Shown one piece after another: positions 1 through 46,966 of a stretch of 46,966 bases of DNA (positions are counted from its first letter, which is position 1; each line of letters begins with the position of its first letter). A program made the translations under genes and the position numbers. The notes below the pieces were generated by a model. That model saw only the letters and a list, made by a program, of their open reading frames with translations. It did not search any database and had not been told where the DNA came from. This stretch comes from an archaeon (GTDB lineage: Archaea > Iainarchaeota > Iainarchaeia > Iainarchaeales > DTGL01), in contig JAPDKC010000009.1 of assembly GCA_029258755.1 (NCBI GenBank), forward strand, positions 1 to 46,966, read 5' to 3'.

Positions 1-3000
1 AACACCATATAAGCATATTGGAAATGCAGAAGCATCACCTATAAACAATTCATTCAAGTCTTCGTGAGAAGTTCCTGCCACAAGGATCGTTAAATCTTTT
101 TCAGGTTCTGCATAGTCAGGAGTGGAAATATCTATGTAATTATCATCATCTATGAGTAAGGTTGCTTTTTGCCCTGGAACAGATGCAAAGTTTGCATCTG
201 GACAGCTAGCATCGCCCGTCAGCGGAATGAAATACCAGCGCTCTCTGACTATCGGATTGGACGGATCCTGATAGTCGTTATCGAAATTAACTTTTTTGCC
301 CTTTGAAACAATTATATATTCCTTATTAGTATCTTGCTCCACACCCACAGAATGCACAAACACTCTTGTTTTAAGTATATAGCGCCCATTGCTGTCTGTA
401 AACACATTTTGCAGATATGTTCCACTACCTGCAACAGCACTATCTAATAAGGAACCGTTGTAGAAGATTTTAAAATTGGCCACATACTGGCTTGTGGCAG
501 ACTCATAGTATATACTATCCACTACAATCTCTAAAGACCTATGCTCGAAAGAGCCTCTGCCAATAAGCCCTCTAATCACATCTCCTTCATAATATTTCGC
601 GGATTCGTTGATACTGAAAAAGTCCTCTTCGTCAAGCACAGCTATATTGGTATCGCAGGGATTGAAGCATGATTGCGGAAGATTAATGGTAATAATGTTT
701 GAATCGCAAACATTTACATCAAACTGTATGTTGAGATCCTGCAATGCAAAGTTCAAAGTAACGGTATAGGAATTAACCTGCATAGCTGCACCTTCCCATG
801 GCATTATATGCTGCGTAACAGTTTCATCGCTAAGTCTAAAACCAACTACTATTATTCCCGCTTTATTAACAGAAATCTTTGGAACTGCTATGCCGTTAGC
901 ATCAGTAACCGCTGGCACAGCATTGTAATCTATTCCTTCCTGTAGCTGTTCTGGCGTGCCTCCAGTAGTATCAACCCTCATAACAGATGCTATCTGGACA
1001 GTTACATTGGAAGCAGGCGTATCATCTAAATTGCGCACAATCACAGGAATGCCTATATTTCTATCTGCTTCGGCACTTCCCATAAATGGATCTTTCATTT
1101 TGCCTGCGGAAGAATAGTTGAGATCTGCCGCTAATTTTGTGGTTATATAGCTGACCTTGCTTTTGCCTATGGTAGTGAATATCACAGGACCATTTCTTGG
1201 ATTAGGCACGATTAGCAATTCCAACGAATCAGGATCTATACTATAAGCAATTTTATTCATGTCCAAGCCAGCAGCAAGCTGTCCAACGAAAATAGGGATA
1301 TTGTCTCCATCGCTAAAGTTACAATCGTTATCCCTATCTACATAAGCAAGTTCATTCTCAGGATCGAGCAAAACTATTCTGGTAAAATCTGTCGGCCCAT
1401 TTTCGTTGAAAGGCATTATAACACGTGAATATTGCAGGCCGTTATCATCAGGGTGGCAATATGCATTGATACCGTACTGGTGACATAGACTCAAGCAGTT
1501 GTCTTCTACGTTGTTATCTTTAAGCAGCTGTCTTCTTCCACTTTCGCGAATGTTGAAATAATATGGACCTGGCTCGCCAGAATCGCTTAGCATCATCATC
1601 TCTGTTGTTTCTTTACCTAGATAAAGCTGCCATTTCTTTGGAATTATAAACAGCTCCACAGATGCTACTGTGCCGTTACTATTTGCATCTATCTGCAATA
1701 CATATCCATCGAAATCTTCTCTGGCCAGAGGCAAATTAATAGGAATGTTGACATCTACGGTATAAAGCGTAAGAGCGCTTATATCTGTATCTGTGTTCGA
1801 ACAGCCCGGAGCGTTACCTGCTATGCATTTGTTGCCTATATACATATTCAGATCAGATGCAAACACACGCCAGTCCTTTGCACTTATTAGCTTGGCGGTT
1901 ATATTCACGTCTAAGCTAGAGTAGATATTGAACTCCCACTGTGAGCCAGGAGCGGCATATTCTTCCATAGGGGTTCCTGGATGAGCGGGAGCTACTGAGA
2001 TATAAAAAGGAAGCACCTTGGCAAAAGCATAACCGTTTTCCATAACACCTTTACGATTCACATCAAATGCAATCCTATAAAAGCCCGTCTGCCACTGGGA
2101 GCTCAAAGGCACAACCTCGAGGCATTTGTAGTTTCTATCTTGGCAGGAACATATGGATGGGTACGCGTTACCATTCTGAACGAGAATGGGAGTAGCCAGT
2201 GGCTTTTCAGGAGAACCTTCATAGTATACCTTAACATTTGAGATCGTAAATGAGCTAGGCTTATATTCATTCCAGCTAAACGCATCTCTGGCCTCGATAA
2301 ATATCACTATGTTTTGGTCAGGAGCTACAAAGGGCTCTGGCGTGCATTTAGTTTTGCTTGCTGGATAGGCCTCTACGAAGTAGTTTCTTCTTTCGAAATG
2401 AATCATAACAGTATCTGTTTTATTAATAGTAGGAGCGTTTATATCTAGCACAATCTCGTAGAAACCTGAAGTCAGTTGCAACTTGTCTTTATCGATTCTA
2501 ATTATCGCTTCACCGCTTGAATTTGTTGTATTAGAATCGATCAGCGATGCATTATAATTTGCTTTTCTTTCGAAGTTAGTAATCCTGCTAACACTCACAA
2601 TAGCACCTTGAATGGCTGTTGTGCCATCGGAACTCTTTACGGTTACTTTTATGTTAACGTTTTTATCGCTGGAGTATATAGGCGGTCCTCTTGTTTGCAA
2701 TGCATTTCCGTTTTCATCCACAAGCTGCGTAGTAACATTTAAAACTTTTAGCGTAAAGAAACCAAATGCTGTAACATTTTGCTGAGCAGTATTGCCGTCT
2801 TTATTAATATCCACCAAAAAACCGCCTATATAAAAGCCACCGCTCAGATTAGCGACATTAGGCCCTGAAGGATTTATCACTAAAATATTCAGATCTGTTC
2901 TGTAATTAACATCCGCTGGAGCAGTTAAAACTGTTTCATTGCCTGCATGGAACACATGTGCACCACTTACTTTGCCTATTTCGATTACTCCGCCCTGTTG

Positions 3001-4485
3001 CTTGAGGTCTATTATATCAGCTCTTAGTCCTATAAGCTCGCCTTGGGAAAACGAAAACTTGAACCCACAGCTTGAAGCAACATCGCTAGCGGAGGTATCG
3101 CAAGAGTTTGGATCTACGGGCTCTAAAAAGACGATATAATCTTGCACAGTTATCATTGCTTTTGCGGAAAGCGTAACTATGTTTCCATCGATGTTTAGGT
3201 CTATACCTTTAACCATTATAAAGTAGGGGGAAGCCACATTAGGAGTAACAAATGTTAATTCACAATAATTACTGCGTGCAACAACATTTATGTCTTGCTT
3301 GTCAAGTATGCGCTCCCAGTTTGTTTCAGTTACCTTTTTGTAATAAAGCAAGAAGTTGTGATCGTTCTCTGCACCGTTATTACAAATATGTTGCAATGTT
3401 GTGCCGGCTATCTCAGAACCGCTAAGCTGTAGGAAATGCAACTCTAATCTTGCTGGACTTCCTGTTGGAAAAACAGCCGGCATCTTTTCTTTTTCTCTTC
3501 CACCAAATTCGCCAGCAAAGATTTCCATTTTGTATTGCTGTACAAAGAAATCCAATCTTAAAATCTGTGAATTGCCGCTATAGGTAACATTAACATCTAT
3601 GCGATATTCGCCTGTTGTGCTCGGAACAGAGAAAAGCTTTGTGTAGGAACCACTTCCAGAGAGCTGAAGTGTGCTTCCAACCTGTGTATTGTTGGAGTTA
3701 TATATTTTGGCAACCACAGTGGCTCCGCTTAGATATTGTGTTCCAGAATAGTTTGTAACATCAACAGCAAGTACTGCGTTTGCGCTTGGAGCAAATACAT
3801 TTTGCGGTTTATTTGTATCTGGGTTAAGGAGATAGGGAAATACCCTAAATGAATATATTGAAAATGGGAAAACAGCCAGGCCGTCATTTACCGAAAAATA
3901 ATAGTCGCCTGGCTGTAAGCTACTAAGGTCAAAGCTAAGCTGAACATTTCCATCTGAGCTTGTTGTTCCACTATTCGTGTCTAGCGTGTTCGCATCGATT
4001 GCTCTAATAAGCTTCACGCTAATCTCTTCATTTGGAAGGACGTTTCCATTTACATCGTAGGCGGTAAATGTCACATACACTCTGTTTACATCCGATGCAT
4101 CGAATGGAGGGCTTACTGTGTCGTATGTAATAGTGACATTTGCGATATTACTCACTTTAAAAGGCATTACTGCCTGAATCTCATGATCCAAGTCGCGGGC
4201 ATAGGCGTTATAATCTCCTTCAGAAGAAGGGGTATAAGTGACCGAAAAACTTCCGTTTCTATCGCCCAAATAAATATTATATTCCATATTTCCATCAGAG
4301 TCCACAATCCAGAAGTTTACATCAATGTTGTTTCCATTCAAATCGCCGTGGAATAAGATGTTTTCATCAACTGTGAAAGGAAAACCATCCGCTTGCAAAG
4401 TGATAAAAGCCGCCGCATGCACACATGAAGTGAAAATAGCTACCAAACAAGCTATCAGAAAAGCTTCTTCCATTCTGTTTTGCAT
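1..4485 (-). CDS. Giant secreted surface protein with Ig-like repeats (C-terminus beyond window)
   Basis: The complement is open from an ATG at 4485 to the window edge, 1495 codons with no stop; I checked the frame at seven points. A strong Shine-Dalgarno site (GGGGGAG) lies just upstream. Residues 5-26 form a signal peptide (AFLIACLVAIF core, then VHAAA). The rest is Thr/Ser/Asn-rich beta-sandwich-like sequence. A recurring module ends in 'G-x-Y/F-x-I-x-x-D-x-N-x-x-G' followed by a beta-rich stretch, seen near residues 190-230, 420-460, 542-585, 668-705, 796-835 and 918-958, so spacing is about 120 residues. Several of these carry Asp/Asn-rich loops such as DINKDG and DRDNDCNFSDGD that may bind calcium. 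Cys pairs occur (NCLSLCHQYG). Big/invasin-like phrases such as TDANGIAVP support an Ig-like fold. Role is probably cell envelope or adhesion; no specific family was recognised. The C-terminal anchor is not visible. Confidence 0.88.
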   Translation of the reverse strand, partial: MQNRMEEAFLIACLVAIFTSCVHAAAFITLQADGFPFTVDENILFHGDLNGNNIDVNFWIVDSDGNMEYNIYLGDRNGSFSVTYTPSSEGDYNAYARDLDHEIQAVMPFKVSNIANVTITYDTVSPPFDASDVNRVYVTFTAYDVNGNVLPNEEISVKLIRAIDANTLDTNSGTTSSDGNVQLSFDLSSLQPGDYYFSVNDGLAVFPFSIYSFRVFPYLLNPDTNKPQNVFAPSANAVLAVDVTNYSGTQYLSGATVVAKIYNSNNTQVGSTLQLSGSGSYTKLFSVPSTTGEYRIDVNVTYSGNSQILRLDFFVQQYKMEIFAGEFGGREKEKMPAVFPTGSPARLELHFLQLSGSEIAGTTLQHICNNGAENDHNFLLYYKKVTETNWERILDKQDINVVARSNYCELTFVTPNVASPYFIMVKGIDLNIDGNIVTLSAKAMITVQDYIVFLEPVDPNSCDTSASDVASSCGFKFSFSQGELIGLRADIIDLKQQGGVIEIGKVSGAHVFHAGNETVLTAPADVNYRTDLNILVINPSGPNVANLSGGFYIGGFLVDINKDGNTAQQNVTAFGFFTLKVLNVTTQLVDENGNALQTRGPPIYSSDKNVNIKVTVKSSDGTTAIQGAIVSVSRITNFERKANYNASLIDSNTTNSSGEAIIRIDKDKLQLTSGFYEIVLDINAPTINKTDTVMIHFERRNYFVEAYPASKTKCTPEPFVAPDQNIVIFIEARDAFSWNEYKPSSFTISNVKVYYEGSPEKPLATPILVQNGNAYPSICSCQDRNYKCLEVVPLSSQWQTGFYRIAFDVNRKGVMENGYAFAKVLPFYISVAPAHPGTPMEEYAAPGSQWEFNIYSSLDVNITAKLISAKDWRVFASDLNMYIGNKCIAGNAPGCSNTDTDISALTLYTVDVNIPINLPLAREDFDGYVLQIDANSNGTVASVELFIIPKKWQLYLGKETTEMMMLSDSGEPGPYYFNIRESGRRQLLKDNNVEDNCLSLCHQYGINAYCHPDDNGLQYSRVIMPFNENGPTDFTRIVLLDPENELAYVDRDNDCNFSDGDNIPIFVGQLAAGLDMNKIAYSIDPDSLELLIVPNPRNGPVIFTTIGKSKVSYITTKLAADLNYSSAGKMKDPFMGSAEADRNIGIPVIVRNLDDTPASNVTVQIASVMRVDTTGGTPEQLQEGIDYNAVPAVTDANGIAVPKISVNKAGIIVVGFRLSDETVTQHIMPWEGAAMQVNSYTVTLNFALQDLNIQFDVNVCDSNIITINLPQSCFNPCDTNIAVLDEEDFFSINESAKYYEGDVIRGLIGRGSFEHRSLEIVVDSIYYESATSQYVANFKIFYNGSLLDSAVAGSGTYLQNVFTDSNGRYILKTRVFVHSVGVEQDTNKEYIIVSKGKKVNFDNDYQDPSNPIVRERWYFIPLTGDASCPDANFASVPGQKATLLIDDDNYIDISTPDYAEPEKDLTILVAGTSHEDLNELFIGDASAFPICLYGV

Positions 4486-4528
4486 ACTCTCCCCCCGGCT
4501 TCTCTAAAAGAATAATGAGTACTTATAT

Positions 4529-4918
4529 TTAATTTTTTCTATTAACAATTTCTCCGCGTACTTCTCCTTCCTCAAAATCTGGGCAATAGACTGCCTGAAA
4601 CTCCAAAACATCGTTGCTTAGATTCTTTATCCCGTGTATTTCACCGCTTTCTAGGCATAAATATAAAGGTTCTGTAGAATTGTGCTCATATGTTTTGCCG
4701 TTTATTTCAAACAAAAAGTGACCTCCTTTATAAAAGAAGAATATTTCCTTTCCATTATTTGGGCGCTCGTGGTAGTGCTTTCTTAGCTCTTCTTTGGGCT
4801 TTATTCTTATGTGATAGATTCCAAGCTCCTTGCTGCATAAATCAGGATTTATTCCAACAAAAACGTTTTCCTCCTTGTTGAATTTCCAGATGAAATCCTT
4901 GCTATCGGAGATTTTCAT
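4529..4918 (-). CDS. Cupin-domain protein
   Basis: A 129-aa single-domain protein. The first cupin motif is visible as HYHERPNNGKEIFFFYKGG (His-x-His, then a Glu, then Gly) around residues 47-66, and the second as SGEIHGIKN near residues 91-99, giving His and Glu candidates for one metal ion. Family members are small beta-barrel enzymes or binding proteins, often sugar isomerases or auxin-type binding proteins; the substrate cannot be read here. The start follows a GGTGAT Shine-Dalgarno site. It sits 43 nt beyond the start of the giant surface protein gene and reads in the same direction, so the two may be co-transcribed. The spacing between the first His pair and Glu is longer than the classic motif. 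Confidence 0.75.
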   Translation of the reverse strand: MKISDSKDFIWKFNKEENVFVGINPDLCSKELGIYHIRIKPKEELRKHYHERPNNGKEIFFFYKGGHFLFEINGKTYEHNSTEPLYLCLESGEIHGIKNLSNDVLEFQAVYCPDFEEGEVRGEIVNRKN

Positions 4919-4950
4919 AATGATATCACCGCTTTGTGCTAGCTACATTC

Positions 4951-5706
4951 TTACTTTTCCTCTTGAAAAACTTTCCTATAATCTTCCCTAAGCGCTTTGA
5001 AAAATTTTTCATCGTAAAACCCGAATAATTGTGATAATTTTGGATCAGCAGCACTAGAAAGCTCAAGATCTTTCACTTTGATAGCACCCCATTTTAATGC
5101 TCTGGCAGTCTCTGGGTGCACAGATAAGCTATGCTCTTTTGTTGGATCACGCGATATAAAATTCAACCTAAACTCTTCAAATGCTCTTATCGTTGCTTCT
5201 AGAAGCGATCTATCTTCAACTTCTGAAGGAGAAGCTCTACCTGCTCTTATTTTTTCATCCATTTCTTTAAGCTTATTGTATCCTCTTTTAAGAACAGAAT
5301 CTATAATATCGATCAATGTTTTGGTGGGAGCTGGCTTTCTTTTGAGAGAAAGAAACTCTACGAAAAGGGCATTTGCTGCAATACTATAAGCATTCCTAAT
5401 GCTATCAACCACTTTTTTGTCAGCTTTAGCCTTTAAAGCTAGATTTTCTGCAAACTCAGCATATAAATTTGCTATTTTGCGCATAACACTTGAATAATCT
5501 AATTCCCCCCTAGAAGCCTTATCCGCCAATTCTTTAATTCTTCTCCTGCCTTCTTGGTAAATAAGCCTTTGAACCTCTTTTTTTAGCTCTCTAGATACTT
5601 TCCCAGATTTTACTGGTCCTTTAGGTTTATGCATAGCTGCCGGTTTTTTAGGAGCTTTAGGTTTTCTCCTAACAAATCTACTAATCCATGTTGGAATACG
5701 AGGCAT
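4951..5706 (-). CDS. Hypothetical basic helical protein
   Basis: A 251-aa protein I do not recognise. The first 35 residues are rich in Lys, Arg and Pro (for example RRKPKAPKKPAAMHKPKG), and the rest is predicted by eye to be almost wholly alpha-helical with many charged residues. No signal peptide or membrane segment is seen. A TATA-like element (TTTTTATA on the complement, near 5733) lies about 27 bp before the ATG, fitting a leaderless start. The strongly basic N-terminus suggests nucleic-acid or ribosome contact, but that is inference. It belongs to a set of similarly built hypothetical proteins scattered in this window (8090-8647, 12178-12876, 35901-36662). Confidence 0.7.
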   Translation of the reverse strand: MPRIPTWISRFVRRKPKAPKKPAAMHKPKGPVKSGKVSRELKKEVQRLIYQEGRRRIKELADKASRGELDYSSVMRKIANLYAEFAENLALKAKADKKVVDSIRNAYSIAANALFVEFLSLKRKPAPTKTLIDIIDSVLKRGYNKLKEMDEKIRAGRASPSEVEDRSLLEATIRAFEEFRLNFISRDPTKEHSLSVHPETARALKWGAIKVKDLELSSAADPKLSQLFGFYDEKFFKALREDYRKVFQEEK

Positions 5707-5891
5707 GTTACAATAAGCAATTTCCTAATATAAAAATTTTTCTTTAAATAAGATTCTGGGCTGCGCAGAATTGTATTTCCTTGCTTCAATGTAGAGAATT
5801 CTTTTTGGAGAATGCTTAAAAATCCGTTTGGTTGTTAAGGAATGTTTGAGAGCAGCAAAACTTTTTTAATCTGCAAGCGCTTATTTCGAGT

Positions 5892-6077
5892 ATGCCTGGA
5901 ATAGGTAGGGTTAAAAAGCTGGTAACTGCTTTGCGCTTGCGCAGAAGGCTTAGAAATAAAAAGAATCCAGAGCTGTGCTTAGAGGTGCTTTGCTCATTTA
6001 AAAAATATCCAGAGATTCTTGCGAAAGAGTTAAGTAGAGATCCCAATACGATTTTTAAAATTCAAAGGATTATGTAG
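5892..6077 (+). CDS. Small basic hypothetical protein (61 aa)
   Basis: The reading frame encodes 61 residues with a very basic N-terminal half (RLRRRLRNKK) and a C-terminal half that reads like a short helical, possibly helix-turn-helix, segment (PEILAKELSRDPNTIFKIQ). A T/A-rich element (TTTTTTAAT, near 5864) is about 27 bp upstream of the ATG, and a hairpin plus T-run follows at 6115-6147, so a short transcription unit is plausible. A 76-codon frame on the opposite strand (5816-6046) overlaps it; that one lacks such flanking signals. I do not recognise a family. Confidence 0.45.
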   Translation: MPGIGRVKKLVTALRLRRRLRNKKNPELCLEVLCSFKKYPEILAKELSRDPNTIFKIQRIM

Positions 6078-6114
6078 CTAGTATGCAACCATAAGAAAGC
6101 GTGGTTATAAAAAA

Positions 6115-6147
6115 TCGAAAGGGCCTTTCGAGCCTACCTACTTTTTT
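6115..6147 (+). terminator. Hairpin plus T-run
   Basis: Inverted repeat TCGAAAG-GGC-CTTTCGA at 6115-6131 is followed by six T residues at 6142-6147. It lies between the 61-aa frame and the VapBC pair and looks like a transcription terminator for the former. Archaeal termination mainly needs the T-run, so the hairpin may be incidental. Confidence 0.45.
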
Positions 6148-6186
6148 AAGAAATTGGTATAACCGCATGTATACTCTATAACAAGT

Positions 6187-6194
6187 TTTAAATA
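6187..6194 (+). promoter_or_regulatory. TATA box of the VapBC pair
   Basis: TTTAAATA is centred about 28 bp upstream of the ATG at 6219. With archaeal initiation about 25 bp downstream of the box, the transcript would begin at or just before the start codon, so the message is probably leaderless. Confidence 0.55.
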
Positions 6195-6218
6195 CATTTA
6201 CATGCATTTATTTCCTCT

Positions 6219-6452
6219 ATGCCAAAGGTTATAACAATATCTGATGATGCATACAGGAAACTGAAGGAGATAAAGAAGGACCGTAGTTTTAGCAAGGCAA
6301 TATTATCTCTTATTGAGAGACATTCTGTTAAGAGATATGCAAAAAAAGACGTGTTAAATTGGATAAAAAAGGTTGAAAGGCAGCTTGGTCACAAAAGAAA
6401 GGAAAACATAAGCGAACGCGTGGATGAGATTCTTTATGGTGTAAAAAAATGA
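6219..6452 (+). CDS. vapB: Antitoxin, UPF0330/DUF217 (VapB) type
   Basis: A 77-aa protein. Its opening, MPKVITISDDAYRKLKEIK, followed by SFSKAILSLIERH, is typical of the archaeal DUF217/UPF0330 antitoxin family: a short DNA-binding N-terminus and a C-terminal tail that wraps around the partner toxin. It overlaps the following PIN-domain gene by 4 nt (ATGA), the classic antitoxin-toxin arrangement and a sign of translational coupling. It should bind and neutralise the PIN nuclease encoded next and repress its own promoter. The start follows a TATA box at leaderless spacing. Confidence 0.85.
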   Translation: MPKVITISDDAYRKLKEIKKDRSFSKAILSLIERHSVKRYAKKDVLNWIKKVERQLGHKRKENISERVDEILYGVKK

Positions 6453-6823
6453 AGGTTGCTGATACATCTTTCTTAGTTTCTCTTTTTATCCCAATGGATA
6501 AACACCACAAAGAAGCTGTAAAAATTTTTGAAAGCGAGGATAAGTTCTTTGTACCAGTAGATATAATAAAAGAAACGCTCACTGTTATTACATACAAATT
6601 AGGTTACGCTAAAATGAGGGAAGTATGGGAGTTTATTTCAAATTCGGAAGTATTCGAGATAGTTTCGGAAGATTTTAACAAGCTTGTTAATTTTTACCTT
6701 TCGCTCTCAAAAAAGATAGCTTTCTTTGATGCATGCGTAATTTATTTTTCGCTTATCGAAGGCCTAGAGCCAGCAAGTTTTGATAAACAGCTTCTTTCTG
6801 TGTGGAAGGCCATCAGAAGCTAG
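6449..6823 (+). CDS. vapC: PIN-domain ribonuclease toxin (VapC)
   Basis: A 124-aa single PIN domain of normal length. The acidic residues expected to bind Mg2+ are all present: D5 (VADTS), E42 (IKETLTV), D94 (FFDAC) and D112 (SFDKQL). VapC proteins cut tRNA or rRNA and stop translation when not held by their antitoxin. The gene starts inside the last codons of the VapB gene (ATGA overlap). All catalytic residues being intact suggests an active module, in contrast to the decayed VapC at 24543-24790. Confidence 0.88.
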   Translation: MKVADTSFLVSLFIPMDKHHKEAVKIFESEDKFFVPVDIIKETLTVITYKLGYAKMREVWEFISNSEVFEIVSEDFNKLVNFYLSLSKKIAFFDACVIYFSLIEGLEPASFDKQLLSVWKAIRS

Positions 6824-6879
6824 CGTAATTTGAATTTTCCAAACAGTTTAAAAATTTTTCAATTTAAACAGATTTCGGC

Positions 6880-8085
6880 ATGCCCCATAGTTTGCGCGAA
6901 TATACAAAGGTAATAGGAAAGCGCAAGGTAAAAGAGCTAAAGGAAGAAGCAAAGGAACTAAATGGCTTAACTCTTGCCCATGTGAATTCAACCCTTTATG
7001 GCGGCGGTGTTGCTGAAATTTTAGCTTCTTTAACCTATTTAATGAACGATGTTGGCATAGAAGCGGAATGGCGCGTTTTGCGCGCTGACAACGAATTCTT
7101 TAACGTAACTAAAAGCTTCCATAATGCTTTACAAGGGCAAAGATTAAAGCTCAGTAATAAAGCAAAGAAAATTTATCTAAGAACAAATAAAGAGTTTGCC
7201 AAAACAACAAGGCTTGAACGTTACAATTTTGTTGTAATTCACGATCCGCAGCCCTTGGCATGCATAAAATTTTACAGAAGATTTTCCCCTTGGGTATGGC
7301 GATGCCATATAGATCTATCAAAGCCAAATGCAAGCGTCTTCAACTTCCTTAAGCAATTTATCGCTTTTTATGATCATGTGGTTATTTCGAATGAAAAGTT
7401 TGCTAAAAATATCAAGCGAATAAAGCCTTACACAATAATTTACCCAAGTATTGATCCACTAAGTCCAAAAAATATGCCGTTAAAGAAAAAAGAGATAGAG
7501 AGCATGCTTAACGCTAGGGGCATAGCATTAGATAAGCCTATAGTTTCGCAAATATCTCGATTTGATCCTTGGAAAGACCCTATTGGCGTGCTAAGAGCAT
7601 TTAAGCTTGTGAGGAAAAGGTTTGACTGTCAGCTTGTTTTGCTTGGCAATTTGGCAAGCGATGACCCCGAAGGCGAACTTCTTTACAAAAAGGTGTTGAA
7701 AGAATCAGCAAAGATGCAGGATGTGCATATAATACTTGAGCATAACGATCTTTTGGTGAACGCTTTGCAGAGGGCTTCCGCAGTTGTTGTTCAGAAATCC
7801 ATAAGAGAAGGTTTTGGTTTGACTGTCAGCGAAGCGCTTTGGAAAGGAAAAGCGGTTGTTGCAGGCAACGCTGGAGGCATACCTCTGCAGATTATAAATG
7901 GAAAGAATGGCTTCTTGGTAAATTCCGTTGAGGAATGTGCAGCTAAGATCCTTTTCCTGCTAAAAAATCCTGAAAAAGCAAAGCTTATAGGAAAATACGG
8001 AAAAGCACATGTGAAAAAGAACTTTTTGATTACAAGGCACCTGCTTGATTATATAAGGTTGATAAAGAAGCTTATAAGCAGGTGA
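6880..8085 (+). CDS. TreT-like trehalose synthase / GT4 glycosyltransferase
   Basis: A 401-aa GT-B glycosyltransferase. The N-terminal region (about residues 28-65, HVNSTLYGGGVAEILASL ... GIEAEWRV, then FFNVTKSFHNALQG) closely follows the signature of TreT, the trehalose synthase that joins NDP-glucose and glucose, known from Thermococcales. The C-terminal half has the GT4 acceptor/donor segment REGFGLTVSEALWKG near residues 309-323 with the two glutamates of the E-x7-E motif, followed by AGGIPLQI. No signal peptide, so it is cytosolic. TreT is the best match but a different retaining sugar transferase is possible. A TATA box at 6848-6855 is about 29 bp before the ATG. The next gene follows after 4 nt. 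Confidence 0.78.
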   Translation: MPHSLREYTKVIGKRKVKELKEEAKELNGLTLAHVNSTLYGGGVAEILASLTYLMNDVGIEAEWRVLRADNEFFNVTKSFHNALQGQRLKLSNKAKKIYLRTNKEFAKTTRLERYNFVVIHDPQPLACIKFYRRFSPWVWRCHIDLSKPNASVFNFLKQFIAFYDHVVISNEKFAKNIKRIKPYTIIYPSIDPLSPKNMPLKKKEIESMLNARGIALDKPIVSQISRFDPWKDPIGVLRAFKLVRKRFDCQLVLLGNLASDDPEGELLYKKVLKESAKMQDVHIILEHNDLLVNALQRASAVVVQKSIREGFGLTVSEALWKGKAVVAGNAGGIPLQIINGKNGFLVNSVEECAAKILFLLKNPEKAKLIGKYGKAHVKKNFLITRHLLDYIRLIKKLISR

Positions 8086-8089
8086 TCCT

Positions 8090-8647
8090 ATGAAAGCGCG
8101 AAGGACAAAAGCAGGAACTAAGCGCTTGCGAGCAGCAAAAAGAACTCGCAGGCAGAAAGTGATAGAAGAACGCGGCATAAGATATGAAGAGCTACCTATA
8201 GAAATTAAAAGGGTTGTTGATAAAATTAAGAAAGCAAGGGCTGGAAGAATAAGAGGGGCGGCTTTTGCAGGAGCAGGCGCAGCATATGATATGGCAAGTG
8301 CTCCTGGTTCAGAAAAGCATATAGGGGTCATAAGTGCGGCTATCTATGGTGGAATAGATTATCTGGCTTCAAATACTCAGATTAGAAAACACATGAAAAC
8401 CCTAGAGCGGCTTATAAGAGACTCGAATGATCCAAAAATAAGCGCCTTACGAGTAAAATACCCTTTCTTCTTGGTTGATGTACATGGCAATATTATTTTT
8501 ACTACCAAACAGAGAATTTTAGCTCTTTTTGGAAGATTGAGGGGCAGAACCATAAAAGGCGGTTTGCAAAGAGTTTTCCCATCACCAGAAGAAATTGTGA
8601 AGAAGCAGAGGAAAATAATTAGGAAATCAGGGCGTAAGGGGGTCTGA
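8090..8647 (+). CDS. Hypothetical basic protein
   Basis: A 185-aa protein of unknown family, starting 4 nt after the TreT-like gene, so probably in the same transcript. The first 26 residues are almost all Arg, Lys, Ala and Thr (RRTKAGTKRLRAAKRTRRQK). A Gly/Ala-rich stretch near residues 55-90 (AGRIRGAAFAGAGAAYDMA ... IGVISAAIYGGIDYLA) could be a glycine-zipper-like helix pair that associates with membranes. The C-terminal end is again basic (KKQRKIIRKSGRKG). Function not inferable. Confidence 0.7.
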   Translation: MKARRTKAGTKRLRAAKRTRRQKVIEERGIRYEELPIEIKRVVDKIKKARAGRIRGAAFAGAGAAYDMASAPGSEKHIGVISAAIYGGIDYLASNTQIRKHMKTLERLIRDSNDPKISALRVKYPFFLVDVHGNIIFTTKQRILALFGRLRGRTIKGGLQRVFPSPEEIVKKQRKIIRKSGRKGV

Positions 8648-8753
8648 GTAGATAAACTATTTATGTATAAGATCTTTTTCCTAATTCCTATTTTTTGCTA
8701 TGGCTTTTGGGTTATGTAGATAGAAGGAAAAACAACAAAATATAACCAAAAGG

Positions 8754-8761
8754 TTTAAATA
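8754..8761 (+). promoter_or_regulatory. TATA box of the small RNA at 8780
   Basis: TTTAAATA preceded by AAAAGG (BRE-like purines) lies in a gap with no reading frame after it until 8952. Initiation would be expected near 8780-8786, exactly where the structured segment begins. Confidence 0.6.
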
Positions 8762-8779
8762 TAACCTTATGTACTATTT

Positions 8780-8873
8780 ATTATTACGCTCGAACTAGCT
8801 TGGTGAGCCTATCCCGTCTTCTCAGCTAGTTCGGCGCTTGCCCTTGGGAAGCTTGTCTTCCCCTCTCTTTTTT
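8780..8873 (+). ncRNA. Candidate structured small RNA (unknown family)
   Basis: The 8648-8951 gap has no credible coding frame but holds a strong fold. A long stem pairs CGC-U-CGAACTAGCT (8787-8800) with AGCTAGTTCG-GCG (8824-8836), 13 bp with one bulged U. Inside it GAG (8805-8807) can pair with CTC (8821-8823), leaving a one-sided UGGU bulge and a loop of about 13 nt. A second hairpin pairs GGGAAG (8846-8851) with CTTCCC (8857-8862), followed by a pyrimidine tract with TTTTTT at 8868-8873. A TATA box sits about 25 bp upstream. It is not a tRNA, and I see no box C/D or ACA motif that would make it a canonical snoRNA-like guide. The next gene (8952) has its own TATA-like element near 8911, so this is probably a separate unit. 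Start and end are estimates. Confidence 0.6.
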
Positions 8874-8951
8874 CTTATTTGTTTGTTGAGCAGCTTCAGG
8901 TACGCTAATTATAAAAAAGCTATCTTTCTTTTTTGATTAGGTGTTTTTGCT

Positions 8952-9314
8952 ATGCGCTGTGAGGTTTGTGGCAGGGAAGCAAAGCTTATGAGGGTAGAAA
9001 TTGAAGGAGCCGAGCTTCTTGTATGCAGCAAATGCGCTTCTTTGGGAAAAATCTTGCGCGATTCACAAGCGCCTAAGACAAGCAATATAAAATACGATTA
9101 TAAGCTTGAAGAACCTTTTGTTCTTGTTGAGAATTACGGCGAGCTCATAAGAAAGGCAAGAGAAAAGCTTGGCTTAACACGCGAGCAACTTGCAAAAAAG
9201 CTTTTCGAAAAGGAATCTGTTATTCAGCGCATAGAAGCAAATGAATTGGAGCCAAGCAACGAGCTTGTGTTAAAGCTTGAGAAAACACTTGGCATTACTC
9301 TCAGAGAGCAGTGA
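8952..9314 (+). CDS. Archaeal multiprotein bridging factor (aMBF1), Zn-ribbon plus HTH
   Basis: A 120-aa protein with the two-part layout of archaeal MBF1: an N-terminal zinc ribbon (C3, C6, C25, C28) and a C-terminal Cro/C1-type helix-turn-helix from about residue 62 to 118 (YGELIRKAREKLGLTREQLA ... ESVIQRIEANELEPS). aMBF1 binds the ribosome's small subunit in some archaea and its eukaryotic homologue is a transcription coactivator. An AGGTG site precedes the ATG. The site-2 protease gene overlaps or directly follows its stop, so the two are translationally coupled. Confidence 0.9.
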   Translation: MRCEVCGREAKLMRVEIEGAELLVCSKCASLGKILRDSQAPKTSNIKYDYKLEEPFVLVENYGELIRKAREKLGLTREQLAKKLFEKESVIQRIEANELEPSNELVLKLEKTLGITLREQ

Positions 9315-9319
9315 TAGTG

Positions 9320-10714
9320 ATGGATTTTTGGTTTATGCTTAATGCGATTATTCTTATTGCGATTTTTCTCTTTGGCTCAACATATATTTTGAAGAGGTTT
9401 CCCGGAGTAGAAACCCATTATGTTTATTCTATATGGTACAGTAAAAGATTCAAAAGGCTTATTGAAAGAGCAAAATTTCTTCAGCAACCAATAGAGTTTA
9501 TTGCAAAGCTCGGCCTAATTGTAGGCTTTGGCATATTTGCAAGCGATTTTTTATTCGGAAAAGGTAAAAGCATAGCGCAGCGCTTGGTTATAGCAGCAAT
9601 TACATCGATTGCGCTTTTTGCACTTTATACAGCGACTTTCGCGTATCCTTTTTCCATAGCCCCAATTACCAAAGATTATGCATCGCTTTTTGCTTTTGCC
9701 TTTTCGTTCTTTGGGATAGCTATTTTTGGAACACTTTTATTGCTTGTGAATTCATTTCACATAATCCAAAATGTATTTGTTGGCAAAGCGGCATGCCCAG
9801 GTGTGGCTCCTTTGATCCCGGGCGTGAAGATTCCAAAAGTACCTATTTTCATTCCTTGGTACGGTTGGCTGGCGCTGGCACTTGCTATAGTTGCTCACGA
9901 GGGAGCGCATGGCATAATGCTTTTGAAAAAAAAGCTCAAATTTAAAAGCGCAGGTATAATCTTGCTAGGGCTTTTTCCATTAGGCGCCTTTGTTAAGCCC
10001 GATGAAGAAGAATTGGAAAGAACAAGGCCTATAAAGGCCTTGCTTGTTTATTCCGCAGGCCCTGCCGCAAACCTCGCTGCCACGGTTCTTTTTTGGTTTT
10101 TAGGCATTGCATTCTTCTCAGCATTTTATTATCCAATGATGGAGGATTACAAACAAGCTTATATCTCCCTTGTAGAAAAGGTCGTGATAGAATCTGTTGA
10201 TGAAAGACTGCCTTATTGCGGAAATCCTAAAGCACCCGCTTACGGAATATTAAAACCGGGAATGGAAATAATTGCTGTAGATGGAACTAGAATAAGAAGC
10301 ACGCTGGATTTAAAAGAAGTTTTGGCTAAAAATCCTTTCAAAGAAAAGGTATTTGAGGTGAGGGATACTGACGGAAGTATAAAAAGATTCAAACTAAAGC
10401 CAGATCCAGAGCTAGGGCGATTTGGTATAAATGTCAGAGATGTTCTAAGGGAAGGTGCAAAAATTGATGAGAGACTGAAACAAGCATTAATAATTATCGC
10501 AAACATATACGGTTTTATTCTAATATGCTTCTTACTTTCTTTGGCGCTCGCTTTGTTCAATCTATTGCCTATAACTCCTTTAGATGGCGGAAGGATAGCA
10601 AGCATACTCTATTTCGGAAAGCTCTCCGCTAAAAAAAGAAAGAAGGTAGAGGAAGCCTTGCTTTATTTCTTCCTCGCAATAATGTTCGTTAATATATTGC
10701 CGTTTTTCGTGTAA
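9320..10714 (+). CDS. Site-2 protease family (M50) membrane protease with PDZ domain
   Basis: An intramembrane zinc metalloprotease of about 464 aa. Visible are the HExxH motif (AHEGAHG, H193/E194/H197 counting from the ATG) in a membrane helix, and the distal LDGGR motif (D422) that supplies the third zinc ligand. Between them is a PDZ-like soluble segment (about residues 235-385, AYGILKPGMEIIAVDGTRIRS). Several hydrophobic helices flank these. Family members cut membrane-bound regulators. The frame is also open from GTG at 9311, which overlaps the aMBF1 stop; I prefer the ATG at 9320, which has GTGAT just upstream. Confidence 0.9.
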   Translation: MDFWFMLNAIILIAIFLFGSTYILKRFPGVETHYVYSIWYSKRFKRLIERAKFLQQPIEFIAKLGLIVGFGIFASDFLFGKGKSIAQRLVIAAITSIALFALYTATFAYPFSIAPITKDYASLFAFAFSFFGIAIFGTLLLLVNSFHIIQNVFVGKAACPGVAPLIPGVKIPKVPIFIPWYGWLALALAIVAHEGAHGIMLLKKKLKFKSAGIILLGLFPLGAFVKPDEEELERTRPIKALLVYSAGPAANLAATVLFWFLGIAFFSAFYYPMMEDYKQAYISLVEKVVIESVDERLPYCGNPKAPAYGILKPGMEIIAVDGTRIRSTLDLKEVLAKNPFKEKVFEVRDTDGSIKRFKLKPDPELGRFGINVRDVLREGAKIDERLKQALIIIANIYGFILICFLLSLALALFNLLPITPLDGGRIASILYFGKLSAKKRKKVEEALLYFFLAIMFVNILPFFV

Positions 10715-10764
10715 CTGTTTATGTATAATTAATACAAAAATAGAGAAAAAAGGAAGAGGTGGTG

Positions 10765-11859
10765 TTACTTAACAAATTCTATGTCTAGGTCCTTCAAAGC
10801 GCTGCTAGCACCTCTCGCTGCTCGCATTGTTGAAGCAGGCCCTTTTATATAAGGCGAAGTAACACCTGTAAAGATGCTTATTACTTCCATCTTGTTTTCA
10901 AATGTTGGATCAACGCGAGCACCCCATATCACTTGCGCTTTAGGATCTATGCGCTCTGTGAGCAATTCGCCAACGGCATTTGCTTCACCAAGTGTTAGCT
11001 CTGGACCACCTGTGATATGGATCAAAGCACCTGTGGCACCTTCTATGTTTACATCAAGCAGCGCATTCTTTAGTGTATCTTCAACAACTTCGTTTACCTT
11101 ATCTACTGATTTGGATTCGCCAACAGCTATGACGCTAAGCCCTTTGTTGCTCATCACAGCCCTGACATCCGCGTAATCGAGGTTTATTAGCGAAGGTTGC
11201 GTTATAGTTTCTGTGATCCCACGAACTGTTCTAGCAATAACTTCATCCGCCACCTTAAAGGCATCCTGAATTGGCAGATTTGGCACGAGCTCAACCAAGC
11301 GATTGTTATCTATTACAATAACAGTATCCGATGTCTCTTGCAATCTTACTATTCCTTCTTCAGCTTTTTCCAGCCTTGCTTTTTCAAGAGCGAAAGGATA
11401 GGTAACCATAGAAATTACTATAGCTCCTTGCTCTTTAGCGATTTCAGCTATTATAGGTGCGCTTCCTGTGCCAGTGCCACCGCCCATACCGGCTGTTAGA
11501 AATAGCATATCTACTCCAGCAAGAACCTCTTCAAGAGCATTCCTTGATACTTCGGCAGCTTTAGCACCTATTTCAGGATAGCCGCCTGCGCCTAAGCCGC
11601 GAGTAACGCTTTTGCCAATTAGTATTTTTGTCACATCGTCTGTTATTAACGAGAGATGCTGTCTGTCGGTATTAACAGCAACCAAGCGAGCACCAGCGAT
11701 GCCCATATGAGCTAAGCGATTCACAGCATTGCAGCCAGCACCGCCTGTGCCTACAACCATTATCTTTGGTGTTCCAAACTCTTCCAATGTATCTTCAGCA
11801 ATGCTTCTCTTCTCGATAGCGTTTTCCACAATGCTTTTCAAAGATACCACCTCTTCCAT
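10765..11859 (-). CDS. ftsZ: Cell division protein FtsZ
   Basis: A 364-aa tubulin-fold GTPase that builds the division ring. Signatures seen are the nucleotide-binding loop VGTGGAGCNAVNRL (residues 36-49), the tubulin motif GGGTGTGS (126-133), and the synergy-loop residues N226, D228 and D231 (NLDYADV) that complete GTP hydrolysis in the next subunit. The C-terminus ends in KDLDIEFVK, resembling the short conserved tail that binds membrane anchors. A TATA-like element AATATATAG (11880-11888) is about 25 bp before the ATG, and a second (ATTTAAAAG, near 11903) lies further up. It converges with the site-2 protease gene. Confidence 0.97.
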   Translation of the reverse strand: MEEVVSLKSIVENAIEKRSIAEDTLEEFGTPKIMVVGTGGAGCNAVNRLAHMGIAGARLVAVNTDRQHLSLITDDVTKILIGKSVTRGLGAGGYPEIGAKAAEVSRNALEEVLAGVDMLFLTAGMGGGTGTGSAPIIAEIAKEQGAIVISMVTYPFALEKARLEKAEEGIVRLQETSDTVIVIDNNRLVELVPNLPIQDAFKVADEVIARTVRGITETITQPSLINLDYADVRAVMSNKGLSVIAVGESKSVDKVNEVVEDTLKNALLDVNIEGATGALIHITGGPELTLGEANAVGELLTERIDPKAQVIWGARVDPTFENKMEVISIFTGVTSPYIKGPASTMRAARGASSALKDLDIEFVK

Positions 11860-12177
11860 TTAATAAAGGCTTATACACTATATATTGTGCCCAAACTCTT
11901 TTAAATACATTTTGTTTCAAAAATAGAGCAAAATTAACGCTTTTTACAATTCCACAAGAATTGTTAATGAAAAAATTAATTATGTATAAGAAAATAGGTT
12001 AGAAAAACAACCAAAAAGTCCAAAATAACTTAATTTTTCTTACTTATTAATCTTTTTATGTAAAAATTTTATCAAAAACATGGTTTTTTTCCTCTATTTG
12101 CTTAAAAGGCGTTAAAAAACCTTCTTTTACAAATGTGAGTTTTTCAAAAGCTTTTTAGAATCAGAAAAGCAAAAATT
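11860..12177. other. AT-rich intergenic gap upstream of ftsZ
   Basis: No coding frame is credible in these 318 bases. The part next to ftsZ holds its minus-strand promoter elements. A perfect inverted repeat ACAATTC-CACAA-GAATTGT is at 11946-11964, about 90 bp upstream of the ftsZ start; it could be an operator or a terminator-like hairpin. The rest is T- and A-rich with several T-runs that could end the transcript of the 12178-12876 gene. Confidence 0.5.
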
Positions 12178-12876
12178 TTACTTCTTTGCCAATCTTCTAT
12201 ATGTTTTGGGGCTATGCACGATATGTTTCCTTATTCTTCTTGGGTGCACACCTTTTAGCACATCCCCGCAATATACCTTGTCTACATAAGCTTCTTTAGC
12301 TCCAAATATGATTTGCGCCTCCTTTACTGCCCGAGCAACGCATCTGTTACTCATCTCACCTATGCCCCTTATTACCAAGTTTTCAGAGAACCGTATCCCT
12401 TTATGGGTTACCCTTGAGTAGAGGTTGTTTATTATATCATAAACCCTCACAAGCTCTGGTGCAGCTAACACAAAGAGCCTTTCTTTAAGATGCTTCCTTG
12501 CAAAAAGAGTGAGCCTAGCGGCAGCACTTAGCTTTCTTCTCTTGATTTTGCTTCTGACGGCTTTTCTGTATTCTTTATATTCCTCGGGAGTTAACAAAAA
12601 AGCTACGATAACATCCTCTCTCTTAGAGGCATCTATAATGGCTCTCCCATACCTATCAAACATCGCTTTTCTATATCTTTTCCAGTCCATAATATCGCTT
12701 ACTAGCCTTTTTGTTCCTCTCTCAACAAGGACCGGCTTTTTTGCCACGTATGAGCTCGTTCTTATAACATGTTCTGGTTGACCCCTAACGTATTCCAGCC
12801 ACTTTTCCAACCAATTTGGATGCACAACAAGAAGCAGCTCATTAAATATTTTCCTTTTACGAATTCTTCTTCTCAT
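12178..12876 (-). CDS. Hypothetical basic protein
   Basis: A 232-aa protein of unknown family. It opens with MRRRIRKRK and ends with many Arg/Lys/His residues (HPRRIRKHIVHSPKTYRRLAKK). A central Lys/Arg patch follows residue 105 (RKAVRSKIKRRKLSAAARL). No membrane segment or catalytic motif is apparent. It is read divergently from the tRNA-Asn gene, with 84 bp between them. Like other hypotheticals here it has a basic head and tail, so RNA or ribosome association is a guess only. Confidence 0.7.
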   Translation of the reverse strand: MRRRIRKRKIFNELLLVVHPNWLEKWLEYVRGQPEHVIRTSSYVAKKPVLVERGTKRLVSDIMDWKRYRKAMFDRYGRAIIDASKREDVIVAFLLTPEEYKEYRKAVRSKIKRRKLSAAARLTLFARKHLKERLFVLAAPELVRVYDIINNLYSRVTHKGIRFSENLVIRGIGEMSNRCVARAVKEAQIIFGAKEAYVDKVYCGDVLKGVHPRRIRKHIVHSPKTYRRLAKK

Positions 12877-12923
12877 GGATAAACCTTAAAGAAATTTTTC
12901 AAATGAAGTGTTAATTAACATAA

Positions 12924-12932
12924 TTTAAAATA
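12924..12932 (+). promoter_or_regulatory. TATA box of tRNA-Asn
   Basis: TTTAAAATA lies about 33 bp upstream of the mature tRNA 5' end, which would give a short 5' leader of around 7 nt for RNase P to remove. Confidence 0.55.
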
Positions 12933-12960
12933 CTTTCCCTTTAATATTTGCTTTAAGTTT

Positions 12961-13032
12961 GTCCGGGTAGCTCAGTGGTGGAGCAGCCGGCTGTTAACCG
13001 GCAGGTCGGAGGTTCGAATCCTCCCCCGGACG
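12961..13032 (+). tRNA. tRNA-Asn (anticodon GTT)
   Basis: A complete 72-nt cloverleaf: acceptor GTCCGGG/CCCGGAC, D stem GCTC/GAGC, anticodon stem GCCGG/CCGGC with loop CTGTTAA (anticodon GTT), variable loop AGGTC, T stem GGAGG/CCTCC with loop TTCGAAT, discriminator G. No intron is present and the CCA end is not encoded. The stretch from the 3' anticodon strand into the T stem is repeated in inverted form just after the gene (see 12999-13040). Confidence 0.97.
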
Positions 13033-13040
13033 ACCTGCCG
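12999..13040. repeat. 10-bp inverted repeat joining tRNA body and trailer
   Basis: CGGCAGGTCG at 12999-13008, inside the tRNA, is perfectly complementary to CGACCTGCCG at 13031-13040, which covers the last two tRNA bases and the trailer. CTTTTTCC follows directly. The alternative stem would disrupt the anticodon stem, so it may act as a terminator or an RNA-processing feature. Confidence 0.6.
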
Positions 13041-13124
13041 CTTTTTCCATCCAACCCTTCTATGCATTTTTATAATTTTAAATTGAACCAAATATCAACC
13101 CAGCAATTGTTAATTCGCGGATTA

Positions 13125-14165
13125 TCAATCCTTAAATAGCGTTCCACGATACGCATATATAAAAGTTTTTACAAAAGTAACCAGCCAGAAAACGACTAAA
13201 AGCCAATATAAAGCAAAACCAATGTAATCTATTAGTTGAATTTCAAATAGCGATGATATTGTATGGCTTGCTGCAACGTATGCGCCAAGAGGGAATGTGA
13301 AAGCCCACCAGGACATTGCATACGGAAGCTTCAATCTTTTTATGTAGTGCAAGGTTAATGCAAAGGCCATTATAGCCCACCATATGCCAAACCCCCAGAA
13401 AAGGAATCCAAATATGAAGAAGGGCTCTCGCACGCTTATGAACGATGAGTTTTTAATTAGGTTAACTAATGCAACGGTTCCTGCTCCAATAGGGCCTAAG
13501 TTTATCCATATGGTCGGAGCTAGAGTGTTTGGCAAGGGGTGATGGAGAATAAAACGATACATTGCTATGGCTAATAGAGCAAGATAGATGAAAAAGCCCG
13601 CTCCCCACCCAAAATAGTTAAGGAATATAACAATCTCTTGTGCCACCCCTGAAACATGCGGGATAATTAAGCTTCCCGCGATAGGAATTACAATCAACCC
13701 AACCGGTGGAATAAACCATGCGGGGTTTATGTGATCAAGTTTAACATGCTCTCCTCTAAACATTAAATACGGTGTGAGTATACCAAAGAAAATTGTGGCC
13801 AGCGTTCCTACAAACCAGAAAATTGCCCCTATCGCTATATTTTTTCCTATCACGATGAAATCCGCTGCTAAAACAAGCATTCCTATTGCTATCGTGGCAT
13901 AGAAGTTTGAAAGCACAGGATGTTCTAAATCCTTTAATGCCTCTTTTCTGAAGAGAATCCATCTAAGAGTCCATGGAACTAACAAAATAAAAAACAGGAG
14001 AATGTTAAAGTAGAACAAGACATAAGCTAGGTTTTTTAGAAAGGGAATATACTGTGCATAAAATAAGCTAGTTATGGCCAATATTCCTGTACCCATAACA
14101 CTTGCAAACCAAGATGGTGCGAAATTCTTGACAACCTGACATTTACATTCTATTTCCCTTAACAT
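13125..14165 (-). CDS. TDT/SLAC1-family transporter (tellurite resistance/dicarboxylate type)
   Basis: About 346 aa with roughly ten hydrophobic helices. The opening FAPSWFASVMGTGILAITSL and the spacing of helices match the TDT family (TehA, Mae1, SLAC1), which moves dicarboxylates, sulfite or other anions across the cytoplasmic membrane; the substrate is not evident. In-frame starts exist at GTG 14177, ATG 14174 and ATG 14165. I prefer 14165 because a TTAAAAAC element lies about 27 bp upstream and family members have short N-termini. It is downstream of the potassium-channel gene in the same direction. Confidence 0.82.
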   Translation of the reverse strand: MLREIECKCQVVKNFAPSWFASVMGTGILAITSLFYAQYIPFLKNLAYVLFYFNILLFFILLVPWTLRWILFRKEALKDLEHPVLSNFYATIAIGMLVLAADFIVIGKNIAIGAIFWFVGTLATIFFGILTPYLMFRGEHVKLDHINPAWFIPPVGLIVIPIAGSLIIPHVSGVAQEIVIFLNYFGWGAGFFIYLALLAIAMYRFILHHPLPNTLAPTIWINLGPIGAGTVALVNLIKNSSFISVREPFFIFGFLFWGFGIWWAIMAFALTLHYIKRLKLPYAMSWWAFTFPLGAYVAASHTISSLFEIQLIDYIGFALYWLLVVFWLVTFVKTFIYAYRGTLFKD

Positions 14166-14194
14166 AAAGGCCATCACTTGATTTTTTTAAGTTT

Positions 14195-15190
14195 TTAATT
14201 TTTGAAGCTTTTTATCTTTTCCTCAGCAACATAAAGGACATTGTCTCCTTTTTCGAGCATAAAATCGTTTGCAGGATTTACAATTAGCTTAGCATCTCTT
14301 ACTACGCCAAGCGCCAACGCATCATATTTTTCTTTTAATTCTTTCATAAGCTCTCCGAATCTTTTTCCTTCGAATAGCTCGGGTATTTTCTCTTGGAATA
14401 GGTCCATTCCCTCAACATCCATCAATTCTTTGAGGAAAAGCGATATTTTTGGCACGAAGATTGAGCGTGCCAATACCAAGCCAAAAAATTCGTTGCTTGA
14501 AAGTACCTGATCAACACCAATCTTTTTTAGTGCTCGCACTACCTTAGCATCAGAAACTATGCAAGTGCTATGCACATTTTTGTTAAGCTTTTCCACAGCA
14601 ATTGCCGCTAATAGAGTTTCCGTGTCATCGTTGCAAGCTATTAAAGCATGGCTTGCTTTTTCTATGCCTGCTCTCTTCAAATTTTCTTCATCGCTTGGAT
14701 CGCCTCTAATAAAAACAAGGTTTCTGTGCTCCAAGGGCAAGCTATCTACGTTTGCGACCACAACTATTTGCTTATTTTCAGCCAACAATTCTTTTACAGC
14801 GATCTCAAGCTTTGGATTCCAACCGCATATAATAACATGGCCTTGCATATATGATTTTGCCTTTGGCTTTCTTTTTAAGCTTTTCTCGATCAGAATATCT
14901 GCAAAGCTTGCTAAGAAAACACCAAGTACGCCGATACCGCTAAGCATAACAAAGATCGCAAGCAGCTTGCCAGCAAGTGTTTTAGCAACGATGTCGCCAT
15001 AGCCAACAGTTGTTGTGGTTGTCACAACCCAATAAAATGAATCAAATAAGCTTGCTTTTTCGAGGAAGTGAAAAGCTAAAGCTGCCACAAGCCACAGAAT
15101 AACCATATAAACGCTTGCATAAAGAAGTGTTTTCCTCTGCCTAAGCGTTGTGGACAAACTTTCTATGAATCTGATAAGCAACTGAAGCAT
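14195..15190 (-). CDS. Potassium channel with RCK (TrkA-N/TrkA-C) domains
   Basis: A 331-aa two-helix channel subunit like MthK. The selectivity filter TVGYGD is at residues 61-66 between two membrane helices (about 24-44 and 70-95). A Rossmann-type RCK domain follows from about residue 112 (HVIICGWNPKLEIAVKELL), then a TrkA-C segment after about 250. RCK domains form a cytosolic gating ring that senses Ca2+ or nucleotides. The second Gly of the usual GxGxxG loop is replaced (GWNPKL), so nucleotide binding may be altered. It is divergent from the rhomboid gene and appears to share a TATA element near 15219 with it. Confidence 0.93.
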   Translation of the reverse strand: MLQLLIRFIESLSTTLRQRKTLLYASVYMVILWLVAALAFHFLEKASLFDSFYWVVTTTTTVGYGDIVAKTLAGKLLAIFVMLSGIGVLGVFLASFADILIEKSLKRKPKAKSYMQGHVIICGWNPKLEIAVKELLAENKQIVVVANVDSLPLEHRNLVFIRGDPSDEENLKRAGIEKASHALIACNDDTETLLAAIAVEKLNKNVHSTCIVSDAKVVRALKKIGVDQVLSSNEFFGLVLARSIFVPKISLFLKELMDVEGMDLFQEKIPELFEGKRFGELMKELKEKYDALALGVVRDAKLIVNPANDFMLEKGDNVLYVAEEKIKSFKN

Positions 15191-15247
15191 ATTTAAGGTA
15201 ATAAAAATGCAAAAAGATTAAAAGAGTGAATCCTATTTTAATTTTTG

Positions 15248-15889
15248 ATGCTGAACGAGCGTGGCTTCTTTCCAATAGGCGACTCGGCAAGAACGAAAAC
15301 ATTTCCTGCTATTACTTTAATCCTGATTATAGCGAACATATTCGTTTTCTTCTATGCGCTAAATCTGCCTGAGCAAATTATTTTGAAACTTGCGTTCATC
15401 CCAAGCAAACCAACATTGCTTGCTATCTTTGCTCATATGTTTTTGCATGCGGACATATTTCACCTTTTTGGCAATATGTGGTTTTTCTGGATATTCGGAG
15501 ATAATGTTGAAGATAGGCTTGGCAAAGCAAGGTTTCTTTTACTTTACTTTCTCTCCGGAATAGCCGCTCTGCTTGCTCACATAATTATTAATCCTGGCTC
15601 GTCAGTACCTTTAGTCGGTGCTTCAGGAGCAATTTCTGGTATATTAGGAGCTTATATGATTTTATTTCCAAGAGCAAGAGTACATGTGTATTATGGATAT
15701 TTCATCAGCGGTCATTTGCCAGCTTTCCTTTACGCATTTATATGGTTTGCCTTTCAGCTCCTTTATGGAATTGCAACACTTGGAATGCAAGCAGGCATTG
15801 CTTTTTTTGCCCACATAGGTGGTTTTATAGCAGGAATGGTGCTTGCTCTAATACTTAAGCCCAAACCTAAAAGAATCAAGGTTAGTTAA
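15248..15889 (+). CDS. Rhomboid intramembrane serine protease
   Basis: A 213-aa, six- or seven-helix membrane protease. The catalytic dyad is visible: S126 in GASGAISG and H189 in FFAHIGGF. The oxyanion/structural motif H-x8-H-x-x-x-N is at H67, H72 and N76 (HADIFHLFGN). Rhomboids cut membrane proteins within the bilayer. I chose the ATG at 15248 over an in-frame TTG one codon earlier because the TATA-like GATTAAAAG (centre about 15220) sits 28 bp before it. Confidence 0.93.
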   Translation: MLNERGFFPIGDSARTKTFPAITLILIIANIFVFFYALNLPEQIILKLAFIPSKPTLLAIFAHMFLHADIFHLFGNMWFFWIFGDNVEDRLGKARFLLLYFLSGIAALLAHIIINPGSSVPLVGASGAISGILGAYMILFPRARVHVYYGYFISGHLPAFLYAFIWFAFQLLYGIATLGMQAGIAFFAHIGGFIAGMVLALILKPKPKRIKVS

Positions 15890-15935
15890 ATAAGGCGGGT
15901 TACTGAATAAATGCCTTTTGGTCTAACAGTTTTAT

Positions 15936-16667
15936 ATGGTTTTCCTCTGGATATTGGCCGCTTCGCTGATAGATAGCTTGCTTGCGTTTGTTGGTGCTAT
16001 GTCTTTACTTTTGAAGAAAGGGGTCTTTGAAAAGCTTATTTTTGCTTTGGTTTCTTTTGCTGCGGGAACCCTGCTTGCAGGGGCTTTTTTCCATATGATT
16101 CCAGAATCTTTGGAAAGAATACAAGCGATGAGTGCCTTTATAATAGTTGTTTTGGGCTTTTGTGCCTTTTTCATTATAGAAAGAATTCTGCATTGGCACC
16201 ATTGCCACAAAGGTTTATGTAACGTTCATCCGGTAAGCTGGCTTATTTTAATAGGGGATGGAATCCATAACTTTATAGACGGAGCCGTCATTGCAACGAG
16301 CTTTCTCATAAGCGTGCCTTTTGGCATTATAACCACGCTCATCATAATAGCCCATGAGATCCCTCAAGAGCTTGGCGACTTTGCCGTATTAGTATACTCT
16401 GGATTTGAAAAGAAGAGGGCGCTTATTTTCAATTTTGTTTCTCAGGTAGCATGCGTTTTTGGTGCTTTGATAACATATGCTACGCTTAGAACAAGTGAAA
16501 CAATATTCCTTCTGCTTCCATTTGCTGCAGGCGGCTTCATTTATATTGCGGCTTCAGATCTAATTCCAGAACTTCATAAAGAGGAAAATCTGAGGAGAAG
16601 CATAGTGTCGTTCCTTTTGTTTTTGCTGGGTTCAGGATTTATGTTAATGATAAAAATTTTAACCTGA
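15936..16667 (+). CDS. ZIP-family metal transporter
   Basis: A 243-aa protein with about eight hydrophobic helices. The metal-site motifs of ZIP helices IV and V are present: GDGIHNFIDGAVI (His, Asn, Asp) and AHEIPQELGDFA (His, Glu, Pro, Gln, Glu). A His-rich cytosolic loop HWHHCHKGLC precedes them. ZIP proteins bring Zn2+, Fe2+ or related metals into the cytoplasm. It starts 46 nt after the rhomboid gene and may share its transcript. Confidence 0.92.
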   Translation: MVFLWILAASLIDSLLAFVGAMSLLLKKGVFEKLIFALVSFAAGTLLAGAFFHMIPESLERIQAMSAFIIVVLGFCAFFIIERILHWHHCHKGLCNVHPVSWLILIGDGIHNFIDGAVIATSFLISVPFGIITTLIIIAHEIPQELGDFAVLVYSGFEKKRALIFNFVSQVACVFGALITYATLRTSETIFLLLPFAAGGFIYIAASDLIPELHKEENLRRSIVSFLLFLLGSGFMLMIKILT

Positions 16668-16703
16668 GGTTAAGCTTTGCTTATATGCATTTTTAAAACC
16701 TCA

Positions 16704-17174
16704 TCAAGCACTACTGGAAAGCCTAACTATTTTTATTTTTCCAATCCTTCTTCTTTCTATAACGCCTTTGCCTTCAAGCTTTTTTAACAAGCGCGTGACC
16801 TTTACCCTACTCAGTCCTGTAAGCTTGCAAAGCTCTGACTGCCTAAGCTCTTTCTTTTGAATTAGCACCCTAAGCAACAAGGCCTCATCTCTGCCCAAAG
16901 CTTGTACTATGGGCTTTAATGCGCTTTCCAAATCCTTCTTTGTGCGGTATCTTCTCACAATTCTATCTATCAGAAGATAATAGGCAAAAGAACCTACAAA
17001 AAGCCCGGAAGAAGCAACAATTATTATAATCAACGGTATTTGTTCAGTGCATGTGCAAAAGTCACCGTGCTGTAATAGAGCATAGGTATAAAAGGATGCA
17101 AGCGATATCATAAAAACGAAACCCGTAATAAGTGTTAAAACAAGTGCAATATCTTTAAGCTTTACATCGCTCAT
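16704..17174 (-). CDS. Membrane-anchored winged-helix regulator
   Basis: A 156-aa protein with two N-terminal membrane helices (about residues 9-33 and 46-70) and a C-terminal winged HTH (RQSELCKLTGLSRVKVTRLLKKLEGKGVIERR, about 112-145). The loop between the helices carries CTC (residues 40-42), facing outside by likely topology, so it could sense redox or metal. This layout is known from archaeal membrane-bound MarR-like regulators. It is divergent from the thioredoxin-like/CcdA genes with a shared TATA region, and control of that pair is a reasonable inference. Confidence 0.82.
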   Translation of the reverse strand: MSDVKLKDIALVLTLITGFVFMISLASFYTYALLQHGDFCTCTEQIPLIIIIVASSGLFVGSFAYYLLIDRIVRRYRTKKDLESALKPIVQALGRDEALLLRVLIQKKELRQSELCKLTGLSRVKVTRLLKKLEGKGVIERRRIGKIKIVRLSSSA

Positions 17175-17205
17175 TTTACCACAATTTCATTTTTTGAAAC
17201 AAAAG

Positions 17206-17213
17206 TATTTATA
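17206..17213. promoter_or_regulatory. Symmetric TATA box between regulator and thioredoxin-like gene
   Basis: TATTTATA reads TATAAATA on the other strand. It can drive the plus-strand gene at 17263 (short leader with a GGTG ribosome site) and the minus-strand regulator at 17174 (leader of about 9 nt). Confidence 0.5.
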
Positions 17214-17262
17214 TTGTTTCAGTTTTAATTTATTCTTAATAGTGTTGTTGCGTGGTGTTTTT

Positions 17263-18087
17263 ATGCCCTTTCGCTTACGTGCTGCTATAGTAGTTTTTAT
17301 AGCAATAGCTTGTTTGCTCACTGTTGGATATGCAAAAGAAGATTTAATATGCGCAATATACTTTACCAAAATTGGCTGTCCGGTATGTGCGAAAACCGAT
17401 CCTGTTGTTTTGGGCGAATGGCCTCTAAAGCACAAGGGACTTGTGATAATAGAGTATGTTTTTGAGAAATGGACAAGCGAAAACGCTTCGCTTCTCGGCG
17501 AGTATGCGTTAAACTTTGGATTTCAAAGCGCTGTGCCTGCATTTATTCTTGAAAAGGAGCAAGCTGTTGGCCTGCCACCTGTCTTCGATATAGAGGCAAA
17601 GCTTGATGGTTCAAGCTGCCGCTTGCTTGAAAAGAATGTTCCTTTCTCAGAGCTAAATCTTAACGAGCTGCCGGCCAAGCCAAAGATATGGGCTAACGGC
17701 AGACTTCTTGTAAGACTTAAAAAGAGCGACGTTTCCAGCGATTTTCTGCGAGAGCTCCTTTTTACAGACGATTTAGAAGGGATTCTTAAAAAAGCCCCTT
17801 ATAAAATTGTCGAAATAAAAGCCGAACCTGCACCAATCTCTTACGGAGAAATAGAATTTAAAAAAGCGTTTAAGATTGCTGACAGTTGGATATTAAAATG
17901 CAACGATGATATTAACGGGTTCTCTTTAGAAAACAATGTTAACGGGCAAGAAGGAAATGGAAAAGAACCAAAACCAAACACAGATATAAAAGATATAAAC
18001 ACAGATATATTTATTTTTATGGGAATAGTAGCAATTATAATAGCCGCTGTAGTAGTAATAGTGCTAATAGTAATCACTAAAAAATAG
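17263..18087 (+). CDS. Membrane-anchored thioredoxin-fold protein, extracytoplasmic
   Basis: About 274 aa. A signal peptide or anchor spans residues 5-24, the CxxC active site is FTKIGCPVC (C39, C42), and a C-terminal membrane helix covers roughly 247-272 after an Asn/Gly-rich linker. The fold is probably thioredoxin/glutaredoxin-like with the CPVC site just after the first beta strand. The frame stays open upstream to a TTG at 17194, but that would put the TATA box inside the gene; the ATG at 17263 has GGTG seven bases before it and gives a normal signal peptide. The CcdA gene follows after 8 nt, so the two probably form a transmembrane dithiol relay. Confidence 0.82.
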   Translation: MPFRLRAAIVVFIAIACLLTVGYAKEDLICAIYFTKIGCPVCAKTDPVVLGEWPLKHKGLVIIEYVFEKWTSENASLLGEYALNFGFQSAVPAFILEKEQAVGLPPVFDIEAKLDGSSCRLLEKNVPFSELNLNELPAKPKIWANGRLLVRLKKSDVSSDFLRELLFTDDLEGILKKAPYKIVEIKAEPAPISYGEIEFKKAFKIADSWILKCNDDINGFSLENNVNGQEGNGKEPKPNTDIKDINTDIFIFMGIVAIIIAAVVVIVLIVITKK

Positions 18088-18095
18088 GTGAGAAG

Positions 18096-18923
18096 ATGGG
18101 ATTGGAGCTGACGGTTCCAGCAATTGTTTCTCTTGCCGCGGTGGATGCTATAAATCCCTGTGCGCTAGCAGTACTAACGTTTATGCTTATCGCCTTTTTG
18201 ACTCACAACCCTCAGGAAAAAAAGAAAGCACTTTTTGCAGGCTTGGCTTTCACATCAGCTGTTTATATGCTTTACCTTTTTTATGCCGTAGTGCTAATAG
18301 GCCTTTTGCACACAAGCACTGAAATGTTTGGAAATATTGAGGGCTTTGTTTACGGATTTTTCAGTCTGTTTGCTATAGCTCTCGGTTGCTTTAACGTAAA
18401 GGATTTTCTCTGGTATAAGCCAGGCGGCTTTATGAGAGAGATGCCTATGAGCTGGCGCCCCAGAATTAAAAAAATACTTAGCGGCGTAGCAAGCGTTAAA
18501 GGTGCTTTTCTGGTAGGGCTTTTTGTCACTCTTTTTTTGCTTCCATGTACTGCAGGGCCTTTGGTTACAGCATGCGTTTTACTTATGAAGCTTGGTATAA
18601 TAAATGCCTTGCCTTGGCTCTTGCTTTACAATATAATCTTTGTCTCTCCAATGCTTACAATAACTTTTGGCCTTTACGCTGGTTTACTTCTGGTTGAAAA
18701 CGTTTCTGAATGGCGAGCAAGGAATATAAGGTACTTACATTTAATCGCAGGCATAGTTATGGTACTAATAGGCATTTATCTTGCTTGGGAAGCAGAAAAC
18801 GTTTTTACATTTTCCTTGGCAGGATTTAAGATTAGTTTTCTTACCTTGGGAGTTATTGAGATACCCGTTCTGTTTACGATATTTTATTTAGTAAACAAGG
18901 GAAAAGCAGATATGCAAAATTAG
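18096..18923 (+). CDS. ccdA: CcdA/DsbD-type transmembrane thiol transporter
   Basis: A 275-aa polytopic protein. The two conserved Cys sites of the family are visible in membrane helices: DAINPCALAV near residue 23 and LLPCTAGPLV near residue 152. CcdA passes reducing equivalents from cytosolic thioredoxin to proteins on the outer face. A GGTGAG ribosome site overlaps the end of the thioredoxin-like gene. It converges with, and overlaps by 4 nt, the last gene of the opposite operon. Confidence 0.9.
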   Translation: MGLELTVPAIVSLAAVDAINPCALAVLTFMLIAFLTHNPQEKKKALFAGLAFTSAVYMLYLFYAVVLIGLLHTSTEMFGNIEGFVYGFFSLFAIALGCFNVKDFLWYKPGGFMREMPMSWRPRIKKILSGVASVKGAFLVGLFVTLFLLPCTAGPLVTACVLLMKLGIINALPWLLLYNIIFVSPMLTITFGLYAGLLLVENVSEWRARNIRYLHLIAGIVMVLIGIYLAWEAENVFTFSLAGFKISFLTLGVIEIPVLFTIFYLVNKGKADMQN

Positions 18924-19843
18924 CCCTCGAAAGAATACGAATTGCTTTTAGTGTTCCCCCACAAGCTCTTGCATTTGCTTAACCTTTCCTTTATTTTTAT
19001 AATCTCATTAGCTGCTTTACACTTCTTTTCAACTACCGGCGTTAGGTTAACTATAGCATTAACCACTTCTCTATCGTAAGAAATTTTGCCAAGAAGCTTT
19101 TTGCCTGCAAACCTCTCTATACGCTTGCTTAATGGTTTGTTTAAATTCCATTTGTTTATTACGATTCCATAGGGAATCCTAAAGTGTTTCACTATGCAAA
19201 GAACTCTTTTCAAATCCCTGAATGATGCTGGGCTAGGTTCAGTTATTGCTATTACAAAATCACTTCCGCGCAAGGAAGCGATAACGGGACAACTTATGCC
19301 AGCCGCGGAATCGCATACAACAAGCTTTGCCCCTTCTTCTTCGGCTATCGCTAATGCTTTTTTCTTGAGATAGTCAACTATCTTTCCAGAACCTGATTCC
19401 CCCATTTTTAATTGACCGGCAACAATTGTAAAGCCATATTTAGTTCTGGCATAACCGACTTTGCCGTTTTTAACCTTCACGATCTTGATAGCGCTTTTAG
19501 GGCATGCTAAAGAGCAAGCGCCACAACCCTCGCAGAGAAAGGAATCAAATTCAGGTTTATCTTTTTCTTCGTTCCAATGTATTGCGGAGAAGACGCAATT
19601 TTGTAGGCACATCTTGCAGCCGTCACATTTTTCTTCAATCAATACTGCTTTTTCGCTTGTTTCAACATCCTGCCATTTAAATGCATTTTCCCTAAGGCCT
19701 AAAGCCAACCCCAAATTGCTTGCATCAACATCGCAGTCGCAAGCTACTATTTTAGCTTGCTTTGCAAATAGAACCGCTAGCGAGCTTGAAAGCATGGTTT
19801 TTCCTACGCCTCCCTTCCCTGAAAGTATTGTTAAGATTTTCAT
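18920..19843 (-). CDS. MinD-type ATPase with inserted ferredoxin domain (second copy)
   Basis: A 307-aa deviant Walker ATPase. Walker A is SGKGGVGKT (residues 8-16). A 2x[4Fe-4S] ferredoxin domain is inserted at about 65-120 with C73, C76, C79, C83 and C104, C107, C110, C114. The family is the MinD superfamily with ferredoxin insert (COG1149), found in Fe-S/metal-cofactor gene sets and in the Desulfovibrio orange-protein cluster. It overlaps the first copy by 4 nt (ATGA), so the two are translated together and may form a heterodimer. Last gene of the ten-gene operon. Confidence 0.9.
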   Translation of the reverse strand: MKILTILSGKGGVGKTMLSSSLAVLFAKQAKIVACDCDVDASNLGLALGLRENAFKWQDVETSEKAVLIEEKCDGCKMCLQNCVFSAIHWNEEKDKPEFDSFLCEGCGACSLACPKSAIKIVKVKNGKVGYARTKYGFTIVAGQLKMGESGSGKIVDYLKKKALAIAEEEGAKLVVCDSAAGISCPVIASLRGSDFVIAITEPSPASFRDLKRVLCIVKHFRIPYGIVINKWNLNKPLSKRIERFAGKKLLGKISYDREVVNAIVNLTPVVEKKCKAANEIIKIKERLSKCKSLWGNTKSNSYSFEG

Positions 19844-20682
19844 AGCGAGGCCTCCAAAAAGCTAGCAAGCTTTTTTATTGCTTTATTCTCAATTGGTCTG
19901 CCCTTGGCATAGTTTTCTTCTATGCTCTTGCTATAAGGAATTCTTGCCATAATAGGTACGTTGAAATGCTTAGCAGATTCTTCTATGAGCTTAGCATCCG
20001 CTATATCGCTTCTGTTTATCACAATACCTGCTTTGATATGCAATATTGAAAGCAGCTCAAGTATAAGCTCTAAGTCATGCTTGCCTAGAGGTGTAGGTTC
20101 TGTTACCGCCAATGCAAAATCGCAGCCAAGCAGCGCAGAAATCACATTGCAGTGAGTTCCAGCAGCGGTATCAATAATTATGTATTTGTACTTGCTGGCT
20201 TTTTTCATAGCAACCTTTTTAAGCTCATTTACCACTGGCGAGCTTTCTTCAAATCCAGGAAGAAGCTCTGCACCGAAAAACTCTATTTTTCCTTTTTTAC
20301 CAGCATAAATACTTCCAATCTTTCTTCTGGATTCGCCTATTGCCTTTGTTGGGCAGACAAGCATACATGCTTTGCATCCTATGCATTGCTGTTCTACAAA
20401 TAAGGGTTTTTTCCCCGGAACGCTAACTATTGCATTAGCTCTGCATGCTTTAGCGCAACTGCCACAAGCAACGCATTTTTCAAAGTCAAACTTGGGCAAA
20501 AATGTTGTAACATCTTTTACTTTCTTCCTCTTTATTGAAAGTATTAAGTGATCGTTTGGACAATCTACGTCAGCATCGACAAGCAAGACATTATTTCTTT
20601 TACCTAGCTCATAAGCCAGCGAGCAAGCAACAGTGCTTTTTCCTGTGCCTCCTTTGCCGCCAGTTACTGCAATTAGAGCCAT
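19840..20682 (-). CDS. MinD-type ATPase with inserted ferredoxin domain (first copy)
   Basis: A 280-aa paralogue of the next gene. Walker A is GGKGGTGKST (residues 8-17); the inserted ferredoxin has C70, C73, C76, C80 and C100, C103, C106, C110, enough for two [4Fe-4S] clusters. A switch-type DTAAG motif and the ITEPTPLG-like segment of the fold follow. AAGGAGGG precedes the ATG. Paired MinD/ferredoxin ATPases are characteristic of ORP-type clusters, where they probably act on a NifX-like metalloprotein. No Min-system partner is present here. Confidence 0.9.
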   Translation of the reverse strand: MALIAVTGGKGGTGKSTVACSLAYELGKRNNVLLVDADVDCPNDHLILSIKRKKVKDVTTFLPKFDFEKCVACGSCAKACRANAIVSVPGKKPLFVEQQCIGCKACMLVCPTKAIGESRRKIGSIYAGKKGKIEFFGAELLPGFEESSPVVNELKKVAMKKASKYKYIIIDTAAGTHCNVISALLGCDFALAVTEPTPLGKHDLELILELLSILHIKAGIVINRSDIADAKLIEESAKHFNVPIMARIPYSKSIEENYAKGRPIENKAIKKLASFLEASL

Positions 20683-21074
20683 CTTGTAAAGCCCTCCTTT
20701 TTAAGCAGTTCTTCAAGCTTGCGTTTGCTTGTCTTAAATAAATGCGCCTCACATTTACAATCGCTACAGCCAAAACCTTTTATGGGCTTAGCGATTTTTG
20801 CTACCTTTTTTGCAAAACTGCATTCTTCCTTTGTCTTGCTCTTCTTTATAAAAACGCTTAAGATTTTTGCTTGCTTTTTCGCGAGCAAATAATCTATATG
20901 CCAATGTTTTTTCTTCTCTCTTTTTAAGTGTCTTTCAATCCTTTTCTCAAGTGAATTCATGGCAGAGCCAATGTAGGCATAATAACCTCGCTCGAAATGG
21001 ATCTTTCCTAAAGAGCCTATGCTTTCTTCAAAATCATTCGAAACCTTTACAATTAAACAATAGCTTCCTTTCAT
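20673..21074 (-). CDS. GIY-YIG nuclease-like protein (DUF123)
   Basis: A 133-aa protein of the archaeal DUF123 group, a GIY-YIG relative: GYYAYIGSAMNSLEKRIERHLKREKKKHWHIDYLL covers the GIY/YIG strand pair, the catalytic-type Arg and the WHIDYL motif; a Cys cluster (GCSDCKCEAHLF) near residue 104 may hold a metal. I start it at ATG 21074, which has GTGAG just upstream; an open in-frame ATG at 21098 would overlap the previous gene by 19 nt. Its role within this operon is unclear. Confidence 0.82.
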   Translation of the reverse strand: MKGSYCLIVKVSNDFEESIGSLGKIHFERGYYAYIGSAMNSLEKRIERHLKREKKKHWHIDYLLAKKQAKILSVFIKKSKTKEECSFAKKVAKIAKPIKGFGCSDCKCEAHLFKTSKRKLEELLKKEGFTRWL

Positions 21075-21079
21075 TTTGC

Positions 21080-21415
21080 TCACTGGAAATGCTCGCATCT
21101 TGAGAAATCGCTCTTTAGCCTTCCCGCAAGGAACTTTCTAATTATTTCGTTTACATCTCCTTCAGCACCAGCGATAACTTCTATGCCAAAGCTTTCGAAT
21201 AATTGTACTGCTCTCGGCCCTATTCCGCAGCAGATAACCTTTTGTACGCCTTTTTTCGCTAAGAATTCCGGCAAAAAACCTGGCTTATGCCCTGGATTAG
21301 GAACAATCTCCTTTTTTACAATTTTACCATTTTCGATATCAAATATCACATAGCATTCACATCTGCCGAAATGCAGGGCAACTTTTCCAGAATCGCAAGC
21401 AACAGCTACTCGCAT
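21080..21415 (-). CDS. NifX/NifB-type iron-molybdenum cofactor-binding domain protein
   Basis: A 111-aa single-domain protein of the dinitrogenase iron-molybdenum cofactor family. It shows the family layout: a start like MRVAVACDSGKVALHFGRCECYVIFDI, then NPGHKPGFLPEFLAKKGVQKVICCGIGPRAVQLFESFGIEVIAGAEG. The extra Cys residues (C8, C19, C21, and CC near 61-62) may bind a metal cluster. A GAGGTG site precedes the ATG. No nitrogenase genes are near, so a molybdenum/copper or Fe-S carrier role as in ORP is more likely than FeMo-cofactor synthesis. Confidence 0.87.
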   Translation of the reverse strand: MRVAVACDSGKVALHFGRCECYVIFDIENGKIVKKEIVPNPGHKPGFLPEFLAKKGVQKVICCGIGPRAVQLFESFGIEVIAGAEGDVNEIIRKFLAGRLKSDFSRCEHFQ

Positions 21416-21424
21416 GCAAACACC

Positions 21425-22084
21425 TCAAAATTCAAGTGTTAAGCCAGCTTTACATATAAGCGTTTTATCTGGAAAAGCTTTAGCCAGCTCTTTTTTGCGA
21501 ACGGTGCAATGGCAAGGCACAATAAGTTCTATTCCGCATAACGCTTCGAGCTTATCAAACCCGTGAAAGCCACCAATAACAGCTCGCACTTTGCCTAACT
21601 GCTTAGCTTTTTCAATTATTCTTTCAAGCCCTGGATGTGCACAGCCAGTAACTACTACTATGCCGTTAGCGGTTTTAAGCAAAAGGGCTTGCTCATAAAG
21701 CTTATATTTATCTGCGCTTTCAATCGGGCCGCTTGAGTAAATTCCTTTGCTTATTTCAGTAAGTTCCCTTACTTCAATCACTTCAAAGCCGCTTAGCTTT
21801 TGTTTCAATTGTGGGGAAAAGGCTTCAAGGATGTAAACCTTAAGTTTTCTGTTTTGTAAGGCCCAGCCCAAGCCACCCGTATGATCCCAATGGTCATGCG
21901 AAATAACTAGCTTTGATATGCTTTCTGGCTTTACACCAAGCTTTTCTGCGTTATAAGCAAGAACCTCCTTGCTAGCGCCTGTATCGAATAGCACTTTTTC
22001 ATTGTTTTCGACCAAGCATGCAAACCCCCATTCCTTTTTCAGATTATTCTCTGCTTCATTGTCTACAACGATGGTTATTTTCAA
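21425..22084 (-). CDS. Metallo-beta-lactamase fold hydrolase
   Basis: A 219-aa protein. The dinuclear metal site is clear: SHDHWDH (H63, D64, H65, D67, H68), a later His in TGCAHPG and the final His in VPCHCT. The family resembles MBL-fold proteins with an AHPGLE segment that act on phospho- or thiol-containing small molecules. The start is TTG at 22084, whose TTGA overlaps the previous stop codon, with a GGAGGTG site placed correctly; a downstream ATG is not available nearby. The same TTGA coupling is used by the transporter gene. Confidence 0.85.
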   Translation of the reverse strand: MKITIVVDNEAENNLKKEWGFACLVENNEKVLFDTGASKEVLAYNAEKLGVKPESISKLVISHDHWDHTGGLGWALQNRKLKVYILEAFSPQLKQKLSGFEVIEVRELTEISKGIYSSGPIESADKYKLYEQALLLKTANGIVVVTGCAHPGLERIIEKAKQLGKVRAVIGGFHGFDKLEALCGIELIVPCHCTVRKKELAKAFPDKTLICKAGLTLEF

Positions 22085-22509
22085 TATGGCGCACCTCCGA
22101 AAGCACCTCTAAAGCCCCTCCTTCGCATGCCAAAGCCCCTTCCACGGTAGCGAAAGCCGGGTCCAAACGCCTGCATTTCAGGTAGTTCGCCAGCGCTAAG
22201 CTTTTTGATAGCGTCTTTTATGCTTAAGCCAAACGCTTGGTAGACCTTAACACCAGCTTGTTGCAGAACAGCAAACGCATTCGGGCCAAGGTTTCCGCTT
22301 ATCACTGCCTGCACATTTTTGCTAAGCACAAGCTGTGCTGCCTGGATGCCCGCGCCTCTAAATGCATTTAGCGCTGGGTTTGAAATGAACTCGCTGCTTT
22401 TTATCTCTCCATTCTCCACCTCTGCAATAATAAAACCCGCGCACCTTCCAAAAACAGGGCTTACTAAACTATTTAGATCAGCTGAATTTGCGCTTATTGC
22501 CACCTTCAT
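22081..22509 (-). CDS. NifX/NifB-type cofactor-binding domain protein with Gly/Arg-rich tail
   Basis: A 142-aa protein: a NifX-like domain ([28 protein letters not shown] ... ISGNLGPNAFAVLQQAGVKVYQA) over residues 1-110, then a 30-residue tail rich in Gly, Arg and Phe (GRGFGMRRRGFRGAFGG). Similar tails with Gly/Arg/Met occur in NifX-like proteins of anaerobes. A GGAGGCG site is correctly placed. It overlaps the MBL-fold gene by 4 nt and the transporter gene's stop by 4 nt. Confidence 0.87.
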   Translation of the reverse strand: MKVAISANSADLNSLVSPVFGRCAGFIIAEVENGEIKSSEFISNPALNAFRGAGIQAAQLVLSKNVQAVISGNLGPNAFAVLQQAGVKVYQAFGLSIKDAIKKLSAGELPEMQAFGPGFRYRGRGFGMRRRGFRGAFGGAPY

Positions 22510-23696
22510 TTCACAACGCCTCCATGCTTTTTAATGAGCTCTTCAAATGTTTTGGCTTTTGTATGTTTTATCTCAATGAAATTATCTTGCAATGCGTAAT
22601 ATGCTCCGCCTTTATGCAAAGTACCTTTATTTAATAAAACATCAACATTATGCTTTGCTAAGAGCTCAGCCGCAAGGATGCCGCGTCTATGCTCAGCATT
22701 CCAGTTTGGATTCTCAATAATGCTGTATTCAACCACCTTGTGCTTTTTAGTATCAACCTTAAATAAACCAAAATACTTCGCTAACCCAAATTCTTGCGCC
22801 ACTCTGCTTTTCAGCGAATTGCTTTCAAGAGGAACAGCATAGCAGATCACTGGCTTCTTTTTGTACTCGATTTCAATTGTAATGCGGTCTATTTTCGGTA
22901 TTTCTTTCTTTATTTTTTCCTCGCATTCCTTCTGCAACTTGCTCACGGCTTTCAAGTCCTTTAGATTTGTTTCAAGCTTGAGTTCAACAAAGACGAACCT
23001 TCCTGAATTTCTAGCGATTATTTCTTTTACCCTAACGTTCTTCTGTTTTGATGCAAGCTCTTCAATCCTGCGCATTGTCGCATAATCGAGAGACGCATCG
23101 AGCAAAACCTTTGCGGAGTCCAAAAGGATCTCGGCACCAGATTTAAATACAAGCAAGGCGACAGCAAAGGCAATAATAGGATCAAAAAAAGGCATGCCTA
23201 AAAAGCTAAGTGTAACACCAGCTACAACTGCTAATGAGCTAGCGGCATCACTTAACGAATGCTTCGCCTCAGCAAGCATGCTTGGCGAATTCTCAGCTCT
23301 GCCTATTTTTTCTTTGTATTTTGCAAGAATAAAAACAAAAATAAAGCTAAAAAGAGCAACCAAGCTGGGCAATATGCTGGTTATTTGGTTTGCTGCATGC
23401 AAAGAAACTAAAGCTTCGCTAGCTATTTCAAATGCCACATAGAATATGAGCAAAGATATGAAGAGGCTTATAAGATTCTCAAGCTTGTAAAGACCGTAGG
23501 GAAATCTCTTTGATTTTATTGTCGAAAACTTTATTCCAAAAAGCACGGCTAAGGAACCAACAATGTCTGTAAAGGAATGCATAGCATCTGCGATTAATGC
23601 GATAGAGCCAAAAACCATACCAGTAACTAACTTAATTACAGAAAGAAAAATATTTGCAAGCGTTGATAGGATTGCCGTTCTTTCGAGCTTGTTCAA
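22506..23696 (-). CDS. Cation diffusion facilitator fused to a NifX-like domain
   Basis: About 396 aa. The N-terminal 200 residues are a six-helix CDF transporter with metal-site HxxxD pairs in helices II and V (DAMHSFTD and EAKHSLSD). A short cytosolic CDF-type domain follows, and the last 110 residues form a NifX-like domain (AVPLES ... [17 protein letters not shown] ... [28 protein letters not shown]). CDFs export Fe2+, Zn2+ or Mn2+. I start it at TTG 23696: it has GGTGAG six bases upstream and overlaps the preceding stop as TTGA. The open ATG at 23723 would overlap the zinc-ribbon gene by 31 nt. Confidence 0.9.
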
Positions 23697-23854
23697 CGTT
23701 CTCTCACCATTGTAGAGCCACATTTAGGGCATTTTACCTGTACACAAGGCAAACCCCTCTGATGTGGCACTTTGTGGCCGCAGTTGGGGCAGATGCAATA
23801 GCCACCTGGCCCTAGGCCAAAATAGCCCATTCTGCCTCTTCTCGCAAAAGGCAT
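23693..23854 (-). CDS. 53-aa zinc-ribbon protein
   Basis: A short gene below usual length cut-offs. It encodes a 53-residue protein with a Gly/Arg-rich head ([14 protein letters not shown]) and two Cys knuckles, C20/C22/C25 and C37/C42/C45 (CPNCG and CPKCG), so one rubredoxin- or ribbon-like metal site. Start is ATG 23854 with a near-perfect AAAGGAGGTCA site that overlaps the end of the DUF5320 gene, 2 nt away. Its TGA is shared with the TTG start of the transporter. Similar small ribbon proteins accompany NifX/DUF134 genes in anaerobes. Confidence 0.85.
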
Positions 23855-23856
23855 TT

Positions 23857-24171
23857 TTATTGACCTCCTTTGCTCAGCTCCTCAATCCTCTTTCTTATCT
23901 CTGCAAGCTCTTGCTGCAAGCTTGCTATTTCTTGCTCAAGTAATTTTGCTTGCTCCTGAAGCTGTTCAAGCTCGCTTTTATCGCTTACTATCTGCGGTCC
24001 TTGAGGGGTCCATTCTATAGGTCCATAAATCCCTGTCCACCAGCCGCGGGGCAACCAGGGGAAACGCCAGCAGCGCCAGTAGTTGCCATAGCCAGCGCTG
24101 TAGCGCATCCAACCAGGCATGCCAGTGGCATAGTACATCCATCTAAAACCTCTGCCAAATCCAAAAGGCAT
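23857..24171 (-). CDS. DUF5320-type protein with coiled coil
   Basis: A 104-aa protein with an aromatic/Gly-rich first half (Trp, Tyr, Phe and Gly-Met-Pro-Gly repeats, about residues 1-45) and a Leu/Glu/Gln coiled coil over about 64-100 ([20 protein letters not shown]). This layout matches the DUF5320 group that neighbours NifX-like and MinD/ferredoxin genes. Function unknown. It has a textbook AAGGAGGTGATT ribosome site 6 nt before the ATG, placed right at the end of the DUF134 gene. Confidence 0.82.
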
Positions 24172-24175
24172 GCAA

Positions 24176-24475
24176 TCACCTCCTTTTTACTTTATAAATT
24201 CCGCCGGAGATTTTGATAGCTTTTCCATTTATTAAAGCATCGCTAACCTTTTTGCCAGCTGAATATAATATCCTGCCAAACGTTGGCCTTGAAACATGCA
24301 TGCGCTTTGCTGCCTGCTCTTGTGAAAGGCCTTGCAAGAATCTTAAGCGCAATGCTTCGACCTCTTCCACAGTGAGCGAAATTTCTTCAAGTTCGCTTAG
24401 CGGAATGGCTCTTGGCTTGAAGTATGTTGCGTTTGGCTCTATTTCCACAATCCTGTGTTTTTTTGGCCTTGGCAT
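24176..24475 (-). CDS. DUF134 HTH regulator
   Basis: A 99-aa protein of the DUF134 family (opening MPRPKKHRIVEIEPNATYFKP). The sigma-70 region 4-like HTH is at about residues 35-75 (LTVEEVEALRLRFLQGLSQEQAAKRMHVSRPTFGRIL). These proteins sit next to NifX-like genes in many anaerobes and are taken to be their regulators. It leads the ten-gene operon. A TATA box at 24499-24508 is about 28 bp upstream, so its own message is leaderless, and a 14-bp palindrome lies between box and ATG: autoregulation is likely. Confidence 0.88.
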   Translation of the reverse strand: MPRPKKHRIVEIEPNATYFKPRAIPLSELEEISLTVEEVEALRLRFLQGLSQEQAAKRMHVSRPTFGRILYSAGKKVSDALINGKAIKISGGIYKVKRR

Positions 24476-24479
24476 ATAA

Positions 24480-24493
24480 TGAACATATGTTCA
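24480..24493. promoter_or_regulatory. Palindromic operator of the DUF134 operon
   Basis: TGAACATATGTTCA is a perfect 14-bp palindrome 4 bp before the ATG at 24475. The TATA box (ATTTAAAAAT on the minus strand, 24499-24508) is immediately upstream. The site covers the predicted transcription start, so a bound protein would block initiation. The DUF134 product is the obvious candidate. Confidence 0.65.
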
Positions 24494-24542
24494 AAACTAT
24501 TTTTAAATGTTTCTAAAAGGTATGTAATTAAAAATTAGCAAC

Positions 24543-24790
24543 TTATTGAGAGATCTTCAACAGCTTTAACCCAAATTTCTCAAATCTTTTAAAATGCCTT
24601 GTGTTCCCGCTAATTCTGCCATAATGTTTAAACTCTGATTTTTTATTAACCCATAAACTATTTCATGCAGATTTAAAGAAGTTGTTGCTATTTCTTCATG
24701 GGAATTCTTTAAAATTCTGAAAATCTGATCCCCTTTCTTAGAACCTTTTTGCATGATCTCTATTAGAACATCCGTGTCAAGGATTATCAT
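24543..24790 (-). pseudogene. Decayed PIN-domain toxin (VapC)
   Basis: The open frame 24790-24566 encodes only 74 aa. It has the PIN start (ILDTDVLIEI, D5/D7) and the second acidic site (LHEIVYG, E43) but stops before the two C-terminal acidic residues. In the next frame the text K-RFEKFGLKLLKISQ (ending at a TAA at 24543-24545) reads like a normal VapC C-terminus. So the gene seems to have lost about 50 codons and shifted frame. The cognate antitoxin gene upstream is intact. The nuclease is presumably inactive. Confidence 0.75.
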
Positions 24791-24999
24791 CTTTTCTCAA
24801 ACCTTTTTGAATAGATTTCCTTAACCAATTTTCGTTTATTTTTCCAATCCACACTTCCTTTCAATTTAGAAAGCACATCTAAAGAAGAATTTCCGCTTAA
24901 AAGCCTTTCAAGGAGAGTGCTAAAGCTTTCATTAGCTCCTTTAAGACTTACAAGCTTTTCATAAACCTCTCTTTTTATAGTAATAGTTTTAACCGCCAT
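24787..24999 (-). CDS. vapB: Antitoxin, DUF217/VapB type
   Basis: A 70-aa antitoxin (MAVKTITIKREVYEKLVSLKG ... SFSTLLERLL) of the same broad family as 6219-6452. It overlaps the damaged vapC by 4 nt (ATGA). The frame is open to an ATG at 25020, but that would include the operator repeats; the ATG at 24999 lies about 28 bp from the TATA box at 25024-25031, so it is the likely leaderless start. Retained while its toxin is broken, it may only act as a repressor or cross-neutralise another toxin. Confidence 0.8.
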   Translation of the reverse strand: MAVKTITIKREVYEKLVSLKGANESFSTLLERLLSGNSSLDVLSKLKGSVDWKNKRKLVKEIYSKRFEKR

Positions 25000-25002
25000 A
25001 AT

Positions 25003-25026
25003 AAACATACGTTTAAACATACATTT
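25003..25026. repeat. Tandem 12-bp operator repeats of the antitoxin gene
   Basis: AAACATACGTTT (25003-25014) is followed directly by AAACATACATTT (25015-25026), two copies with one difference. Each is nearly palindromic. They fill the space between the TATA box and the ATG, as expected for antitoxin autorepression. The core resembles the DUF134 operator (AACATAYGTT). Confidence 0.65.
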
Positions 25027-25032
25027 AAAAAG

Positions 25033-26121
25033 TTATTTTTCCAAAATCAAGATATCCTCGTGCATGAAGCCAACAAGCTTGCTTCTATTTCTCATGCAAG
25101 GAACGCGCCTTGCTAAAATTCTTTCAACCACATTAAAGCCTTTCTCTTTTGCTAAATCTTCAAATAGTTCGCTTGTTTTAACTATTGTGTGGGAGAAGCA
25201 ACCTCCATTAATTACCACAGCCGCTAAGCCATTTTCTTTAAGACTTTTATACATATTTTCCAAAACCTTTTCCATATCTGCAAAGTAAAGCTGCGCTTTA
25301 ATAGGTAGCTTTGCATATTTATCTTGCTTGAGCTCTCTTTCTTTGCCAAGGTATTTTTTTAGTTTTGTTGTTTCGTAACCAAAAAATAATCCATGCTCTA
25401 GCTTGTAAACGCTTGTATATTCTTCTTTGTTTAAGTAGGGAGGCGAACATATTATACTTGCTGCCTTTTTCTTGAGATAAAATTCGCTAGCATCTGCTTC
25501 AAAAACCTCTGGCTCTTTTTTTGAGAGTTTTACCTTTTCTAAATCTTTTATCATAGCTGCAGCTTTCTTCAAAAAAACCTTTTTCGCTGGAATATAAGGC
25601 TTTTTTACCCTGCGCAAGCTTCTGCCTTGCTTCTTTACCAAAGCAATTTTGTTTGCTGCACAGATAAGCGCTAGCATAAAGAAATCCCTTAGCTTATGAT
25701 CGCTTAGCTGTTCAAGCCTTTCTTTAAGCCCTAAAATCTCGCGCAAGCTTTTTCCCCTGAAATATCTCTTAAATGCTTTTGGGCTTTGCTTTGCTTCAGC
25801 AATCCTTTCTGAAGAAAGTAGAGCTAGCGTTTCTTTAAGCTTGCTTACGTCATAATTCCTTGTTTTGACCTTGCTCAAAAAAACCGCTAGCGGCATAACG
25901 TCTATGCCTACCGAATCAAAGCCCAATTGCTTAGCTACAAGCAAGGTTGTACCAGCACCACAAAAAGGATCATAAATAGGTTCTTCCATGCTATATTCAT
26001 CTATAAGCCATTCCACAAGCTCTTTTGCAAAGCCCTCCTTAAAATAAAACCAATTGTGTATTGCATGCTTAAGATTCGGCTCAAATGTAACCCACCTAGC
26101 CAATAAATTTTTGGCAGGCAT
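25033..26121 (-). CDS. DNA methylase, N4/N6 type (orphan)
   Basis: A 362-aa SAM-dependent methylase. The SAM loop is DPFCGAGTTLLVAKQLGFDSVGID (about residues 51-74) and the catalytic motif is SPPY (near 227), typical of amino-methyltransferases acting on cytosine N4 or adenine N6. The motif order (SAM loop first) resembles both DNA methylases and the tRNA G10 enzyme; absence of a THUMP domain favours DNA. No restriction endonuclease gene adjoins it, so it is an orphan or a housekeeping RNA methylase. It ends just upstream of the antitoxin operator and follows the HAD gene by 1 nt. Confidence 0.75.
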   Translation of the reverse strand: MPAKNLLARWVTFEPNLKHAIHNWFYFKEGFAKELVEWLIDEYSMEEPIYDPFCGAGTTLLVAKQLGFDSVGIDVMPLAVFLSKVKTRNYDVSKLKETLALLSSERIAEAKQSPKAFKRYFRGKSLREILGLKERLEQLSDHKLRDFFMLALICAANKIALVKKQGRSLRRVKKPYIPAKKVFLKKAAAMIKDLEKVKLSKKEPEVFEADASEFYLKKKAASIICSPPYLNKEEYTSVYKLEHGLFFGYETTKLKKYLGKERELKQDKYAKLPIKAQLYFADMEKVLENMYKSLKENGLAAVVINGGCFSHTIVKTSELFEDLAKEKGFNVVERILARRVPCMRNRSKLVGFMHEDILILEK

Positions 26122-26122
26122 G

Positions 26123-26935
26123 CTAAACCCTTCTAAGTCTTCTCTTAAGCTTTCTTGATTTGGCTTTAAACTTTCGTTTGAGCAGGAGCTTCGCTAACCT
26201 TTTTCTACGCTCAACAATAAGCTTGGGCAAAGCTCTGCTTATTTTCAAAAATTCTTCAGGGCTTTTTACAGGCAAGAATTTTATCTTTGAGCCCAAAGCC
26301 ATTTTGCGATCAGCGAACATATCGCCAAGAGCAAAGCCATAATAAGGTCTTTTAATCCTGCTTAGAAACGCTTGCGCTGCCAAAGCTTTTGTCGCCTGCC
26401 AAGGTAAAATCTCCATGCCATGTTGCGTAGGTATTGCTATAAGCTTTGTTTTAATCCTTCCAGAGCGATTTATTTCATCCACTATTTTATGCACTATGTT
26501 TTGTAGCTCAGAAAGCTTAAGACCAGCTTTTTTACTGGAGAAATAAAAGGAAACGATGTTGCTTGTTAAAGCTTTGGCTATTCCAAACCTCTCCGCAAGC
26601 TTGTACAGAATTCGGCTTGTCTTTCCCCACTCTTCAAGTTTAAACTTCCTCACTTTTTCATTAAGATGTGCATGCCAACCAGTCTGTAAGCGCTTTAATT
26701 CAATACAGCCGCGTTCGCAGAATATGCTTATTTTGTCAGCAATGCCATGCCTTTCTAACGCATTTACAAGCTCTTCGGTTCTCGAAGGAGTTCTGCCGGT
26801 TATTATCGCAATCTTAAATCCCTGGTTTAGGAGCTCTTTCAATCTTACTATAGTTCTCTCATCTAACTTCAGATCTTTTGCTAGCACACCATCGTAATCA
26901 AGCAATAAAACCTTTTCATACCTTCTTATGAGCAT
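26123..26935 (-). CDS. HAD-superfamily phosphatase (subfamily IIB)
   Basis: About 270 aa. The catalytic loop LLLDYDGVLA near residues 11-20 has both aspartates; the motif II Thr (IITGRTP) and the C-terminal metal motif LGDMFADRKM also appear, with an HGMEILPWQATKA cap-end segment typical of Cof-like sugar phosphatases. Substrate is probably a sugar or glycerate phosphate. The C-terminal tail is extremely basic (KLLLKRKFKAKSRKLKRRLRRV), unusual for this family. A TTG at 26938 is the first possible start, but the ATG at 26935 fits a TATA box shared with the divergent MazG gene. Confidence 0.83.
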   Translation of the reverse strand: MLIRRYEKVLLLDYDGVLAKDLKLDERTIVRLKELLNQGFKIAIITGRTPSRTEELVNALERHGIADKISIFCERGCIELKRLQTGWHAHLNEKVRKFKLEEWGKTSRILYKLAERFGIAKALTSNIVSFYFSSKKAGLKLSELQNIVHKIVDEINRSGRIKTKLIAIPTQHGMEILPWQATKALAAQAFLSRIKRPYYGFALGDMFADRKMALGSKIKFLPVKSPEEFLKISRALPKLIVERRKRLAKLLLKRKFKAKSRKLKRRLRRV

Positions 26936-26957
26936 CAATAGAATTTAGTTCTGCAGC

Positions 26958-26969
26958 TTTTTAAATATA
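26958..26969. promoter_or_regulatory. Bidirectional TATA box for HAD and MazG genes
   Basis: TTTTTAAATATA (plus) / TATATTTAAAAA (minus) is the only TATA-like element between the two genes. Its centre is about 27 bp from the MazG ATG (26991) and 28 bp from the HAD ATG (26935). Both transcripts would be leaderless. Confidence 0.6.
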
Positions 26970-26990
26970 CCGTTACATTAAATTAAAAGC

Positions 26991-27323
26991 ATGCATATAA
27001 GGGAAGCTCAGCAAAAAGTCTTTTCCTATCTTAAAGAAATAGGTTATGCTAATATTGAAACCAATGCCGAGCATGCTTTTATCCATCTAGTCGAGGAAAT
27101 AGGAGAAACAGCAAGGGCTTTATTGCATAAAAGCACAGAGAGAAGTAAGTTTCACTGCTCCGAACCAGCTGAGCTTGAAGAAGAACTTGCTGACATATTT
27201 TGGCAAACCTTAAAGCTTGCATCCCATCTAAATATAGATCTGGAGCAAGCTTTTATCAAAAAATTCGAGAAGAACAAAAAGAAACCATTGGGTAAAGGTA
27301 AATCGCAAACTTGCAGTTTATAA
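26991..27323 (+). CDS. MazG-like nucleotide pyrophosphohydrolase
   Basis: A 110-aa all-alpha protein. The Mg2+-binding pattern is clear: EEIGE (E35, E36, E39) then EELADIF (E65, D68). MazG proteins cleave (d)NTPs, including oxidised ones, to NMP and pyrophosphate. It is short, like single-domain archaeal and phage forms. It converges with the FAD oxidoreductase gene and overlaps its end by 6 nt. Confidence 0.83.
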   Translation: MHIREAQQKVFSYLKEIGYANIETNAEHAFIHLVEEIGETARALLHKSTERSKFHCSEPAELEEELADIFWQTLKLASHLNIDLEQAFIKKFEKNKKKPLGKGKSQTCSL

Positions 27324-28670
27324 TTTCCTCTTTATCCCCTCTGCAGCGATAATTCCTGTTACAGCAGCATAAACTATGCCTCTGGAAAAGCCGCTTGCAT
27401 CACCCGCAACAAATAAATTCTCTATGTTTGTTTCAAGCCATTTATCTGTTTCATAGCGAGTATCGTAAAATTTAATCTCAGGAGCATATAAAAGTGTTGT
27501 ATCTGAAGCAATTCCAGGAATCACAGCATCAAGCTTTTCCAAAGCTTCAATTATATTTTGCACTATTCTCTGTGGTAGGGCCATTGAGATATCTCCAGGA
27601 GTAACATTAAGTAGAGTTGGTGTTATTGGTGCTTTTTGGATGCGTTCCCAAGTGCTTCTTCTGCCTTTTTTCAAATCCTTGTAGCGCTGCAGTATTGGTT
27701 TGCCGCCGCCTATAGTTGTGGCTAAACGAGCAATGCTTCTACCATATTGAGTTGTGTCTTCAACAGGATCTGTGAGATGGATACGAGTAAGCAAAGCTAG
27801 ATTTGTGTTTGCCGACTTATGTTCTTTTTCCGCATGCCCGTTTACTAAAACAAAATCAGCATAGCGCTCAGCGACAACAAAGCCCCTCGGGTTTGTGCAG
27901 AATGTTCTGACCATATCATCATAGGTTTCCGTATAGAGTTTGAATTTCGCGTCATACATTACCCTCTCAACACTTTCATAAAGTTCTGCAGGAAACTCTA
28001 CGCGAACGCCGACATCTATAGGGCCAAACTTTGTTTTAACTCCTAAATTATGCAGCTGTTCTCTAAGCCAATAAGCTCTACCTCTTCCAGGAGCACAAAT
28101 AAGGTATTTACATTGTAGCTTGCCCTTATTTGTCTCAAGAGAGAAGCCTTTACCCTTTTTCGTTATTTTCTTCACTTCAGTTTCTAGCAGGAAGTTTACT
28201 CCTTTAGCTTTCAAATCTTTGTAGAAGGCGTCTATAATCTTTGGTAAACGATCTGTACCAACATGCTTCTGCTTTCCAGCAACAAATTCTATGCCAGCTC
28301 TGTTTGCTTTCTTCTTAAGTTCTTGTAACTCAGCACCATTTGTGCCGGAGCATTCTGTTGGGGCTCCAAATCGCATTAGAATGGAATCAACCTTTTCAAT
28401 GAGTACTTGAATTTCTGAAGCATTCCTTTTAAGCTCTTCAGGGCTGCCTCCTATTTTGTAGGTAAGGTTAAGTTTTCCATCTGAATATGTACCTGCGCCA
28501 CCAACGCCAAAAATAGCTTCACTAGCATTCTTTTTTGGATTTCTTGCTAAGGGCTCCTTCCCCATATCAACAACGAGAACATTCGCTTTTCCAGCTAGCT
28601 CATTGGCTGCAAACATGCCTGCAGGCCCAGAACCAATAATAACTACCTCGTATTCTTGCATAAAAACCAT
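27318..28670 (-). CDS. FAD-dependent oxidoreductase (COG2509-like)
   Basis: A 450-aa flavoprotein. The N-terminal dinucleotide loop is VVIIGSGPAGMFAANEL (from residue 9), a second FAD segment YSDGKLNL follows, and the C-terminal closure is ENLFVAGDASGFSRGIVYAAVTG. This matches the group of uncharacterised FAD dehydrogenases found in archaea and anaerobic bacteria; its substrate is unknown. The frame begins at ATG 28670, with an ATG at 28661 possible. The first fits a TATA-like element near 28695 shared with the divergent gene at 28720. Confidence 0.88.
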   Translation of the reverse strand: MVFMQEYEVVIIGSGPAGMFAANELAGKANVLVVDMGKEPLARNPKKNASEAIFGVGGAGTYSDGKLNLTYKIGGSPEELKRNASEIQVLIEKVDSILMRFGAPTECSGTNGAELQELKKKANRAGIEFVAGKQKHVGTDRLPKIIDAFYKDLKAKGVNFLLETEVKKITKKGKGFSLETNKGKLQCKYLICAPGRGRAYWLREQLHNLGVKTKFGPIDVGVRVEFPAELYESVERVMYDAKFKLYTETYDDMVRTFCTNPRGFVVAERYADFVLVNGHAEKEHKSANTNLALLTRIHLTDPVEDTTQYGRSIARLATTIGGGKPILQRYKDLKKGRRSTWERIQKAPITPTLLNVTPGDISMALPQRIVQNIIEALEKLDAVIPGIASDTTLLYAPEIKFYDTRYETDKWLETNIENLFVAGDASGFSRGIVYAAVTGIIAAEGIKRKL

Positions 28671-28719
28671 TAAAGTTTTCAGGAAAAAGGTTTTAATTTG
28701 TTAAGTTTTTATTTTCTCT

Positions 28720-29064
28720 ATGGCTGAAGATTCCGCCAAGCGCTTTATTGAACTCGTTATAGCCACAACTATTGGCTCGATTGTCGGTGCTTATATTGCA
28801 AGAGATATTCAATTTAGCTTTGCACTTTTCGTTCGCGCTATTTTTGCAACAGCTTTGTTAGCTCTTTTCTTCTTCGCTGTCTGGCAATTTAGCACGCGAA
28901 TAGGAAAGAGAAAAAGACCTTATAAGAGCGAAGCCATAGTCAGCGAACCTGAAGAACCTGTTCAAGAAAAAACAGAGGGATACGAAGCTTATGAGTACGA
29001 AGGATACGAAGAAAGCGAACCTCAGGAGGAATTACAAGAAGAATACGAAGTTTATAAGCGGTAA
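28720..29064 (+). CDS. Small membrane protein with Tyr/Glu-rich tail
   Basis: A 114-aa protein with two hydrophobic helices (about residues 10-27 and 33-56), a short basic stop-transfer segment (RIGKRKRP), and an acidic cytosolic tail in which Tyr-Glu units repeat (EGYEAYEYEGYEE, later EEYEVY). The family is unknown. Starts 26 bp after a TATA-like element. The tail is unusual and could be a protein-binding or phosphorylation site; see findings. Confidence 0.7.
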   Translation: MAEDSAKRFIELVIATTIGSIVGAYIARDIQFSFALFVRAIFATALLALFFFAVWQFSTRIGKRKRPYKSEAIVSEPEEPVQEKTEGYEAYEYEGYEESEPQEELQEEYEVYKR

Positions 29065-30167
29065 TATTTTTGAATATCTTCTTCGGTAGAATGAATCGTA
29101 TTTTTCTCCGGCGCAGTTCTTATTCTTCTTAATATTTCCTCAAGCTCCTTTTCTTTTGCTGAAGGTTTATCGCTAGGTGCTGTAGTTTCAAAGCTTACTG
29201 GCGGCTTTTTAAACAAACTACTGCTTAATTCAGGTTTTTCACTCATGCGAAACATTATATACCCTAAAACAGAAAACGCAAGCAGATTAAACAGCCATTC
29301 AAAGAACTGAGCTAACACATCCAAAAAGCTTGCTGTTTGAAGGTTACTACTAAGTAAAGGAGAAAACTGGAGAAGAGAAACAAGCACAACTGCAAAAAAG
29401 GTTCCGCCAGCAATGCGAAAAGCAATAGAGGTAAACTCTTTTCTAAGAGAAAATAGTGTTGTAATACATATATAACTCCCAAGGAACATTGCAGAAAGAA
29501 TTAAATAAGTTGCAAGCATATTCCAGTTCGCGTTAGATAAGTGGGAAATATTTCCTATTAATGAATTTGCAAGCACTCCTATATAAAAAGCACCACTTAT
29601 CACAAGCGATGGTGCTACAAGTAGCTCAAGTGTTTGTTCTAGTGAGAAACTTTTGATGCCAAGGCGATCTCCTAAAGTAGTTAATCCGTAACCTATACCA
29701 CTATAAAATGCAATAGCGCCTAAAGCCTTAACGAGCATTTGAACAGCTTGTTTACCTAAGAGCTCGTTGTTTCCTGCCCGTAAAGCAAGTGAGATAACAT
29801 CCCTGAATAGATTGAAAGCAAGTACTGTTGCAAGTAGTAGGGAACCAGCAATAATGCTTACACTCAACGCCAAATCGCTGGTAGAACTCACACTAGCCCT
29901 CTTTATAAACTTTACCACAAAAAAGATTACTCCGAAGAGATAACCTAAAGCAAGGATAAATATGAATGTTGAACTGAGCGTTTTTGATATTAGAACGCTA
30001 GGTTGAGTTATCATACCTGTTCCATAGCCAAAGTATGCAGACATCATTGAGCCCATCGCAAGATAGCTTACAAAACCAAACGAGAAAAAGAATAGTATTG
30101 CACCAAGGATAAATTGTTGCCAGCCTTTAGAAAGATCTGCTATTTTTTCCTTTTCTTCGATGTTCAC
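29052..30167 (-). CDS. Polytopic membrane protein of unknown family
   Basis: 371 aa with about eight to ten hydrophobic helices over residues 15-325, then a charged cytosolic tail (SAKEKELEEILRRIRTAPEKN). No transport motif was recognised. The start is GTG at 30167, with GGGGAT upstream. It overlaps the 3' end of the convergent small membrane protein gene by 13 nt and is divergent from the wyosine synthase gene. Confidence 0.75.
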   Translation of the reverse strand: MNIEEKEKIADLSKGWQQFILGAILFFFSFGFVSYLAMGSMMSAYFGYGTGMITQPSVLISKTLSSTFIFILALGYLFGVIFFVVKFIKRASVSSTSDLALSVSIIAGSLLLATVLAFNLFRDVISLALRAGNNELLGKQAVQMLVKALGAIAFYSGIGYGLTTLGDRLGIKSFSLEQTLELLVAPSLVISGAFYIGVLANSLIGNISHLSNANWNMLATYLILSAMFLGSYICITTLFSLRKEFTSIAFRIAGGTFFAVVLVSLLQFSPLLSSNLQTASFLDVLAQFFEWLFNLLAFSVLGYIMFRMSEKPELSSSLFKKPPVSFETTAPSDKPSAKEKELEEILRRIRTAPEKNTIHSTEEDIQKYYRL

Positions 30168-30249
30168 ACTAATCCCCTATTCTAACTTACAACTTTTCTA
30201 TAATTAGAGTTGTGGCTGTTTTTAAACATTTCTCCTAAGCTAAATTTTT

Positions 30250-31164
30250 ATGATTGAAGAATGGAAACTGGCTCGTTTATATAAATCCCAATACCGCGTA
30301 GTCGGCAATCACTCTGCTGTAAAGATATGTCACTGGACAAAGGAAGCTATTCGTGGGCGTGCTCCCTGCTATAAACAAACATTTTATGGGATAAAAACCT
30401 TGCAATGCTTAGAGATGACACCGGCCTTAACATGCAATCAGCGCTGCCTGCATTGCTGGCGTGATATAACCATATTTTCAGAACCAGAATGGAAAGGTCC
30501 TGTAGATGAGCCAAAGGAGATAATAAAGGGTTGCATTGAGGAAAGGAAAAAATTGCTCATAGGGTTTAAAGGAAACAAAAAGGTTAATTCGGAGGTTCTT
30601 GAAAGAGCCATGCAGCCTGTGCATGCTGCAATTTCGCTTACAGGTGAGCCCTGTTTGTATCCAAGGATAGCGGATTTAATAGAAGAATTTTTTAGTTTTG
30701 GTTTCGAATCGGTGTATCTAGTTACCAATGGAACTGTTCCAGAAGCTTTGGAAAGCTTGAGAAAGTTGCCCACAAACCTTTACATCTCACTTACCGCAAG
30801 CAATCCTGAAATGTACAAAAAGCTTTGTAATCCGCTTATAAAAGATGGTTGGCTTCGCTTGCAAAAATCGCTTGAAATAATGAGCAAGATGAAAACAAAT
30901 ACCGTAATAAGAATCACAATGATAAACGGCTTGAACACAGAAAATCCAAACGAATTTATTCCACATATAGAAAAGGCGAGGGCAAAATACGTTGAATGCA
31001 AGGCATATATGCACGTTGGTTATTCAAAGGATAGGTTAACAGAGCAGCATATGCCTTCAATGGAAAAGATAAGGGAATTTGCGAAAGTAATTGAAGAAAA
31101 CTCCAACTATAAAATAAAAGATGAAAGAACTGACTCAAGAATTGTATTGCTTGAAAGGTACTAA
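30250..31164 (+). CDS. taw1: S-adenosylmethionine-dependent 4-demethylwyosine synthase (TYW1/Taw1)
   Basis: A 304-aa radical SAM enzyme that builds the tricyclic ring of wyosine on G37 of tRNA-Phe from pyruvate. The radical SAM cysteines are C62, C66 and C69 (CNQRCLHCW), and the second cluster's cysteines are C27, C40 and C53, at the same spacing as in known archaeal enzymes. The SLTGEPCLYP and VTNGTVPE segments of the fold are also clear. A TATA box at about 30219-30227 is 27 bp upstream, so the mRNA is leaderless. Confidence 0.95.
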   Translation: MIEEWKLARLYKSQYRVVGNHSAVKICHWTKEAIRGRAPCYKQTFYGIKTLQCLEMTPALTCNQRCLHCWRDITIFSEPEWKGPVDEPKEIIKGCIEERKKLLIGFKGNKKVNSEVLERAMQPVHAAISLTGEPCLYPRIADLIEEFFSFGFESVYLVTNGTVPEALESLRKLPTNLYISLTASNPEMYKKLCNPLIKDGWLRLQKSLEIMSKMKTNTVIRITMINGLNTENPNEFIPHIEKARAKYVECKAYMHVGYSKDRLTEQHMPSMEKIREFAKVIEENSNYKIKDERTDSRIVLLERY

Positions 31165-31174
31165 TGGAGAGCAT

Positions 31175-31429
31175 CTAAAGTTTCCTGTAAACTTTCTTTC
31201 TGTGTTTTATACTCAATAAAATTATTTTCCTCTTGGAAAAATTTATTTGAGCTATTATTCTATATTTTCCTATGCGCAATTTGAATAGCTCATAGTCAGT
31301 AAGTTTTTCAAAAAAGTGTAATGGGTTTTTTGCTGAAGAAAAAAGTTTTTCCCTAATCCGTTCTCTTTCTTTTTTTCCAAATTTTTTAAATTCGCGTGCA
31401 AATGTTTTGGTGAGGCATATCTCGAACAA
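31175..31429 (-). CDS. RelE/ParE-like toxin
   Basis: An 84-aa protein with the RelE fold signature: a basic N-terminal helix pair (AREFKKFGKKERERIREKL), then LTDYELFKLRIGKYRIIAQINFSKRKIILLSIKHRKKVY, where the Arg/Lys/His residues line the RNase site. It would cleave mRNA on the ribosome. The start is TTG at 31429, directly after the antitoxin stop at 31430, with GGGG upstream, so translation is coupled. Confidence 0.83.
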   Translation of the reverse strand: MFEICLTKTFAREFKKFGKKERERIREKLFSSAKNPLHFFEKLTDYELFKLRIGKYRIIAQINFSKRKIILLSIKHRKKVYRKL

Positions 31430-31657
31430 TTAGATGCCCCACTTCTTTTCTGCTTCCTCCAAAGAAAGAACACGACCCTCTTTTATATCCCTAAGTGATT
31501 TCTCGATCTGCCTTATTTCCTCATCACTTAATGGCTCATCTCTAGCAATATTGATAAGCCTTTCAATAACATCCTCATATGACTCGCGCTCAAAAATCTT
31601 CAATTTTTCGAGTTTCTTTTTTGTTTGTGTGCTGATTCTAATGGTAGTGGTAGCCAT
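31430..31657 (-). CDS. Ribbon-helix-helix antitoxin
   Basis: A 75-aa protein: N-terminal RHH strand and helices (ATTTIRISTQTKKKLEKLKIFERESYEDVIERLI) and an acidic C-terminal tail that should cover the RelE-like toxin (DEEIRQIEKSLRDIKEGRVLSLEEAEKKWG). It is followed at once by the toxin gene. Its predicted leader is absent: a TATA box at 31681-31692 lies about 28 bp upstream and operator repeats lie between. Confidence 0.85.
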   Translation of the reverse strand: MATTTIRISTQTKKKLEKLKIFERESYEDVIERLINIARDEPLSDEEIRQIEKSLRDIKEGRVLSLEEAEKKWGI

Positions 31658-31659
31658 AA

Positions 31660-31692
31660 GTATACTTTCGTATACAAAATGTATATAAATAT
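31660..31692. promoter_or_regulatory. RHH operator repeats plus TATA box
   Basis: GTATAC occurs at 31660-31665 and 31670-31675 and GTATAT at 31681-31686, spaced by about one helical turn. The AT-rich stretch around 31681-31692 reads ATTTATATAC on the minus strand and is the probable TATA box. The layout fits cooperative RHH binding over the promoter. Confidence 0.6.
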
Positions 31693-31730
31693 ATAATAAC
31701 TATGTGCATTATACAAAAGCGGCAATCTTT

Positions 31731-33116
31731 TTAGTACGGATACCACCAGTCTCTTTTTTCTCTGCCTGAATAAATGATAAATGCTTTAGCTCTAAGACAC
31801 TGCATTAATTTGCTTTCAGAACATCTTAATCCACTTTTCTTCATTCCTCCCCAGTAATCTCCGCCAGGGAGCGGGAGGTTTACTTCGTTTATCCAAACCA
31901 TTCCTACATCGATCTTATTGCCCAACTGCTTTCCTTTTTCAATATTGTTAGTCCAGATAGTGACGCCAAGTCCATACTCCGATCTATTGGTTAATTCTAT
32001 TGCTTCATCTTCGCTTTTCACAACCTTAATTGGTATTATTGGCCCAAACGTTTCCTCGCACATTATCTTCATATTTTCATCCACATTAATTAAAACTGTG
32101 GGTTCAAAAAAGAAGCCTTTTTTCCCGATTCTTTTACCCCCTACTAAAACTTCTGCCCCCTTGGCAATAGCTTCTTTAACATGGCTTTCAACTTTAGTTA
32201 GCTGCTCCTTGCTTATTAAGGGCCCATAGTCAATACCAGCCCTTAACCTTTTCACTTCTTCAACAACTTCTCTTATAAATTCATCAGCAATTTTTTCGTG
32301 AACATAAACCTTTTCTGTGGAAGTACAAACCTGTCCCGCATTATTTATGGCACCCCAAACAACACCTTTAACTGCTAAACTCAGGTCTGCATCTTCACAG
32401 ACAATTGCTGAATCCTTTCCGCCTAATTCCAGAGCAACAGGTTTTAAACCAATATTTTTTATTATGTCCTTGCCAGCTTCTACACTTCCTGTAAAAAACA
32501 GTTTATCTATATCTGATTTTACTAAAAGTTTTCCCACTTCTGCATCGCCATAAACTGTGTTAAAAACTCCTTTAGGGAAAATTTTGTTAATCAGTTCATC
32601 TATTTTCTGTCCGACCAAAATAGAATTTTCAGATGGCTTAAAAACCATAGTATTTCCAGTTAATAGTGCTGGAACAATCGTCCACATCGGCAAACTCAGG
32701 GGATAATTCCACGGTGTTATGAGCCCAATTACTCCATAAGGAACAAACTTTACGCTGCCTTGTGTTTCTGGGAAAAATTCTTGATCAAAGTGAATGCTTT
32801 TTTCTTTAATCTCTTTGATTTTTTCACAATAATAATCTATGCCTGCTTGAGAGTCTAAGACTTCTGTTTCTGCTTCTATCCTCGGTTTTCCCACCTCTTT
32901 CATGATTAGTTTGGTAAGCTCAGCTTTTTCTTTTTCTAAAAGTTCTGAGAGTTTTTTCAACAATTTGATTCTTTCTTCTAAGGGAGTATTCTTCCAAGAA
33001 ACAAAACTTTCTCTTGCGACAGAAACAGCGTTTCTTATATCTGCACCTGATGAAGCTTGAACTTCACCAATTACCTCTTCGGTAGAGGGGTTTATTGATT
33101 TTATTTTGTTGGACAT
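31731..33116 (-). CDS. Aldehyde dehydrogenase (NAD(P)+)
   Basis: 461 aa from the preferred start. Catalytic residues are C264 (NNAGQVCTSTEKV), E230 (LELGGKDS), N137 (TPWNYPLS) and K160 (VFKPSENS). It oxidises an aldehyde to an acid in the cytosol; the closest relatives by motif are succinate-semialdehyde/lactaldehyde-type enzymes. The frame is open to an ATG at 33140, but that codon lies within the probable TATA element (ATTTAAAAAATG), which is about 28 bp before the ATG at 33116; so 33116 is the leaderless start. Confidence 0.92.
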   Translation of the reverse strand: MSNKIKSINPSTEEVIGEVQASSGADIRNAVSVARESFVSWKNTPLEERIKLLKKLSELLEKEKAELTKLIMKEVGKPRIEAETEVLDSQAGIDYYCEKIKEIKEKSIHFDQEFFPETQGSVKFVPYGVIGLITPWNYPLSLPMWTIVPALLTGNTMVFKPSENSILVGQKIDELINKIFPKGVFNTVYGDAEVGKLLVKSDIDKLFFTGSVEAGKDIIKNIGLKPVALELGGKDSAIVCEDADLSLAVKGVVWGAINNAGQVCTSTEKVYVHEKIADEFIREVVEEVKRLRAGIDYGPLISKEQLTKVESHVKEAIAKGAEVLVGGKRIGKKGFFFEPTVLINVDENMKIMCEETFGPIIPIKVVKSEDEAIELTNRSEYGLGVTIWTNNIEKGKQLGNKIDVGMVWINEVNLPLPGGDYWGGMKKSGLRCSESKLMQCLRAKAFIIYSGREKRDWWYPY

Positions 33117-33164
33117 TGCTTTACATTTAGCATAGAACATTTTTTAAATTCTAGGTCAAAAAAG

Positions 33165-34070
33165 CTATGCTTTTCCCAGCAGCTTTAGCATAAGTGCTTT
33201 CTGCACGTGCATTCGATTTTCTGCCTGATCGAAAATCACCGAATTTTTGCTATAAATCACATCAGCAGTTATTTCTTGGCCTATATGCGCTGGCAGGCAG
33301 TGCATTACCAATGCGTCTGGCTTCGCGAGCTTGAGGAGTTTCATATTCAGCTGAAAAGGTGGAAATATTTTCAAGCGCTTTTCTGTTTCTGCCTCCTGTC
33401 CCATCGAAACCCAAGTATCAGTATAAACAACATCAGCATCTTTCACAGCTTCCTCAGCAGTATTACAGATACTAACTTCTGAATACTTTTTTGCTTCTCC
33501 CACAGCTCTTTCTAGTGGCTCATAACCTTTAGGCACACCAATTGAAATTTCTGCTCCGAGCTTTGCTCCACAAATCATTAGAGAATTACAAACATTGTTT
33601 CCATCACCCACATAAGCGATCTTTACGTTAGCGTTTCCCTTATGTTCTATTATAGTCATTAAATCAGCTAACGCTTGACATGGATGGAATAGGTTACATA
33701 ACCCATTTATCACAGGTTTTTCTGCAGCTTCAGCGATTGCTTTTATTTCTTCATGCTTGTAAACACGAGCCATTATAATATCCACATATCGATCTATACA
33801 ACGGATCTCTTCCTCTAATCTGCCTCTCGTTAGGTTTGTTGTCCGCCAGTCCAGATAGATAGCATGTCCACCAAGCTGCGTCATCCCAGCTTCGAAGCTT
33901 ATTCGCGTGCGTGTGGAGGTTTTCATAAAAAGCATCGCTAACGTCTTGTGTTTTAACGCATTACAATATTTTTCAGGATTCTTCTTTACTTCAATTCCGA
34001 GCTCAATAATTTCTTTTATCTCATCTGGCTTATAATCAATTAGAGTGAGCAGATCTCTACCCTTAAGCAA
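33165..34070 (-). CDS. argF: Ornithine carbamoyltransferase
   Basis: A 301-aa trimeric enzyme that makes citrulline from ornithine and carbamoyl phosphate. Signatures: STRTR (residues 52-56) for carbamoyl phosphate, HPCQ (129-132), DTWVSMGQE (218-226) and the ornithine-specific HCLPAH (257-262). The start is TTG at 34070 with a GGGGGTGG stretch upstream; no in-frame ATG lies closer. No other arginine biosynthesis genes are seen in this window, so it may act in the arginine deiminase/catabolic direction or belong to a scattered pathway. Confidence 0.95.
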   Translation of the reverse strand: MLKGRDLLTLIDYKPDEIKEIIELGIEVKKNPEKYCNALKHKTLAMLFMKTSTRTRISFEAGMTQLGGHAIYLDWRTTNLTRGRLEEEIRCIDRYVDIIMARVYKHEEIKAIAEAAEKPVINGLCNLFHPCQALADLMTIIEHKGNANVKIAYVGDGNNVCNSLMICGAKLGAEISIGVPKGYEPLERAVGEAKKYSEVSICNTAEEAVKDADVVYTDTWVSMGQEAETEKRLKIFPPFQLNMKLLKLAKPDALVMHCLPAHIGQEITADVIYSKNSVIFDQAENRMHVQKALMLKLLGKA

Positions 34071-34123
34071 GCGACCACCCCCAAATTTTTCATAAAGGTT
34101 GCGTAGAAAATATTAAAAAAGAG

Positions 34124-35218
34124 CTACCTTTTATACACAAAAATCCAAGTGGGCAGGTCACCATACATTATCTGCCTCTTTTCGCAATAGCTTTCTAAGT
34201 TGCGCTTTTCAGCAGTTATAACAACGGCTTTTTTCCAGCTTCCTTCCTTTAGCTTTTTCTCGAACATCCTGTTTGCGTAAAGTGCTTTGCCTATGTGTCC
34301 TATACGCTTTCCATAAGGCGGGTTGCAAACAATAACATCATGCTCAAAAACAGCATCTTTTATATCGCATTGGAAAAAGTTTACTTTTACTCCGGCTCTG
34401 CTTGCATTTCTTTTCGCACCTTCTATATGCTTTCTAAATAGATCGCTTCCATACAGCTCTAAATCCAAGGTTTTTATTTTAGAATCAATTTTTTCTTTCT
34501 CTCTCAAAAACTTTTCTTTTTCCAAAAAAGAAAGTTTCCATAGGCGAAATTCTTCCCAGCGCCAATGGTTTGGTATTCTGCATGCATATAGAGCAGCTTC
34601 TATTGGAATCGTGCCAGAACCACAGAAGGGATCATACAGGCTTTCATTAGCGCGCCACTTAGCTAAGCGAATTAAGCAGTGTGCTATAGTTGGTTTTAGG
34701 GGAGCTGCATGCTGATAAATGCGATACCCTCTTTTATGTAAGGAAATGCCGGTTGTATCTATACCTAACCAGAATTCACCCTCTCTAACATACCCTCTAA
34801 ACAAAACCTCTGGCTCATCCAAATCAACTTTTAATTTAATTCCTTTTTCTTTTTTATACGAATCGATTATCGCTTGCCCAATCTCGCGCTCAGCATCTAT
34901 TGAAGTAAAGATGTGTTTGCCTACACGCGATACCCTCACCGCAAAACTTTGGTTGGCTTTTACAAAATCAGCATATTGTATTTCATAAGCGATCTCATAA
35001 AGTTCTCGCAAAGTATGAAACCTAGCACTGGCTAAAAGAACGATTATTTTATGTAAAGATTTTGAACAATAATTTAGCTTAAAGATATCGCTAACTTTAG
35101 CGTTTATTGCAACAAGTCCTTGAGCAATTCTCTTTGCTTTAAATCTAAAATCTTTTTTGAGCTCTTCTATACTTACGTCTTCTAAGCCAGGTGTGCAGGT
35201 TGCTATGAGCCTTTCCAT
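34124..35218 (-). CDS. trm14: THUMP-domain tRNA (guanine-N2)-methyltransferase, Trm14-like
   Basis: A 364-aa enzyme. A THUMP domain (about residues 60-165) precedes a Rossmann methylase with the SAM loop YDPFCGSGTIPIEAAL (195-210) and catalytic NPPYG (299-303), the signature of amino-group methylation of guanine. Best match is Trm14, which makes m2G6 in tRNA; the related Trm11/TrmG10 enzymes are an alternative. AAAGGAA precedes the ATG. Confidence 0.87.
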   Translation of the reverse strand: MERLIATCTPGLEDVSIEELKKDFRFKAKRIAQGLVAINAKVSDIFKLNYCSKSLHKIIVLLASARFHTLRELYEIAYEIQYADFVKANQSFAVRVSRVGKHIFTSIDAEREIGQAIIDSYKKEKGIKLKVDLDEPEVLFRGYVREGEFWLGIDTTGISLHKRGYRIYQHAAPLKPTIAHCLIRLAKWRANESLYDPFCGSGTIPIEAALYACRIPNHWRWEEFRLWKLSFLEKEKFLREKEKIDSKIKTLDLELYGSDLFRKHIEGAKRNASRAGVKVNFFQCDIKDAVFEHDVIVCNPPYGKRIGHIGKALYANRMFEKKLKEGSWKKAVVITAEKRNLESYCEKRQIMYGDLPTWIFVYKR

Positions 35219-35268
35219 AAAATTCCTTTAGAAATAGAAACTATAAAATTTGAATCTTTTAAACAAAT

Positions 35269-35901
35269 TTAATCCTTTTTCCATTCGCAAAGATTTTCTA
35301 AAAAGCATTCATTGCACCTAGGACTTTGAGCTTTGCAAATATTTCTTCCATGCATTATTAGCATATCTGTAAAGCTAATCCAGTATTTCTTAGGGATGAT
35401 GCGCATTAAATCCTTTTCCATGCTGGCTGGCGTTTTCGCATTGCTTAACCCTAAGCGTTTACTTATTCTAAAAGCATGCGTGTCTATTGCTATGCCTTCT
35501 GCTATGCCAAAACCTTTGCCTAAAACAATGTTTGCGGTTTTTCTGCCAACGCCAGGCAATTTGAGCAGCTCTTCCATGCTGGCAGGTACTTCGCCTTTAT
35601 AGCGCTCATTGATTATTTTCGCTATAGCTTTTATTCGCTTAGCTTTTATTTTGTACAATCCTATTTCTCTTATAGCGCTTTCTATATCCTTCAAACTAGC
35701 TTCAGCAAGCTTTTTAGGCGTTGCATATTTCCGAAACAGTTTTTTAGCAGCTTTTATTGTCTGTTTATCTGCTGTCTGCGCGGACAGCACAGTGGCTATT
35801 AAAAGCTGAAATTTATTTCTAGCTAACCTTATGTTCGCGTTTGGATAGTGCTTTTCCAAAAGCTCTAATATTTTCAATGCTTTTGCTCTGTTCATAAGCA
35901 T
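35269..35901 (-). CDS. nth: Endonuclease III
   Basis: A 210-aa DNA glycosylase/AP lyase removing oxidised pyrimidines. The helix-hairpin-helix LPGVGRKTAN has the nucleophile K121, D140 is the catalytic Asp (AIDTHAFR), and the [4Fe-4S] cysteines are C189, C196, C199 and C205 (C-x6-C-x2-C-x5-C). Its ATG overlaps the stop of the previous gene by 1 nt (TAATG). Last gene of an eight-gene operon. Confidence 0.95.
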   Translation of the reverse strand: MLMNRAKALKILELLEKHYPNANIRLARNKFQLLIATVLSAQTADKQTIKAAKKLFRKYATPKKLAEASLKDIESAIREIGLYKIKAKRIKAIAKIINERYKGEVPASMEELLKLPGVGRKTANIVLGKGFGIAEGIAIDTHAFRISKRLGLSNAKTPASMEKDLMRIIPKKYWISFTDMLIMHGRNICKAQSPRCNECFLENLCEWKKD

Positions 35902-36662
35902 TAATTTGCTCCTGCAAGTTCAGCCAATTTATCTCTAATAGCTTCAAGCTCAAATGCACCCTTGCTTTGAGCAACAACAAGAGACCACAGGTTATCGAGC
36001 TCCGCAATAAATCTATCAAGCCGTTCCACGTACTTCTTATTCCTGGAGAATCTTTCAACCTTCTCAAAAAATTCCTTGCCAAAGTTTCTCTTGATAATAC
36101 GCTCGATTTGTGAGGGGTTTTCAACAAGCTCGTAAGAAAGCTCCAGTTCTATGATTCTGGCTCTTGCCCTCTGAAGCAATACTCTGTACTTTTTTAAGGC
36201 TTTATCCGCTTCCATAAAAGCGTCGCGTATCTGGAACTTTGAAAGGTTTTCAGGCACAAATACACTTATGATGCTAAAAGGCCTTTCGCCTTCATAAAGG
36301 CCTGTATGTATATTATACCTTCTTTTTAATTTGTCCAAAGCTTCTTTTCGAAACCTTCTGGCTTCAACCAAATTTTTAAAGGCCTCGTTGTAAAGTTTTT
36401 CAGGCGTTCTTACTGGAAAATGCTTTCTGAATCTTTCCTTAAGCAGAACTTTATTTTCGGTAACAAGCCTTTTTAGAGCTTTTTTGTCCATAGAAGAAAT
36501 TTTCAAATCCTTCTTTCGCGCCCTTAGAAGCTTATACCACCTAGGCGCTTCATGTATAAATTCTTTATATTCATCCTTAGCCAGAACACCTTTCTTAAGT
36601 TGTATTCTTCTAAGCCATCTTTCAAACATAAAGCTTCTGGAAAACATCAGGGCCTTTTTCAT
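35901..36662 (-). CDS. Hypothetical helical basic protein
   Basis: A 253-aa protein of unknown family with very high Lys, Arg and Glu content and long predicted helices, no membrane segment, and a basic head (RSFMFERWLRRIQLKKG). It lies directly between the flavin reductase gene (abutting) and nth (1-nt overlap). Co-translation with nth is the only functional hint. It shares composition, not obvious sequence, with the hypotheticals at 4951, 8090 and 12178. Confidence 0.75.
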   Translation of the reverse strand: MKKALMFSRSFMFERWLRRIQLKKGVLAKDEYKEFIHEAPRWYKLLRARKKDLKISSMDKKALKRLVTENKVLLKERFRKHFPVRTPEKLYNEAFKNLVEARRFRKEALDKLKRRYNIHTGLYEGERPFSIISVFVPENLSKFQIRDAFMEADKALKKYRVLLQRARARIIELELSYELVENPSQIERIIKRNFGKEFFEKVERFSRNKKYVERLDRFIAELDNLWSLVVAQSKGAFELEAIRDKLAELAGAN

Positions 36663-37214
36663 TTAATACCGCCTTTCCAAATCTATTCGTTTGCCAACAA
36701 GCCTAAAATGGGTGCCTGCAACATGCATTACAAGCCTCATAGCATCCATATCTGGTTTGTTATTTTTCATGAATTTGCATGTACCGCAAAGCACTTTTCC
36801 TATAAGCAATATATGATCAGAATCTTTGGGATCTATCACTTCGTTAAGCGAGCATTCTACTGTTGCGGGTGCTTCTTTAACGCTTGGAACAACAACTTTT
36901 TTGCTTGCCTGCATGTGCAAACCAAATGCTTGCAACTCGTTTTCCCCTCTTGGAAGATCAGCTTCGCAGTTTACTGCTTGCTGGGCGAAATCCTCACTTA
37001 CTAGATTTATAACAAATTGCTTTAGCTCGCGAGCGAAAGCTTCTGTATCCTTATTTTCTTTGCCAACACTAACAAAGCATAAAGGAGGATTTATGCTTAT
37101 AGGGCCTATAAACGAATAGGGCGCAGCATTTACCTTTCCTTCTTTGTTCATCGTTGTTACAAGACCCAAAAGCCTTGGACTAAGAAGCCATAACGCCTTT
37201 TTAGCTTCAATCAT
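36663..37214 (-). CDS. Flavin reductase-like FMN-binding protein
   Basis: A 183-aa protein of the flavoredoxin/flavin-reductase split-barrel family: RLLGLVTTMNKEGKVNAAPYSFIGPISINPPLCFVSVG covers the FMN-phosphate strand and loop, and a Leu/His-rich C-terminus (MHVAGTHFRLVGKRI) closes the domain. It may reduce flavin or ferric iron, or be an electron carrier. A GGAGGTG site is correctly placed before the ATG. Confidence 0.87.
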   Translation of the reverse strand: MIEAKKALWLLSPRLLGLVTTMNKEGKVNAAPYSFIGPISINPPLCFVSVGKENKDTEAFARELKQFVINLVSEDFAQQAVNCEADLPRGENELQAFGLHMQASKKVVVPSVKEAPATVECSLNEVIDPKDSDHILLIGKVLCGTCKFMKNNKPDMDAMRLVMHVAGTHFRLVGKRIDLERRY

Positions 37215-37232
37215 ATTCGCACCTCCAAAATA

Positions 37233-38147
37233 CTACAAAAACTTGCCTAAAACAAGAGCAAGCAAAACGGTTGCATCGCCTTCAACAGTGATATGCTTTG
37301 CTTTCCTCTTGAGCTTATTCCAGCTTATTGCTTCCCTTGTGCGCGCTCCTGATAAGCTGCCGTCCCATTCAGGAGCCGTTGTAATATACACAGCATACTC
37401 TAAACCACCTTTAAACTGGTTCCACCAGATTGTGTGATGCTTGCTTATTCCGCCGCCAATTATTAGCGCACCTGATTTTACACTGGTAAAAAGCTTTTCA
37501 GCCAATAGCTGCTCATCTTTGAAGACATCTATTCTGAAATCTCTGTGCTTCTGCATAAACATAAAAAGCTGCGTTCCAAAAGCACCATCAGTAATGCCCG
37601 GCACAATTACAGGAATCTTATTCTTATAAGCTTGGTAAATTATGCTTCCCTCTTTCTTCACCCTTTTGCCAATCTCCCAGACAAGTTCGTAGCTTGCTAG
37701 CTCTCTTTTCCCAGAAGCATATAGTTCTTCAAGCATCGGCTGGAGCTTTTTTTCGATAATCTCTCCGTGGTTTTTGCACGGGATAAATATATTTCCCAAG
37801 CGATGCACGCCTTTGTTGCTCAGCTCAGCATCATCCGCTTCAAATACGCCGTGGTAGTAGCTTTTATAGCATCTTGCAAAATCATGGTCTAAAGTACCGC
37901 AGGTAGTGATCACCATATTAAAAAGCTTTTTGCGTAACGCATGTGCTATGAGTCCTCTCGTTCCAGTTGCAACAATGCATGCTGGAAACGAAAGAATCCT
38001 TATCTCTGCTTTTTCAAACATCTCTTCCAAAATGCTTGCCGCTATTGCAACTTTCTTTGCGACAAAGCCACCAGCCTTTTCATACTCCAAAAGCAGCTCA
38101 GCGATTGTAGTATTTGCATTTACGTACATATCCTCAACTTTTCGCAT
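37233..38147 (-). CDS. dys: Deoxyhypusine synthase
   Basis: About 304 aa. It transfers the aminobutyl group of spermidine to a Lys of translation factor aIF5A. The catalytic lysine is K236 in GGGISKHHTIWWNQ, and the NAD/spermidine segments TGTRGLIAHALR, TTCGTLDHDFAR and AVYITTAPEWDGSLSGA are well kept. A TTG at 38153 opens the frame, but the ATG at 38147 has GAGGGGG at good spacing. It overlaps the upstream agmatinase-type gene by 14 nt, so polyamine synthesis and its use are coupled. Confidence 0.96.
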   Translation of the reverse strand: MRKVEDMYVNANTTIAELLLEYEKAGGFVAKKVAIAASILEEMFEKAEIRILSFPACIVATGTRGLIAHALRKKLFNMVITTCGTLDHDFARCYKSYYHGVFEADDAELSNKGVHRLGNIFIPCKNHGEIIEKKLQPMLEELYASGKRELASYELVWEIGKRVKKEGSIIYQAYKNKIPVIVPGITDGAFGTQLFMFMQKHRDFRIDVFKDEQLLAEKLFTSVKSGALIIGGGISKHHTIWWNQFKGGLEYAVYITTAPEWDGSLSGARTREAISWNKLKRKAKHITVEGDATVLLALVLGKFL

Positions 38148-38988
38148 GTTCAAAACCCCCTCTTATAAGCTTTAACCCAACAATTCTTTTGAAAATATTT
38201 GCTGCCACATTTGCGCTGTTTGAATTCACGCTTTTAGCAGCACATTCGACGATGTCTGCTGCGATCACCCTTTCCATCGGAATTTTTTTAAACACTTCAA
38301 AAAGTTCGCTAAGTGTTATGCCAAGGGGTTCTTTTGTGCCTACTTCGCTAGCCACACTAGGATCCAAAACATCCAAATCTACGCTTAAATAAAATTTTCC
38401 TTTGAACTTGCTTGCTTCTTCGATATTCCTGGAAACTTTGAGCTCCCTTGCGTTTTTTTCTTCCTCAGCACTTGTTGAGCGAATTCCATATTGAAATATC
38501 TTAACACCGAGTTTTGCCGCATAATAGGCCCAGGTGATGTGGGAATATTTAAGGCCTGCATACTCTTTAAGCAGATCAGCATGGGCATCAAAGTGAAGCA
38601 AAGCGAGCTTTTTGTACCTTTCCTTAAGCGCTTTTAAAATTCCGAGCGTAATCAGATGTTCACCCCCTAAAAAAACAAAAAAAGCCCTTTCGTTTTGTTC
38701 GAGAAGCCAGCGAATGCTATCAACAATCCTCTCTTCAGTCAGTTTCCAGCTCCCTGGAACAATATCAACATCGCCAGCATCACAAAATTTTAACTTTGTA
38801 AAAATATTTATCTTCAATTTTTCATCATATCCTGGCAGGGTTTTTATGGCCTCTCTTATAAAAACAGGTCCATGTTTAACCTCCAGGCCAATCTCCGTAG
38901 TGCTAAAAGGAATCCCCACCAACACAACATTTGCTTTAGCAATACTATGCTCTAGTTCAAAGGTTCTTCGTAAATAAAGCATGCTCAT
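38134..38988 (-). CDS. speB: Agmatinase/arginase-family ureohydrolase
   Basis: A 284-aa dimanganese enzyme. Metal ligands are H111 (GGEHL), D134, H136 and D138 (HFDAHADL), D204 and D206 (SVDLDVLDP). Family substrates are agmatine or arginine; the neighbour dys suggests agmatinase feeding polyamine synthesis. In archaea the related branch may act on N1-aminopropylagmatine, which cannot be excluded. It overlaps the nitroreductase gene by 4 nt. Confidence 0.9.
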   Translation of the reverse strand: MSMLYLRRTFELEHSIAKANVVLVGIPFSTTEIGLEVKHGPVFIREAIKTLPGYDEKLKINIFTKLKFCDAGDVDIVPGSWKLTEERIVDSIRWLLEQNERAFFVFLGGEHLITLGILKALKERYKKLALLHFDAHADLLKEYAGLKYSHITWAYYAAKLGVKIFQYGIRSTSAEEEKNARELKVSRNIEEASKFKGKFYLSVDLDVLDPSVASEVGTKEPLGITLSELFEVFKKIPMERVIAADIVECAAKSVNSNSANVAANIFKRIVGLKLIRGGFEHAKS

Positions 38989-39545
38989 CTCCAGCCCACT
39001 ATCAACTCTTTAAGATCTTTTGTGCCGCCTATTTTGTGCTCACTTCTTTCTATAACTTTTCCATATTTTTCCCTAAGTCCAGCTAAAACACTTCCTTTTG
39101 CTTCATAGCCTATTGGCACCACAACAACAGGCTCTAAATACGCTGGCAAATCTAACAGCTTGGAAAGCTTTTCTCTGTCAAAAGCGGCGCAAGGACAAGC
39201 AGCTAAGCGCTGATTTGTTATCTCAAGCAATAGGTTTTCAAGACATAGGCCTATGTCCACATAGTATTTCTTTTCATCTACACGATACGCGTTTCTTAAA
39301 TCAGCCAAGATCACTATAAGTATGCTTGCTTCGCTTGCCCAAGCATTGTGCTCGCTCATCGCACGCATTATTTTGCTTTTTTCCCCTTCACTTTCTGCAA
39401 TGTAAAATTTCCACGGCTGTGTGTTTCTTGCTGATGGAGCTAACGAAGCAGCTTTAAGTATCTCCTTTATCTGCTCCTTCGAAACCTTTTTGCTCTTATC
39501 ATAAGCCCTTACAGATGCACGTTTTTTTATAACATCTAAAACCAT
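38985..39545 (-). CDS. Nitroreductase-family FMN oxidoreductase
   Basis: A 186-aa FMN enzyme: opening MVLDVIKKRASVRAYDKSKKV holds the R-x-S-x-R flavin motif, ASLAPSARNTQPWKF is the second conserved segment, and IGYEAKGSV the third. Substrate is unknown; members reduce nitro-compounds, flavins or quinones. It overlaps the agmatinase-type gene and starts 2 nt after the stop of the HTH gene, well inside the operon. Confidence 0.87.
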   Translation of the reverse strand: MVLDVIKKRASVRAYDKSKKVSKEQIKEILKAASLAPSARNTQPWKFYIAESEGEKSKIMRAMSEHNAWASEASILIVILADLRNAYRVDEKKYYVDIGLCLENLLLEITNQRLAACPCAAFDREKLSKLLDLPAYLEPVVVVPIGYEAKGSVLAGLREKYGKVIERSEHKIGGTKDLKELIVGWR

Positions 39546-39547
39546 GT

Positions 39548-40033
39548 TTAGCTCCTCTTCCCCCTTATTTTTAAAATATCCTCCAATGCTCTTATTTCCA
39601 TAAGAAGGTTATTTCTTTTAGCGATAATTTCTTTAGGTTGTTCATGCATGGGCTTACTGCTTTCCATAATTTTTTTATCCAATTTTTCGAGCTCTTCTCT
39701 TAAATACTCTAACCTTTCCCTTATCTCTTTTGTAGTACTTCTTACATAATTTCTTAATGTTGTATAATATATCTCGTCCAGAAGAGTTCTTTTTTCTGTA
39801 ACTCTTCTAGGTGGTTTTGCTCTAGCTCTTGCACTCCTTACTATTTCTCCAATGACTTCTTTAGGTCTTCCGCCGGCATACTCTCTAATTATATTCCTCA
39901 CTCTTCCTTCAGACAACCCAACTATTTTAGCTATTTGTTTAATGGTTAATGGTTGTCTGTTTAACTCGAGGATTCTTTTTATAGTGTCCTCACTAACTTT
40001 TCTTCTTGGTCTTTTGGGCATACGCTTTGGCAT
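39548..40033 (-). CDS. Basic HTH protein with coiled coil
   Basis: About 161 aa. After a Lys/Arg/Pro-rich head, a helix-turn-helix is visible near residues 25-55 (LTIKQIAKIVGLSEGRVRNIIREYAGGRPKE). A Lys/Glu coiled coil fills the last 70 residues (EIRERLEYLREELEKLDKKI). It could be a local regulator of its operon. The frame also opens at a GTG at 40042 overlapping the alaX stop as GTGA; the ATG at 40033 has GTGAT six bases upstream and is preferred. Confidence 0.75.
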   Translation of the reverse strand: MPKRMPKRPRRKVSEDTIKRILELNRQPLTIKQIAKIVGLSEGRVRNIIREYAGGRPKEVIGEIVRSARARAKPPRRVTEKRTLLDEIYYTTLRNYVRSTTKEIRERLEYLREELEKLDKKIMESSKPMHEQPKEIIAKRNNLLMEIRALEDILKIRGKRS

Positions 40034-40038
40034 TAATA

Positions 40039-40746
40039 TCACGGCTCTACAGTAAAATATATTCTTTTGTTGTCCTTTCCCTTGCTTTTAGTCCTAGTTA
40101 TTTTTATCCTTCCGACCTCTTTTGTATTTTTTACGTGTGTTCCGCCACAAGCGTTTACATCGTTAGCGATTTTTGTGAAGCGTATTTTGGGCAATTTTGG
40201 CGGCAGAACATCTCTTAGCTTGAACAGTTGCGGAATTTTAAAAGCTTCTTCCCTTGGCAGCTCGTGTATTTCAACGGGCAGTGCTGCTTGCACGATCTCA
40301 TTTGCCCTTTCCTCAATCTTTCTTATGATTCCCTCATTAAGCTCTGGTAAATTATAATCATCTCTTGATTCCTCTAAGCCGAGCTGGCCGCCGGTAACCT
40401 TAACATCTGGAAATAGTTCCTGTATAGCGATCATAATAATGTGAGCGGCTGTATGCATTCGCATTAATCTGTAACGCCTATCCCAATCAATAACGCCTTT
40501 TACCTCATCACCTGCTTGCAAACCTTCTCCATCTAGAATATGCCAGATTTTGCCTTGTTCCCTGCGGACATCCAGAACTTTAAATTCTTCATCGCTACGC
40601 AAAAGCTTGCCAGTGTCTGCAGGCTGGCCACCGCCAAGCACATAGAAAGCAGTTCTATCCAACACAACCTTATTGCCCTGAACTTCAGTTACCTTAGCAT
40701 TAAATTCTTTCAGGTAGGAATCTTTAAGGTAAAGAAGCTCTGTCAT
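40039..40746 (-). CDS. alaX: Alanyl-tRNA editing protein AlaX
   Basis: A 235-aa free editing domain that deacylates Ser-tRNA(Ala) and possibly Gly-tRNA(Ala). The zinc ligands are H98 and H102 (HTAAH) and C200 and H204 (CGGTH). The N-terminal glycine-rich domain YVLGGGQPADTG is also clear. Length fits the AlaX-M class. It leads an eight-gene operon running down to nth. Confidence 0.94.
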   Translation of the reverse strand: MTELLYLKDSYLKEFNAKVTEVQGNKVVLDRTAFYVLGGGQPADTGKLLRSDEEFKVLDVRREQGKIWHILDGEGLQAGDEVKGVIDWDRRYRLMRMHTAAHIIMIAIQELFPDVKVTGGQLGLEESRDDYNLPELNEGIIRKIEERANEIVQAALPVEIHELPREEAFKIPQLFKLRDVLPPKLPKIRFTKIANDVNACGGTHVKNTKEVGRIKITRTKSKGKDNKRIYFTVEP

Positions 40747-40790
40747 ACCAATCAGATTTAAATTAAAGAAATAAAGTTTTAAAAAGAGTT

Positions 40791-41588
40791 TTAACTTGGT
40801 ATTTTCAGTGCTGATTCAGCATCATTATTAATGCGCTCTAAAGCCATTAGTTTTAGAGCACACAATGCCTTAATATAAGGATCTTCGCTTTCCATTCTAT
40901 CTTTTAAATAATAAGCGTATTCTTTCAATATAATTGCGCATTTGTCGTAAATAGCTGGTTTTACTCGCATGTATTGTATTGTAAACATTGGGTCATTTAA
41001 TGCTTTTTTTAAATCTATTGGGGGTTCCTTGTTAAGCGATTTGCACAATCCGCTATAATTTATCTTTTCAAGATCGATTTTGGATGCGTATGCAATGTTA
41101 ACATCAAACTCTTCTGGGAAAAGTGCTTCTTGCTGATCGTTGGAGTCTCCAGCCTTTGCAATATAATAGCTTGAGAGCGTATCTAGAATAAGAACCACCT
41201 TCAAGGCTTGTAACGAACCCACGCCTGTTGCCATAATCTCTTCCATGTCGAAATAATTTAGAGAGTTTATTTTCTGCTTGTAACAGTTGTTTTCTTTATT
41301 GCACATAAAATTAATATCCTTACCCATAACATCACTCATCGAAAGAGCCCATTTCATTTTTTGTAGTTTGATTTTGTCATTTTTTGCGGTTCCCTCTTGC
41401 AGTTTTTCAATGGATTTTTCAATATCCTCTTTGAATACAAGCTGATTTTTAATAGAACGTTCACAGAAGTAAACAGTTGCATTGTGTGCTGTTTCAGCAC
41501 TCGTTTTACCAGCCCAGTAGTTTACGAAATACAGCACAATAATACCTAAAACAAGAGCTATTATGATATGCTTCTTTTTCTTATCCAT
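40791..41588 (-). CDS. Membrane-anchored hypothetical protein
   Basis: 265 aa. One N-terminal helix (about residues 8-25, after MDKKKK) anchors it; the rest is a mostly helical outside domain with seven Cys residues (pairs such as MCNKENNCYK), so disulfides are likely. No family was recognised. A TATA box (TATTTAAAT, 41611-41619) is 27 bp upstream. It could be a client of the CcdA/thioredoxin-like relay elsewhere in the window, but that is inference. Confidence 0.7.
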   Translation of the reverse strand: MDKKKKHIIIALVLGIIVLYFVNYWAGKTSAETAHNATVYFCERSIKNQLVFKEDIEKSIEKLQEGTAKNDKIKLQKMKWALSMSDVMGKDINFMCNKENNCYKQKINSLNYFDMEEIMATGVGSLQALKVVLILDTLSSYYIAKAGDSNDQQEALFPEEFDVNIAYASKIDLEKINYSGLCKSLNKEPPIDLKKALNDPMFTIQYMRVKPAIYDKCAIILKEYAYYLKDRMESEDPYIKALCALKLMALERINNDAESALKIPS

Positions 41589-41905
41589 AACCCCATAATA
41601 TTTGTCACCCTATTTAAATCTTTCCTTTATATGGGCTTTGCGTCATAATTATTTTTCCTAATAAATTTCCAGTTCCACTCTACCTTCGTAATGCGCAACA
41701 ACGAGCTGCATGAAATTATGCAGAACAATCCTTGCAAGAACCTCCTGCCTTCTTCCGGCAAGTTTTATGCTTCAAAGACCTTACAAATAACTTTACACAG
41801 ATTTTTGGTTCTATTTTTTAGCCCCATCGCCCTAAAGCTATGCAAATATTTAATCCTTGTCTAGCTAGCTATAAGCAAGTGTAATTTTGATGCAAAACCT
41901 ATAAG
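41589..41905. other. Intergenic gap with hairpins and a possible minus-strand leader
   Basis: No convincing gene in these 317 bases. Near 41611-41619 is the TATA box of the downstream gene. Hairpins CTGCAT/ATGCAG (41706-41723) and CTTGC/GCAAG (41731-41762) are present. On the minus strand a TATA-like TTAAATATT at 41845-41853 precedes a 20-codon frame (41827-41765), and a further short frame (41771-41658, no good start) reads like protein, possibly a gene remnant. Confidence 0.35.
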
Positions 41906-42946
41906 TTACGAAGCTTTCTCTTTTTCTTTCAATTGCCTGACGGTTTCCATCTTTTCTATGCCTAGTTCTCTCAAAAACTTAAGGAAATTAGGATTGCCAG
42001 GAACAGCTAAAAGCCATGTCTCAAGGTCTATGCCACCCAGAGGCTTTGCAGCTCTATCAAGTATTATATCGGCATTTTTAAGCGTGGGTAAAACAAAGTC
42101 CCTTTGAAGTATTTCTCTGCTGACAAACTTCCTTGCAACATCAGTGGGCTCGCGTGCTCTTTCAATAATATCTCTTGTAGCCCTAACCTTAAACTGATCT
42201 CCTAAAGAAGCCATTAGCCCTATTTTTATATCTCCTAGCTCAGCAAGCGGTTTGTGGAGCGTGTAAAGGCCTTCAATAATAACGATATCAACACCGGCGG
42301 GAATCCTTACCTTTCTAAATTTTCCAGTTTTAACATCTCTTAGATTAAGAACAACTTCTTGCCCGCTTCGGATTTTTTCAATATCTCTCTTAGCTCTTCT
42401 GAGATCGGATGCTGCTGGATTGTCATACTCCCCAGGAATAACCTTTCCCCCGATCTTTGAAATTACTTTTACTACTTCCCCCGTTCTTTTGTCCACTACT
42501 GGTATTTTTTCTCTGGGCTTGAAGTAACCATCTAAAGAAATAGTAGCAACCCTCACCCCTAAAGGACGAAATATTTCGGTAAAGGTATAAGCCAATCTAT
42601 CCGAAAGCGTTGTTTTTCCAGCTCCCGCTATACCGCCTATCATAATTACAACAGGCCTTTTCCCTCCAGTTTCAAGCAATTTTTTTGCTGTTTTTAATAT
42701 AACCCATTGGTAGAATCTTTTATAGTCAGATGTTCTTGTGGGCGGCTTACGGCGTAGTGAACCTAATTTATTTAGGTTTTTCCATAAAAATCGTCTTAGC
42801 AGTGTTTTAAAGCCAAGCTTTTCAGGGGCGGGATACTCCCTATCGAGCCGTTGCTCAAGCCGCCTTCTCTTAAGCTTTCTTCTTTTACCTACCGCCCTTA
42901 TTGTTTGAATCTTTCTTCCAACCTTAGAAGCTTTTCTTTTAGGCAT
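41906..42946 (-). CDS. Uridine kinase/PRK-like P-loop kinase with basic N-terminal extension
   Basis: About 346 aa. The last 250 residues form a UDK-type kinase: Walker A IGGIAGAGKTTLSDRL, then SLDGYFKP, GEYDNPAASD and IIEGLYTLHKPLAEL, with TRDIIERAREP as the lid region. The first 80 residues are very basic (KRRKLKRRRLEQRLDRE) and absent from ordinary uridine kinases. The kinase domain has an insert DKRTGEVVKVISKIGGKVIPG. I start it at ATG 42946 because a TATA box lies about 27 bp upstream (42969-42978); the frame continues to 42997. Substrate could be a nucleoside or another small hydroxyl compound. Confidence 0.8.
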   Translation of the reverse strand: MPKRKASKVGRKIQTIRAVGKRRKLKRRRLEQRLDREYPAPEKLGFKTLLRRFLWKNLNKLGSLRRKPPTRTSDYKRFYQWVILKTAKKLLETGGKRPVVIMIGGIAGAGKTTLSDRLAYTFTEIFRPLGVRVATISLDGYFKPREKIPVVDKRTGEVVKVISKIGGKVIPGEYDNPAASDLRRAKRDIEKIRSGQEVVLNLRDVKTGKFRKVRIPAGVDIVIIEGLYTLHKPLAELGDIKIGLMASLGDQFKVRATRDIIERAREPTDVARKFVSREILQRDFVLPTLKNADIILDRAAKPLGGIDLETWLLAVPGNPNFLKFLRELGIEKMETVRQLKEKEKAS

Positions 42947-43031
42947 TTGTAAAATTATCTTTTTGCTCTTTTTAAATTTTACGGTTAGAACATGCAAGGA
43001 ATTAAAATATTCTTAATCATTTTTTTATACT

Positions 43032-43667
43032 ATGTTGAAGCCAAAAGGATTGCTTTTGCTTAGCGGTGGCATAGATAGCCCTGTAGCAGGTTATTTGGCT
43101 AAGAAAAAAGCTGAGCTTATCGCTTTACATTTTTCAAGCGAAAAGATTACAGGCAAGGAATCAATCGAGAAATCAAAGGAAATATGCAAAATACTTGGAA
43201 TAAGCAGATTAATTGTTGTTGATATAAGTAAGCAGCTTGCAGATATCGCAAGCAAGTGTAAGCACGCATACTACTTTGTTCTGATGCGTCGTTTGATGTA
43301 TAGAATAGCTGAAGCGCTTGCTAAAGAACAAAAATGCGATTTTATTGTTACCGGCGAATCCCTTGCCCAGGTATCAAGCCAAACGCTAGCCAACTTAGCA
43401 GCAATATCGCAGGCAATAAAGTTTCCTGTTGCAAGACCGTTGCTCGGATTCGAAAAAGAGGAAACAATAAAAATAGCTGAACAAATAGGTACTTTTGAAA
43501 TAAGCAAGGGGCCTGAGCTTTGCGATGTTTTAGGCCCGAAGCACCCGGTAACAAAAGCAAGGTTGCACAGGGTCTTAGAAGAAGAAAAAAATTTGGATGT
43601 TGGGAAGATGGTGGAAGATGCATTAAAGCAAGCTAAACATATACAAATCCTTCAGCAATCGCAATAA
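43032..43667 (+). CDS. ThiI-like PP-loop domain protein without THUMP
   Basis: A 211-aa ATP-pyrophosphatase matching only the catalytic part of ThiI: the PP-loop LLLLSGGIDSPVAGYL (residues 6-21), the CKHAYYFVLMRRLMYRIAEALA helix, VTGESLAQVSSQTLANL, and the ending CDVLGPKHPVTKA. The N-terminal ferredoxin-like and THUMP domains that bind tRNA are missing and there is no room for them upstream. It may make 4-thiouridine with a separate THUMP partner or activate another substrate. It starts 27 bp after a TATA box and converges with uppP, overlapping by 35 nt. Confidence 0.88.
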   Translation: MLKPKGLLLLSGGIDSPVAGYLAKKKAELIALHFSSEKITGKESIEKSKEICKILGISRLIVVDISKQLADIASKCKHAYYFVLMRRLMYRIAEALAKEQKCDFIVTGESLAQVSSQTLANLAAISQAIKFPVARPLLGFEKEETIKIAEQIGTFEISKGPELCDVLGPKHPVTKARLHRVLEEEKNLDVGKMVEDALKQAKHIQILQQSQ

Positions 43668-44403
43668 GTATATAAAGCAAGCCAAAGCCGATGCAGAATT
43701 TTGAAAAGCTTATACGCTTAGCGATTTTAAGCAAAAAATCTATTGAAGCAAACCCTGCCAAAAATGCAGCAAACAAACTTAGCATAGCGCTTGTGCTTAT
43801 CTCGAACCCATTAGCAAAAACGAAAAATAGAGATGCCAAACCTACACTTGGCACAGAAAGGATAAAAGAAATCTTGAATGCTTGCTCTGGCTTAAATCCT
43901 TCAAAAAGAAGCATTGCTGTAGTAATACCACTTCTGCTTATCCCTGGCAAAACGCTCAATCCCTGAGCAAGCCCTAGCAGGAAAGCATTCTTTTCGTTCA
44001 AAGCCGCAGCTTTAGGCAAAAATCGTTTGCTTTGCAAAAACCCCGTGAGTATTAAAAACAATCCTATGAGAAGAAGAATCATCAAAGAACCAGAAGCAAG
44101 TATCGTTTTAAGAAAAAGATAAGTTGGTAAAGCTGTTATAGGTGTTGAGATTAATGCTATAAGCAAGAATTTGCCAAAATTTTTGTTTTGAAGCTTTAAA
44201 AGCGAAATAAGCTCCTTTCTAAAATAAAGCAAAGCTGCAAGCACCGTGCCCAAATGCAAAAAAACAGCATACTGCAAAGCAGTTTCAGGCTTCAAACTAA
44301 AAAAAGCTATTGCAAGCGCCATTATTTGCCCTTGGGAGCTTATAGGAAGCCATTCAAATATCCCTTGCAAGATGCCTAAAACAATCGCTTGAATAAAATC
44401 CAT
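43633..44403 (-). CDS. uppP: Undecaprenyl-diphosphatase family (UppP/BacA)
   Basis: 256 aa in about eight membrane helices. It hydrolyses a polyprenyl diphosphate on the outer face so that the carrier can be reused. Motif I is FEWLPISSQGQI (residues 16-27) and motif II LPGISRSGIT; the usual SSSGH of bacterial enzymes reads SSQGQ here, so the motif's His is replaced. An upstream start at 44466 would overlap the glutaredoxin gene; the ATG at 44403 aligns with family N-termini and has an AT-rich element about 25 bp before it. Confidence 0.9.
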   Translation of the reverse strand: MDFIQAIVLGILQGIFEWLPISSQGQIMALAIAFFSLKPETALQYAVFLHLGTVLAALLYFRKELISLLKLQNKNFGKFLLIALISTPITALPTYLFLKTILASGSLMILLLIGLFLILTGFLQSKRFLPKAAALNEKNAFLLGLAQGLSVLPGISRSGITTAMLLFEGFKPEQAFKISFILSVPSVGLASLFFVFANGFEISTSAMLSLFAAFLAGFASIDFLLKIAKRISFSKFCIGFGLLYILIAIAEGFVYV

Positions 44404-44446
44404 AGAGAAGATTATTAACCGAAAAATTAATAATGCTTCAAAGAGA

Positions 44447-44752
44447 CTAACATTGCTTAAGCCCAAGTGCTCTTGCTATCGCTTCCTTATTGAAACCAAC
44501 GATTATTTCTCCATTTATATCTAGCACTGGCACACCAAGCTGACCGCTTTTCATATACATTTCCTTTGCCTTTTCTCTGTCTGCAGCAACATTGTATTCT
44601 ATATATTCAATTCCATTTTCTTTAAGAAATCTCTTTGCAAGCTCACAATAAGGACATACTGGTGTTGAATAAACAATTACCTTTGGCTTTTTTGCTTTTT
44701 CCATAAGCTTCTTTACCTTCCTTTTCTTTATTTCTTCAAGTTCCGAATTCAT
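44447..44752 (-). CDS. Glutaredoxin-like protein
   Basis: A 101-aa protein: a charged, basic extension of 20 residues, then a glutaredoxin fold with CPYC (STPVCPYCELAKRFL, about residues 29-43), the cis-proline GVPVLDI and the GF-type end. It overlaps the ArsR-type regulator's gene by 4 nt, so the regulator and redox protein are co-expressed. It probably reduces disulfides or carries redox signals in the cytosol. Confidence 0.9.
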   Translation of the reverse strand: MNSELEEIKKRKVKKLMEKAKKPKVIVYSTPVCPYCELAKRFLKENGIEYIEYNVAADREKAKEMYMKSGQLGVPVLDINGEIIVGFNKEAIARALGLKQC

Positions 44753-45009
44753 GCTGACCCCTCTATTTGTTCAGCGAGCTTTAACAGCTTTTTTACCTTG
44801 GCAGGATTTTTTACCTTGCATATTACACACTTTCCGCTTTTTTTCATTTCCACAAGGTTAGCTTCCATAAGCTTGTGTAGATGCCTTGAAACTGTGGAAA
44901 AATCAAGTTTTGCATGCTTTGTAACATCTTTGCAACATAGTTTTTTATCCAGCAAGGTTTTAAGAAGTTCTAATCTGCTATCGCTTGCCAAGCACTTGAA
45001 AATCTTCAT
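44749..45009 (-). CDS. ArsR-family winged-helix regulator
   Basis: An 86-aa repressor (ASDSRLELLKTLLDKKLCCKDVTKHAKLDFSTVSRHLHKL) of the ArsR/SmtB fold. The Cys pair in KLCCKDV is where ArsR proteins carry their metalloid ligand motif, and CVICK later adds two more Cys, so it may sense thiol-reactive metals or redox state. I start it at ATG 45009, about 27 bp from a TATA box at 45031-45040; a 20-bp inverted repeat adjoins the ATG. It leads the regulator-glutaredoxin-UppP operon. Confidence 0.85.
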   Translation of the reverse strand: MKIFKCLASDSRLELLKTLLDKKLCCKDVTKHAKLDFSTVSRHLHKLMEANLVEMKKSGKCVICKVKNPAKVKKLLKLAEQIEGSA

Positions 45010-45029
45010 ATTTGCATTATTATACAAAT
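45010..45029. promoter_or_regulatory. Operator of the ArsR-type gene
   Basis: A 20-bp near-palindrome with half-sites ATTTGCAT and ATACAAAT lies between the TATA box (45031-45040) and the ATG at 45009. Position and size fit an ArsR-type dimer site. Binding would block initiation of its own operon. Confidence 0.6.
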
Positions 45030-45093
45030 GTTTTTTAAAAGTTTGTTTTAACCCGAAGAAAAAATAAAGGGGGGAGAAGAGAAAGCATGGGAA

Positions 45094-45255
45094 CTATTCC
45101 CTTCTCCTTCCAAACCTTCTTTTTCCTCTTCTTTTGAGGTAGCACTCCCTACAGTAAACAGGCCTTGTACCATCCGGTTGAAATGGAACCTCGCACTCTT
45201 TGCCACAATCGCTGCATACCGCTTTGTAGAGAGTTCTACCGAACTTATCCTGCAT
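45094..45255 (-). CDS. CxxC-x17-CxxC zinc-ribbon protein (53 aa)
   Basis: A short gene below usual length cut-offs. It encodes 53 residues with C14, C17, C35 and C38 in the spacing CxxC-x17-CxxC, plus C21, and a basic end (KRRGKRRFGRRR). The text CGKECEVPFQPDGTRPVYCRECY is the hallmark of a small archaeal zinc-ribbon group common in archaeal and some bacterial genomes, with unknown function, probably RNA-binding. The ATG has an AAGGAGTGAG site at correct spacing, and T-rich sequence follows the stop. Confidence 0.88.
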   Translation of the reverse strand: MQDKFGRTLYKAVCSDCGKECEVPFQPDGTRPVYCRECYLKRRGKRRFGRRRE

Positions 45256-45410
45256 TTCTCTCACTCCTTTTAGTTTTTAACATAAGAATCAGCTCTCCAA
45301 AGTTTAGCTCTTAAGGAAAAAATTAGCTTTTTCTAACTTCACTTCCTTCAAGTTTTTGTATAGCTATTGTGGGGGCAAGTGTTTAAAAAATGAGCGGTTT
45401 TTAGGGTTTA

Positions 45411-46268
45411 ATGAACGATATGCGTGTTCGCGAGTTTTTTGCGATATTTCTTAAAGGAATGCTTATGGGTTTTGCGGATATTCTGCCGGGTATTTCTGGC
45501 GGCACAATAGCTTTTATTACAGGAATATATGAGCGATTGATCCTAGGGATTAAGAATATTGATTTCAGGTTCATTATTTTTCTTCTGAGAGGGCGCTTAA
45601 AAGAAGCTAAGCGAAGCATCGCTAGCATAGATTTTGAATTTTTTGTGCCACTTTTGTGTGGCATAGCGCTTGCTTTTTTTCTCCTCTCAAACGTTATTCA
45701 TCTAGCCCTTTCTGAGATGCGCTCGTTTAGCTATGCGTTCTTTTTTGGGCTTATTTTAGGTTCGGCAAGGGTTATTCACAAGCAAATCCCTGTCAGAAAT
45801 AAGAGCTATGCTTTTTTCTTGCTCTTTGGTTTTCTTTTTGGCTTCTTTTTTGTTGCTTTAAATCCATTAAAAGCGGATCATAGCATACTTACAATATTCT
45901 TTTCAGGTTTTGTAGCGATATCTGCTATGCTCTTGCCAGGCATTTCTGGAGCGTTTATTTTGCTATTTTTAGGTCAGTATGAGTATATGCTGGCAGCGCT
46001 AAAAAACCTCGAGCTTGTGCCGATTTTCACTTTTTTAGCAGGTGCTTTTTTCGGCCTTATAACATTTTCACGAATACTTGCCTATCTCATAAAACATTAC
46101 AGGCATGCTACGTTAGCTTTTCTTGCAGGTCTCTTATTTGGTTCTTTACGCTTACCACTTATAGAAGTTGCTACGAGCAGCAAAGAGGAGCTTGCATTCT
46201 TAATAATAGTAGGCATTGCGGGCTTTTCCCTAGTTTTCCTGCTGGAAAGAAAGGCAAATCATTCATAA
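45411..46268 (+). CDS. DUF368 (PopT-type) polyprenyl-phosphate transporter
   Basis: 285 aa in about eight membrane helices. The family's two internal repeats are visible: ILPGISGGTIAFITGIYERL (about residues 25-44) and LLPGISGAFILLFLGQYEYM (about 175-194). DUF368 proteins were shown to recycle undecaprenyl phosphate across the membrane (PopT). With UppP 1 kb away this suggests recycling of the glycan lipid carrier. A TATA box (TTTAAAAA, 45382-45389) is about 27 bp before the ATG. The end overlaps the permease gene on the other strand. Confidence 0.9.
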   Translation: MNDMRVREFFAIFLKGMLMGFADILPGISGGTIAFITGIYERLILGIKNIDFRFIIFLLRGRLKEAKRSIASIDFEFFVPLLCGIALAFFLLSNVIHLALSEMRSFSYAFFFGLILGSARVIHKQIPVRNKSYAFFLLFGFLFGFFFVALNPLKADHSILTIFFSGFVAISAMLLPGISGAFILLFLGQYEYMLAALKNLELVPIFTFLAGAFFGLITFSRILAYLIKHYRHATLAFLAGLLFGSLRLPLIEVATSSKEELAFLIIVGIAGFSLVFLLERKANHS

Positions 46269-46966
46269 AGAATTGCAATTATAAGCCCAGCTATCGTTAC
46301 CGCAATTCCAAATACCATAACCTCAAGCTCTACGCTAGTAGCTAATACAAGGGTAAATAATATGCCTGCAACAGGGATTAAAGGCATACGCCCAAAAGAA
46401 AAAGGAACTCTAAACGGCCTTTCTGCTTCTGGCTTTTCGTAGCGAAGCTTTATCAAAGAAAGATTTATTATAATAAATACGATAAAAAGCGCGAAATCAA
46501 CGGCTTTTGCTACAAACTCTATGGAGCCGAAAGAAAGCATGGCCAGTGAAAGAACACCTGTAACAATAATAGAAACGTAAGGCACGCCTTTTGCTAAGCG
46601 ATGCAGAACATTTGGCAGTGCATGCTCTTGGCTCATCCCATACATTATACGCGAAGCTGCAAGCATAACTAAAAGCACGGTGTTGGCGGTTGAGAAAAGC
46701 GCAATAATGGAAAGCGCTGAAAACGCAAAGCTGCCAGCTGCCTTGCTTGCAACTATTGCAAGCGGGTTTTTCGCTTTCGCTAGTGCTTCCCAGCCGACCA
46801 AGCTTACTGCAGATATTGAAACAAGGATATAAAGCAAGGTTGTTATTGCTATGGAAAGGAGTAATGCTTTGGGCACGACTTTGCTAGCTTGCTTTGTTTC
46901 CTCCGCAAGTCTTGCGATTTCTTCAAAACCTATAAAAGCAAAAAACACTAAAGCAGCTGCTCCAAG
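46259..46966 (-). CDS. Amino acid permease (APC family), N-terminal part beyond window
   Basis: 235 codons of the C-terminal part of an APC-superfamily permease; the frame is open through the window edge (LGAAALVFFAFIGFEEIARLAEE), so the true start lies outside. FFAFIGFEEIA followed by the E/K-rich helix and the MYGMSQEHALP stretch are characteristic of amino acid/polyamine transporters. About eight hydrophobic helices remain. The substrate cannot be told. It overlaps the convergent DUF368 gene by 10 nt. Confidence 0.92.
   Translation of the reverse strand, partial: LGAAALVFFAFIGFEEIARLAEETKQASKVVPKALLLSIAITTLLYILVSISAVSLVGWEALAKAKNPLAIVASKAAGSFAFSALSIIALFSTANTVLLVMLAASRIMYGMSQEHALPNVLHRLAKGVPYVSIIVTGVLSLAMLSFGSIEFVAKAVDFALFIVFIIINLSLIKLRYEKPEAERPFRVPFSFGRMPLIPVAGILFTLVLATSVELEVMVFGIAVTIAGLIIAILYE

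Follow-up and report, generated by a model that had tools for sequence, protein, structure and literature searches.

A conserved structured RNA of Iainarchaeales and a second RNA with a complementary, co-varying loop

Upstream of an mbf1 gene in the window (the whole stretch of 46,966 nt analysed here) lie a TATA box, two hairpins and a T-run, and the question raised by this locus is whether they delimit a genuine RNA. An earlier note had read them as a probable stand-alone structured RNA, and every element it relied on, i.e. the TATA box, the stem, the bulged U, the GGGAAG/CTTCCC hairpin and the T-run, is indeed present in the sequence at 8754–8873 (Table 1). We refer to this RNA as RNA A. 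Its stem consists of CGC/GCG, the bulged U8790 and CGAACUAGC(U), that is, 3 + 10 bp, with a large loop above. The ‘asymmetric UGGU bulge’ described earlier is no bulge; it is the start of a conserved loop, UUGGUGAGCCUAUCCC. A 4-bp pseudoknot (UGGU/ACCA) is possible within RNA A and is not kept in all families.

Table 1. RNA A and its 3′ neighbours in the window, with the basis of each assignment
Feature	Position	Strand	Basis
TATA box of RNA A, TTTAAATA	8754–8761	+	Sequence; kept in congeners (L002–L004); TATA-like in other A loci shown
RNA A, predicted transcript of ~88 nt	8785–8872	+	Both ends inferred, the 5′ end by spacing to the TATA box and the 3′ end by the T-run; fold; covariance match; no transcript data
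Hairpin P2 (conserved), CGAACUAGC (8791–8799) with GCUAGUUCG (8825–8833)	8791–8833	+	Pairing and two-sided changes
Loop core of RNA A, UUGGUGAGCCUAUCCC	8800–8815	+	Complementary to RNA B loop; pattern search; duplex tests
Hairpin P3, GGGAAG/CUUCCC, terminator-like	8846–8862	+	Sequence differs between families
T-run, probable transcription end of RNA A	8868–8873	+	Sequence; conserved in congeners
TATA-like box of mbf1 itself, AATTATAAAAA region	8909–8916	+	Sequence; congener alignment
mbf1, HTH_3 protein, multiprotein bridging factor 1-like	8952–9314	+	Pfam; 3′ neighbour of A in 17 A loci
M50 peptidase gene	9311–10714	+	Pfam PF02163; second conserved 3′ neighbour of A, 17 A loci

The predicted fold of 8780–8875 has an energy of –29.7 kcal/mol against a mean of –19.6 for shuffled sequences (z = –3.5; 2 of 200 shuffles were as good). 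By itself this is weak evidence, and the case for RNA A depends on conservation. A DNA search of 53 genomes revealed three congeners whose promoter, stem, loop, terminator hairpin and T-run are 87–88% identical to those of the window; in other families only the loop core, TGGTGAGCCTA[TA]CC, is still alike, within a different but equally paired stem. The covariance model, which matches RNA A of the window at 8787–8847, finds the element across the order. Since RNA A is conserved in congeners and recovered order-wide by the model, we take it as real: 8785–8872 is a genuine structured RNA, previously undescribed, and not a chance hairpin, as the earlier note had argued from the strength and placement of the stems.

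Loci of RNA A share a general layout, an archaeal TATA box followed by GAACUUAG-[UUGGUGAGCCUAUCCC]-n-CUAAGUUC, usually ACCAACUCUC, and a terminator hairpin. The loop core is far more conserved than the stem, of which only the upper 8–9 bp are conserved, and is likely the functional core of RNA A; the second hairpin, whose sequence is variable, resembles a terminator. When 75 genomes of the order were searched with the core pattern, 33 places in 31 genomes were found, with no match to the backward control; allowing two mismatches gave ~70 places in 53 genomes versus 4 control matches. Model R2, built for RNA A, has matches in 38 of the 75 genomes at E ≤ 0.1, of which ~30 are RNA A and the remainder mostly the second RNA described below read on the wrong strand, or chance; it has none in 12 genomes from other parts of the phylum. 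The organisms with the element belong to Ca. Diapherotrites / Iainarchaeales and include the complete genome GW2011_AR10, taken here to be G019; a look-up of the core also hit unrelated bacteria by chance.

Compensatory changes in the stem, the test that the earlier note had set, were found in relatives. When 13 sequences are aligned with plain MAFFT, pairing in the stem reaches 98% versus 43–55% when slid by one column; this alignment holds only one two-sided change, a level that 77 of 500 shuffles reach. On 27 covariance-model matches (25 distinct sequences) 98% of cells are likewise paired, two-sided changes occur in 3 of 8 pairs, and the covariation score is reached by none of 500 shuffles; this second alignment leans to the model. 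Within the window's genus the stem is one base shorter on both sides together, GAACUAG/CUAGUUC versus GAACUUAG/CUAAGUUC.

That RNA A matches no known class also held: Rfam 15 gives only a tRNA in the window above gathering cut-off, with weak sub-threshold matches at loci of both RNAs. Box C (RUGAUGA) and box D (CUGA) of C/D guide sRNAs are both absent from 8785–8872, and so is any ACA as expected of an H/ACA guide.

RNA A usually lies just 5′ of the mbf1 and M50-peptidase genes and, in 16 loci, 3′ of a divergent gene, presumably a flap endonuclease judging from its sequence (no Pfam run was made). Because mbf1 is the nearest 3′ gene in many families, RNA A might be a cis-acting mbf1 leader, a riboswitch or attenuator. 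Such a leader should always precede mbf1 and be co-transcribed with it, and RNA A does not fit this: mbf1 has a separate TATA box in the window, the two are up to 0.6–0.95 kb apart in G052 and G007, and RNA A still stands just before the M50 gene in two genomes for which the search gave no mbf1 ortholog, G019 and G022. We regard the leader reading as highly improbable. A stand-alone RNA with its own promoter and T-run is the right reading, as originally proposed, its transcription being inferred. For 22 of the 30 genomes covered, among them the complete G019 (families f4, f10, f14, f16, f17, f18, f20 and others), protein searches detected no mbf1 ortholog; this factor, as a rule conserved in archaea, has there either been lost or diverged strongly. 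A search for RNA A 5′ of mbf1 (6 genomes) or of the M50 gene (18 genomes), mostly in genomes without a known copy, gave no clear new RNA A and one uncertain candidate (G039).

Two other features of the window may be recorded. Just 5′ of RNA A, an ORF of 185 aa (8090–8647), rich in Lys and Arg and without a Pfam match, occupies the position of the flap-endonuclease-like gene of other families. At 6219–6823 a small ORF overlaps a PIN-domain gene (PIN by Pfam), resembling a VapBC-type toxin-antitoxin pair.

What the earlier note overlooked, together with the conserved loop of RNA A, is a second RNA complementary to it. This RNA B is structured, undescribed and present in most genomes of the order, and its most conserved part, GGGAUAGGCUCACCAA, is the reverse complement of the RNA A core. 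In the window's own genome (G000) it lies at G000:C1:98746-98791, within a locus of ~98680–98800 (L244; B loci are L215–L251). Its TATA box is on the strand opposite to the A-type reading of the core, and RNA B hence carries the reverse complement of the A loop. The strand assignment is supported by an excess of G.U over A.C cells (20 versus 4); TATA position and these counts together exclude RNA B as a plus-strand homologue of RNA A. Model R3 for type B, built from eleven rows of which two are poorly aligned, yields matches at E ≤ 0.3 in 49 of 75 genomes, a part of which are RNA A read on the wrong strand.

Near its 5′ end RNA B has a G-rich Shine-Dalgarno-like element (AGGAGGGAUC, GAGGUGGUUG or GGGGGGAUCC; a loose pattern detects it in 39 of 41 B loci), followed by an outer stem, H1, and a loop starting GGGAUAGGCUCACCAAGCUAA. 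All 8 pairs of H1 show two-sided changes among 34 sequences (score 0.69 versus 0.28 shuffled; 0 of 500 shuffles as high), in an alignment likewise fitted to the model. The loop usually contains an inner hairpin, and its two sides, as read by eye, vary in step: CCAA/UUGG, CCAG/CUGG, CCAU/AUGG, ACCGA/UCGGU, CCC/GGG. A CCUA/UAGG pseudoknot was also seen and is not kept in all families. We considered a coding role, as the conserved stretch reads I-G-S-P in one frame, and rejected it because the third codon positions are invariant and the frame is broken by stops; no conserved ORF was found after the Shine-Dalgarno-like element (G000 reads UUG UAA).

The place of RNA B is the same in 26 of 27 genomes examined. 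Upstream stand a divergent gene of ~180 aa and then an NFACT-domain gene; downstream is a convergent topoisomerase I gene. Pfam gives no match for this conserved, regulator-like protein of ~180 aa, and its resemblance to Lrp/AsnC regulators is weak (PDB 8q90, E = 0.003). Between its gene and RNA B, a loose pattern with a mismatch allowed picks out an inverted repeat like ATGTAA-N6-TTACAT at 16 of 41 loci (e.g. L216, L235 and L236, ~110–130 nt upstream of the B core); the divergently encoded Lrp-like regulator might use it as an operator.

Do the two loops pair? In 22 genomes holding both RNAs, the predicted energy of the isolated core duplex ranges from –26 to –41 kcal/mol, whereas shuffled B gives –13.5 on average. 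The mean for cognate pairs is –34.7 kcal/mol versus –32.0 when the partners come from different families; none of 20000 permutations was as good, a figure inflated by kinship, and the exact permutation of seven families (p = 0.0018) is fairer. At full length, the pair of the window's own genome gains –25.2 kcal/mol, which none of 200 shuffled loops matched (mean –13.4, best –23.0); that of G019 gains only –6.6 kcal/mol. Joint changes of both cores were observed in f14 (G019 and G032; CCUAU/AUAGG to CCUAA/UUAGG), in G022 of f17 (GAGCUAACCC with GGGUUAGGCUC) and in G040 of f20 (CGGGUGAGCC with GGCUCACCCGG). Covarying sites are mismatched in G026, G005 and, at one site (U against U), G040.

RNA B was found by searching both strands for the A core, a selection effect to be kept in mind. 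A chance origin of the match is nevertheless disfavoured, because backward controls were clean or nearly so and because the structure and neighbourhood of RNA B are independent of that search. The loops are thus complementary and co-evolving, and both RNAs are conserved and structured. A complementary stretch that is kept and covaries between species, as expected of an sRNA–sRNA pair, is present over the 22 genomes, with some mismatches remaining. Since the loops are reverse complements across much of the order, we consider mutual control by base pairing between RNA A and RNA B very probable; their pairing is well supported, while the direction of control, the targets and transcription are only inferred.

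The B core is still conserved in several families without detected RNA A, which means that pairing with RNA A is not its sole constraint. This would fit two independent, protein-binding RNAs that never meet and owe their complementary loops to inverted copying. Speaking against it, cognate pairs fit better than exchanged ones, the cores have changed jointly in f14, f17 and f20, and outside the core no stretch common to the two RNAs is visible, so that we consider it unlikely. The B octamer GGCUCACC is altered mainly where RNA A was not found (G002, G011, G028, G037, G066; a small sample), and also in G046 (GGCUCACU), which has RNA A. Variation next to the B core can also be explained by the inner hairpin of RNA B itself.

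Both RNAs occur widely in the order, and the duplex that they form with each other is long and imperfect, as it might be for the halves of a split housekeeping RNA such as RNase P RNA. Yet all 8 genomes tested have a separate RNase P RNA (SRP RNA was outside that search), and neither kind of locus matches Rfam at gathering score, nor convincingly below it. The split RNase P reading is largely refuted, and we give the idea of a split RNA almost no credence.

As an observation on the rRNA genes of these genomes, 16S and 23S lie on different contigs in G000 (C7 and C25), with RNase P RNA ~120 nt after the 23S gene, and are separated by ~140 kb in G009 (C1) and ~28 kb in G034 (C2). Pairing of the core with 16S or 23S rRNA was tried and rejected: no site is common to the genomes tested, and a near-identity in the window genome's own 16S is not conserved.

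Our preferred interpretation, which we hold to be probable, is that RNA A is a trans-encoded small RNA pairing loop to loop with RNA B, as its antisense or sponge partner. The exposed A loop would pair with the complementary loop of RNA B, encoded by a distant gene next to that of the Lrp-like regulator; by inference, the two would meet by loop–loop contact and extend to ~12–21 bp, and RNA A would take RNA B out of use. We favour RNA A as the sponge because the B core persists without detected A, so that RNA B seems otherwise used, and because a sponge copies the site of its partner's targets. What RNA B might act on is the least certain step and a guess. Its CUCACC resembles the 16S 3′ tail GGAUCACCUCC, identical in all seven genomes checked, and GGUGAG in RNA A resembles a Shine-Dalgarno sequence, which leads to the proposal that RNA B uses the same, anti-Shine-Dalgarno-like loop on ribosome-binding sites of mRNAs. 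It would then repress a site holding GGUGAGCC, and RNA A would relieve this repression. A search of 11 genomes with TGGTGAGCCTA for conserved message targets returned only RNA A, RNA B and one coding start (G023).

The neighbouring genes bear on this proposal. NFACT proteins are known ribosome quality-control factors. Mbf1 is probably ribosome-associated. In yeast it is a ribosome-stall factor (PMC6301793). As a link to the ribosome, the Mbf1 and NFACT neighbours are suggestive and not proof. A full translation-control circuit, with RNA B, controlled by an Lrp-like regulator, acting on ribosomes or on start sites and RNA A, often beside mbf1, titrating it via the Shine-Dalgarno-like loop, remains a speculative and rather doubtful extension. 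If true, it would to our knowledge be the first order-wide RNA–RNA regulatory pair described in DPANN archaea.

Hardly anything is known about regulatory RNA in the DPANN archaea, and a literature search combining Diapherotrites/DPANN with small or non-coding RNA (subscription papers outside its scope) revealed no title or abstract describing such a regulatory RNA. Here, two undescribed RNA families, each with a constant set of neighbouring genes throughout an order whose genomes are reduced, have matched loops. If the pairing is true, this is a rare case of both sRNA partners being proposed from comparative evidence ahead of experiment, and both RNAs are short enough for immediate in vitro pairing work.

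With its TATA box, T-run and conserved intergenic place, RNA A has what is expected of a stand-alone trans-encoded sRNA, transcription being inferred, and both the A and the B stem are conserved structures with compensatory changes. Methanosarcina sRNA162 and sRNA154 are trans-acting archaeal sRNAs that act on mRNAs. Like them, RNA A is short, stand-alone and structured, with a conserved single-stranded stretch for base pairing; unlike them, it has another small RNA as its best-supported partner, and Rfam reveals no sequence relation. CopA/CopT is a plasmid-type kissing-loop antisense pair from both strands of one locus. RNAs A and B are likewise two hairpins with complementary loops, able to start by loop contact, but their genes lie apart on the chromosome, and complementarity is confined to the core and its immediate surroundings. 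Bacterial sponge or anti-sRNA pairs (GcvB with SroC, the ChbBC spacer with ChiX) resemble ours in that one small RNA has a site complementary to another and is able to titrate it, titration by RNA A being inferred. RNAs A and B differ from these pairs in being archaeal, in that each stands alone with its own promoter, and in that the site of pairing is more strictly kept across the order than any other part of either RNA. We accordingly file RNA A as a trans-encoded sRNA with a dedicated RNA partner.
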